A DNA stretch of 40,068 nucleotides from a virus, in the IMG/VR virus record IMGVR_UViG_3300010412_000063, positions 1-40,068 of that record; one strand, written 5' to 3'. How positions within the stretch are numbered: the stretch's first letter is position 1; each line of letters starts with the position of its first letter. The notes under the pieces were generated by a model. That model searched no databases, was not told where the DNA came from, and saw only the letters and a list, made by a program, of their open reading frames with translations. A program made the translations under genes and the position numbers. Of this stretch, positions 1 to 40,068 are shown in pieces.

Positions 1-144
1 GGGTCGCCCGCGAAGATCAAGAAGCGGTGATCCCAGTTGTCTTCGAGCCACTGGCACAACGTCCACTTGATGACCGAGAAGTCGATCACCCTCCCGATCT
101 CGTCAAGCGACCTCTCAGCCTCGCATGACAAGCGGAAGAGGTAG
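1..144. repeat. Terminal direct repeat, left copy (circular overlap)
   Basis: These 144 bases are identical to 39925-40068 at the other end. The repeat lies inside the queD gene, and joining the two ends restores one uninterrupted queD frame. The simplest reading is an assembly overlap of a circular or circularly permuted genome of about 39,924 bp, not a biological terminal repeat. Confidence 0.95.
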
Positions 145-239
145 TTGTGCCCGTGAAGGTGCGCGCACTTCGACTCGTGCCCGTGCACCGTGTGCCCGCA
201 GGCGATCTCGTGATCCCGCGTCGCATAGATCGTCGTCAT
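1..239 (-). CDS. queD: QueD, 6-carboxy-tetrahydropterin synthase (N-terminal part, cut by window edge)
   Basis: This is the N-terminal part of a 141-residue QueD whose remainder lies at 39738-40068 across the circular join. QueD converts 7,8-dihydroneopterin triphosphate to 6-carboxy-5,6,7,8-tetrahydropterin, the second step toward preQ0. Visible here is the family signature CAHLHGHNY: the catalytic cysteine followed by the HxH pair that binds zinc, with upstream histidines in the CGHTVHGH stretch. The ATG at 239 overlaps the folE stop as ATGA, so translation is probably coupled to folE. The joined length fits the small QueD class of roughly 120-145 residues. Assignment to the QueD/PTPS fold is firm. 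Assignment to preQ0 synthesis rests on the surrounding folE, queC, queE and queF. Confidence 0.93.
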   Translation of the reverse strand, partial: MTTIYATRDHEIACGHTVHGHESKCAHLHGHNYLFRLSCEAERSLDEIGRVIDFSVIKWTLCQWLEDNWDHRFLIFAGD

Positions 240-838
240 GGGTGCCTCGCTGCCTGCTCGATCAGACGCAACCCCTCCGCCTTGAGATCGGGGTCAGTAA
301 GGAAAGCTCCGCGCATCACGCTCGTAACCATGCGCGAGCGCTCGTGCAGCACCCCCCGGTAGGTCATGCAGTGATGCTCCGCGTCGACCGTCACAGCCAC
401 CGCACGGGGCGCACAGAGGGCTTCGATCGCGTCGGCAAGCTGCGCGGTCGCCTCTTCTTGAATCTGAGGACGGCGCATGACCCAATCGCAGAGCCGCGCG
501 AACTTCGACAGCCCGACCAATGATTCGCCGGGCCAAACGACAACCCAAGCCCGCCCGGTGATGGGCAGCAAGTGGTGCGAGCAGAGGGAACGAACTGAGA
601 GCGGCCCGACGACGTAGACCTGATCCGCGCCCTCGGCTTTCGGGAACGTCGTGATCTTGGGCGCGTCTCGATACGATCCCGAGCAGACCTCGTTGACCAT
701 CATGCGCGCCCAGCGGCGGGGCGTCTCGCGCATGTTCGGGTCGTCTTCCCAATCGAACCCGAGCGCCGTCAGCGCAAGGCCCATCGCTTGCGCTGCGCTG
801 TCCTCGTCTGCCTCATGCCCAGCTTCGTTGACTTTCAT
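236..838 (-). CDS. folE: GTP cyclohydrolase I (FolE)
   Basis: This 200-residue type I GTP cyclohydrolase opens GTP to 7,8-dihydroneopterin triphosphate, the entry reaction for both folate and 7-deazaguanine synthesis. The zinc ligands are visible as C86 and H89 in SLCSHHLLP and C157 in AEHHCMTYRG, matching the C/H/C set of bacterial FolE. The conserved GLSKFARL and RPQIQEE segments lie between them. The ATG at 838 is preceded by a GAGGG-type ribosome site. The gene overlaps the end of queC by 26 bases and its stop overlaps the queD start. In this setting it supplies phage-directed preQ0 synthesis rather than folate, because no other folate gene is present. Confidence 0.96.
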   Translation of the reverse strand: MKVNEAGHEADEDSAAQAMGLALTALGFDWEDDPNMRETPRRWARMMVNEVCSGSYRDAPKITTFPKAEGADQVYVVGPLSVRSLCSHHLLPITGRAWVVVWPGESLVGLSKFARLCDWVMRRPQIQEEATAQLADAIEALCAPRAVAVTVDAEHHCMTYRGVLHERSRMVTSVMRGAFLTDPDLKAEGLRLIEQAARHP

Positions 839-1538
839 TCCTTGCCCTCACGAGTAGCGGGTCGTCCTTGCCTGCGAGCCTGAAGCCCTCGGCGCGCAGC
901 ACGCACGCATGGCACACCCCGCACGGGGGGAACTTGCCCGCGTAGCACGTATGCGAGTAGGCGAGGGCTTCCATGCAGCCGGGAAGGTCGCTCGCAAGCT
1001 CGACCGACTGCGCCTTCGTCAACTGCAGGAGCGGGGCGTGGATGAGGAAGTTGCTGATGCCCAACGCCGTCTTGATCGCCAACTCCTGCGCGTAGATGAA
1101 GTCCCCACGGCAGTCGGGATAATTCGCATTGTCCATCTGGCAGACGCCCGTCACGAGGTCGAAGCAGTCGCGCGAGACAGCGTGATTGGCTGCAATCGTG
1201 AGGAAGAGGGCGTTGCGCATGGGGACGAAGGTCAACTCGACGCGATCGCCGATCGTCTGCTCCATCTGCTCGAAGGACTCGTAGGTTTCTAGTTCGGCAT
1301 TGAGATCGACTAGAGGCGAGCGGCTTCGCATCAGCCCATGCAGCCCGAGCAACTCCCAAGACTTCACGCCCGCGCGCTTCGCGATGTTGTGCGCCGCTTG
1401 TATCTCAATCGAGTGCCTCTGCCCGTAGTCGAACGTGATGGCATGCACTTCGTCGAAACGGCTCTTCGCCCAGAAGAGGGCTGTCGTGCTGTCCTGCCCG
1501 CCCGAAAGGACGACCATCGCCTTGTTGAAGTTCCTCAT
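813..1538 (-). CDS. queC: 7-cyano-7-deazaguanine (preQ0) synthase QueC
   Basis: This 241-residue ATP-dependent enzyme converts 7-carboxy-7-deazaguanine to preQ0. The PP-loop nucleotide motif SGGQDS is at residues 12-17 and the C-terminal zinc-site cysteines are at C198, C206, C209 and C212 (the CGVCHAC stretch). Length and motif order match bacterial QueC. I chose the ATG at 1538 because it gives an ATGA overlap with the upstream gene's stop, has a GGGGAG ribosome site, and starts directly before the PP-loop strand. The longer open frame upstream only shadows the neighbouring gene. Its tight coupling with folE and queD marks it as part of the DNA-modification operon. Confidence 0.96.
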   Translation of the reverse strand: MRNFNKAMVVLSGGQDSTTALFWAKSRFDEVHAITFDYGQRHSIEIQAAHNIAKRAGVKSWELLGLHGLMRSRSPLVDLNAELETYESFEQMEQTIGDRVELTFVPMRNALFLTIAANHAVSRDCFDLVTGVCQMDNANYPDCRGDFIYAQELAIKTALGISNFLIHAPLLQLTKAQSVELASDLPGCMEALAYSHTCYAGKFPPCGVCHACVLRAEGFRLAGKDDPLLVRARNESQRSWA

Positions 1539-2038
1539 CGCTGCTCCCCGAATAGATAGTCGCCGCCGTAGTGGCGCTCGCACCAGAACATCTTGCACCA
1601 GAGGGGACGACGCTCGCCCATCGTGCATCCCCCGGGACCCAGCATCGCGCAGTCGCCGGACTCCGCGAAGACGTCGAGGACGTTGAACGCATACGCCCCG
1701 ACGTTGATCCGAGCGGCTACCGCCACGGGAACAGGCGACGAAGCCACCTCGAGGTCAGTCGCGTATATCGCGATCTGATGCGTCGGAAGATTGCGACAGC
1801 ACTCCCCGCAGGACGCGCAGCGCTTGCCCATCTCCGGGCGCTGATCGCCTTCGCTAGATTGAAGGTCAAGGACAATCGAGTTCTCCGCGCGCCACCATCG
1901 CTTGCCCTGCGCACCCTTGAGGACGCGGATCGCTTTGATGTCCGCTTGTGAGTCTGCAACGACGCCCAGCAGGGGCGACGGCAGGACATAGGCAGACCGC
2001 AGCCACGACACACGAACGCGGTCTAGGTGCCGGTTCAT
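1535..2038 (-). CDS. YkgJ-like cysteine-cluster protein embedded in the deazaguanine operon
   Basis: This 167-residue protein carries a CxxCGxCC core (C74, C77, C80, C81) followed by C130, C138, C148 and C153. That pattern is typical of the YkgJ/UPF0153 family, which is thought to bind zinc or an iron-sulfur cluster and has no firmly established reaction. The first 65 residues are outside that core and I do not recognise them. The gene overlaps queF upstream (ATGA at 2038) and queC downstream (ATGA at 1538), so it is translationally locked into the preQ0/preQ1 pathway. A role in tailoring the deazaguanine base, or in supplying a metal centre, is an inference from position only. It is not one of the known queuosine enzymes. 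Confidence 0.8.
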
Positions 2039-2478
2039 TCCGGAACGTCCGACTCGACGTTGTAATCGATCGACGTCGCAGACCATTCGGGATTGATGCT
2101 GATGCCGCCCCGGGGCTTGAACTCGCCGCGCACCTTCAGCGAGTAGGGGTCCAGCAGCGCATACAACTCCTCGCCGATCATCTTGATGCACTGCTCATGG
2201 AACGCCCCGTGGTTGCGGAAGCTGAAGAGGTATAGCTTCAACGACTTCGACTCGACGAGACGATCGCGCGGTATGTATCGGATCGTGATCGATGCAAAGT
2301 CGGGCTGCTTCGTCTTCGGGCATAGGCTCGTGAACTCAGGACAGACGATCTCGACTTCCGTCTCTCCTGTCCCGCCTTGTGCGTCAAAGCTGATCGCCTC
2401 AAGCATCGTGGGATCGTATTGCGTCGGGTACTTCGTATGCCCCGAGCCAAGATGGGTTAGTGGTTTGACGTTGCTCAT
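2035..2478 (-). CDS. queF: NADPH-dependent preQ0 reductase QueF (unimodular type)
   Basis: This 147-residue QueF reduces the nitrile of preQ0 to the aminomethyl group of preQ1 using NADPH. The catalytic cysteine is C53 in [12 protein letters not shown], with the partner aspartate D60 and the H94-E95 pair in GAFHEQC. The QueF-specific NADPH motif ESKSLKLY is intact at residues 76-83. This separates it from QueF-like amidinotransferases that make archaeosine, which lack that motif. Length and similarity match the single-domain Bacillus type. The start overlaps the dpdA stop (ATGA). Its presence beside dpdA predicts preQ1, not only preQ0, as the base placed in DNA. Confidence 0.95.
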
Positions 2479-3368
2479 GCCCATGCCTCCGCGTATGCGC
2501 TTGCCTTCTTCCAGTGAACGAATGCCCGCAGCAAGTCGCGCAGATGCGTGCCGCCGGGACATGCGAGGTAATACGTTGTGCCTACCATGCGTTCGATGTC
2601 TGACGCTTGCGAGATCGACGAGAGCGTTGAGACGAAGGCGGCGCTCGAAGTGACCGTGCCTTCCTCGAAGCGCCCGTTGTTCTTCCATCCCTCTTGCTTG
2701 CCCAGCGCCTCGATCATCGCGTCGGTCGCGCCAGATCGCTTCAATGCATCGACGACTTCGAGCGGTGGGCGCATCGCGAAGTCCTTGCGGTTGATCTTCT
2801 TGGTCTTGCCGAAGCCGACGTAGACCGACAGCGATCCCCATCGATGCGCGCTGCGCCAGCTTGATGCGTCGACACTCGTCGGGCGGTACGTCTTGATGAA
2901 GTCGAGGTCGGTGAAGCCGAGCAGATGCACCTTGCGCTTGCCGTTCCTGCGCATGAAGGCGTTGACGTAGGCGCGGTTGTCCTTGCCCGTCGTGATGCCG
3001 CCGAACATCAAGTAGGGGGCGTGGGAGTAGAACTCGTCGAGGCGATCGAACGATTCGCCGCGAGTGAATACGGGCATGACATCGTGCCCTCGCCTGCGCA
3101 TCTCGAGGAAATTCTCGTGCGTTCTCTTCGGGTCGCCGAAGACGTCAAGCTGGACAGCGTTGAACGGAGCGAGGTCGCGGATCGAAGACAAGAAGGAGCA
3201 GTAGGCGTCAAGCTCGATTGGCGCGCCCGAGCGCCACGCAGTGAACGCGCCCGAGTCGACCATCAGCCGATAGTGCCCTCGGTACTCGCGGAGGATTGAA
3301 AGCGTGCCCTCCCCCTTCATGTAGGGGAACGCGAGAAGAATCGGCAGTCGATAGGCGCTCTGGCTCAC
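2475..3368 (-). CDS. dpdA: DpdA-like DNA guanine transglycosylase
   Basis: This 297-residue protein resembles the phage DpdA family, distant relatives of tRNA-guanine transglycosylase that exchange guanine in DNA for a 7-deazaguanine. Landmarks are VDSGAF (D38), echoing the DSGGF aspartate of TGT; the QLDVFGDP stretch (D75) followed by a conserved threonine and asparagine; GGI at 123-125; and SVDASSW (D167), a candidate nucleophile region followed by RWG. The start is GTG at 3368, overlapping the ParB-like stop (GTGA). The ribosome site is weak, consistent with coupled translation. It sits first among the deazaguanine genes and is the enzyme that links base synthesis to DNA. Which deazapurine it accepts cannot be read from sequence; the adjacent queF argues for preQ1. 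Confidence 0.85.
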
Positions 3369-4054
3369 GCGAACTCGAACGTGATGCCCGCTGCCTCAAG
3401 TGCCTTCGTCATTACTTCCTTCGATGCTTCGACTTCATCGGCGCCGACCATCACTCGGATCGTCGTCGCTACGCCCGAGAGACTCTCGCCATGCTTGTCC
3501 GCCACGTCGATGTCGGGGTTCCAGCCGTTCGCAAGCATGTCGAGTTCGACTTGATCGAAGCCCGTCGTCGGCAGCAAGCCGATGTCGCGCAGCGCTTCGA
3601 GTTCCTCGACGAGGATCGCGTCGTCCCACGATGCTTTCAACGCGGACTTGTTATCCCAGATGATGTAGGCGCGCTTCTGCCCGCTGCTCCATCCCGTGAC
3701 TCTGCGGCACGGGATGAGATCGATGCCCGCACGACGAGCAGCTTCCACGCGCCCGTGCCCCGAGAGGATCATGTTGTCCTCGTCGACGATCACGGGGTTG
3801 GTGAAGCCGTTGAGCTTGAGGTTGCTGGCAAGCTCGTCGAGTTGCGCTGCGGGATGCTGCCGCGCGTTGCGATCGTACGGGGCGAGGGTCGAGGCGCTCA
3901 GTTCGACGTCTTCGATCAAAGCGGAAGCCAGTGAAGGGGTCATCCCTTCGTCAGGAAGGCTCATCGCAGCAGTAGGAGCAACGACTGCTGGATCAGTTGC
4001 CTCGCGCAGGCTACGCACTGGCTTTGATTCTTCATTGTTAGCGGAGGCTGTCAT
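3365..4054 (-). CDS. ParB/Srx-like domain protein
   Basis: This 229-residue protein has a ParB N-terminal-type nuclease/CTPase fold at about residues 55-125. Visible motifs are the NAR box (63-65), GFTNPVIVD (83-91) and the nucleotide-binding box SGHGR (98-102). Such domains are common in phages next to DNA methyltransferases and other DNA-modification genes, where they may act in DNA binding or nicking. No methyltransferase is fused here. The C-terminal half (about 130-229) is unassigned. A ribosome site lies unusually close to the ATG at 4054, so a slightly later start is possible. It overlaps dpdA by four bases and precedes it in the operon. Confidence 0.8.
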   Translation of the reverse strand: MTASANNEESKPVRSLREATDPAVVAPTAAMSLPDEGMTPSLASALIEDVELSASTLAPYDRNARQHPAAQLDELASNLKLNGFTNPVIVDEDNMILSGHGRVEAARRAGIDLIPCRRVTGWSSGQKRAYIIWDNKSALKASWDDAILVEELEALRDIGLLPTTGFDQVELDMLANGWNPDIDVADKHGESLSGVATTIRVMVGADEVEASKEVMTKALEAAGITFEFA

Positions 4055-4059
4055 CCCTC

Positions 4060-4518
4060 CTACTGTACCTCAACCTCGCTGGGTTCGCGAAGCGCTGTCC
4101 GCCACGCTTCGCGCTGGCACTCTGAAAGCTGCGCCCCGTCCTCTTCGCGCTGCTTCAGCTTGCGCGCCCAATCCTTGCCCGGCTGCGCGAAGGACGCCCC
4201 GCGCGTCCCCTTGAGGCGCTCCCGGTAGTAGTCGACGTCGATCGAGCCGTCGGCGCGACGCTTGCGCGTGTCGACGGGCGGCGCGCTCTTCGCTTCGTCA
4301 GCAGCGAGCCTCCTGCTTCGCGTGATCTCTGCCCACTGATCGCTCGGAGTGCCGAAGTGGAAGCGGCACCACCACTCTGAACTGTCAGCAGCCCCGACAG
4401 CACTGGACGAGATCGACCCGAGTTCCGGACAGCCGAACGCATAGCAGTGGCGCTCGACCTTCTCTGCGGGCTTGTCTTCTTCGATGTCTCGTGTCGCTGC
4501 TCTCGCGTACTTGCTCAT
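4060..4518 (-). CDS. Hypothetical protein with a possible Cys/His metal site
   Basis: This is a 152-residue, charged, soluble-looking protein of unknown function. C25 and C30 (HCYAFGC) with C51 and H54 (WWCRFH) could form one zinc site near the N terminus. The C-terminal half is rich in Lys, Arg and Glu and may be helical. Its ATG overlaps the stop of the upstream DUF1376 gene (ATGA), and only five bases separate it from the ParB-like gene. I do not recognise the family. Confidence 0.7.
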   Translation of the reverse strand: MSKYARAATRDIEEDKPAEKVERHCYAFGCPELGSISSSAVGAADSSEWWCRFHFGTPSDQWAEITRSRRLAADEAKSAPPVDTRKRRADGSIDVDYYRERLKGTRGASFAQPGKDWARKLKQREEDGAQLSECQREAWRTALREPSEVEVQ

Positions 4519-5327
4519 GCTTTGCTCCTGTTGTCATAGTGACCTTCCACCACCTTGATGAAGTTCGTCGGCGCAAGGAGCCAGTCGAAGCTCGCGCGCC
4601 ATTCTGTCGACTTGCCCGAGAGGAAGTTGCTGCGCCCGCCGCGCGCGAAGATCGCATCGAAGACCTTGAGCCCTTCCTCCGCGCTTGCGATCTTGTCTTC
4701 CGCGCACACCTGTCGCCATCGCGCGCCGATCGTTGCTTTTCGCTTGTCGCTGAGGATCTCAACACGCGAGAGCGTCGGAAAATGCTTGTGGAACAGATCG
4801 ACGATCGCTGCGTGCGGGCAGCGCGGGGCGATGTAGGAGTGGGTCTTCGACTTCGCGACAGCGACTTCGCCTTCGTCGTCGTCTTCGGACGGCGACAAGA
4901 GTCCGAAGGACTCTGTCTTTTCTGTCGTTGTGGGTGTGGGTGTGAGTGTGGTTGTGGGTGTAGAGGCACTTGCTTGGCTTTTGCTTGACAGTTGCTTGGC
5001 TTTTGCTTGATAGCCTTGCCTGCCTGCTTCAGATCGAGCGCGGGAAATGGACTCGGCGCGCTCGATCTCTGCTTGCATCCTCTTGTTGTACCAGCCGTCC
5101 TCGCAACGAATGAAGAACCTTGCGAGGATGTAGCGCAAGGCTTCGATCTCGTCACTCGAACGGCAGTTCGCGACGCCCGCTGCCTCTTGCTCGTCGAGCG
5201 GCACGGGACCCTTCTGATCCCAGCAGTGCATGAGCAGCAGCAGATACACCCCGTGGCGCAATGGGGAGAGGTGGCGCGTGTCGCGCAGATAGTCGCCCGA
5301 GTAGAGCGGCATGAAGGCAAAGGACAT
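4515..5327 (-). CDS. DUF1376 (YdaU-like) replication-associated protein
   Basis: This 270-residue protein begins with the DUF1376 signature: a YSGDYLRDTRHLS stretch at residues 9-21 and an aliphatic LLLLMHCW run ending near residue 36. In phages this family is usually linked to replication initiation or helicase loading. A Ser/Thr/Pro-rich linker follows the first 110 or so residues and separates a C-terminal domain. The start at 5327 is chosen for its GGAGG site eight bases upstream; the open frame continues further but has no ribosome site and enters the palindrome-rich control region. It is the first gene of the minus-strand operon that goes on to the modification and packaging genes. Confidence 0.8.
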   Translation of the reverse strand: MSFAFMPLYSGDYLRDTRHLSPLRHGVYLLLLMHCWDQKGPVPLDEQEAAGVANCRSSDEIEALRYILARFFIRCEDGWYNKRMQAEIERAESISRARSEAGRQGYQAKAKQLSSKSQASASTPTTTLTPTPTTTEKTESFGLLSPSEDDDEGEVAVAKSKTHSYIAPRCPHAAIVDLFHKHFPTLSRVEILSDKRKATIGARWRQVCAEDKIASAEEGLKVFDAIFARGGRSNFLSGKSTEWRASFDWLLAPTNFIKVVEGHYDNRSKA

Positions 5328-5422
5328 TGCAGAGACCTCCGCAAAGGTGAGAGGGAAAAGGGGGCCCGTGAGTCCCGTTGCGGCGAGACAGCGAGGATCA
5401 GTCGGTGTCCGGGCTTGCTCGA

Positions 5423-5452
5423 ACTGTATCGAGTTCGATCGCGCCGCACCAA
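5423..5452 (-). promoter_or_regulatory. Candidate leftward promoter
   Basis: On the minus strand TTGGTG (5452-5447) and TACAGT (5428-5423) are separated by 18 bases and lie about 95 bases upstream of the first gene of the leftward operon. Palindromic operator-like sites sit just behind it. The match to a sigma-70 promoter is modest, so this is tentative. Confidence 0.25.
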
Positions 5453-5456
5453 GCGA

Positions 5457-5480
5457 TTGCGATCGAGGCATCGATCGCAA
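5457..5480. promoter_or_regulatory. Perfect inverted repeat TTGCGATCGA / TCGATCGCAA
   Basis: Two perfect ten-base arms are separated by four bases. The site lies immediately behind the leftward promoter candidate and next to the tandem ACCGAATTCGGT palindromes, as expected of a repressor or activator binding site. No protein can be assigned to it from sequence. Confidence 0.5.
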
Positions 5481-5483
5481 GCC

Positions 5484-5530
5484 AAACCGAATTCGGTGTC
5501 CCAGAAACTGACGCAAACCGAATTCGGTTT
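5484..5530. promoter_or_regulatory. Tandem palindromic operators (ACCGAATTCGGT x2)
   Basis: The palindrome ACCGAATTCGGT occurs at 5486-5497 and again at 5517-5528, centres 31 bases apart, close to three helical turns. The second copy extends to a perfect 16-base palindrome at 5515-5530. Spacing on one DNA face suggests cooperative binding by a dimeric regulator between the divergent operons. Both copies contain GAATTC. Confidence 0.6.
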
Positions 5531-5539
5531 TCGGGATTG

Positions 5540-5576
5540 ACGAAAGGATGACGCAGCAGCTACGTCATCCTTTCGT
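5540..5576. promoter_or_regulatory. Perfect 14-bp inverted repeat
   Basis: The arms ACGAAAGGATGACG (5540-5553) and CGTCATCCTTTCGT (5563-5576) are perfectly complementary with a nine-base spacer. There is no T-tract on either side, so a terminator is unlikely. Its place in the divergent control region fits an operator or a cruciform-forming replication element. Confidence 0.55.
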
Positions 5577-5580
5577 TGAA

Positions 5581-5594
5581 ATCGGACGTCCGAT
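5581..5594. promoter_or_regulatory. 14-bp perfect palindrome ATCGGACGTCCGAT
   Basis: An uninterrupted self-complementary 14-mer directly follows the previous inverted repeat. With the three neighbouring sites it forms a cluster of symmetric elements between 5457 and 5594, in the only large intergenic region of the genome. Confidence 0.45.
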
Positions 5595-6309
5595 CTGTTT
5601 ACCACCGAGACCTCGGGAATGGCGGGTTGTCAAGTCATATTTACAACACCGCATAGCGCATCGGAGCGACGGTCGAGCCGACGAGCGGGGTGCTGACGCT
5701 GGAACCGGCGGAAACCGGGTCAGATCGACGCACACGGCGCTCGGAGCGCTTCCGGCACTCGCACACCAGCGGGCAGACGATCGCCGCTCAGAGCCGGATC
5801 CGCGGCGCTCGCCGGGGGTGGTGGAGCGCTGCTCTCAGAGCAGCACGCAGCAGCGCAGCAGCGCGCCGGATCGATCGATCTCTCCACCGACACACACCCG
5901 TCCGCCCCTGTCAGCGCTTGCTGTCAGTGCTACATTCTCTCCACCGACAGCACGGAGGACGAAGAACCAGCCAGCCAGACGCGAACGACTCAACGGGACG
6001 AAGCGAGAACGACGCTCGCGCGGGAACCCGAGAACAAAGCCCCGAAAAGAAACGACGTCCCTCCAGAGGGTGAGCGTTCACGACGCGAGCCTGACGGGAA
6101 CCGCGAGGGCCACGAAGAGCCGCAAGGGAAGAGGGAACAGGGCGAAGCGCAACGCTTCAACAGCCCAGCGACAACATCGCGATGCAGCGTGCAAGGCGCT
6201 GCGCCCGCGTGCGTCGAGCAAGGGAGCGCCCCGCGCTGCCCGGTAGGTCGCGAGCTTCAGGACGCTCGCCTGACGATGACCCAGAAGGTCGAAACCTAAG
6301 GAGCAAGAC
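5595..6309. other. Long non-coding control/leader region
   Basis: About 715 bases without a credible gene. Open frames here are arginine-rich shadows without ribosome sites. It holds a hairpin with eight-base arms (GCTGCTCT/AGAGCAGC, 5828-5844), a 14-base direct repeat (TCTCTCCACCGACA at 5879 and 5936) and one good rightward promoter candidate at 5908-5936. From about 5943 to 6309 it would be a transcribed purine-rich leader of about 365 bases before the first rightward gene. An origin of replication could be here, but I see no clear iterons or AT-rich unwinding tract. Confidence 0.6.
5908..5936 (+). promoter_or_regulatory. Rightward early promoter candidate with TGTCAGC operator half-sites
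   Basis: CTGTCA (5908-5913) and TACATT (5931-5936) are 17 bases apart, and TGC directly before TACATT gives an extended -10. CTGTCAG occurs twice, at 5908 and 5921. The same CTGTCAGCG core forms the inverted repeat ahead of the Cro-like gene at 13482. A copy of the 14-base repeat TCTCTCCACCGACA lies on each side of the -35 to -10 interval. This would drive the plus-strand block beginning at 6310. Confidence 0.45.
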
Positions 6310-6768
6310 ATGAGAGCCACGAAGAGATCAGCAACATGCAAAGCAACGATCAGTGCTGCGATCGCCGACGCGGTGGGCGCGCTGCATAGCTTGGGCGAAG
6401 AGATGCAGGAGTCCTACGACAACATGCCCGAGAACTTGCAGAGCAGCGAGTACGCGGAAGCGTTGAGCAGCGCCGCCGACACGCTGCAATTCATCGACGA
6501 CTGCGAGGTGCCCGAGTCGATCAAGACGATCGTCGAGCAGATGGAGTGCGAGTGGGTCGAGGATCAGCGGAAGGGCATCAGCAGGCAGGTCCGCTGCAAC
6601 AACGCAGTCGAAGCGATGCGCGCAGCAGTCGAGGCGCTCGAAGCGATCGCCGATCGCAGCACGAGCAAGAGCGACGTGGACGAGGCGGAGATGGACTTGG
6701 TGGACTTGATCTCCATCGTCCAGAACGCGATCGACGAAGCAGAAGGCGTCGAGTTCCCGAGCCGCTAA
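6310..6768 (+). CDS. Hypothetical acidic helical protein
   Basis: A 152-residue acidic protein, first gene of the rightward block, with a clear AAGGAG ribosome site. It has no signal peptide or membrane segment. The sequence looks largely helical, with a possible coiled coil near residues 95-145 rich in Glu, Asp, Ala and Ile. Early position suggests a host-takeover or replication accessory role, but no family is recognised. Confidence 0.7.
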   Translation: MRATKRSATCKATISAAIADAVGALHSLGEEMQESYDNMPENLQSSEYAEALSSAADTLQFIDDCEVPESIKTIVEQMECEWVEDQRKGISRQVRCNNAVEAMRAAVEALEAIADRSTSKSDVDEAEMDLVDLISIVQNAIDEAEGVEFPSR

Positions 6769-6796
6769 CGACTCTCAACTTCAGAAGGAGCCAATC

Positions 6797-7000
6797 ATGT
6801 CAACCAAAAAAGAATTCCTGTTGCTCGTCAATGCCGAGCAAGTCGCTTTGATTCGCAACGGGCTGGAACGCCTCGCCACAAGCAGCGCGATCTATCCCCC
6901 CGACCGCGACGAAGCGGAAGCGCTTTGCGAGTTGCTCACGACGCGGGGCAAGGACTCGCTCAAAGCTGCTGGCGACATCAACGACCTCCGTCCACTCTAG
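6797..7000 (+). CDS. Small hypothetical protein
   Basis: A 67-residue protein with a strong AGAAGGAG ribosome site, 28 bases after the previous gene. It starts with a lysine-rich stretch, then LLLVNAEQVALI and an acidic centre. No recognised domain. Placement in the early block suggests an accessory function. Confidence 0.65.
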   Translation: MSTKKEFLLLVNAEQVALIRNGLERLATSSAIYPPDRDEAEALCELLTTRGKDSLKAAGDINDLRPL

Positions 7001-7009
7001 GAGACAACG

Positions 7010-7336
7010 ATGCCGAAGATCATCCAAGGGTCCGACGACCTCCCGTTCGTTCGCATGCGTCGGAACTTTTCGCTGACGATCTCCTTCGACGATCGCAAGG
7101 AGTGGGCGAAGATCGACCAGTTCGAGAAGGACTGCCGTCGCTTCGATTGCCGAGTCGTCGGCACGCACAAGCGCTCGCGCATCTCAACGCCGGGTCATCG
7201 TGAAGAGTTCGACGAGCTTGCCTTCCGCGAGACGCTGCTCCGCTCCACGGGGCGCGCGGCTCTGCTCGCGACGATCAAGGAAGCTCACGGCGCGACGATC
7301 TACGTTGGCGAAGCGGATTGGTCGCGTTCGTATTAG
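7010..7336 (+). CDS. Hypothetical protein
   Basis: A 108-residue basic protein with a TAGGAGA ribosome site, nine bases after the previous gene. It contains several Arg/Lys-rich stretches, for example CRRFDCRVVGTHKRSR near residues 42-57, that could contact nucleic acid. No family recognised. It is followed by a three-hairpin leader that precedes the MoxR-type ATPase. Confidence 0.65.
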   Translation: MPKIIQGSDDLPFVRMRRNFSLTISFDDRKEWAKIDQFEKDCRRFDCRVVGTHKRSRISTPGHREEFDELAFRETLLRSTGRAALLATIKEAHGATIYVGEADWSRSY

Positions 7337-7345
7337 CGAGTTCGA

Positions 7346-7407
7346 CTCAATGCCCCTGCCTCGCGGGGGCATGAGGGCGCACTCGCGCCTCGCTGTTGGA
7401 AGCAGCG
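7346..7407 (+). promoter_or_regulatory. Triple-hairpin intergenic element, copy 1
   Basis: Three consecutive stem-loops lie between 7336 and 7428. They are ATGCCCC/GGGGCAT (7350-7356 with 7366-7372, extended by CTC/GAG), GGCGC/GCGCC (7376-7380 with 7385-7389) and CGCTG/CAGCG (7391-7395 with 7403-7407). The same arrangement, with different stem sequences in hairpin 3, precedes the gene at 8545. The element ends about 13 bases before the ribosome site. A structured leader, processing site or weak terminator are all possible. Confidence 0.55.
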
Positions 7408-7427
7408 ACAACCTCTAGGAGCTAAAC

Positions 7428-8444
7428 ATGAGAGCGAAACAACTCACCAGCCTGTTGACGACAGCCATCGCCGCATCGTTGCCGGTGCTCATCACTGGCG
7501 CGCCCGGCATCGGGAAGAGCGACATCGTGGCGCAAGCCGCTGCCGCTGCTGGCGCGGAGCTGATGATCTCCCACCCCGCGATCGAAGACCCGACGAAGCC
7601 CGGCGGGCTGCCGATGGCGAAGCAGGACGACGAGTGGGCACGCCTGCTGCCGTTTCACGATCTGTGGCGCGCTCTGAACGCGCCGGGCCCGTTCGTCTGG
7701 TTCCTCGACGATCTCGGGCAAGCGACGCCTGCCGTCCAAGCCGCCTACATGCAGTTGCTTCTGGCGCGCGAAGTCAACGGGCAGAAGCTGCCGCCGTGGG
7801 TGACGTTCGTCGCTGCGACGAACCGCCGCACCGATCGCGCTGGCGTCAGCGGCATCCTCGAACCCGTCAAGAGTCGATTCGCGACGATCGTCGAGTTGGA
7901 GGTCCACGTTGAGGACTGGCTCGATTGGGCAGCGGAGAACGACGAAGCGCCAGAGGTCATGGCGTTTATTCGCATCAAGCCTGACTCGCTGCACGACTTC
8001 ACGCCCACCGCTGATCTGACGAACAGCGCCAGCCCGCGCACTTGGCACAACGTCTCCAAGTGGGTGAAGCTGCAACTGCCGAACGATCTCGAACTGCCGA
8101 CGTATGCGGGCGCGGTGGGCATGGGGCAAGCCGCAGCGTTCACGGGCTTCCTTCGCATGTATCGCGACATGCCTTCGATTGACGAGATCATCCTCGACCC
8201 GAAGAAGGCAGCGATTCCGAAGGACACCAGCGCGCTCTGGGCAGTGGCGACGGGACTCGCGAGCTACGCGAACCCCGAGAACTTCGAGCGAGTGCTGACG
8301 TATGCCGAGCGCCTCCCGCAGGAGTTCGGCATCGCTTGCGTCCGCGACGCCACGCGCCGCGATAAGAGCGTGACGAAGACGAAGGCGTGGATGCGATACG
8401 TCACTGGCCCGCTTGGCAAGGCGGTCATGGGCGACGTCGCCTAA
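7428..8444 (+). CDS. MoxR-type AAA+ ATPase
   Basis: A 338-residue AAA+ protein. Walker A is GAPGIGKS at residues 24-31, Walker B is FLDDLGQ around D94-D95, sensor 1 is AATN at 129-132, and a candidate arginine finger is R150 in the KSRF stretch. The residue pattern fits the MoxR class, which remodels partner complexes with VWA-domain proteins. A VWA/metallopeptidase-like gene lies two genes downstream, so the pair probably works together, as in RavA-ViaA. The ribosome site is TAGGAG. What it remodels in the infected cell is unknown. Confidence 0.85.
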   Translation: MRAKQLTSLLTTAIAASLPVLITGAPGIGKSDIVAQAAAAAGAELMISHPAIEDPTKPGGLPMAKQDDEWARLLPFHDLWRALNAPGPFVWFLDDLGQATPAVQAAYMQLLLAREVNGQKLPPWVTFVAATNRRTDRAGVSGILEPVKSRFATIVELEVHVEDWLDWAAENDEAPEVMAFIRIKPDSLHDFTPTADLTNSASPRTWHNVSKWVKLQLPNDLELPTYAGAVGMGQAAAFTGFLRMYRDMPSIDEIILDPKKAAIPKDTSALWAVATGLASYANPENFERVLTYAERLPQEFGIACVRDATRRDKSVTKTKAWMRYVTGPLGKAVMGDVA

Positions 8445-8461
8445 TCGATTGCAGGCTTCGA

Positions 8462-8522
8462 CTCAATGCCCCGCGCTGCGGGGCATGAGGGCGCAGCTTG
8501 CGCCCCTCGCAGGGAAGCGAGG
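8462..8522 (+). promoter_or_regulatory. Triple-hairpin intergenic element, copy 2
   Basis: Three stem-loops in tandem: ATGCCCCGC/GCGGGGCAT (8466-8474 with 8478-8486), GGGCGCA/TGCGCCC (8489-8495 with 8499-8505) and CCTCGC/GCGAGG (8505-8510 with 8517-8522). The first hairpin and linker share the TTCGACTCAATGCCCC and GGGGCATGAGGGCGCA segments with copy 1. The later stems differ in sequence but keep pairing, which argues for selection on RNA shape. It directly precedes the ribosome site of the 8545 gene. Confidence 0.6.
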
Positions 8523-8544
8523 CAACAACGCATAGGAGCAAGAC

Positions 8545-9435
8545 ATGACACCCACTTCCAGCATCGTGACCCGCGCGCTGCTTGTCGATCTGACAGTGAG
8601 CAGAAGGACAGGCGTCCGCGCTGACAAGCAGGCGACCGAGACCGTGCGCTCGCAGTACCACGCCAACGGCAACGTCGGGAGCTACGCCAAGAAGTTGTTT
8701 CCGCAAGACCCGCCCGAACTGAAGAAGATCGGGACCGTCATCAACAAGTGCGAAGCGATGCACAAGGAGAAGACGCTCGCGTGGATGACGGGCTGGCGCA
8801 TCATCCCGCGCGAGCTTCACACGGAGTACGCGACGGAGATCGGCAAGCTCCGCATTGAACTCGAGGACGCGGTCCGCGAGTTCGTCGCAGCGCTGCCCCG
8901 CCTCAAGCAGGAAGCGCAGGCGATGCTCGGCAAGTTGTACCGCGACGAGGACTACCCGAGCGCGGGCGAGTTCGAGTTGAGCTACGGGATCGACGTTCGC
9001 TTCATGCCGGTGCCCGACGTCAACGACTTCCGCATCGAACTCGACGCGGAGACGTTGAAGGACCTCCAAGAGTCCTACTCCGACGACATGCAGCGCTCGA
9101 TGTCCAGCGCCGTACAGGACGCCTTCGTGCGCCTTGAGAAGGTGCTCGGCAATCTCGTCGACGCTTGCACGCGAGTCGACAGCAAGGTGGCAAGCGGCGC
9201 GAAGCTCGCCGTGATCCGCTCTGCTGTCGTCGACAACATCAAGGAGTTGGTCGACGTCATGCCGACGTTGAACATCGCCAACGATCCCAACCTCGAAGCG
9301 ATGCGGGCAGAGGTCGAGCGCAAGCTCGGCACGCTGAACATCTCAGACCTCAAAGAAAATCCCGACGCGCGCGCCGACGCCAAGAAGAAGGCGGACGCGA
9401 TCCTTCGCAAGATGCAGGGCTTTATGAGGAAATGA
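8545..9435 (+). CDS. Hypothetical helical protein between MoxR ATPase and VWA protein
   Basis: A 296-residue, mostly helical protein with charged stretches and no recognised catalytic motif. It lies between the MoxR-type ATPase and the VWA/metallopeptidase gene and overlaps the latter's region, suggesting a three-gene unit. The AGGAG ribosome site is six bases upstream of the ATG. The N-terminal third contains an Arg/Lys-rich region and a QYHANGNVGSYAKKLF segment. Similar genes appear in other phages that carry this ATPase pair, to my recollection, but I cannot name a family. It may be an adaptor or substrate of the ATPase. Confidence 0.75.
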   Translation: MTPTSSIVTRALLVDLTVSRRTGVRADKQATETVRSQYHANGNVGSYAKKLFPQDPPELKKIGTVINKCEAMHKEKTLAWMTGWRIIPRELHTEYATEIGKLRIELEDAVREFVAALPRLKQEAQAMLGKLYRDEDYPSAGEFELSYGIDVRFMPVPDVNDFRIELDAETLKDLQESYSDDMQRSMSSAVQDAFVRLEKVLGNLVDACTRVDSKVASGAKLAVIRSAVVDNIKELVDVMPTLNIANDPNLEAMRAEVERKLGTLNISDLKENPDARADAKKKADAILRKMQGFMRK

Positions 9436-9437
9436 CA

Positions 9438-10733
9438 ATGACATCCATGATCGAACTTGAAGCGGTTGGCGTGCGCTCGAAGATCACGAAGGCGCGCATC
9501 AACATGATGTTGACCATGCCGTTCTTCGGTCCGCTGGCGATGAAGTTGATCCCGGTCGCCCGAGAGCAGCGCGCGCCCCTGTCGACAGACGGGCGCCATT
9601 TGTTCTTCAACCCGCGGCTCATCGCGAATTGGTCGATGTCGCGACTGATCGCAGGCATAGCGCATGAGGTCTTGCACTGCGCGCTAGGCCACCCGTGGCG
9701 TCGTGGCAATCGCGATCCCGAGGATTGGAACATCGCTGCCGACCACGTCATCAACCTGCGCCTGCAGGAAGACGGACACGACATCGGCGAGAACTGGCTC
9801 GCGGACAAGCAGTACACGGGCCTCGCAGCGGAGATCGTCTACTCGATGATCCAGCGCAACAAGCCGCCGCAGCAGCCGCCGCAGCCCGAGTCGCAAGACG
9901 AGGACGACGGCGAGGGCGACGAAGACGACGAAGCCGACGGCGATCAAGGCGGCGACGATGACGGGCTGAACGAAGACGCGGACGACGACGAGCAGCAGGG
10001 CGACGGCGGCGCGCCGCAGAGCGAAGCGCCGGGGGGAGAGACACGACCCGGCGACGTCGAAGACCCGCAGCCCGAGGACGACATGCAAACGGCGACCGAA
10101 GCTGCCGAGGAACTCGAAGCAGAGTGGAAGCTCGCCGTCGCGCAAGCTGCATCACTCGCGCAGGGCGAGGGCGGCGCGTCGATGGCGACTGCTGTCGAAG
10201 AGTCGAAGCGCGCCAAGATCGATTGGCGTGCGGAGCTTCGTCGCAAGCTGCAGGAAATATCGCGCAGCGACTACACGTGGACGCGCCCGAGCGTTCGCTA
10301 CCTTGCGCAAGGCTTGTATCTGCCTTCGCTTCGTGACGAGCGCATGGGAACGATCGTCGTCGTCCGAGACACCAGCGGCTCGATCGGCAATGCGGAACTC
10401 TCTGCCTTCAACGCGGAGATTGCTGCGATCGTCGCCGAGTTGCAGCCGACGCGGACGATCGTGATCGACTGCGACGCGCGAGTGGCGAAGGTGTGGGACA
10501 TCGAAGCGGGCGACGACTTGCCCGACCTCGCGCAAGCGTACGGACGGGGCGGGACATCGTTCGTGCCGCCCTTCGCGTATCTCGAACGCGAGGGCATCGA
10601 GCCTCGCTGCCTCGTGTACCTGACGGATATGTACGGCGATTTTCCAAAGGACGCGCCGCCGTTCGATGTCGTCTGGTGCGCGACGACGCGAGAGATCGCG
10701 CCATTCGGGGAGACGCTTCCCCTTAACGGATAA
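9438..10733 (+). CDS. VWA-like protein with N-terminal HExxH metallopeptidase-like domain (DUF2201 type)
   Basis: A 431-residue protein. Residues 76-80 are HEVLH within AHEVLHCALGH, a zincin-like HExxH with a further histidine at H85. An extremely acidic linker of Asp, Glu, Gly and Gln spans roughly residues 140-210. The C-terminal part is a VWA-like domain with the MIDAS motif DTSGS at 311-315, a GGTSF threonine near 373 and LTD near 397. This N-peptidase-like plus VWA layout is that of DUF2201 proteins, partners of MoxR ATPases. I prefer ATG 9438 because GAGGA lies seven bases upstream; an ATG at 9432 overlaps the previous stop but sits too near that site. Confidence 0.85.
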   Translation: MTSMIELEAVGVRSKITKARINMMLTMPFFGPLAMKLIPVAREQRAPLSTDGRHLFFNPRLIANWSMSRLIAGIAHEVLHCALGHPWRRGNRDPEDWNIAADHVINLRLQEDGHDIGENWLADKQYTGLAAEIVYSMIQRNKPPQQPPQPESQDEDDGEGDEDDEADGDQGGDDDGLNEDADDDEQQGDGGAPQSEAPGGETRPGDVEDPQPEDDMQTATEAAEELEAEWKLAVAQAASLAQGEGGASMATAVEESKRAKIDWRAELRRKLQEISRSDYTWTRPSVRYLAQGLYLPSLRDERMGTIVVVRDTSGSIGNAELSAFNAEIAAIVAELQPTRTIVIDCDARVAKVWDIEAGDDLPDLAQAYGRGGTSFVPPFAYLEREGIEPRCLVYLTDMYGDFPKDAPPFDVVWCATTREIAPFGETLPLNG

Positions 10734-10823
10734 CGATTAGCGGGCTCCGCGATGCTGCATGCAAGCCAAAGACCAGTGGCGAGCTTTCCCCGGTCGCGCC
10801 CCGCAACTACTTAAGGAGCCAAC

Positions 10824-11123
10824 ATGAAGTTCTACATCGTTCGACCGAAGCTCCCAGCGCTTCAGCAGGAGCATGAGCCGATCTACGTCGAGCTATCACT
10901 CGACAAGGCGCACGCGACAGGGCGCGATCTCTTCGGGCATCCGCCCTACTCGGTGGACGTCGTCGATCTCCAAGTGAGTGCGCAGACCATCATGCACTTG
11001 TTGGAGCGAGTCGACCCGAAGAGGCTGCGCGGCTCGGTGTTCGCGGGCGAGGCGATCAAGCGCACCTACCCGATCAACAACGGGATGCTCGCTTCGGGCA
11101 TTCCAGAGGACAGGGGACACTGA
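10824..11123 (+). CDS. Small hypothetical protein
   Basis: A 99-residue soluble protein with a TAAGGAG ribosome site. The start KFYIVRPKLPAL and a later SVDVVDLQV segment look like beta strands. No family is recognised. It follows a 90-base gap after the VWA gene in which I see only weak potential pairing. Confidence 0.65.
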   Translation: MKFYIVRPKLPALQQEHEPIYVELSLDKAHATGRDLFGHPPYSVDVVDLQVSAQTIMHLLERVDPKRLRGSVFAGEAIKRTYPINNGMLASGIPEDRGH

Positions 11124-11125
11124 CG

Positions 11126-11356
11126 ATGCCAACGCCTAGCGCTGAAGAGTTCGACGCAGCGGTCGTCGCCACCGACATACTTCGCGAGACGTTGCGCGCG
11201 GAGCATGCGTTGCGCACTTCGACGACAAGCCCGTGGAAGTGCGCGTCGAAGAACTGCCCGTACTGGAACAAGCCGATGCCCAAGTCGTGCGGCTGCTTCA
11301 GGGAGCGGCTCTTGATCCACTGCAGGCTCGTCCGAGCCTTGATGTTGGAGGACTGA
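11126..11356 (+). CDS. Small cysteine-containing hypothetical protein
   Basis: A 76-residue protein two bases after the previous gene. Four cysteines in WKCASKNCPYWNKP and KSCGCF may form a metal site, though the spacing does not match a named finger. Helical Arg/Leu-rich ends flank it. Function unknown. Confidence 0.6.
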   Translation: MPTPSAEEFDAAVVATDILRETLRAEHALRTSTTSPWKCASKNCPYWNKPMPKSCGCFRERLLIHCRLVRALMLED

Positions 11357-11358
11357 CG

Positions 11359-11457
11359 ATGCAGCAGATCCCGAACAGTGACCTCGCGGTCCTCCTGCTC
11401 GTCGCTTTCGGCGCGGGCTTTGTTCTCGGGCTGGCGGTGATGGGAGCGTTCAACTAA
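11359..11457 (+). CDS. Tiny single-pass membrane protein
   Basis: A 32-residue peptide starting at ATG 11359 with a GGAGG site eight bases upstream. After about eight residues the rest is one hydrophobic segment (LAVLLLVAFGAGFVLGLAVM). It is too short for ordinary gene finding but has a better ribosome site than many neighbours. It could be an inner-membrane effector; no homolog is recognised. Confidence 0.6.
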   Translation: MQQIPNSDLAVLLLVAFGAGFVLGLAVMGAFN

Positions 11458-11471
11458 CAGGCGAACAGCCA

Positions 11472-11537
11472 GCGCCCTTTCGCAAGAGAGGGCGCGCACG
11501 GTTCGCCGAACCGAAGGCACGCGCGAGCCGATCGCGC
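11472..11537 (+). promoter_or_regulatory. Triple-hairpin intergenic element, divergent third copy
   Basis: Stems GCGCCCT/AGGGCGC (11472-11478 with 11489-11495), CGGTT/AACCG (11499-11503 with 11509-11513) and GCGCG/CGCGC (11521-11525 with 11533-11537) stand in a row before the next gene. Sequence is unlike the copies at 7346 and 8462, but three hairpins followed by CATAGGAGCAAG, as at 8462, is the same layout. Confidence 0.4.
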
Positions 11538-11552
11538 ATAGGAGCAAGCATC

Positions 11553-11783
11553 ATGGCAAGGAAGATCGTATGTTGGGGAGGGTCGCTCGACGGCAAGCAG
11601 TACGTCGTGGCGACCGACATCGTATCGATGACAGTACCGAGGCAGCAGGGCGACGAGGTCTACTCGCCCGCCAAGCCGCCGAAGGTGATCGACGGGCACG
11701 AGGTCTGGGTGCCGCGCGAGAACAATGCGCTGCCGTCGTCGATGACGCCAGAGCAGCGCGAACGGTTCGAGGCGCAGCGATGA
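11553..11783 (+). CDS. Small hypothetical protein
   Basis: A 76-residue protein with a TAGGAG ribosome site. The pattern ARKIVCWGGSLDGKQY suggests a beta hairpin at the N terminus and a charged helical C terminus. Its stop overlaps the start of the RecE-like exonuclease (ATGA), so it is cotranslated with the recombination pair. No function can be named. Confidence 0.65.
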   Translation: MARKIVCWGGSLDGKQYVVATDIVSMTVPRQQGDEVYSPAKPPKVIDGHEVWVPRENNALPSSMTPEQRERFEAQR

Positions 11784-12628
11784 CGACACTAAAACCGAAC
11801 CCGAACAAGGCGAGCGTGATCTATGACATGCCCGCTAGGGAGTACCACGCACTTGAAGCGATGTCCGCCTCGGCGGTAGGCAAGTTGCTTCAGTCGCCCG
11901 CGCACTTTCACCAGTGGGCGAACGAAGAGCGCAAGCAGACCGACGCGATGCTGCTCGGCGAGATCATCCACATGGGTGTCCTCGAACCCGAGCGCTTCAA
12001 GGAGAAGCTCTACGTCTGGGAGAAGCCGCTCGAACGCAGCAGCGCAGCGGACAAGAAGGCGCGCGAGGAAGAGCATGCGCACGCAGCGCTCGCGGGCAAC
12101 ATCGTCGTGGAGAAAGCGATGTTCAACTCTGCCATCCGCGTGATCCATGCGATCCACTCGCACAAGAAGGCGGCGGCGCTGCTCGCGGGCGCGCGGACGG
12201 AAGTCACGATGCTGTGGAACGACCCGAAGTACCACATCCCATGCAAGGCAAGGCTCGACGTCTTGCGCGCCGATGGGGTCGTCTGCGACGTCAAGACGAC
12301 GAAGGACGCGAGTCCCGAAGAGTTCGCGCGCTCGGCAGCGAACTATCGCTACCACGCACAGGCGGCGATGTACTGGATCGCGCACGAGGTCTGCCTCGAC
12401 AAGTCGCCCGAGGCGTTCGTCTGGATCACTGCTGAGACGGAGCCGCCTTACGGGGTCGCCGTCTACATGATCGAGCGCCCCGCGCTGCTGGCGGGCAATT
12501 CACTCGTGAACAAAGCGATGGCTCGTTATCGCGAAGCGTTGCAACGTAACGAGTGGACCTTGTCCTACCCGGAAGAGATCACGCCCCTCCGGTTTCCCAA
12601 GTGGGCATTAGTTGATACACAACCCTAG
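11780..12628 (+). CDS. RecE-like PD-(D/E)XK exonuclease (DUF3799 type)
   Basis: A 282-residue nuclease of the RecE C-terminal type, a 5'-3' double-strand exonuclease that feeds single strands to an annealing protein. The catalytic set is visible: H64 in GEIIHMGVLEPERF, E141 as a possible metal helper, D160 in ARLDVL, D170-V-K172 in the CDVKTTKD core, and the Y191/Q194 helix (YHAQAAMYW). The start overlaps the preceding stop. The Bet gene follows eight bases downstream, completing a two-component recombination module. Confidence 0.9.
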   Translation: MTTLKPNPNKASVIYDMPAREYHALEAMSASAVGKLLQSPAHFHQWANEERKQTDAMLLGEIIHMGVLEPERFKEKLYVWEKPLERSSAADKKAREEEHAHAALAGNIVVEKAMFNSAIRVIHAIHSHKKAAALLAGARTEVTMLWNDPKYHIPCKARLDVLRADGVVCDVKTTKDASPEEFARSAANYRYHAQAAMYWIAHEVCLDKSPEAFVWITAETEPPYGVAVYMIERPALLAGNSLVNKAMARYREALQRNEWTLSYPEEITPLRFPKWALVDTQP

Positions 12629-12636
12629 GAGATGAC

Positions 12637-13419
12637 ATGACAACGAACGGCAACCAACAGGGCGCAGTGCAAGTCGTCGCGACCCCCGTGATCCATACCT
12701 CTCTCGTCGTGAAGATCGCGCAACGCTTCAACGTCGAGCCGCAGAAGATGCTGTCCACGCTGAAGGCGACAGCGTTCCGCACGTCGAAGGAAGTCACTAA
12801 CGAGCAGATGATGGCGCTCTTGATTGTCAGCGACCAATATCAACTCAATCCCTTCACGCGGGAGCTTTACGCCTTCCCCGACGAGCGCGGCGGCATCACG
12901 CCCGTGGTCAGCATCGATGGCTGGGACCGCATCATCAACTCCCACCCGCAAGTCGAAGACGGTCCGAACTTCCGCGAGAGCGAGGACATGCTCGACCACG
13001 AGGGCAAGAAGGTGCCCGCGTGGATCGAATGCACGATCAAGCGACGCGATCGCCGCAGCCCGACGATCATCCGCGAGCGCTTCAAGGAGTGCGTGCGAGC
13101 GACAGGCCCGTGGAAGTCGCACCCCTGCCGCATGCTTCGACACAAAGCGATGATCCAGTGCGCTCGAATCGCTCTTGGGTTTAGCGGCATCTATGACTTC
13201 GACGAAGCCGAGCGGATCACGGAGGCGCAAGTCAACGCGCCGACTGAACTGCCGCCCGTCCTCGCTGCGCTCAATGCGCCCGAGACGCCAGCGCCCGCGC
13301 CGACAGCAGCAGAGGACGCCGCAGGCGAAGTCGTCGAAGCTGCGGGGCTGGGCGCTGAAGTCGAACCCTCCGAGATCGATGAGTTCCGGCAGCAGATGGA
13401 CGCCGCCGACAACTCGTGA
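12637..13419 (+). CDS. bet: Phage recombination protein Bet (single-strand annealing protein)
   Basis: A 260-residue lambda Bet/RecT-superfamily annealing protein. Family hallmarks are PFTRELYAFP at about residues 72-81, followed by a GGITPVVSIDGW segment, and PCRMLRHKAMIQCARIALGF near 166-185. It coats single strands made by the upstream exonuclease and anneals them to complementary DNA. A Pro/Ala/Glu-rich C-terminal tail after about residue 205 is typical. The ribosome site is TAGGAG. Confidence 0.93.
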   Translation: MTTNGNQQGAVQVVATPVIHTSLVVKIAQRFNVEPQKMLSTLKATAFRTSKEVTNEQMMALLIVSDQYQLNPFTRELYAFPDERGGITPVVSIDGWDRIINSHPQVEDGPNFRESEDMLDHEGKKVPAWIECTIKRRDRRSPTIIRERFKECVRATGPWKSHPCRMLRHKAMIQCARIALGFSGIYDFDEAERITEAQVNAPTELPPVLAALNAPETPAPAPTAAEDAAGEVVEAAGLGAEVEPSEIDEFRQQMDAADNS

Positions 13420-13426
13420 CACGGCA

Positions 13427-13464
13427 GGCTGTCAGCGGTGGGCTATCATCCGCCGCTGACAGCC
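13427..13464. promoter_or_regulatory. Inverted-repeat operator ahead of the Cro-like gene
   Basis: Perfect arms GGCTGTCAGCGG (13427-13438) and CCGCTGACAGCC (13453-13464) flank TATCAT (13444-13449), a possible -10 box. The site ends 17 bases before the Cro-like start, as for an autoregulatory operator. The TGTCAGC core recurs at 5908-5936 and 14456-14474. Confidence 0.6.
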
Positions 13465-13481
13465 TCACAGGAGGACGCACG

Positions 13482-13706
13482 ATGAAGCTAAAGGACGCAG
13501 TGAAGGTCTTTGGCACAAAGGCAGCCGTCGCCGATGTCCTCAAGATTCGCCCGCAGAACGTAGCGAAGTGGGACGCGGTCCCGCAGTGCCACAGGGCGAC
13601 GCTCGTGATCGCAGCAGCTGGAAAGCTAAGAGCGAGCGAGGACGACGTGGCGGCATGGAAGACGACTGTCGCGAAGCTACAAGAAGCGATCAACCTCGCT
13701 GCTTGA
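13482..13706 (+). CDS. Cro-like (YdaS-type) helix-turn-helix repressor
   Basis: A 74-residue DNA-binding protein. Residues about 3-32 form the Cro-like pattern: an amphipathic first helix, FGTKAAVADVLKI, then RPQNVAKWDAVP, as in lambda Cro and YdaS regulators. I start at ATG 13482, which has a strong AGGAGG site; an upstream start in the same frame would run through the operator. The gene directly follows a symmetric site that it probably binds. It precedes a rho-independent terminator, closing the rightward block. Confidence 0.8.
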   Translation: MKLKDAVKVFGTKAAVADVLKIRPQNVAKWDAVPQCHRATLVIAAAGKLRASEDDVAAWKTTVAKLQEAINLAA

Positions 13707-13729
13707 TCTCGCGGCTGGAATGACAACCC

Positions 13730-13775
13730 AACCCCCGCAGGCGGCGCTCTGGCGTCGTTCTGCGGGGGTTTTCTT
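13730..13775 (+). terminator. Rho-independent terminator
   Basis: Perfect 11-base arms AACCCCCGCAG (13730-13740) and CTGCGGGGGTT (13760-13770) are followed by TTC and a short T-rich stretch. It ends the long rightward block just after the Cro-like gene and just before the VRR-NUC gene. Confidence 0.8.
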
Positions 13776-13786
13776 GCGGCTGCGGT

Positions 13787-14215
13787 ATGGACACACCGGC
13801 AAGGCCCCGATCGCCCCGTAACGCTCGATCTCGTGCGGCTGCTGCCCCATCGGAACACGCGATCCAGACCGCGCTGTTCGATTGGGCTCAGATCGCGTGC
13901 CGGTCCTACCCTCAACTCGTGCTGCTCTACGCGATCCCGAATGGCGCATCACTCGCTGGCGGGAAGCGCGAGCGAGCCATCCAGATGTCGCGCCTCAAAG
14001 CTGAAGGGCTGCGTCCCGGCGTGCCCGACGTCTGCCTACCCTGTCCCCGCAACGGGTACGGGGCGCTTTACATCGAACATAAGACGACAACCGGCAGGAT
14101 CAGCGACAACCAAAGCGCTTGGGTCGACAGGCTCCGCGCCGCGGGCAACCTCGTCGTCGTCTCTCGATCGTTCGAGCAATCGCGCGCTGCTTTGCTTTCG
14201 TATCTCCAAAGCTAA
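13787..14215 (+). CDS. VRR-NUC domain nuclease
   Basis: A 142-residue stand-alone VRR-NUC protein of the PD-(D/E)XK fold. Visible are E23 in SEHAIQTALFDWA, the IPNGASLAGG segment (50-59), the catalytic GVPD (78-81), E97-x-K99 in IEHKT, and Q109 in DNQSAW. Phage members of this family cut branched DNA or aid recombination and replication. It follows a terminator by about 12 bases and has no clear ribosome site, so a promoter may overlap the terminator or readthrough may be used. The start is therefore less certain. Confidence 0.88.
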   Translation: MDTPARPRSPRNARSRAAAAPSEHAIQTALFDWAQIACRSYPQLVLLYAIPNGASLAGGKRERAIQMSRLKAEGLRPGVPDVCLPCPRNGYGALYIEHKTTTGRISDNQSAWVDRLRAAGNLVVVSRSFEQSRAALLSYLQS

Positions 14216-14236
14216 CAGCGCGCCACCCCTCTCGCT

Positions 14237-14443
14237 CTACCCCTCCCCTTCGTTCGTCTCGGTCGCGTCGTCAATGATCGCTGCCCCCTGCTGAACCAGC
14301 ACCACGAGTTCCTCCTGCGATGCAAGCTCGACCTCGAACGCTCGCCGCGTCGCTGCGTTGCGCGCGGCTTGACGATTGAGTGCCTTAACCAATACCTTCT
14401 TGCCCGAGTCGCGATCCTTCACCACATAAATTTTCTTCTGCAT
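14237..14443 (-). CDS. Small hypothetical phage protein
   Basis: A 68-residue protein on the opposite strand to its neighbours. The ATG at 14443 has a TAGGAGA site; a longer start would run into the operator. The sequence starts MQKKIYVVKDRD, then an Ala/Arg helix, then VELASQEELVVLVQQGA. It resembles small proteins found in many proteobacterial phages whose role is unknown. A TGTCAGC inverted repeat directly upstream suggests Cro-like control. Confidence 0.65.
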   Translation of the reverse strand: MQKKIYVVKDRDSGKKVLVKALNRQAARNAATRRAFEVELASQEELVVLVQQGAAIIDDATETNEGEG

Positions 14444-14455
14444 GTCATCTCCTAA

Positions 14456-14484
14456 TGTCAGCCCCACGCTGACATGCGATGTTA
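14456..14484 (-). promoter_or_regulatory. Promoter with TGTCAGC/GCTGACA operator
   Basis: On the minus strand TGGTAACAT gives an extended -10 (14484-14479). Downstream of it TGTCAGC (14456-14462) and GCTGACA (14468-14474) form an inverted repeat with five-base spacer, just before the ribosome site of the minus-strand gene. The half-site equals that of the Cro-like gene's operator. Confidence 0.4.
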
Positions 14485-14515
14485 CCATCCCCGCGATGTT
14501 TTAGAGAGAACAAAG

Positions 14516-14725
14516 AGCCGCGTGCAGTCGGTGAAGCGTGAGGTTCTCTCACTTCCTTACGCTTCTCTCATCTCAGCTCGCGCCGGGCGGGCAACTGCAC
14601 AACCCGGCACCAATACCGAACAGCCGCGTGCAGTCGGTGAGGCGTGAGGTTCGTCATCCTCCTTGCGCCTCTCTCCCTTAGCCCGCGCCGGGCGGGCAAC
14701 TGCACAACCCGGCACCAGTATCGAC
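14516..14725 (+). repeat. Tandem duplication of a structured ~105-base RNA-like element
   Basis: Two direct copies start at 14516 and 14622 with identical ends (AGCCGCGTGCAGTCGGTGA at the left, CGCCGGGCGGGCAACTGCAC at the right) and divergent middles. In each copy GTGCAGT pairs with ACTGCAC (14522-14528/14594-14600; 14628-14634/14699-14705). GCCGGG pairs with CCCGGC (14582-14587/14603-14608; 14687-14692/14708-14713). These two stems interleave, as in a pseudoknot. An inner stem is GAAGCGT/ACGCTTC in copy 1 and GAGGCG/CGCCTC in copy 2, an A-U to G-C compensatory change. I see no gene in it. Function unknown. Confidence 0.7.
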
Positions 14726-14750
14726 GCCGCGCTGGCGAAGGGGAAGTCAG

Positions 14751-14936
14751 ATGACGCTGCTTGAATGGTTCACAGCCAATCCGTCCGAGCAAGGATTGCG
14801 GGCGAATTTCTACGAAGAAGTCCGCCGCGCCCTCGCCATCGCGCAGGCGGCGGAGGAATGGGTGAAGGACGGTGACGTTACCGCTCAGTTCATCTTGCGC
14901 CGTGCCGACGAACTGCTGGCGGGGAAGGAGAAGTGA
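14751..14936 (+). CDS. Small hypothetical protein
   Basis: A 61-residue, mostly helical protein directly after the duplicated RNA element, with a weak purine-rich ribosome site (GGGGAAG). It starts MTLLEWFTANPSEQG. Its stop overlaps the next start. Part of a three-gene accessory unit (14751-15417). No family recognised. Confidence 0.6.
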   Translation: MTLLEWFTANPSEQGLRANFYEEVRRALAIAQAAEEWVKDGDVTAQFILRRADELLAGKEK

Positions 14937-15205
14937 TGCAGTCACCGATAAGCTGGCGGTCCCTCGTCCCAACGGCGCGATGGCATGCGCTGCCGGGATG
15001 CGTCGCCGAACTGCGCACGATCAGCGGCACGGTGTTCGAGCGCATCGTGTCCACGAAGGTCGGCGAACATACGCTGGCATCCACCGGGCGCTGCTATCAC
15101 TCATTTGCCGATGCGCTAGTCGAAGCGGAGCATCGATTGCAGGAAGCGCTGCTCGGCTACAAGTCGATCGACACGAAGCAAGGGCAAGGCGATGGGCAGC
15201 AATGA
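14936..15205 (+). CDS. Small hypothetical protein
   Basis: An 89-residue protein with an AAGGAG site and ATG at 14936; a GTG at 14933 would add one residue. Overlaps the upstream stop and the downstream start, so the three small genes are translationally linked. It has a beta-rich middle (TVFERIVSTKVGEHTL) and a helical C terminus. Function unknown. Confidence 0.6.
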   Translation: MQSPISWRSLVPTARWHALPGCVAELRTISGTVFERIVSTKVGEHTLASTGRCYHSFADALVEAEHRLQEALLGYKSIDTKQGQGDGQQ

Positions 15206-15417
15206 CGCTCACCGACCTTGCCTTCGTCATCATCGGTGGCGCTGGCGTGCTGCTGATCCTCGAACTGACGCACTGGATGTACGGGCGTCCTAAGCTCGAC
15301 GACTCTCGGCGATCGAGCGCACCGCGTCGCCCGATGCCTTGCTGCCTGCACTGCTGCCGAAACGGTACTGGTAGATCGCGATCGAGAATCCGATCACGGT
15401 GCCGCAAGTTCCGATGA
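15202..15417 (+). CDS. Small membrane protein, converging into the endolysin gene
   Basis: A 71-residue frame starting in an ATGA overlap. Residues 5-24 (DLAFVIIGGAGVLLILELTH) form one membrane segment; the rest is Arg/Cys-rich. Its last 128 bases lie antisense to the 3' end of the endolysin gene, so the C-terminal sequence is constrained and may be unimportant. The N-terminal part looks real. A lysis-accessory role is possible given the neighbour, but unsupported. Confidence 0.5.
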   Translation: MTLTDLAFVIIGGAGVLLILELTHWMYGRPKLDDSRRSSAPRRPMPCCLHCCRNGTGRSRSRIRSRCRKFR

Positions 15418-15913
15418 AGAGCGCGACGAGTTCGCCCATCGGCTTATGGTCATCGAAGTAGATGGTTTGCAGCACCAGCAGAGTGACGATAGAAGCGAAG
15501 ACGGTCGCCGCTGCTCCGAGCGCGCCGTAGATCAGCACGTTGGTCGCCGAGTTGATCGCATCGTCGCCCTTGGCGCGAGCCGCCGCCCTGTCCATGCTGG
15601 CGTCGTCTGCCTCTTGCGCGCGGACGATCATGCCGAGCAGTCGATCGTATTCGTCGAGCAAGGCGTCCCGCGCTTCCTTCGCTGCTGCTGGCGACGCGAC
15701 GAGCGCCGCCACTGCCTTCTGTTCGTTCCACTCGGTAGCAGGGACGTCCGCTGGCTTCGTCGCGTCGGCGATCTTGCCGAGCGCGATCGTCGCCGCCTCG
15801 ATGTTGCGAGCCTTCACGCTCTTGGTCTCGTCGAGGAACAACTTGCCGATCTCGGGCAGCACGGTCGCGGCAGCTTGAATCAGTCCGGTCAGGATAGGCA
15901 GTGGGAGAGCCAT
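15290..15913 (-). other. Possible internal-start product: holin-like membrane protein
   Basis: An in-frame ATG at 15913 (Met211 of the endolysin gene) is preceded by GAGG at five bases and starts MALPLPILTG directly after the Pro-rich linker. It would give a 207-residue protein with a helical N-terminal part and two membrane segments, similar in layout to holins of the three-TM family. Whether it is made separately cannot be told from sequence. Confidence 0.45.
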
Positions 15914-16543
15914 AGGAGCCTCGATGCGAGTGGGTGAAGGGGCAGGCGGCGCGGGCGAAGTCGGCGGCGTAGGAGACGGCGACACCGACGTCGGCGCTGT
16001 CCCGCGCGCCTGCGTTGACTGAACAGCAGCGAGCGCAACTGCGAATCGATCCCGGCGGTCGTCCAGCCCGTTGAGTCCGCCGTTGAGTCTCTTCGTCACT
16101 GCTCGGACGGGATCGGCATCGTTGCAAAGCTCGCCGAGCCTGAACGACTGCCACACCCATCCAGCACTGAGCGCGGCATAGAGCGGCTCTTCAAGAAGCC
16201 ACGGGTGGTTCGCGAGATCAAGCCCGAGCGCCTCGCCGCATGCCTCGTAGTTCGCTCGCCCGGTTACCTGAAGCAGCCCGCGTCCGCGAAAGTGAGGACC
16301 GTCGCCCGGCTGCGTGTTCCCGAGATCGAGCCGTCCCTCGTAAGCGTCGCCGCTCGCGATCTCACGAACGTGCCGCAGGCTCCCGCTCTCGTGCGCGATC
16401 TGCGCGAGGAACATCGCGACTTGGACCGGATCGTCGCCGACGAATCTCTGCCGCGCCGCTTCAAGGTGCGGGGCGTAGGTCTCGATCGCTATCGCTGGCG
16501 CGGAGTGGATTGCCCTGCGCAGGAGTTCGGGGCTAATCATCAT
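15290..16543 (-). CDS. GH19 endolysin fused to a holin-like membrane domain
   Basis: A 417-residue fusion. Residues 1-180 are a glycoside hydrolase family 19 (chitinase-like) phage lysin: catalytic E52 in AHESGSL, GRGLLQVTGRANY at 87-99, and a KRLNGGLNGLDDR segment near 151-163. A Pro/Ser/Thr-rich linker spans 181-210. Residues 211-417 contain a long helical region and two membrane segments (about 335-361 and 370-392), reminiscent of three-TM type phage holins. Met211 has GAGG five bases upstream, so a separate holin-like product may also be made. The lysin cleaves peptidoglycan glycan strands; the fused membrane part may target or release it. Confidence 0.88.
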   Translation of the reverse strand: MMISPELLRRAIHSAPAIAIETYAPHLEAARQRFVGDDPVQVAMFLAQIAHESGSLRHVREIASGDAYEGRLDLGNTQPGDGPHFRGRGLLQVTGRANYEACGEALGLDLANHPWLLEEPLYAALSAGWVWQSFRLGELCNDADPVRAVTKRLNGGLNGLDDRRDRFAVALAAVQSTQARGTAPTSVSPSPTPPTSPAPPAPSPTRIEAPMALPLPILTGLIQAAATVLPEIGKLFLDETKSVKARNIEAATIALGKIADATKPADVPATEWNEQKAVAALVASPAAAKEARDALLDEYDRLLGMIVRAQEADDASMDRAAARAKGDDAINSATNVLIYGALGAAATVFASIVTLLVLQTIYFDDHKPMGELVALFIGTCGTVIGFSIAIYQYRFGSSAGSKASGDAVRSIAESRRA

Positions 16544-16553
16544 TCTCTGATCC

Positions 16554-16910
16554 TCAAGCTGCGGTCGCTCTCGTGTAGATGCTCACCGCAGCGAATAGCT
16601 TGTCCCTCGTGTCGTCGTCCACCTTGCAGCATTCGAGCGCTTCGAGGTAGATCGCGTCCGCTGTCTCCCTTGGCATGTTCGTCTTCAACAACCAATCGTG
16701 AACAATCGCTGCCCGCAAGCCGGGCCAACCCGTGAACGACATCAACCCCTTCGGGATGCTCGCGCCATCTGAGCCGAAGCCAGCCGGGACGACGATCGTG
16801 CTGCCATATCTCTTCGACTCGAAGATGAGTGGGTCGAGCAGATAGAAGAACGGACGAGCGCCCGCATCGTCGAGGACTCTGAGATCGCACTCGCTGACCC
16901 AATGGCTCAT
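16554..16910 (-). CDS. DUF1353 family protein
   Basis: A 118-residue protein with the DUF1353 signature: GFGSDGASIP followed by a GWPGLRAAIVHDWLL segment. This family is common next to phage lysis genes and of unsettled function; the conserved Asp and His residues suggest metal or substrate binding. The start at 16910 overlaps the upstream stop (ATGA). It lies just before the endolysin gene, supporting a lysis-related role by context. Confidence 0.85.
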   Translation of the reverse strand: MSHWVSECDLRVLDDAGARPFFYLLDPLIFESKRYGSTIVVPAGFGSDGASIPKGLMSFTGWPGLRAAIVHDWLLKTNMPRETADAIYLEALECCKVDDDTRDKLFAAVSIYTRATAA

Positions 16911-17209
16911 GGGAACTGTTCGAGCCACTTGCGCAGAGCAGCGCGGTAGTCGTCAAGCTCCTGACCCTCCGCGATGATCCTGCGCTGGCGCACCTCGCCC
17001 CGATAGACGTTGCCGGCGCGGACGGGCGGACCGTTGTCGATCAGGTCTTGGTAGTCCTGCTCGCGGCACCGAAGCTGGACGTCGCCGTACCAATTGATCC
17101 GATCTGCTGCGACGGGCCAAAAAAAGTTCCACGAGCTAGAAGCAAGCGCTAGGTAGCCCTGCGGCTTATCGCGCAACGCTGGGTGAAACTCCTTGAGATC
17201 GAGTGCCAT
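16907..17209 (-). CDS. Hypothetical protein
   Basis: A 100-residue soluble protein with a strong AGGAGG site. It is aromatic-rich at 25-45 (WNFFWPVAADRINWYGDVQ) and Arg-rich later. It lies between a membrane protein and the DUF1353 gene in the lysis region. No family recognised. Confidence 0.65.
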   Translation of the reverse strand: MALDLKEFHPALRDKPQGYLALASSSWNFFWPVAADRINWYGDVQLRCREQDYQDLIDNGPPVRAGNVYRGEVRQRRIIAEGQELDDYRAALRKWLEQFP

Positions 17210-17217
17210 GCGTCCTC

Positions 17218-17598
17218 CTATTGGGATGGCGGCTTCTTGGTAGCCAAGCCGTTATGCGAAGCGAGGTTGAGCTTTACCTCGTCGAGCTTGTCGTTGATCT
17301 TGTCGATCTTCGACAGCAATTCCGCGCGGAACGAATCGGTCGCCCGCACGATCTCGTCCATGCGCTTGTCCCGCTGTATTCCGAGCAGCTGGTGCGTGTC
17401 GACTTCCTTGCTCAACGTCAGCACCCAGACCAGACCGCCGCCGACGACAAGCCCGACTCCGAGTAGGTTCAGCACAACCCACTTGCCGAACTTTGCCAAC
17501 ATCTTGTCCTCGACCCGCTTCGCAACGAGGCTCGATAGCTTGTCCAACTCCCACTCGGGCATGACGATCTCCCGAGTGTCTTCGTGTTGAGTTTCCAT
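17218..17598 (-). CDS. Single-TM protein with coiled coil (lysis or tail region)
   Basis: A 126-residue protein with one membrane segment at about 40-62 (WVVLNLLGVGLVVGGGLVWVL) and a charged helical C-terminal part (70-115) likely to form a coiled coil. The N terminus is charged and probably cytoplasmic. This shape fits an inner-membrane spanin or holin-like protein; the position beside the endolysin agrees. An alternative start at an internal Met13 exists. The AGGTGA site favours 17598. Confidence 0.7.
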   Translation of the reverse strand: METQHEDTREIVMPEWELDKLSSLVAKRVEDKMLAKFGKWVVLNLLGVGLVVGGGLVWVLTLSKEVDTHQLLGIQRDKRMDEIVRATDSFRAELLSKIDKINDKLDEVKLNLASHNGLATKKPPSQ

Positions 17599-17608
17599 TT
17601 CATGTCAC

Positions 17609-19198
17609 CTAAAGGGCGTACCAATAGTCGATGCGAGGGAAAGGGTGGATGAAGTCGGGCCACGTGTAATACTCGTTGATGGCAAGGAAGTTCACCGCCC
17701 CGAGAGACATCCACCCCTCGCCCTTCACGACCGACAGCGCTGCGGCAACCTTGCCGTTGATCGTCAGCGTCGGGTGCCCTTCGAGGAACTCGACCTTCAA
17801 GGTCACCGTGCAATTAACGCCGACCACTTCAACGTCGCTAGGGAACGTGAAGTATTGGACGTTGGATTGATTGCTCGGTGGCATCTCGTCAACCGGCGCA
17901 TCGAAAGCCGCGAAGATGCAGCGATTCGTTCCCGGTCGCAAGATGATGTCGATCTGCGGTCTTGTAGGACCGGCTTCGGCGATCGAGATCAAGATGCCGA
18001 AGGTCAAGTTCGAGCCGCTCTTGATGCGCCGGTCGATCTCGAAGCGACAGGCGAACATCTTGAAGTCCAGAAGATTCTGCGACCGATCGTAATCGCTCTC
18101 CAACGTGCCAGCAGTGAACCAGAATTGCGCGCCTTCGCTAAAGTACGCCCACCCTTGGTAGACGTAGTCGGTGTAGTAATGGATCGTGATCCAGTCGGGG
18201 ATGATGTAGTAGGCAACGCTCTTGCCCGTCCAGCGCTTGTTCTCAACATTGAGGTCGGGAGGCATGCCCCGAATCAGCCCATCGTATTTGAAGAAGTAGC
18301 CGATCCTTCCGCAGGGCTTCGGGTCGTGGAGAAACCCGATCACGGTCGGGAACTCCCAGCGTTGATCGTCGAAGGCGACCACGACCTCGTCGCCGACCTC
18401 GAACGCATAGGCATCGCAACTCATATACCGGACGACGCAGTTCTCCACTCTGCTCGTCTGATTGACGGGCAAGTTCTGCGCAGTCGATCTCGCGTCATAG
18501 AGCGTCACCGTCGCGGTGTTCTCTTCGGTGCTGATCTTTTCGATCTTCCCTGCCCGATACGTCGGTAGCCACTTCTGCCAGCCCGGCAGGACGGCAGCGT
18601 TGAAATATGCTTGCGGTCCCGTCATCGCGGCGCGCGCAAGCAACTGCCCATCAGCAGCGGTCGGCTCGATCGATTCCCGATAGCCCTCGGGATGACCCGG
18701 CACGACAAGGACCTTTACCGGCTCGCCCGGTATCTCGATCGTGCCAACAAGCCCTGTCGCGTCTTCGGTGAGATCGGCGCACCACGCGGGCAAGGTCTTC
18801 TTCGTGACGACTGCGGTCTTTGCTTTCCGTTCCTTTTCTAGGCTCGCCTTCTCGAACTTGTATTCGGTCAGCTTCGTCTCGGCGACCCGAGTGTTAGCCT
18901 CGACTTCGTAAAGCGCGGACGTAGCAGCAACGACTGCCTTGTACTCTTCCTCGCCCGTCCCGCCAGCCTGCAGTGCAGCGTTCAGCGCATCGATGGCGGC
19001 GTGCAATGCGTTCCGGTAAGGCGTCTCTTCTGCCTTGACGTCGACCAGCTTCGCGGATTGCAGTTGGATGAACTCGTCCAAAGCGCTGATGCGGCTGTCG
19101 ATGCGAGTGAGTTCCGACTCGACCCTCGCGGAGCCGACATCGATCTCGATGACGTAAGACCCGTCCGCGCCTCCGCTGACGACAGAAGCGTTCCCCAT
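17609..19198 (-). CDS. Tail protein with N-terminal coiled coil
   Basis: A 529-residue virion protein. Residues about 25-135 form a helical coiled-coil region; the rest is beta-rich with many aromatic residues and resembles tail-tip or baseplate material. The start overlaps the stop of the upstream lectin-domain protein (TAATG). It stands at the 3' end of the tail cluster, where tip or host-recognition proteins are usual. I do not recognise a catalytic motif. Confidence 0.7.
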   Translation of the reverse strand: MGNASVVSGGADGSYVIEIDVGSARVESELTRIDSRISALDEFIQLQSAKLVDVKAEETPYRNALHAAIDALNAALQAGGTGEEEYKAVVAATSALYEVEANTRVAETKLTEYKFEKASLEKERKAKTAVVTKKTLPAWCADLTEDATGLVGTIEIPGEPVKVLVVPGHPEGYRESIEPTAADGQLLARAAMTGPQAYFNAAVLPGWQKWLPTYRAGKIEKISTEENTATVTLYDARSTAQNLPVNQTSRVENCVVRYMSCDAYAFEVGDEVVVAFDDQRWEFPTVIGFLHDPKPCGRIGYFFKYDGLIRGMPPDLNVENKRWTGKSVAYYIIPDWITIHYYTDYVYQGWAYFSEGAQFWFTAGTLESDYDRSQNLLDFKMFACRFEIDRRIKSGSNLTFGILISIAEAGPTRPQIDIILRPGTNRCIFAAFDAPVDEMPPSNQSNVQYFTFPSDVEVVGVNCTVTLKVEFLEGHPTLTINGKVAAALSVVKGEGWMSLGAVNFLAINEYYTWPDFIHPFPRIDYWYAL

Positions 19199-20727
19199 TA
19201 CTCGACGACTCCATACATTGAGTCGCCCGCGCCAAGCGCATCCTCATGGGCGAGGTTGTAAGTCGTGACCGGATCAACAGCATCGCCAGCAGCGGTCGAC
19301 GCATCGTGCGGCATGTTGTAGGTCGTCAGCGCAGCGAGCGCATAACCGGCACCGATCGCGAAGTTCAATGTCTCGCGCAGGACAACGCCGCCGCCGCCTA
19401 CGTCCATGTAGGACTGCAACCCGTCCATCGAGACGTACTGATTGATGTAGTCGACGACGATGGGCTTGCCATCGACGACGATCCGCATCGAAGGAATGAT
19501 CGTCAGGTCGAGGGCGCAGCGCACCCGAGTCGAGTTCTTGGAGATCGACACGGATTGCACGTCCGGCAACTCGATGTCCGATTCGTATTCTGGATTCTCG
19601 ACGAGGGGCCAGCCGTCCCAATACCCAGAGACCGTTCCCGTGTAGCGCCTCGTCCCTCGATCGAACTGGACGGTCTGAACCGGAGCGCGGAAGAGTTCAG
19701 TCTCAGACGCCCACGAGCCGTCAATGTCGAGAGCGACAGCAATGATGGCGAACTGCTCCGCGTCGGCGATGGCATCGACATAGGCGGCGACGGCAGGGAT
19801 CACGCATTGCGCATAGCTCACCGAGCCTGCCCGCAATGTCGATTGCCAAGAAGAGATCGACGCGCGGACCGTTGTGCCGTCGGCAGCGATCAAGTCGGCG
19901 AAGTAGATCGTCGCTGCTGAAGTGCCGCGACGAGGGAGCGCAGCACGAAGCCCAATCGAGGACGTGAAATACTCGAGGAACTGCTGGCCCGGATAGAACG
20001 TGGCCCCAAGCCCCAAGGCTTCGCCGTAGGGCTCGGCACCCTCGGGGAAGGGAGCAGTCGGGACCGTGTAGGAGCCGGTGTAGCGACCAACGCCTTTCGT
20101 GATTCGCAACTCGTCGACATAGACGAGAGCGCCCGAACTGAAAAGCAACTCGCTATTCGCTATCCACAGATCGTTCGAGATGCCCGAGATGTCATCGCCA
20201 TGCGTGTTGCTTGCTCCGACTGCGCCATCGACCAGCAGCCGCAGCGTCGTGCCCGTCCTCGACACTGCGATGTGGTGCATCGCCCCATCGTAGATTCCAG
20301 CGTCGGCGAACGAAATGATGACCGAGCCATCCCAAGAAAAGTTGAGGATGCCAACAGGCGAACTGCCGAAGTCGTGAGTTAGTTCCCACCCGGTGTTGCC
20401 GGGATTGCTCGTGTATGCGTTGCCGACAATGATCGCCGTGTCGAAGTCACTGCCGGGATGGTAGAACTGGACAAAGCATTCGATCGTGAAGTCGCCCGTG
20501 CCGAAGTCCCAATCAGCAGAGTCCGCCGCCGAGACGTAACTCTTGGGCGATGTTCCTTCGGGAGACTTCAGCGACGCGGTGCCGAACTTCTTGACCGCTG
20601 TCGATAGTTGCGCGTTGCCAGCCGCAGTCAGCGCATGCGCCGAGTCCGATGCGTCATAGAAGGTCGTCGAAGCATCGTCGCCGTCCCAGTGAACCAGCAG
20701 GACGACGTTGTCCCAATACTCGTCCAT
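19198..20727 (-). CDS. Tail protein with LamG/concanavalin-like domain
   Basis: A 509-residue tail protein. The first 230 residues match the LamG-like jelly-roll pattern (LVHWDGDDAST, then FTIECFVQF, HHIAVSRTGTTLRLLVDG, LWIANS and VYVDELRI), usually a carbohydrate-binding domain for host recognition. The middle is unassigned beta-rich tail protein. The C terminus (about 465-509) carries two copies of the HDA/GD repeat that becomes dozens long in the proteins at 29692 and 31377. The gene follows the tape measure and one small tail gene. Confidence 0.78.
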   Translation of the reverse strand: MDEYWDNVVLLVHWDGDDASTTFYDASDSAHALTAAGNAQLSTAVKKFGTASLKSPEGTSPKSYVSAADSADWDFGTGDFTIECFVQFYHPGSDFDTAIIVGNAYTSNPGNTGWELTHDFGSSPVGILNFSWDGSVIISFADAGIYDGAMHHIAVSRTGTTLRLLVDGAVGASNTHGDDISGISNDLWIANSELLFSSGALVYVDELRITKGVGRYTGSYTVPTAPFPEGAEPYGEALGLGATFYPGQQFLEYFTSSIGLRAALPRRGTSAATIYFADLIAADGTTVRASISSWQSTLRAGSVSYAQCVIPAVAAYVDAIADAEQFAIIAVALDIDGSWASETELFRAPVQTVQFDRGTRRYTGTVSGYWDGWPLVENPEYESDIELPDVQSVSISKNSTRVRCALDLTIIPSMRIVVDGKPIVVDYINQYVSMDGLQSYMDVGGGGVVLRETLNFAIGAGYALAALTTYNMPHDASTAAGDAVDPVTTYNLAHEDALGAGDSMYGVVE

Positions 20728-20733
20728 GTCCGT

Positions 20734-21078
20734 TCACTCGCTGAGGCGCGCCACGCAATCGAGGACGAGCGTCGCGACGCTGCGCTGAACGGTATACGAC
20801 CGGATCACGCACTCCATAAGCCCGTGAGGGGTGGGCACGCGGACTCGCTCTTGATAGCGGACCAAGCGCTTGATCGTGTCCTCCTGCTCCTGCGTCGGAG
20901 TCCAAGAGAACACCATCGTCCGATCGGAATCGCTGAAGCCGAAGTCGTTGACGACTGCGCCATCGAAGGTGGCGACGCGGCTCGTGCGCCGCGCCGTCAG
21001 CCCGAAGTCGGGTTGAGGGACGTCAATCGTGCAGACGCCCGCGAGATCGAAGTCCCTGCCAGAGATTGTCACCAGCAT
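20734..21078 (-). CDS. Tail-associated protein (distal tail position)
   Basis: A 114-residue protein starting at ATG 21078, one base after the tape-measure stop. Beta-rich, with VPQPDFGLTARRTSRVAT and FSWTPTQEQED segments. Position right after the tape measure is that of distal tail or tip-assembly proteins. No named family by eye; the assignment is from context. Confidence 0.65.
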   Translation of the reverse strand: MLVTISGRDFDLAGVCTIDVPQPDFGLTARRTSRVATFDGAVVNDFGFSDSDRTMVFSWTPTQEQEDTIKRLVRYQERVRVPTPHGLMECVIRSYTVQRSVATLVLDCVARLSE

Positions 21079-21079
21079 G

Positions 21080-23098
21080 TCAGAGTCCCGTGAGCATCTC
21101 CAAGCCTTCAGCATTGACCCTCACTTGAATCGTCTTGAGGATCTCCCACATGAACGCCTCAAGCTGAGGCTGTAGCCCCGCGCCATCGACCTTGATTAGC
21201 GCGCCCCCGGCTTGCAGGCTTTCGGCTTTCGCTCGCTGCAAGGCAATCTGCGCGTCGATCAATTCGGATTGCTTCTTCAACTGTTCATCGAGTCGAGTCG
21301 ATTGCTTTTCGATCTCTTCGGTAATGATGCGCCATGTTGCCCAATCCTTTGTCCCGCCAACGAGTAGACCGAGCATGTCGGTCAGACCCTTGGTGGTCTG
21401 CGTCACTGCGTTGTCGATCGACTCGAACGCAGCGACCGCGATCTTCGCGTTCGCCTCAACCTCTGCTATGTCGAGCTTGACAGCCGCCTCGATCAGCTTG
21501 ATGCGTTCGTTGGATGCGATCTTCTCCAACTCCAGCTCATACTTCTTCGCGGCGTCCTCTGCCTTCTTCGCAGCGTCCGCAGCCTTTTTGAGCGCTGGCT
21601 CCTGTTCGAGCAGGCGAGTCGTCGCGCCGCCGACCGCCTTGTCCATTGCGAGTTGCGCCTTCTGGACGTCGTCGAGTCGCGAGTAGTAATCGCCAGCCGA
21701 GATATTCCCTTTGGCGTACTCGATAGCGAGTTGCGCCGTAGCCTTCGCAAGTTCTTCTGACGAGGTAGTCGTCTTGACCAGCGTGTCGAATGCCTTTAGC
21801 GAGAATTTCTCCGCCTGCTGCCCTGCGGCTTCGAGATTCTTGCCAGCCTCGACCGCATTGAAGCCGACCTTCGTTGTCTCTTCGCTGATGCCCAAAAGCG
21901 CATTGCTGGCGGGGCGCATCGCGTCCGCTGCCTTGAAGAAGGCAGCCTGCATCTTGTCGCCTGTCTCGGTGCTGAACAGCGAGAGCTTCAACGACTGATC
22001 GACAAGAATCTTGGCAAGGTCATATAGAAGCTGCATCGATGACACAGCACCGACGATTGCGGTCGTGCCAAGCTGAAGCCCCTTGACAAAGATGTCCCAC
22101 GCGCCCGAGTCGCCGATGATGACGAACGCCTCCTTGACTGCGTTCGTCAGGCGATTGAGGTTTGCTTGGTAGGTACTGAACTTCGCTTCCGCGAGCCCTT
22201 CGTTCAGGGTGTTCGCGAAGGTGAGGAACTCCTGCGCGCCGATCTTGCCTTCTTTGACGAGAGCGAACAGTTCGGGAGTGGTTTTATTGAGCGATGCGGC
22301 GAATTGATCGAAGAAGCCCGGCATCACTGATGCGATGCTCTTGAGGTCTTCGAGTTCAAATTTATTTTTGCTAACGCCTTGCTGGACTTGGGTGAGGGCG
22401 CGCTCAACGTCCGCACTACTCCTGCCAAGCTGCGATAGAGTTCCCGCGACTGCCTCGAAGATCACCTTGGCGCCGTCGCCTTCGAGCGCAGTCCCCTTAG
22501 TGGCAGCAGCGAGCAGGGAGTAGGACTTGGCAGCGGAGTCGATCTCCAAGCCCATTCTGTTCGCCACGTCCTTGAGGTACTCGAACTCCTTTGCGGCACC
22601 CTCTGATGATCCGGTCACCACACCCATCGTCAGACGGAACTGTTCCGCGTTCGCGTTCGCCTCTATCCACTCCTTGACAACGAAGGAAGCAGCCAGCGCC
22701 TTGAAGGCGAGGACAGCCTTGTCGACACTGACCGCCGACTCCTTCAGCGCATCGCTGTTCCTCTGCGCTGCGTCCTTGTGCCTATCGGTCGCCTCTGTAG
22801 TCTGTCCGAGTTCCTTTTCCAAAACATCGAGGGTTTGATTGACCCCGCCGACGTTCTTCGTGAGGTCGCCCGCATAGATGTTCGACAGCGCAGTGGTCCG
22901 CGCTTCAAGGGTCGCACTCTTGTCCGCCGCGATCGAGAGGTAGTAGTTCAAGTCCTCGATCGGCTTGCTGCGGACCTCGATGTCGAATTCCTTTTGATCG
23001 ATCGCGGTCAGCGCTGCGTCGAGCTTCTTGATGTCGACTTCGGCTTGCGTGACGTCGCTATCGAAGATGATGTCGACGGTCTTGGTGGCGTCTGCCAT
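21080..23098 (-). CDS. Tape measure protein
   Basis: A 672-residue, largely helical protein with the tape-measure N-terminal pattern: a region around 140-260 with GSSEGAAKEFEYLKDVANRM, AATKGTALEG and QVQQGVSKNKFELEDLKSI. Hydrophobic helices lie near 345-385 and long Ala/Lys-rich coiled coils near 490-560. It sets tail length; this size suggests a tail of very roughly 100 nm, consistent with a siphovirus. The start lies two bases after the end of the -1 frame chaperone extension. Confidence 0.92.
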   Translation of the reverse strand: MADATKTVDIIFDSDVTQAEVDIKKLDAALTAIDQKEFDIEVRSKPIEDLNYYLSIAADKSATLEARTTALSNIYAGDLTKNVGGVNQTLDVLEKELGQTTEATDRHKDAAQRNSDALKESAVSVDKAVLAFKALAASFVVKEWIEANANAEQFRLTMGVVTGSSEGAAKEFEYLKDVANRMGLEIDSAAKSYSLLAAATKGTALEGDGAKVIFEAVAGTLSQLGRSSADVERALTQVQQGVSKNKFELEDLKSIASVMPGFFDQFAASLNKTTPELFALVKEGKIGAQEFLTFANTLNEGLAEAKFSTYQANLNRLTNAVKEAFVIIGDSGAWDIFVKGLQLGTTAIVGAVSSMQLLYDLAKILVDQSLKLSLFSTETGDKMQAAFFKAADAMRPASNALLGISEETTKVGFNAVEAGKNLEAAGQQAEKFSLKAFDTLVKTTTSSEELAKATAQLAIEYAKGNISAGDYYSRLDDVQKAQLAMDKAVGGATTRLLEQEPALKKAADAAKKAEDAAKKYELELEKIASNERIKLIEAAVKLDIAEVEANAKIAVAAFESIDNAVTQTTKGLTDMLGLLVGGTKDWATWRIITEEIEKQSTRLDEQLKKQSELIDAQIALQRAKAESLQAGGALIKVDGAGLQPQLEAFMWEILKTIQVRVNAEGLEMLTGL

Positions 23099-23100
23099 TG

Positions 23101-23702
23101 CTATTTCCTAGCCGCTTCGCGCTGTTCGATCCACACTGCCCAAAGCATCAGTTCCTCTTCCGTCAGGTGCCCGTGCGGGATGATGTCCGGGCGATGTTGA
23201 TAGAGGTAGCCGCCGCGCAGATGGATCAAGGAGAGGCTTGCTGCGATGCTTGGGTCTTCGGCGAAGCGGCGGCGGGCTTTACGAGTTCGGACCCCATGCC
23301 GGTCAGGGTAGTGATCTCGCGAGTAATCATCGCGAACTCGACAGGGAAATGCTCCGCGAGCTTTACTGCGGTGGCGAGATCAACTTCCGGCGAGACTGAA
23401 CCAGCCACCATCATCTCAAGGCGCTTCGCCAGTTCGGCTGGCGTGCCTTTGTTGATGCCTAGCGCATTGCGGATCGCGTCGATCGACTTCTGATCGTTCG
23501 CGAGAGCTTCGGCGACAGTGCCGACGACCTTCTGCCTCTCTGCTGCTTCGTTCGCTCTGAAAAGCTCCGCGCCCGTGAGTCCGCGCACGACCCACTCGCG
23601 AGGCTCGCCCTCATCAAAGAACGGCGCGAGGTCTGGAACTTGAACCCGCGCCGTTCTTTGCTTCAGAGTCGAGGAAGCGAACTTCTCGACATTGAAAGGC
23701 AT
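23101..23702 (-). CDS. Tail assembly chaperone, -1 frameshift extended form (gpGT-like)
   Basis: The -1 frame overlapping the end of the 158-residue chaperone stays open and encodes a protein-like tail: DPSIAASLSLIHLRGGYLYQ, continuing to a TEEELMLWAVWIEQREAARK end. It stops at 23101, two bases before the tape-measure start. A fused product would be about 200 residues, matching the G/GT arrangement of siphovirus tail chaperones. I see no canonical XXXYYYZ heptamer; GTAAAGCCC near 23290 is the best candidate. The frame has no proper start of its own. Confidence 0.6.
23226..23702 (-). CDS. Tail assembly chaperone (gpG-like)
   Basis: A 158-residue protein between tail tube and tape measure. VPDLAPFFDEGEPREWVVRG and LTGAELFRANEAAERQK are typical of siphovirus tail assembly chaperones that coat the tape measure before tube polymerisation. 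Its start overlaps the tail-tube stop (TAATG). The C terminus is low in complexity and overlaps the -1 frame of the extended form. Confidence 0.82.
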   Translation of the reverse strand: MPFNVEKFASSTLKQRTARVQVPDLAPFFDEGEPREWVVRGLTGAELFRANEAAERQKVVGTVAEALANDQKSIDAIRNALGINKGTPAELAKRLEMMVAGSVSPEVDLATAVKLAEHFPVEFAMITREITTLTGMGSELVKPAAASPKTQASQQASP

Positions 23703-24673
23703 TACGGCACCTCAGCCGCGCTCGACTCGGCTGAGATGGTGCACGCTGCCTGCAGCGAATCGCCTGCCGGGAAGGTGCGCGCGATCCCGAGCTTGCCTTG
23801 CGTGACGATGTAGCTCGACTGATAGCGATCGGGGAAGAACTTGAACCACAAGTTCTGGTTCTTCAGCCCAACCAGCCCGTCGGAGACTCCGTTGTTGAGG
23901 TACGCGGTAAAGCTGCCCTGCGCCAGCGTCGAGGACGTCGAGCCGATCGTGCTGCCGTAGACCTGCTGCGACGCGACCGCGTGCGTTGTCTCTGGCGGAA
24001 CGAAGTCGCTTGCCAGCGAGACGTCCGCGAAGATCGGCGTCGCGTAGGAGGCATAGACCGCCTTCGGCACCGGTCCCGTGTGGATCTCGGGGTTGGCACT
24101 GTAGAACGTCACGCTGCCGCCGTTGTAGTTGATGTCGAACAGCGGGTAGTCGGCGCGTTCCGTGTGCGTGCCCACCGTGTCGAAAATCTCGGTGGCATCG
24201 ACGACCGCTGCGCTGTTGCTGGTAAGGCGGACCTGAGCGATCTCGACCGAGTCGGTAGGGATCAGCGGCGGACCGCCAGCAGCGCCGCGCGTCTCGCTGA
24301 ACGAAGTCGAGTCCGTGCCAGCAACAACTGCGATGGCTCCCGCGTTGTTGATGGTGATCGAGTTGATGATATGAGTGTCGGTCGGCGTGGCTCGCGTGAT
24401 CGAGCCAGTGCCAGCGTTGACGCTCGTCACGACCCCGTTCAAGTTCAAAGTCATAGCGGCAACGGTGACCGTATCGTTGCTCGCGTGCGTCGTCACCTTT
24501 CCGCCTGTCAACAACCCGTTCGGGCGGACGACCGGCGTGTATCCGGAGCGGCGGGACCAAAGCGCCGCGCCGCTCGTGAAGGTAGTAGCGTCGCCGGAAT
24601 CAGTGAGCGCCGCCATTGCGACGGACGCCTGACCGGCTTCGTATTGCAGTTTCGCGTTTTCAGCGGTTGGCAT
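23702..24673 (-). CDS. Major tail tube protein
   Basis: A 323-residue Thr/Ser/Val-rich beta protein directly before the chaperones, the usual position of the tail tube. The segment SYATPIFADVSLASDF and the C-terminal FKFFPDRYQSSYIVTQGKLG look like tube-fold strands. A central 70-150 region rich in Thr/Asn may be an inserted Ig-like or decoration domain. The AAGGA site supports ATG 24673, which overlaps the upstream small gene by 14 bases. Confidence 0.82.
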   Translation of the reverse strand: MPTAENAKLQYEAGQASVAMAALTDSGDATTFTSGAALWSRRSGYTPVVRPNGLLTGGKVTTHASNDTVTVAAMTLNLNGVVTSVNAGTGSITRATPTDTHIINSITINNAGAIAVVAGTDSTSFSETRGAAGGPPLIPTDSVEIAQVRLTSNSAAVVDATEIFDTVGTHTERADYPLFDINYNGGSVTFYSANPEIHTGPVPKAVYASYATPIFADVSLASDFVPPETTHAVASQQVYGSTIGSTSSTLAQGSFTAYLNNGVSDGLVGLKNQNLWFKFFPDRYQSSYIVTQGKLGIARTFPAGDSLQAACTISAESSAAEVP

Positions 24674-24845
24674 GATCTTTGTCCTTCAACGTGGTGCGTG
24701 GTTTGAGTTGCTTCGGCGCTTCTGCTTCGTCCATGTATAGCTCCATCGTCGACGAGTCAAAGTCCGACTCGTTGATGATGACCCACGCACCTTGCGACGG
24801 GTGCGTGGGTTTGATACGAAGCGTCCTTAGCGATTCGTCAGGCAC
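24660..24845 (-). CDS. Small hypothetical protein between coat and tail tube
   Basis: A 61-residue charged protein starting at GTG 24845, four bases after the coat gene, with no strong ribosome site. It contains KPTHPSQGAWVIINESDFD. Small genes at this place often encode head-tail or chaperone factors, but I cannot assign it. Coding seems likely because of spacing and frame conservation. Confidence 0.6.
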   Translation of the reverse strand: MPDESLRTLRIKPTHPSQGAWVIINESDFDSSTMELYMDEAEAPKQLKPRTTLKDKDHANR

Positions 24846-24849
24846 GAGG

Positions 24850-26004
24850 TTACGAGCCGATGAGGACGGCGAGATGCTCTGCCTTGACGACTTTCACGCC
24901 CCACGCGCAGGAGACCTCGTATTGCATCTGCCTGTATTGCGGATACATCGCGACCTCGAACGCAAGGCCCGAGCGTGGATCGACGATTGTCGTCCGATCA
25001 ATCGCAAGGTCGCCGCCGTCGGGCAGCGCTGGCAGGCGTTGCGCGAGCACGACCGCCGAGCGAGTGAACGCGAGATTCCTGACGCCAGAAGCCACGACAG
25101 TGATCGCCGTCGCACTCGCCGGGATCGCCTGAAGCAGGCCCGGTGCGTTGAGCACCACTGTGCCGCCGTTGCTGACGTCACTGTCGCCCGTTGCGACCAC
25201 GTACTGATTGGTGTCGCCAGCAAAGGTGATGATGTCGCCAGCGACGATCGTGCCCGTGCCAGCGGATGCGAGGGTGATGGTCGTCGCGCCTTTCGCGTAG
25301 CCCGCGGTATTGGTCGTCGCGCCCGACGCGGTGCCTTTGGTGTGCGATGCGATCTGCGCCGATTCCCTGACCATCATGCCGTTGATGTCCAGCAGCACGC
25401 CTTGACGAAGGATCGAGTCGGTCCCGGCATCTGCTGCCGCTGCTTGCTTGCCGCGAATGTTCGCGCCGGCGGTCGTGTTGATGATGAGGTGAAGGTCGCT
25501 GTTAGGCGAGCCACGATCGATCAGCGCCTTGCGCGCATAGGACGCAGCGGTGTAATCGTTCGCAGTCGCGAACGGCACCGTGCCGCCTGCGCCAGACGCG
25601 CCGCCTGCCGAACTCCAAAGCGCGCAAAGATCAGTCTCGATCTCGTTGGCGATGGCTCGGAATGCTTGCTGGATTTGCGCATTGCGCATCGGGCCAGCGC
25701 CGTGCCCACCGGCTACGGACAACTCTTGCTCGCCTGTCCAACGGAACGGCGCGCGACGCGCCTTCGTGATGGAGAGGGTGATGTTGCCGATCGTCTGATT
25801 GCCGTCGTCGGGCGGCGTGACCGCCGGGGTGATGTCGCCGACAGTTGCCGACGGCGCGACGAACGACCGGACGGTCTGTCCAACAGCGGCGCGCGAAGCT
25901 ACTGCGTCGAGCGTGACTGCAGGAACCATGCCGACAAGCTCGCGCGAGACGACATCGAGGTTGGCATAGAGTTCAGGAATGAGGTTGGTCAATGTCGTGG
26001 ACAC
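24850..26004 (-). CDS. Major capsid protein, P22-like coat
   Basis: A 384-residue coat protein resembling the P22 gp5 family of the HK97 fold. The N-terminal helices start TLTNLIPELYANLDVVSREL; the ITLSITKARRAPFRWTGEQE segment and QIQQAFRAIANEIETDLCAL are family-like. A region near 225-290 (TITLASAGTGTIVAGDIITF) corresponds to the inserted I-domain. P22-like coats also occur in siphoviruses. It follows the scaffold gene and precedes the tail tube, so head and tail structural genes share this strand while portal and terminase do not. Confidence 0.88.
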   Translation of the reverse strand: MSTTLTNLIPELYANLDVVSRELVGMVPAVTLDAVASRAAVGQTVRSFVAPSATVGDITPAVTPPDDGNQTIGNITLSITKARRAPFRWTGEQELSVAGGHGAGPMRNAQIQQAFRAIANEIETDLCALWSSAGGASGAGGTVPFATANDYTAASYARKALIDRGSPNSDLHLIINTTAGANIRGKQAAAADAGTDSILRQGVLLDINGMMVRESAQIASHTKGTASGATTNTAGYAKGATTITLASAGTGTIVAGDIITFAGDTNQYVVATGDSDVSNGGTVVLNAPGLLQAIPASATAITVVASGVRNLAFTRSAVVLAQRLPALPDGGDLAIDRTTIVDPRSGLAFEVAMYPQYRQMQYEVSCAWGVKVVKAEHLAVLIGS

Positions 26005-26016
26005 GGTGTACTCCGT

Positions 26017-26697
26017 CTAAGTGAGAGTTACGCCTTCCTTCGACAAAGCCATCCGCCTCGCAGGCGGCAGCGCATCGAACTCGGCGCGGGTCATTTGCTT
26101 AACCGCCCCATTGCCTCCCGCATTAGAGGGCCTAACACCAGCGCCTCCCGCGCCGGTTGACTTCATCAACTCGGGGCGCGACTTCGCGAACCCAGCCACG
26201 CCATCGCGTACCGAGATCAACTTGCCGTCATCGCCCTTAAAAAGCAGATCATCGCCCTCCCACACCACGCGGGAGTCGATGAAGGACTGGACGAGATCGG
26301 GCGCGACGAACTCGTGCGCCCCCAATGCCTCAGCAATGGTGGCTCTCTGAGCGCTCGTGCGCTGCTTGCCTATCGCCTCTTCCATGCCCTTTGTCGCCGC
26401 TGCTAGATCGCGTTCCAGCTTGCGCACCTTCGCCTCGTATTGCTTGGCGGCTTCGGCTGCGCCTCTCGCGTCCGGTAACGATTCGAGTTCCTCTTCCGTC
26501 GAGATGCCTAGCTTCTCCATCAGCTTGTGCGCCAATGCTTCAGCGCTTTCCAGCTTGGACTTCAGTCCCTTCCGTCCGCTGATCGATTCGTTACGGGCTG
26601 CATCGCGCTGCCCAATCAAATCTGCCTCGTGTTCTTTCAGCTTGGCAAATAGCTCGTCGGTGACTTCTTTTCCCTTTAACTCTTCGATGTTGAACAT
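26017..26697 (-). CDS. Scaffolding protein
   Basis: A 226-residue protein immediately upstream of the coat gene. Residues about 5-130 are highly charged and helical, fit for a coiled-coil scaffold, followed by a folded segment and a Gly/Asn/Pro-rich linker near 180-200. The C terminus (KQMTRAEFDALPPARRMALS) resembles the short capsid-binding tail of phage scaffolds. First gene of the minus-strand structural operon; ribosome site weak. Confidence 0.82.
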   Translation of the reverse strand: MFNIEELKGKEVTDELFAKLKEHEADLIGQRDAARNESISGRKGLKSKLESAEALAHKLMEKLGISTEEELESLPDARGAAEAAKQYEAKVRKLERDLAAATKGMEEAIGKQRTSAQRATIAEALGAHEFVAPDLVQSFIDSRVVWEGDDLLFKGDDGKLISVRDGVAGFAKSRPELMKSTGAGGAGVRPSNAGGNGAVKQMTRAEFDALPPARRMALSKEGVTLT

Positions 26698-26766
26698 GGG
26701 CGTCCCGCCTATGGTTGAGCGGCATCTCGCCGCGAAGGTGATTCGACTGGAATCTATAGCGTCCTC

Positions 26767-26783
26767 GTGTCATTAGGTGACAC
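26767..26783. promoter_or_regulatory. Inverted repeat GTGTCA-N5-TGACAC in divergent portal/scaffold promoter region
   Basis: A symmetric site lies in the 110-base gap between the divergent scaffold and portal genes. A minus-strand TATAGA (26758-26753) is a possible -10 for the scaffold operon with the inverted repeat around its -35. The half-site differs from TGTCAGC, so a different regulator is likely. Confidence 0.4.
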
Positions 26784-26807
26784 AAGGCGATGATCTAATG
26801 GCTTGCC

Positions 26808-27941
26808 ATGCGTAACGCTGCCGCGCCTCGCTTTACCTTCATCGCTAACGCCTTGAACGGCGACGGTCCTTTTCGCCCGACTGTCACCTACGATTCAACA
26901 GGCGCAGCGTTGTCGATTGGTTCGACTTACCTCGTGCGCTACCCGAGAGAGTCGGACGACAAGTTCGCAAGACGTAACGAGTTGGCGGTCTATGCGTCGC
27001 CGCTTGCGCAGCACGCGGCACGCTTCTGCGGCTACCTCGCAGAGAGGACGCCGGTGCGCGATCTGCCGCACCAGCTATACAAGGCGATCGAGGCAGATGC
27101 GGACGGGAGGGGCAATAGCCTCGACGTCTTCCTTCAGGACTTTATGATCCAAGCGAAGGCGCGTGGGTCGATGTTCCTGCTTGTCGACATGCCCAAGCGC
27201 CTGCCGTCTACGCTCGCCGCTCAGATCGCGACGCGTAGCGCCCCGTTCCTCACGAGCATCTTCCCCGAGATCGTCACCGACTATGAGATCGGACAGGACG
27301 GGCGTCTGACGGAGGTCTCTTTCACCGGGACATTCACGGACGATGACGGTAAGAACAAAGACTGCGAATGGACGTTCACGACCTCGAAGTGGGAAGCAAA
27401 GGACAAGGAAGGCATATTGCTTGGCAGTGGCGACATAAGCATCGGTCGATGCCCCGTGCTGCTGTTCGTCGAGACGGGCGACTATCCCTGCTTCGGTTCG
27501 TTCTCGCCGATCGCTGATCTGTCCCGTGACTTGTTCAACCTCAACAGCGAACTCCGCGAGATTCTCCGAGCGCAGACCTTCTCGCTGCTGACGATGCAAG
27601 TCGCGGAAGGGTCGACTAACGAGCAGAAGCTAGAGTCCGCAAAGGTCATCGGGCAGACGATCGGCACCTCGAACTTGATGGTGCACTCGGGACAGACGCC
27701 AGCCTTCATCGCGCCTCCCAGCGGGCCAGCCGACACCTATATCACCGTGATCGACAAGCTGCGGCAGTTGATCGACGACATCGGCTTGGCGGTCGCATCG
27801 CCGAACCAGCAGGAGTCGGGCATCAGCATGCAGATGCGGTTCCACTCGATCAACGCTGCGCTCGCGCGCTTCGCTGAACGGATGGAGGATGGGCGCGCGA
27901 CTTCAACATGGCAGAGGTTACGACCGAGCTTGAAGTCCTGA
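26808..27941 (+). CDS. Portal protein, N-terminal and central part (frameshifted)
   Basis: A 377-residue product with portal-type sequence (DUF4055/SPP1-like): YLVRYPRESDDKFARRNELA near 42-61, GSMFLLVDMPKR near 120-131, DLFNLNSELREILRAQTF near 240-257 and a GLAVASPNQQESGISMQMRF helix. After about residue 361 (AERMED) the frame runs into an unrelated 16-residue end. The -1 frame continues with WARDFNMAEVTTELEV, the expected portal helix. A single missing T near 27891 would join it to 27908-28162 for about 452 residues. Sequencing/assembly error is more likely than loss of an essential gene. Confidence 0.85.
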   Translation: MRNAAAPRFTFIANALNGDGPFRPTVTYDSTGAALSIGSTYLVRYPRESDDKFARRNELAVYASPLAQHAARFCGYLAERTPVRDLPHQLYKAIEADADGRGNSLDVFLQDFMIQAKARGSMFLLVDMPKRLPSTLAAQIATRSAPFLTSIFPEIVTDYEIGQDGRLTEVSFTGTFTDDDGKNKDCEWTFTTSKWEAKDKEGILLGSGDISIGRCPVLLFVETGDYPCFGSFSPIADLSRDLFNLNSELREILRAQTFSLLTMQVAEGSTNEQKLESAKVIGQTIGTSNLMVHSGQTPAFIAPPSGPADTYITVIDKLRQLIDDIGLAVASPNQQESGISMQMRFHSINAALARFAERMEDGRATSTWQRLRPSLKS

Positions 27942-28162
27942 CCGAGATGAACGCCAACGCGATGCCCGTCGAGGTCATTGCGGAACAGCAGAAGCGAATC
28001 GTGAATATCCAGTTCGCGGGAGCAGAGTCGCGCGACGTTGACGAACTTAACGCGGCGATCGATGAACTGGTGCAAGAGCGCAAGCGTCGTCAGGCTGAAG
28101 AGGCGACGACACCGACTGAAGCGCAACCCACTGAACCCCCCACCGAACCCCCCACCACGTGA
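27908..28162 (+). CDS. Portal protein, C-terminal fragment
   Basis: An 84-residue frame that reads as the continuation of the portal: a helical TELEVLTEMNANAMPVEV segment, then a charged helix and a Thr/Pro/Glu-rich tail. It overlaps the upstream fragment in another frame. Its apparent ATG at 27908 is the Met within RDFNMAEV, with no ribosome site. It is better regarded as part of one portal gene interrupted by an indel. Confidence 0.7.
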   Translation: MAEVTTELEVLTEMNANAMPVEVIAEQQKRIVNIQFAGAESRDVDELNAAIDELVQERKRRQAEEATTPTEAQPTEPPTEPPTT

Positions 28163-28171
28163 GGATAGGAA

Positions 28172-28786
28172 ATGGAAAAAGGCAAACTCGGCTTTAGCGC
28201 CGCCGCTCAACTCGTGGCGGGCGCGACGCTTCCCTTCAAGGCAGCGATCCCCAAATTCAAATACCACTTTGAGCATATCCGCGACGGTCAGACGATCGAC
28301 GAGTGGGACTGCGAGAACATCGTCACGACTGAGGGCGCATCGTCGCTGCTCGACGTTTACTTCGATGCCGCTGCGCAGATTACTGCGTGGTATCTCGGGC
28401 TGATCTCGTCGGCGAGCTACTCGACGCCTCCGGCGATCGGCAACACGGCGGCGAACCTGTCGGCGGCTGGTAACGGCTGGGCGGAATGCTCGGCGAGCTA
28501 TGCGCCCGACTATGACACCCCCACCGGCACGAACCGCGGGGCGATCACGTTCGGCGAGCCGACCGGCACCGATCCTGTCTCGCTCGCTTCAAGCTCGACG
28601 GTCGACATCACCTTCAGCGAGAGCGGCACCGTCAAGGGAGCGTTCATCGCTGCGGGCACGACGAGGCTTGCGACGACCGCGCCGCTCTACTCTGCTGCGC
28701 TGTTCTCGGGCGACAAGACAGTGGTCGACAATGACCAACTGAAGGTCACCGTGACGGTCTCTGCCGATCTCGTCTACACGCCATAA
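28172..28786 (+). CDS. Virion-associated protein, unknown
   Basis: A 204-residue Ala/Thr/Ser-rich beta protein right after the portal, with a GAGGA ribosome site. Segments such as FEHIRDGQTIDEWDCENIV and YLGLISSASYSTPP suggest a minor capsid, decoration or fiber protein, as is common in this position. I recall similar hypothetical proteins in other phages but know no function. A strong terminator follows about 90 bases later. Confidence 0.7.
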   Translation: MEKGKLGFSAAAQLVAGATLPFKAAIPKFKYHFEHIRDGQTIDEWDCENIVTTEGASSLLDVYFDAAAQITAWYLGLISSASYSTPPAIGNTAANLSAAGNGWAECSASYAPDYDTPTGTNRGAITFGEPTGTDPVSLASSSTVDITFSESGTVKGAFIAAGTTRLATTAPLYSAALFSGDKTVVDNDQLKVTVTVSADLVYTP

Positions 28787-28877
28787 AGCAGTTCGTCCGA
28801 GTCGGCAGCTTCACGTTCACTGCGGAAGGCTGGTCGGCTATCGTCGAGGCTATCAAAGCCGATCCGGCACGCTTCTC
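28787..28877 (+). other. Start-less reading frame similar to the neighbouring protein
   Basis: The -1 frame after the 28786 stop is open and reads FVRVGSFTFTAEGWSAIVEA and on into the next gene's frame, but has no ATG, GTG or TTG. FTFTAE also occurs at the end of the 28915 gene product (FSFTFTAEEKRMIVKW). It may be a decayed gene start or duplicated remnant. Confidence 0.3.
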
Positions 28878-28904
28878 GCCCCGACTTGCTCGGGGCTTTT
28901 TTTT
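28878..28904 (+). terminator. Rho-independent terminator
   Basis: GCCCCGA (28878-28884) and TCGGGGC (28890-28896) form a perfect seven-base stem with a five-base loop, followed by eight T residues. The T-run directly abuts the GGAGG ribosome site of the next gene, so it may work as an attenuator, lowering expression of the downstream fiber and neck genes relative to the portal. Confidence 0.85.
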
Positions 28905-28914
28905 GGAGGACTCA

Positions 28915-29175
28915 ATGGCGCTAACTCCCGGAGACATAGCACAGGTCATCAACGGCGCAGCAGATGACGCGACCGTCGTGCGTTGGACAAAGCCTCCGTT
29001 GCGCGCTGCTGCTGAAGCAGTGCACACGGTTCTGACGTCGCAGCAGTTGAAGGATTCGCTTTCAACTGCGATCGACACTGCGACCGCGCCGTTCTCCTTT
29101 ACCTTCACCGCAGAGGAAAAGCGGATGATCGTCAAGTGGGTTCTGAAGGTCAGGTTCGATAGAGGGAACGACTGA
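28915..29175 (+). CDS. Small hypothetical virion-region protein
   Basis: An 86-residue protein with GGAGG five bases before ATG 28915 (a TTG at 28903 is less likely). Helical, with FSFTFTAEEKRMIVKWVL near the C terminus. Its stop overlaps the next start. Function unknown; it lies at the head of the fiber and neck genes. Confidence 0.65.
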   Translation: MALTPGDIAQVINGAADDATVVRWTKPPLRAAAEAVHTVLTSQQLKDSLSTAIDTATAPFSFTFTAEEKRMIVKWVLKVRFDRGND

Positions 29176-29687
29176 TGGCAAAGACAATCCTCGAGTATCC
29201 CGCCGCCGCGATGATGCCGGCGTGGCCCCTGTTCGATGCGGGCGATGGCGGCGTGTTCATGGACTTCCTCAACCAGACGCGGCAGTGCTGGCGCTTTGCA
29301 TCGGACGATGTCGAGCGAGCGATCCAGACGCAAGTCGTCGAGATGCCGACGACCTACACCGGCGGCACGTTGAAGATGAAACTCCTCTGGATTGCTAACG
29401 CAAATACCGGAGCGGTTCAGTGGGAAGCCTACGTCGAAGCAATCACCGAAGCTGATGCCTTTGACATCTACGCCAACCAAGCGTCTTGGGACTCGGCGAA
29501 CACGCTGACGGAGACAGTCTCATCGACGCTGGGCTATCTGATGCTGTCTGAGATCACGCTGACGAACAAGGACAGCGTTGCCGTCGGTGACTCGGTTCGC
29601 TTTGCCTTGCGCAGGGACGCGGATCACGCGAGCGACACCTTCGCGGCGTACGCTTACGTCTTTTCGATCGCCATCGAAGAGGCTTGA
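29175..29687 (+). CDS. Hypothetical beta-rich virion protein
   Basis: A 170-residue protein starting in a one-base overlap with the previous stop. Alternating hydrophobic strands (TLKMKLLWIANANTGAVQWE, LGYLMLSEITLTN, VRFALRRDAD) suggest a jelly-roll or fiber-attachment protein, like small proteins next to tail-fiber genes in other phages. No family named. Confidence 0.65.
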   Translation: MAKTILEYPAAAMMPAWPLFDAGDGGVFMDFLNQTRQCWRFASDDVERAIQTQVVEMPTTYTGGTLKMKLLWIANANTGAVQWEAYVEAITEADAFDIYANQASWDSANTLTETVSSTLGYLMLSEITLTNKDSVAVGDSVRFALRRDADHASDTFAAYAYVFSIAIEEA

Positions 29688-29691
29688 TCGC

Positions 29692-31380
29692 ATGCGCGGT
29701 CCCTTCTCGTCGTCCAACTATTTCACTGGACCGGCGCCAGCCTTCAATTACGACGGCGCGTGGGGATGGGGGCTGTCTTGCTATCGCCAGAGCGCGCCAG
29801 CGACGGGTCTGGAAGTCGTGATGTCCATCAACGACAACGCCTCGACCGGCTTTCAGAACTGCATCTATCACGCTCAGGACACCAGCAATTATTCACAGAC
29901 CGGCGTTGCGAACAGCGGCGAGCATGTTTACTACCGCGCGCGATCCTCTCTGAACGCCCGCAGCCGATTCGGTCTATACCAGACTGCCTACAACCAGCGG
30001 CGTGTCGGCATCAACAATTCTTTCTCCTCCAGCACGGTGTCGCTCACTTACGACTGGTCGACACTCAATGAAGTCTGCATCGGGATGCTGCGATCGACCG
30101 AGACGGTCTACGTCCACGACGGCATCTACATCGATGCGATCTGGGCGTACAACGGTCTCTTGGACATAACCGACGGGCTTCTGAGCAACTTTGTTTACTT
30201 CCTCTCGAATGGCGGGCATCTGCCCAACTGGAACTTCGCCAACGGCGAGGGCGTCGAACTCTTGTTCTTTGTTCCCCTATCCATGAGCGGCAACCTCCGA
30301 TCGATCGCCGGAACGATGGAGGGCTACGAGCTAACGGAGCACGGGACAGTCGGCTCCTATGGCGAGTTCACGACGTTTTCGGAATACTTCACGGGAAGTT
30401 GCGCGCCGGGACCGATGGGTTCTTGGGTCCACAGGCCTCGCTCGATCATCGTGCCCGCGTCTTATGGCGAGGCGTTCGGCACTGCTGCCAGCAAGTCTCC
30501 GCAACTCATCCTCCCCGCATCATTGAGTGCTGGCGTCGGGGTTGCTGAAGCGCTGTCGCCTGCCGCGATCTTCCTCGAAAGTTTCGCCGATGCGTTGGGC
30601 ATCAGTGGTGAGCAAGTCGCCAACTCGACGATCGAAGAGGCAATCGCCGAAGCGATAGGGCTGGCGACCGACAAGACAGCATCGACCGTATATGCGGGAG
30701 TGCTGGACGCAAGCATTGGCGTTGGCGATAGCAAGTCAGCACAGGCGGTCCTATCTGCTTATCTAGTCGAGCAGCTTGGGGTGTTCGATTCTCCAAGCGC
30801 TGCGAGCGTGTTCCTCGCCTCTCTCGCAGAAGCGGTCGGGGCTGGCGAAGAGACGACGACGAACATCATCGCCCAAGCGACCGTTGCGGAAGCGCTGGGG
30901 CTTGGCAAGGACGCGAGCGCAAGCGCGATCTATGGGACTCTCGTCGACGAAGCGATCGGGATCGGCTTCGATGCTGTTGGTCTTGCTCTCACGACCCGCT
31001 ATGCCCGCCCCATCTCGACAGTGACGCCGGGCACTTGGTACGCGGTGGGAGCGGCGACGCTTCACGATGCAGTCAACGAAGAGGTGCGCAGTGATGCAGA
31101 GGACATCCGCACCGAGACAGCGACGACGGCGCGCTTCGCCCTCACGCCTCTGATCGATCCGGGCGACACGATCCACAAGTTGTTCATGGCAATCCCTGCG
31201 GGCTTCGTGCCCGCTGGCGTTCTGACCGTGCGCCTGTTCTCGGCAAGTATCGAGATCAAAGAGTGGGTCGTCGGCACGCCCACTGCGGACTCTCTTCTAG
31301 AGTTGCCGCTGTCGTCAGCAGAGCGCGACACGATCACCGACTACACCGACTTAGAACTTGAGGTGGAGGCAACGCCGTGA
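29692..31380 (+). CDS. Repeat-containing virion or fiber protein
   Basis: A 562-residue protein starting at ATG 29692 after a GAAGAGG site. Residues 1-240 are beta-rich with many aromatics and may be a lectin-like jelly roll. Residues about 259-431 hold eight or more imperfect units of about 20 residues around EA(I/L)G(L/I)G(D), such as DASIGVGDSKSAQAV and EALGLGKDASASAI. The C-terminal 130 residues form another beta domain. The stop overlaps the next start (GTGA). Host-recognition fiber or head fiber is likely by context. Confidence 0.72.
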   Translation: MRGPFSSSNYFTGPAPAFNYDGAWGWGLSCYRQSAPATGLEVVMSINDNASTGFQNCIYHAQDTSNYSQTGVANSGEHVYYRARSSLNARSRFGLYQTAYNQRRVGINNSFSSSTVSLTYDWSTLNEVCIGMLRSTETVYVHDGIYIDAIWAYNGLLDITDGLLSNFVYFLSNGGHLPNWNFANGEGVELLFFVPLSMSGNLRSIAGTMEGYELTEHGTVGSYGEFTTFSEYFTGSCAPGPMGSWVHRPRSIIVPASYGEAFGTAASKSPQLILPASLSAGVGVAEALSPAAIFLESFADALGISGEQVANSTIEEAIAEAIGLATDKTASTVYAGVLDASIGVGDSKSAQAVLSAYLVEQLGVFDSPSAASVFLASLAEAVGAGEETTTNIIAQATVAEALGLGKDASASAIYGTLVDEAIGIGFDAVGLALTTRYARPISTVTPGTWYAVGAATLHDAVNEEVRSDAEDIRTETATTARFALTPLIDPGDTIHKLFMAIPAGFVPAGVLTVRLFSASIEIKEWVVGTPTADSLLELPLSSAERDTITDYTDLELEVEATP

Positions 31381-34052
31381 CGATCTCCCGCGTCGGCTCG
31401 CCGGTCTTCAGCGCCACGCAATCGTCGACGACGCTCACGATCGTCCTGCCTTCGGGCATCCAAGCGAACGACTACATCCTCATCCTCGTCGGCAATGGCG
31501 AGGACAGTCCGCAGCCCTCGATCACTGGCGGGACGCTGACGACGGGATACACGGCGTTCGGCTCACTCGGCTTCACCGACTACGGCGCGGGCGGCATCTC
31601 GACGCAGGGTTACTACAAGCTCGCCGGGGCGAGCGAGAGCAACCCGACGATCACTTGGAACACGGGCAACAGCAACGGCGGCGGGCTTTGGGCGCTTGCG
31701 GTCGCGTATCGATCGAGCGTCGGCTGGCATCCCACTGACCCTGTCGCGTTCCTCGCGGGGGGCGTATCAACCGGCAGCAGCAGCACGCCGCAGCCGCCCG
31801 AAGGTGTCGGCACGATCGACGTCGGGCACGACAATTCCTTCGTTGCTCACTTCCTGCAGTCGAGCGACGACAACACGCACACCCTCGGCACTGCGAACGG
31901 ATGGTCGTTGTGGGGTGGCGACTTCACGACAGTCGGCAGTGACGGCTCCATCTACATCTGCGACCAGCAATTCACGAGCGCCGGGACGAAGGACGCGCCG
32001 GTCTGGTCTCTGAGCAAGGGACCGGATAACTACTCGTGGCGGTTCTATGAGTTGCGCGAGAACATCGCGGAGACGGGATCGCTATCGCCCGGCACGGGCG
32101 TCGCTGCGACGTTCACTGCCACGACCGCCTATGCCGCCTCGGGCAGCTTCGCGGCGGGCATCGCTGACGCGGCGAGCGCCACAAGCGTCTTCACCGCGAC
32201 CCACGACGCAGCGATCGGCGCTTCAGATTCCACGTCCGCCGAGAAGGCGATCACCGAGTCGCACGACGCAGCGCTCGGCGCGGGCGCGGACTTCGCTCCG
32301 CTCGGGACGTATGCCGACACTCATGCCGCCCCGATCGGCGCTGTTGACGCGATCTCTGGCGCTCAGACGCTGTCGGACGCCCTCTCTGCTGCTCTGGGTG
32401 CTGGCGCAGCGCTCGACGCCTCTGCGACGCTTCTCGCCAGCCTAGACGCTCCCATCGGAGTCGCCGACCTTGATTCCGCGCAGGCGATCCTAACCAGCTC
32501 GCACGATGCGGCGCTTGGGATCGGGGATGCGATGTCAGGCACCGTCGCCGCCTCGATCACGCTGCGCATTAGCTGGATCGTCCTAGACGTCAACGCGACT
32601 GCCGCCACGGAAGAGTCGACCGCGGGCGCGGTCGGGCTTGCTGACAACTTCAACGCCGCCGCGATCCTGCTTGCAACGAAGGCAGCAGGGGCGGGGCTGG
32701 ACTCCGACTTCGCGGCGGTCGCCGCCTTCGCTGCCTCGATCAGCGAGGGCGCGGGTCTTGGGTTCGACGCTGCAACGCAAAGCGTCCTGCCCGCCAGCCA
32801 CGACGCAACGATCGGGGTCAGCGACGACGCGACGGCGCAGGGCATCTACGTTGCCTCCCACGATGCGGCAATCGGCGCGAGCGACTCTCAGGCAGCGCAG
32901 AGCATCCAGCAGGGCGCGCACGACGCTGCGCTAGGGCTTTCGGATGATGCTGCCGGGATCGTCGTCTCGACTGCGAGCCACGACGCAAGCATCGGGCAGG
33001 GCTTCGACGTCGCCGGGCAATCGCTGCTTGCCTCGTCGCACGATGCTGCGATCGGTGTCGGCTTCGACGTCGAATACGAATCGGGCAACACGGGCAACCA
33101 TCGTCCCGGCGTGGGCGTTGACTTCGCCGCCTCGACGCTCGCGACCTACAACCTCGATGCGGCGGACGCGGCTGGCGTCACTGCGTCGTTCGAGCCTGCA
33201 TCGGTCTACCAAGTCTCGATCTCCTTTGCGCTCGGGCTTGCGGATGCAGCGAGCAGCGAGACCGCGCAAGAAGCGTCCTCGACCGACTCGATCGGCATCG
33301 CCTCGACGTTCGATGCTTCGCTGATCCTTGCCGTGCTCTCGTCCGATGCCGTCGGGCTGGGCGATAGCGTCTCGGCGGTTCGATCTGTCGTCGCCAGCAC
33401 GAGTGACGCGATCGGACTCGGCTACGCTGCGAGCGCTGCTGCGGTCCTCACTGCTTCGCACGATGCCTCGATCGGCGCGGGTGCCGATGCGAGCGCCGCG
33501 TCTCTGCTCACGGGCACGCACGATGCCTCAGTGGGCCTCAGCGACGAGCCGACAGCCGAAGCGTCCTATGCCCTGACGTATGCAGAAGCGCTCGGGCTTG
33601 CTGACGATGCGCAGGGCGACAAGGCAGCGGAGAACGATCTCGCATCCTCGTTCGGGCTGGGTGATTCGTTCACCGTCTCTGTGGTTCGTCATGCCTCGCA
33701 CGATGCAAGCATCGGCGCGCGAGACATCCTCGCAGAGCAAAGCATCTACGGGGTGGCGATCGATTCGAGCATCGGCGCGACGACTTCCCACGATGGCACC
33801 AATGGCATATTCAACGCCACGCTTGCGAGCAGCTTCGGCGTAGGCTACGCGGGCGACGAGTTCCCGGAAGAGTTCTGCCGCGTCCTGCGCATAGCATTCG
33901 AGGATCGCGCATGGGTGATCGAGTTCGAGCAGAGGATAACCTCGATACCATTCGAGTTGCGGTCGTTGCCGATTGACTTCGAGGATCGTGAGGCGTCGAT
34001 ACCATTCGAGGATCGCGCGCTGCCTTTTGCTAGTGACTGCAGGAGAAGATGA
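31377..34052 (+). CDS. Large repeat fiber-like virion protein
   Basis: An 891-residue protein from GTG 31377. Residues 1-230 form a beta-rich N-terminal domain resembling those of other phage structural proteins. Residues about 254-825 are a tandem array of roughly 20-residue units with core SHDA(A/S)IG and GxD, predicted to stack as a regular beta structure. The last 55 residues switch to a different ten-residue repeat with IPFEDR. The repeats lack cysteines and are Ala/Ser/Asp-rich. A long spike or fiber is likely. The DNA array could vary in copy number by recombination. Confidence 0.75.
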   Translation: MTISRVGSPVFSATQSSTTLTIVLPSGIQANDYILILVGNGEDSPQPSITGGTLTTGYTAFGSLGFTDYGAGGISTQGYYKLAGASESNPTITWNTGNSNGGGLWALAVAYRSSVGWHPTDPVAFLAGGVSTGSSSTPQPPEGVGTIDVGHDNSFVAHFLQSSDDNTHTLGTANGWSLWGGDFTTVGSDGSIYICDQQFTSAGTKDAPVWSLSKGPDNYSWRFYELRENIAETGSLSPGTGVAATFTATTAYAASGSFAAGIADAASATSVFTATHDAAIGASDSTSAEKAITESHDAALGAGADFAPLGTYADTHAAPIGAVDAISGAQTLSDALSAALGAGAALDASATLLASLDAPIGVADLDSAQAILTSSHDAALGIGDAMSGTVAASITLRISWIVLDVNATAATEESTAGAVGLADNFNAAAILLATKAAGAGLDSDFAAVAAFAASISEGAGLGFDAATQSVLPASHDATIGVSDDATAQGIYVASHDAAIGASDSQAAQSIQQGAHDAALGLSDDAAGIVVSTASHDASIGQGFDVAGQSLLASSHDAAIGVGFDVEYESGNTGNHRPGVGVDFAASTLATYNLDAADAAGVTASFEPASVYQVSISFALGLADAASSETAQEASSTDSIGIASTFDASLILAVLSSDAVGLGDSVSAVRSVVASTSDAIGLGYAASAAAVLTASHDASIGAGADASAASLLTGTHDASVGLSDEPTAEASYALTYAEALGLADDAQGDKAAENDLASSFGLGDSFTVSVVRHASHDASIGARDILAEQSIYGVAIDSSIGATTSHDGTNGIFNATLASSFGVGYAGDEFPEEFCRVLRIAFEDRAWVIEFEQRITSIPFELRSLPIDFEDREASIPFEDRALPFASDCRRR
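32137..33850 (+). repeat. Tandem ~60-base coding repeats
   Basis: Within the 891-residue gene, units of about 60 bases repeat, with the codons for SHDAAIG (TCGCACGATGC-GCGATCGG-like) as the best conserved block. The product repeats include SHDAALGIGD, SHDATIGVSD and SHDASIGQGFD. Unit borders are diverged at synonymous and nonsynonymous sites, so the array is old and not just a recent expansion. Confidence 0.7.
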
Positions 34053-34378
34053 TGGACGAAGAGCGCGGCTTTTACTGGACGGTCGATGGTGAAAGGGAGA
34101 TCAAGAAGGACCCCGACGCCGAACTGCGATACGTCTTCGACTGGACGGACTGGCTCGGGGCGGACACGATCTCGCAAGCTGCAATCGCCATCACCGACAC
34201 CGATGTGGATACGCCTCTCGCCGTTGATGGCGTTCCCACGATCGTCTCGGGCGTCAAGGTGCAAGTGCGCTTGACGGGCGGCGCTGTCAAGGATCGAGCA
34301 AAGGTCGCCTGCAAGATCACGACTGCCGCTGGTGATGTCGACGAGCGGACCTTCTTCGTGCGCGTCGTGGAGCGCTGA
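34052..34378 (+). CDS. Small virion-region hypothetical protein
   Basis: A 108-residue beta-rich protein; AGGAG lies six bases before ATG 34052 (an ATG at 34049 is also possible). Pattern WTVDGEREIKK, VSGVKVQVRLTGG, KITTAAGDVDERTFFVRVVE resembles an Ig-like or connector fold. The stop overlaps the next ATG. Function by context: neck or fiber accessory. Confidence 0.65.
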   Translation: MDEERGFYWTVDGEREIKKDPDAELRYVFDWTDWLGADTISQAAIAITDTDVDTPLAVDGVPTIVSGVKVQVRLTGGAVKDRAKVACKITTAAGDVDERTFFVRVVER

Positions 34379-34833
34379 TGGCAACGCCGGTCGTCCGCAT
34401 CAAGACCAATTACAAGGGCATCGATCTCGGTGGGTACATGCTGGACGTGCCGAAGAAGCTGCGCCAGTTCGTCCTCGATGGCGTGCAAGCAGAGGCGGGC
34501 GAGTATCTCAAGGACTATGCCGCCGCGCACACCAAGACGGGCGTCCTCGCTTCGAGCTACTTCGACACCGTAACCTACGAGGGACGAGGCAGGCGCGTGG
34601 GGTTCGATCTTCAGATCGCGCCGCATGCGAAGTGGTTGAACGAAGGCGCAAGCTGGCACCCAATCGTCGCGCGCAATGCGCGAGCGCTCGCCTTTTATTG
34701 GCCCAAGGTAGGGCGCTTCGTGTTCTTCAAGAGCGTTAACCATCCCGGCTACAAGGGCGACGACTACATCACCCAAGCCTATCTGCTTGCGCTTGATGCC
34801 GTGCGACAGATAGTGAACGACGCACGCATCTAG
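34378..34833 (+). CDS. HK97 gp10-like neck/tail-completion protein
   Basis: A 151-residue protein with the gp10-like signature APHAKWLNEGASWHP and the C-terminal NHPGYKGDDYITQA segment. Such proteins join the head-tail connector or stop at the tail end. The N-terminal helix (LRQFVLDGVQAEAGEYLKDY) also fits. It lies between fiber-type genes and a tail-terminator-like gene, the usual neck order. Confidence 0.78.
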   Translation: MATPVVRIKTNYKGIDLGGYMLDVPKKLRQFVLDGVQAEAGEYLKDYAAAHTKTGVLASSYFDTVTYEGRGRRVGFDLQIAPHAKWLNEGASWHPIVARNARALAFYWPKVGRFVFFKSVNHPGYKGDDYITQAYLLALDAVRQIVNDARI

Positions 34834-34842
34834 GAGTGAACG

Positions 34843-35157
34843 ATGGCACTTCAACTCGACTACCCCGACGCCTTCCTCTCGCGTTTCTGCTCTGACGATC
34901 GCGAAGCGCGCGCCTTCGCCGAAGTCGACCAGATCGCGGGCGATACTCCCTTCGTCGATGAGTGGCGCAACAAGCTCGCCCGCCTGCGCTGCTACGTCAT
35001 CGCCTGCTTGGAGAATCAAGCCGCGCCCGATGATCTCTTCACCGCGAAGCTGAAGTCCTACCGCGCCGAGTTCGACTCGGTGCTCGCGCAAGCGAAGGAC
35101 TCGGTGACTTCGGGTAGCGGCAGCGTGTTGTTCTCGATTCCCTTGGAGCGAGGCTGA
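34843..35157 (+). CDS. Head-tail connector-like hypothetical protein
   Basis: A 104-residue helical protein with a TAGGAG site. ARLRCYVIACLENQAAPDDL and KLKSYRAEFDSVLAQAK look like the helical adaptors of head-tail joining regions. Its position between the gp10-like and terminator-like genes supports this, but no family is recognised. Confidence 0.6.
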   Translation: MALQLDYPDAFLSRFCSDDREARAFAEVDQIAGDTPFVDEWRNKLARLRCYVIACLENQAAPDDLFTAKLKSYRAEFDSVLAQAKDSVTSGSGSVLFSIPLERG

Positions 35158-35159
35158 CC

Positions 35160-35534
35160 ATGTGGGAGAAACTCGAATGGCTGCGGGCGCTGCTGCTCGA
35201 CCTCGATGTCGTCAAGACATGCGAGATCGGACTTGAGGACGGCATCTCGCCCGCCGACTTCCCGATCGTCCGCATCGAACCCGAGACGTATGTCCTCGGG
35301 CGTCCCTATGGCTCAGAGACGGGCACGGTCAACATTGTCTTTGGCATGCCGTTCGCCGAGTCGCAAGGGCTGTCGGTCGTGCTGCGCAAGATGCACGAGA
35401 TGAGGACCGAGTTGCTCGACGCGATGCGCGGGCAGTCTCAGGTGCGCGTCATTCGCACGGTCTGGTTCGAGCGGCGAGACGCAGTGCCCTACAAGCTGGC
35501 AGCGATCGTCGTCGAGCTTGGTGGCGCGCTCTAG
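35160..35534 (+). CDS. Tail terminator-like protein
   Basis: A 124-residue protein two bases after the previous gene. Length, the N-terminal helix (LEWLRALLLDLDVVKTCEIG) and a strand pattern with a helix around LRKMHEMRTELLDAM fit tail terminator proteins of siphoviruses. Its TAG stop shares bases with the stop of the convergent MuF-like gene. Assignment from context and size. Confidence 0.6.
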   Translation: MWEKLEWLRALLLDLDVVKTCEIGLEDGISPADFPIVRIEPETYVLGRPYGSETGTVNIVFGMPFAESQGLSVVLRKMHEMRTELLDAMRGQSQVRVIRTVWFERRDAVPYKLAAIVVELGGAL

Positions 35535-36199
35535 TCGAGCGGCTCTCCTAGCAGCGTCGAGAGCTTGTAGTCGTCCGGGCGGTTTTCGTTGAGTATCTCG
35601 ATCGGGTCTTCGCCCGACAGCACTCGCGCCAGCTTGTCCCTGCTGCCAGCGATGCGCGCTGCTGTGCGCTGATCCTCTGCAAAGGCATTGGTGAAGTATT
35701 TGTCCGCAGCGTCAGGGTCCAGCTTCGGCTTCTTCTTTGTGCTGAAAGGCAAGAGCATGCAGCGGCAGAAGGGATGCGCAGGCGGCAGAGGCGCGACCGC
35801 CTTCGGGTAGACCCCGCCGCCCAGCCGATACTGATCGACGCCAGCGAGGTAGTCGCAGATGTCCTCGCGGGGATGGTCGGGGCTTAGAGTCCACTGCAGG
35901 AACTTGATCTTCGGGTCGTTCTTGTATTGCTCGGCGAGGCGCTTCGCGTACTCGCGTCTGATCTCAGTCTCTACCAAGCGCTTCGCTTGGAATCTGATCT
36001 GCTCTTGGAACGCGACGCGCATCTTCGCATCGAGGATCGCTGCGCCCTTCGTTCGTTCGAGGTTCGTGATCTCCGCGAGGACGGATTGGTACTGCGCTCG
36101 CAACTGCTGTTCGTTCATGCCCGGCGCTTGAAGCTGCGCCAGCAACGCCTCGAAGTCGCGGCGCAGTTGCGGGATGGTGATCTTCAGCGGCAAGGTCAC
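35531..36199 (-). CDS. MuF-like minor head protein
   Basis: A 222-residue protein with the MuF/SPP1 gp7 core: WTLSPDHPREDICDYLAG near 103-120 and PPAHPFCRCMLLPF near 139-152. The C-x-C and D/H residues are those expected. The N-terminal half is helical. Such proteins associate with the portal and may enter the cell with DNA. It lies downstream of the terminase while the portal is on the opposite strand, so the usual TerL-portal-MuF order is broken. The start overlaps the upstream stop (ATGA). Confidence 0.85.
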   Translation of the reverse strand: MTLPLKITIPQLRRDFEALLAQLQAPGMNEQQLRAQYQSVLAEITNLERTKGAAILDAKMRVAFQEQIRFQAKRLVETEIRREYAKRLAEQYKNDPKIKFLQWTLSPDHPREDICDYLAGVDQYRLGGGVYPKAVAPLPPAHPFCRCMLLPFSTKKKPKLDPDAADKYFTNAFAEDQRTAARIAGSRDKLARVLSGEDPIEILNENRPDDYKLSTLLGEPLD

Positions 36200-36570
36200 G
36201 GCTTGTACTCGCGAAGCAGCTTGTCCGCAGCAGCGCGCGCCGCATCGAACTGCTGTTCGCTCTGCTGTTCGAGTCCCTTGAGGACGGGCGGGATGTAGTC
36301 GCGGAACATCGCAAGGCGCTCGTCGATCAGCTTCGCGTCGGCAACGATGGGCGTAGCGTCGCCGCTGCCATCTTCCTTTGCGATCGCCTCCATCGTCTCG
36401 GCGAACACTTGCATGCCCACCGCGTTGAACTCTGCGAGCGCTTCCGCTGCTGCCCGCATCGTGCCCAGCGAGGCGCGCGTTGCTTGGAACTTCGCGTAGG
36501 CGTCTGCTGATGCCTTGTCGATCTTCGCGTCCGCTGCGTCGAGCAGTTCCTGTTCTCTCTCGGGTGTCAT
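36196..36570 (-). CDS. Hypothetical helical protein
   Basis: A 124-residue, charged, helical protein, ATGA-overlapped with its neighbours on both sides. The Ala/Glu-rich sequence suggests a coiled coil. It sits between the small HTH gene and the MuF-like gene in the packaging cluster, so a head-assembly role is plausible. No family recognised. Confidence 0.65.
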   Translation of the reverse strand: MTPEREQELLDAADAKIDKASADAYAKFQATRASLGTMRAAAEALAEFNAVGMQVFAETMEAIAKEDGSGDATPIVADAKLIDERLAMFRDYIPPVLKGLEQQSEQQFDAARAAADKLLREYKP

Positions 36571-36764
36571 GGCTGTCCTATGTCGAAGGCAATCGAAGCG
36601 ATGCGGTAGGCAGTCTTGCGCGAGATGTCGAAGCGCTCGGCGAGCGTGCGCGTGATGTCCGCGCGATTCGTTCCCTCACGCACGAGGCGAACAGCGAAGG
36701 CGAGCCGCCGCGCACGATCGATCGCCGCTGGGTCGACTGCGAGTAGGAGGGTGATGTCGATCAC
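36567..36764 (-). CDS. Small helix-turn-helix protein
   Basis: A 65-residue protein starting at GTG 36764, overlapping the terminase stop (GTGA). Residues about 32-60 (TNRADITRTLAERFDISRKT then AYRIAS) form a helix-turn-helix. It may be a packaging-site factor or a transcription regulator. The short length and overlap suggest it is real although easily missed by gene finders. Confidence 0.65.
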   Translation of the reverse strand: MIDITLLLAVDPAAIDRARRLAFAVRLVREGTNRADITRTLAERFDISRKTAYRIASIAFDIGQP

Positions 36765-38011
36765 AGCCCGCGAACTTTGATCCCGCCGCCACCGATCGCT
36801 CGGGCTTGTATCAAGGGCTGCAACGCATACCTCGTCGCATCGATGTAATGGTTGTAGGCATCCACGATGTCCGGCAGGATGTCGCCGGTCAGGCGATCCG
36901 TCTTGTAGGAGTAGAGGCGCGTCTCCTTGATCGTCTCGCGACATCGAGGGTGGATCACGATCTCGCGGTATGCCCGAAGGTGTTGAATCCCGTCCTGCAC
37001 GCTGTTCTGCCATTTCTTCACCGCCACCAAACTTGGTAGTCCGTTCCGCTGAAGGTAGGAGATCGTCTCGGGGCGCGCGCTGTCGCCTCGCATGATGTAC
37101 CTTTCGACGCCCGGCAAGCGCTCGCGCATGAAGCGCGCGGTGTCGTCGAGTTCGAGTCCCACCTGTCCAGCTTCTTCCTCGATGTAGAGACGATCGCCAT
37201 CGATCCAACTCTTCGTCGCTGCTGTCGGGTCTTGCGAGAAGCCCCAATCGATTCCGTAGTATGGGCCATCCCATGTTGGTGCTGGCGTGAACTCGTCGAC
37301 GCGCACCTTGCCCGACAGCACTTGCGCCTTCGAGTTCGTGAGATACGCGCCCTCCCATACATGCGCGTAGGTCGCAGGGTCGAGGCGCTGCTGGTCATGC
37401 TGTCGCTGGCGCTCTAATACTTCCGTAAACCATGGGTTATGGTAGTAATGGCATTCCGCTACTAGCGCATCGGCAGGCGGGAACTTCCGCAGCAGCTTGT
37501 CCACGGGACTGCCGTCGCGTTCGGGATTCCAGATCGCCCAGACCTCGCTTTTCGGCGCGCGGATCGTTGGCAGCAAGTCGTCCCACGACTTCTCCGGCAC
37601 TGCCTCTGCCTCTTCGACGATCACCAGATCGATCGCAGCCATCGAGCGAATGCTCGCCATGTTCTTACGCAAGCCTCTGAAGATGAACTCCGTCCCGTTG
37701 CGCCCGATGATGTAGGACTCCTTGACGTCATAGTGACGACGAAGCCAAGGGTGTTCAGTGATGACGCGATTCAGTTCCGCGTGGAAGCTCTCTCTGATCG
37801 ACGCTTGGTATTCACGAGTGCCCAGCACGCGAAGGCGCTCTGCGAAGCCCCACGCCAGCGACATCAACGCGAAGGAGTAACTCTTGCCCGAGCCGCGCCC
37901 GCCCCATGCAGCGCGGAAGCGCGCATCGCCGCGAGGCGGAACGAAGATCGGGACGAGTTCGGGCGGGAGGTGTATCTGCGCCGTGATGGCAGCACGGTCG
38001 CTGGCGCCCAT
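36761..38011 (-). CDS. terL: Terminase large subunit
   Basis: A 416-residue packaging motor of the PBSX/SPP1-like type. The ATPase has Walker A GGRGSGKS at 37-44 and Walker B IDLVIVEEAEA around E133-E134. The RNase H-like nuclease has D255 in GIDWGFSQDPTA, GDSARPETI near 309-317 and an acidic DIVDAYNHYID helix near the C terminus. It cuts concatemers and pumps DNA into the prohead. The small subunit lies three bases upstream. Confidence 0.95.
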   Translation of the reverse strand: MGASDRAAITAQIHLPPELVPIFVPPRGDARFRAAWGGRGSGKSYSFALMSLAWGFAERLRVLGTREYQASIRESFHAELNRVITEHPWLRRHYDVKESYIIGRNGTEFIFRGLRKNMASIRSMAAIDLVIVEEAEAVPEKSWDDLLPTIRAPKSEVWAIWNPERDGSPVDKLLRKFPPADALVAECHYYHNPWFTEVLERQRQHDQQRLDPATYAHVWEGAYLTNSKAQVLSGKVRVDEFTPAPTWDGPYYGIDWGFSQDPTAATKSWIDGDRLYIEEEAGQVGLELDDTARFMRERLPGVERYIMRGDSARPETISYLQRNGLPSLVAVKKWQNSVQDGIQHLRAYREIVIHPRCRETIKETRLYSYKTDRLTGDILPDIVDAYNHYIDATRYALQPLIQARAIGGGGIKVRGL

Positions 38012-38014
38012 GCT

Positions 38015-38371
38015 CTACTTCTTGGGCTCTGGCATCTTGCCCGCAACGATCTCGATTCGCGTGGGCATGGCAATCTGCTGATCGTCGCTCGTGATGTCGA
38101 GGTGGCTTGTCTCGCGCCATTGCGCGCGGGTCTTCAGCCAGAACATGCAGGCGACGGTGTTGCCGTTCTTCGCTTGGTTGTAAAGCGTGTTGGCAATGGC
38201 TGCGTTCGCATCGATGCGCCCGAGGTCAAGCTCGCGCCGGTAGTAGCGGGTGAGCGTGTCGTGGCTGATCTCTAGCTTGGTCGCGATGTCCTCGAACCGC
38301 GTGCCCACTGCCGCGAGCGCTTGCACGAGGCGCTTGCTGTCAGTCGTCGGCTTGTGTCGAGGACGAGGCAT
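38015..38371 (-). CDS. terS: Terminase small subunit
   Basis: A 118-residue DNA-recognition subunit. Residues about 12-45 form a helix-turn-helix (LAAVGTRFEDIATKLEISHD, TLTRYYRREL), followed by a helical oligomerisation region (NAAIANTLYNQAKNGN) and TRAQWRETS, all typical of phage TerS. It directly precedes the large subunit and follows the modification genes with a small gap. Confidence 0.9.
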   Translation of the reverse strand: MPRPRHKPTTDSKRLVQALAAVGTRFEDIATKLEISHDTLTRYYRRELDLGRIDANAAIANTLYNQAKNGNTVACMFWLKTRAQWRETSHLDITSDDQQIAMPTRIEIVAGKMPEPKK

Positions 38372-38386
38372 TTATAAGTACGCAAT

Positions 38387-38581
38387 TCAACGCGCGAATG
38401 GTGGCACATTGCCCTCGCGATACTGCTTCGCGGCTCTCGTGTGTCTCGACTTCTGCGAGGCGTTGCGCCGTCGGTCCTTGATCTTTTCCTTGCACACCCC
38501 GCAACATGTACTGCCCTCGTCGAACGCGCAGGCTCGCCGCCATCGCCCGCATCCGTAGCAGTAACGCTCGCCGTCCATCAT
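38387..38581 (-). CDS. Small zinc-ribbon protein
   Basis: A 64-residue protein with CYGCGRW near the N terminus and CCGVC near 25-29, then a basic helix (KEKIKDRRRNASQKSRHTRA). The CxxC...CxxC plus basic tail resembles the short zinc-ribbon proteins related to the endonuclease VII N-terminal motif, but no nuclease residues are obvious. The first of two ATGs (38581, 38578) overlaps the queE stop. It may belong to modification or packaging. Confidence 0.65.
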   Translation of the reverse strand: MMDGERYCYGCGRWRRACAFDEGSTCCGVCKEKIKDRRRNASQKSRHTRAAKQYREGNVPPFAR

Positions 38582-39258
38582 CGGACTCCGATGTACTTGT
38601 GCGTCTGAATACTAACCCCCCACCCGCGTCTTGTGGCAGCGCTGACGCACAGGCGCGTGGCTGCGTTGCTCTGCGACAGGGGTTGGAGGTAGACGGGCAC
38701 CTTCAGCTTGAAGCGTCGTCGGTTGTCAACGAATGCTTCGATGTCAGCGAGCTTACCTACGGGGAGCTTGATCTCGTCGGCGCGAATCCAATTGGTTTCG
38801 AGGACGCTGCGCCCGCCGGGCATGTTGAGCTTGGGCGAGAGCGTGAGCCAGTAGCCCTCCCGCATGGGCAGGCGATACGTCCCGCTGCTCTCGATCTGGA
38901 CGTAAAAGCCCGCGCGGATGAGTTCGTCGAGCAGGGGGTCTAGGTCATAGATGCCCGGCTCGCCGCCCGTGATGACAACGTGGCGCGTGTCGGAGTCGTT
39001 GAGGACGTAGAGGATCGCGTCGACGATTCCAGCTGCGTCGAACTTCGCGAAGCGATCGGACGGGTCTTCGTCCTTCAAGAGGACGACGTTCCGCGTGACC
39101 TCGTTCTCTTCATCGATGCTCCACGTCCACTTTGTGTCGCACCACGGGCACCCGACATCGCAGCCCTGCAGGCGCACGAACACTGCCGCGCGCCCCGTCC
39201 AGCGTCCTTCTCCTTGAATCGTCAGGAAAATTTCATTGACCGGGTAGGATTGTTTCAC
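38578..39258 (-). CDS. queE: 7-carboxy-7-deazaguanine synthase QueE (radical SAM)
   Basis: A 226-residue radical SAM enzyme that converts 6-carboxy-tetrahydropterin to 7-carboxy-7-deazaguanine. The N-terminal EIFLTIQGEG motif, the CxxxCxxC iron-sulfur triad in LQGCDVGCPWCDTKW, and VVITGGEP are diagnostic of QueE. The start is GTG 39258 with an AGAGG site. Ten bases separate it from the upstream PD-(D/E)XK-like gene. This completes the GTP to preQ0 pathway with FolE, QueD and QueC. Confidence 0.96.
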   Translation of the reverse strand: MKQSYPVNEIFLTIQGEGRWTGRAAVFVRLQGCDVGCPWCDTKWTWSIDEENEVTRNVVLLKDEDPSDRFAKFDAAGIVDAILYVLNDSDTRHVVITGGEPGIYDLDPLLDELIRAGFYVQIESSGTYRLPMREGYWLTLSPKLNMPGGRSVLETNWIRADEIKLPVGKLADIEAFVDNRRRFKLKVPVYLQPLSQSNAATRLCVSAATRRGWGVSIQTHKYIGVR

Positions 39259-39267
39259 GTGGAACCT

Positions 39268-39741
39268 CTATGCGAAGAGTTCGTCCATCGGACGCAGTTG
39301 ATGCTGCTCGACGACGTAGCGCTCGCCGAGCCGGGGGAGGGTTCGCAAGTTCTCGGCGCGAAACACCTCGTCCGCTGACAGTTGCCCGACGACGCGATAC
39401 GAGGGCAGCCTGCCCACGCACAGCACGAAGGCGTCGGGGCGCTGCTTGACCTTCCACGTCATCGCCATGAGGGGGGCATCGTCGCGCGAGCGCTGCTTGA
39501 CGTCGATGCCCAGCCCGTAGCGGGTGATGACATCGAAGAGCGGATGCTCGCCGATCGTGAAGTCCGGGAAGACGTTGAGCAGCTTGGCGACTGCGAACTC
39601 TGCGCCAAACCCCTGCTTGTGGATCTCGTAGTCGCTCTCCGTCGACTGCTTGCAATTGGCGACGTTCGAGTTGGCGAGGTTGCGATGCTTCGCGATGAAC
39701 TCGACGATCCTGACCTCGTAGGGTGTCAACGTGACGATCAT
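39268..39741 (-). CDS. PD-(D/E)XK nuclease-like protein embedded in the modification operon
   Basis: A 157-residue protein. GFGAEFAVAKLL (E48) is the first helix, and D70 in LFDVITRYG followed by D80-V-K82 in GIDVKQRS matches the PD-(D/E)XK catalytic core. A KQRPDAFVLCVG strand (99-110) follows. The start ATG 39741 overlaps the queD stop, so it is cotranslated with the preQ0 genes. It is not a pathway enzyme. A nuclease that attacks unmodified host DNA while sparing modified phage DNA is a reasonable inference; nuclease activity itself is predicted, not shown. Confidence 0.75.
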   Translation of the reverse strand: MIVTLTPYEVRIVEFIAKHRNLANSNVANCKQSTESDYEIHKQGFGAEFAVAKLLNVFPDFTIGEHPLFDVITRYGLGIDVKQRSRDDAPLMAMTWKVKQRPDAFVLCVGRLPSYRVVGQLSADEVFRAENLRTLPRLGERYVVEQHQLRPMDELFA

Positions 39742-40068
39742 CTCGAACTCCAAGTGGCGCTGCACTTGCGGGTCTCCCACACGGTTACGCTCGTGAGGTT
39801 GATCTCGGGCGGGAGCAGAAGGGGACCGAGATGCGTGCCAACGTAGGCGGCGAGGTTCTCGGCAGTCGGGTTGAAGGGCAGCACGACGACGGAGGGGTCG
39901 GCTTCGACTAGCGCATCGCGGCGCGGGTCGCCCGCGAAGATCAAGAAGCGGTGATCCCAGTTGTCTTCGAGCCACTGGCACAACGTCCACTTGATGACCG
40001 AGAAGTCGATCACCCTCCCGATCTCGTCAAGCGACCTCTCAGCCTCGCATGACAAGCGGAAGAGGTAG
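39738..40068 (-). CDS. queD: QueD, C-terminal part (cut by window edge)
   Basis: This is the remainder of the queD gene that starts at 239 on the other side of the circular join. It includes GRVIDFSVIKWTL and the DHRFLIFAGDP segment (Zn/substrate-side histidine), FNPTAENLAAYV, and VTVWETRK with the conserved glutamate. The last four bases overlap the start of the PD-(D/E)XK-like gene. Joined length is 141 residues. Confidence 0.93.
   Translation of the reverse strand, partial: YLFRLSCEAERSLDEIGRVIDFSVIKWTLCQWLEDNWDHRFLIFAGDPRRDALVEADPSVVVLPFNPTAENLAAYVGTHLGPLLLPPEINLTSVTVWETRKCSATWSSR
39925..40068. repeat. Terminal direct repeat, right copy (circular overlap)
   Basis: Identical to bases 1-144. 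Removing one copy gives a circle of 39,924 bases in which queD is intact. Confidence 0.95.

Follow-up and report, generated by a model that had tools for sequence, protein, structure and literature searches.

Two tandem members of a probable new family of structured RNA in a phage genome

The phage DNA described here very probably contains, in tandem, two representatives of a structured phage RNA family that is unnamed, new and rare. The window (the whole stretch of DNA that was analysed, 40,068 nt) ends in an exact 144-base repeat (1-144 and 39925-40068), and because of this terminal repeat the record is taken as a complete, circularly mapped phage genome. Its content, as judged from sequence reading and family matches, includes siphovirus-like structural genes, RecT, a VRR nuclease and 7-deazaguanine genes. 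The two copies occupy the gap between a leftward gene at 14237-14443 and the rightward open reading frames (ORFs) of 14751-15417. The core fold suggested for the family would consist of a stem P1 (6-7 bp) around a variable insert (0, 1 or 2 hairpins) and a hairpin P3, the loop of which would pair with six bases starting two nucleotides 3' of P1.

Layout and fold of the tandem copies

The features of the region are the following.

14237-14443, minus strand: small leftward gene; the start is read as an ATG behind AGGAG, the ORF being open to 14488
14511-14616, plus strand: copy 1 of the structured RNA element, 106 nt
14522-14528 (5' strand) and 14594-14600 (3' strand), plus strand: P1 of copy 1, GTGCAGT/ACTGCAC; compensatory change in the relatives L139/L152 and L158
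14533-14543 (5' strand) and 14555-14565 (3' strand), plus strand: P2 of copy 1; A-U to G-C and U-A to U-G changes against copy 2
14576-14592, plus strand: P3 hairpin of copy 1, loop GCCGG; P3 covaries in L158
14582-14587, plus strand: putative pseudoknot 5' strand of copy 1, GCCGGG, complementary to 14603-14608 and invariant
14603-14608, plus strand: putative pseudoknot 3' strand of copy 1, CCCGGC, preceded by the linker AA
14617-14721, plus strand: copy 2 of the structured RNA element, 105 nt
14628-14634 (5' strand) and 14699-14705 (3' strand), plus strand: P1 of copy 2
14639-14649 (5' strand) and 14661-14671 (3' strand), plus strand: P2 of copy 2
14681-14697, plus strand: P3 hairpin of copy 2, loop GCCGG; 14687-14692 would pair with the tail at 14708-14713
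14708-14713, plus strand: putative pseudoknot 3' strand of copy 2, CCCGGC
14751-14936, 14933-15205 and 15202-15417, plus strand: three small downstream ORFs, which the element may or may not serve

The copies are 87% identical and have a period of 106. A previous sequence-only reading of this region had described two 105-base copies, which holds for their number and tandem order, the first being one base longer. The core that is conserved between phages runs from CCGCG (14518) to CACC. On the plus strand of each copy P1 is the outer stem and closes a three-way junction holding P2 (11 bp with an 11-nt loop) and the P3 hairpin. The GCCGGG strand is made up of the P3 loop and its first 3' base, and its complement CCCGGC lies two bases 3' of P1. 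These strands, as well as those of P1, are identical in both copies and interleave in the way that had been proposed, and all the pairs, knot included, are possible in both copies (29/29). With a linker of only two bases from the foot of P1 to the knot, P3 would have to fold back beside P1, and this geometry would make the fold compact. In the minimum-energy fold calculated free of the knot the tail CCCGGC pairs with the 5' GCCG instead of the P3 loop, so that two pairings compete for the same tail. This competition, the three-way junction and the change in P3 given below extend the earlier description.

All four stem substitutions between the copies preserve pairing, in one double change and two wobble changes. 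The double change is found in P2 (A-U to G-C, 14535/14563 vs 14641/14669), as is one wobble change (U-A to U-G, 14539/14559 vs 14645/14665); both had been pointed out from the sequence and are confirmed. The other wobble change is in P3 (U-G to C-G, 14578/14590 vs 14683/14695). Read as the plus strand 58/58 cells are paired, against 54/58 as the minus strand, in agreement with the claim that the changed U-G pair forms only in plus-strand RNA. Nevertheless this asymmetry does not prove that the element acts as RNA, since G-T pairs form in single-stranded DNA also. Substitutions are rarer in paired columns (4/58 vs 8/34, Fisher p = 0.026), and when 12 substitutions are placed at random all pairs survive in 0.2-0.7% of trials.

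The folding z values of the two copies are -4.2 and -3.7 on the plus strand and -2.0 and -1.4 on the minus strand. A scan covering part of the window found other places with similar or lower z, and for this reason folding energy alone is not the argument. In the same way a structure descriptor gave scores of 79 and 81 for the copies and no more than 62 for other places of the window or for shuffled sequences, but a score of 83 arose by chance in the GC-rich coding DNA of other phages, so that the descriptor alone is not specific. A free descriptor scan was dropped as evidence because a control sequence gave as many matches (50 against 45).

Relatives in other phages

At its gathering score Rfam gave no match in the window, and an exoribonuclease-resistant RNA (xrRNA) was not among the weak matches with E ≤10. 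A blastn search with the element gave no match in 50,697 phage records or 72,556 plasmids, and exact core and P1-based patterns gave no match or chance matches. A DNA-pattern scan of IMG/VR, in which only GCCGGGCG and AACCCGGCACC were fixed with a free gap between them, found 26 places. Among these are L139 and L152, which belong to near-identical phages and are true homologs. They have CCGCGYGCAGTCGG in common with the window on the 5' side, and on the 3' side 36 bases with one difference from copy 2. The Y of the former together with the latter difference changes P1 from GTGCAGT/ACTGCAC to GCGCAGT/ACTGCGC, which is compensatory. P3 and the tail are as in the window, and the P2 region is different and has one hairpin more. 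A model built from the window copies alone (R1) recovers both at E of about 1e-5.

The same model finds L158, a third lineage, with E of 1.1e-3 in a 472-kb set and 1.5e-4 in a smaller set. Its element has 60 nt and no P2, with an 11-base linker in its place; its stems are TGCGGTA/TACCGCA (P1) and CGGCGC/GCGTCG (P3), and its 5' block matches that of the window in 11/16 bases. Against a phage-DNA background the probability that a place found by the pattern combines an exact P1 fit with a P3 of 5 bp or more is 0.0009, and L158 and L161 both do so among roughly 22 remaining places. L161 and L144 are weaker candidates for relatives. The P1 of L161 is uncertain since its best fit begins inside the upstream gene, and L144 keeps P3, loop and tail and has no clear P1. 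Agrobacterium vitis, Paracoccus, Sulfitobacter, CcrColossus and CSP3 gave near-matches that were discarded after inspection.

Model R1 found no match outside the window in 49 related phage contigs, and a second model, R2, run on 50 records returned the known members, the two candidates and some weak scores, and nothing further. Relatives that share the structural genes of the window phage do not have this region. No Rfam family matches any member tested (all but L144), which agrees with the previous statement that no named RNA family with this plan was known; that the element is a conserved structured RNA with covariation is supported as well. Homologs with conserved pairing had been named as the check for this idea, which survived the search.

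Covariation across the members

The alignment comprised the two window copies, L139, L152 and L158. In these five sequences every cell pairs and five pairs change on both sides, the covarying helices being P1, P2 and P3. Only 1/500 shuffles reached the observed paired percentage and covariation score and 2/500 the number of double-changed pairs, figures to be read with the few lineages, a shuffle control that ignores relatedness and an alignment fitted to the model in mind; L158, moreover, was picked partly on structure and then counted in the alignment. Slid controls gave at most one double-changed pair. Unpaired bases are also strongly conserved in sequence, among them those of the loop, linker and tail, and a CC 5' of P1 is complementary to a GG of the junction in all five sequences.

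The pseudoknot strands do not vary in the alignment and are complementary in each sequence. The knot that had been proposed is thus backed by complementarity and invariance and not by covariation, which could not arise independently because the search pattern fixed its letters in the relatives. From the sequences its formation is plausible.

Genomic setting of the members

In L139 and L152 about 9 nt separate the stop codon of the major tail protein from the start of the element, which is closely followed by a tRNA-Met of the same strand. In L139 the RNA element, the tRNA-Met and a T-run follow each other at 8222-8440, with the major tail protein gene on one side and the gene for the tail chaperone on the other. 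Three phages in which the tail gene is related were inspected, and two of them, DC31 and P26059A, have a terminator-like hairpin with a T-run at the same place. The element of L158 starts about 10 nt past a short ORF, with a convergent gene after it, so that the placements in L139/L152 and L158 are transcript-boundary positions. L161 is situated close to where a regulator-like gene ends, and L144 ahead of a gene. Unlike L139 and L158, the window copies have no plus-strand gene immediately upstream. The structured strand is the sense strand of the neighbouring genes in the window, L139/L152, L144, L161 and on the upstream side of L158. The members have no flanking gene in common, which speaks against a leader dedicated to one particular gene and in favour of a function contained in the element itself; the tie to the 14751-15417 genes suggested before is therefore not upheld, the relatives adjoining unrelated genes.

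Possible function and comparison with known RNAs

The sequence-only reading had offered a riboswitch-like leader, a small RNA, a ribozyme or a nuclease-resistant element, and judging by the fold plan the last of these appears to be the best fit. The compact fold would form a mechanical roadblock at which exoribonucleases stall on the transcript; mRNA ends would thereby be set or protected, and tandem copies would make the block more complete. This mechanism is tentatively favoured, as a possibility that falls short of an even chance, because the plan matches that of viral exoribonuclease-resistant RNAs. The transcript-boundary positions in L139/L152 and L158 and the terminator-like hairpins at the corresponding place in DC31 and P26059A speak for it; against it are the preference of the knot-free fold for the competing nested pairing, the invariance of the knot and the position of the window copies, which do not directly follow a plus-strand gene.

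The xrRNA_D class is known from plant viruses (Dianthovirus, Polerovirus and others) and is built from P1, a hairpin and a knot from its loop to the 3' side, the stems being variable and the bases immediately ahead of the knot's 3' strand conserved; it stops 5'-3' exoribonucleases at the base of P1 and has conserved L1 and L2B sequences (PMC6299227). The present element likewise has P1, a second hairpin, loop-to-3'-of-P1 complementarity, variable stems and conserved bases before the 3' strand of the putative knot, and L158, with its 60 nt and no P2, is nearest in plan. It differs in occurring in DNA phages and, in the window and L139 members, in the extra P2 insert. Class-1 xrRNAs of flaviviruses add a three-way junction and occur in tandem, and have a conserved junction C, a base triple and a ring that encircles the 5' end; a flavivirus example belonging to a tandem pair blocks both Xrn1 and bacterial RNase J1 (PMC5760640). 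The plan of the window copies resembles theirs in the predicted three-way junction, the putative L3-to-3' knot (L3-S4) and the tandem arrangement, to which the CC/GG complementarity between the 5' side of P1 and the junction may be added, but there is no Rfam sequence match, and L158, having no P2, has no junction. The likeness to xrRNAs, in whose plan an extra helix is likewise optional, is one of secondary structure, with no claim of class membership, and may be a coincidence.

Other explanations can be weighed against the same observations. A cis-regulatory leader, riboswitch-like or a protein-bound operator, in which the pseudoknot and the nested 5' GCCG/CGGC pairing alternate and so control downstream translation, would suit the position of the window copies about 30 nt ahead of the first start codon, as a leader of the small ORFs, the two pairings that vie for one tail and the placement of L144, likewise ahead of a gene. 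It is nevertheless rather unlikely, as the relatives stand beside unrelated genes (tRNA, tail genes, a convergent gene) with no common downstream gene, no metabolic gene is present and no Rfam riboswitch matches. Independence of the neighbouring genes, tandem units with an identical fold and the strong sequence conservation of unpaired bases would all be expected of a trans-acting phage RNA (a small RNA, decoy or antitoxin-like RNA) processed into units of about 106 nt. We consider this unlikely, given that neither promoter nor terminator was seen at the element, that Pfam and PADLOC show no toxin-like neighbour gene and that the relatives have a single copy.

A signal in single-stranded DNA or a mobile DNA hairpin, acting in replication, transposition or packaging and not as RNA, appears improbable. 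G-T pairs would form there too, the occurrence at unrelated places in unrelated phages suits mobility, and the tandem pseudoknot motif STAXI has been discussed as possible single-stranded DNA (PMC2864571); against this, the structured strand coincides with the neighbours' sense strand, as given above, and no transposase, relaxase or target duplication was seen. A self-cleaving ribozyme is very improbable, in spite of the compact knot and the conserved loop, linker and tail bases, since Rfam, searched up to E 10, has no ribozyme that matches the window element. HDV-like ribozymes, moreover, have a strand order unlike that of this element.

Several other identities were compared with the element. 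Protein coding was rejected, the copies being 106 nt apart, which is not a multiple of 3, and the conserved blocks of L139 lying past the stop codon. A tRNA or tmRNA was rejected for the element, as was an intrinsic terminator (no T-run). C4 antisense RNA of phages P1/P7 (RF01695) is also a structured phage RNA of about 100 nt, and gave no match to its family model up to E 10. Type III antitoxin RNAs (ToxI, CptI) resemble the element as tandem pseudoknotted units upstream of a small gene but differ in that no Rfam match exists and no ToxN/CptN/TenpN-like endoribonuclease was matched (Pfam for the first two ORFs, PADLOC for all three). The ToxI unit has about 36 nt, the unit of this element being about three times longer. 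STAXI, with its tandem pseudoknot repeats, occurs occasionally near phage C4 RNA (PMC2864571); the present element, in contrast, has no UUCG loops, no ssDNA-binding or integrase gene is adjacent in the window, and the STAXI family model is absent from the Rfam matches up to E 10.

The literature on xrRNA and bacteriophages gave no phage example among the matches listed. A broader reading, that DNA phages encode their own exoribonuclease-resistant RNA, convergent with the viral xrRNAs and tandem as in flaviviruses, which would halt host RNA decay and yield defined phage transcripts, is speculative and on present comparisons unlikely. What is added here is an uncatalogued family of phage structured RNA with members, alignment and coordinates. 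If the roadblock were true, nuclease-blocking knots would not be confined to RNA viruses of eukaryotes, and phages would have an RNA-only means to resist host RNA decay.

Neighbouring genes and other sequence features

The 14237-14443 gene had no relative in the searches made, Pfam and PHROGs among them. No Pfam or PHROGs family matched the ORFs 14751-14936 and 14933-15205, and no PADLOC family any of the three ORFs of 14751-15417. A structure predicted for the 14936-15202 protein was of poor quality (pLDDT 56) and was left out of the evidence. The palindrome TGTCAGC-N-GCTGACA occurs twice (13430-13461 and 14456-14474) where none is expected by chance, one of them immediately preceding the ribosome binding site of the 14237-14443 gene; these are probably operators or RNA hairpins. 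A strong terminator-like hairpin, AACCCCCGCAG...CTGCGGGGGTTTTCTT, is placed at 13730-13776 in the interval between the Cro-like gene and the VRR nuclease, and the rightward genes nonetheless continue.

Genes at 236-3368 and 38578-39258 are, in our own reading of the sequences, presumably FolE-, QueC- and QueE-like, and a DpdA-like queuine tRNA-ribosyltransferase is found among them by family match. To judge from the sequences, this gene set probably serves 7-deazaguanine DNA modification. Short iterated direct repeats of the TTGCTTGGC/TTGCTTGAC type with 11-base spacing at 4967-5010 could be an origin or operator. At 5484-5576, the start of the rightward early region, the inverted pair AAACCGAATTCGGT/ACCGAATTCGGTTT is followed by a near-perfect 18-bp hairpin, and within the early region (7428-10733) an AAA ATPase is encoded near a DUF2201 metallopeptidase/VWA-like protein. 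Finally, the 3' part of the endolysin gene (15309-15607) has 74% DNA identity to the lysin gene of the L152 phage, so that the RNA element is not the only segment which the two phages have in common.
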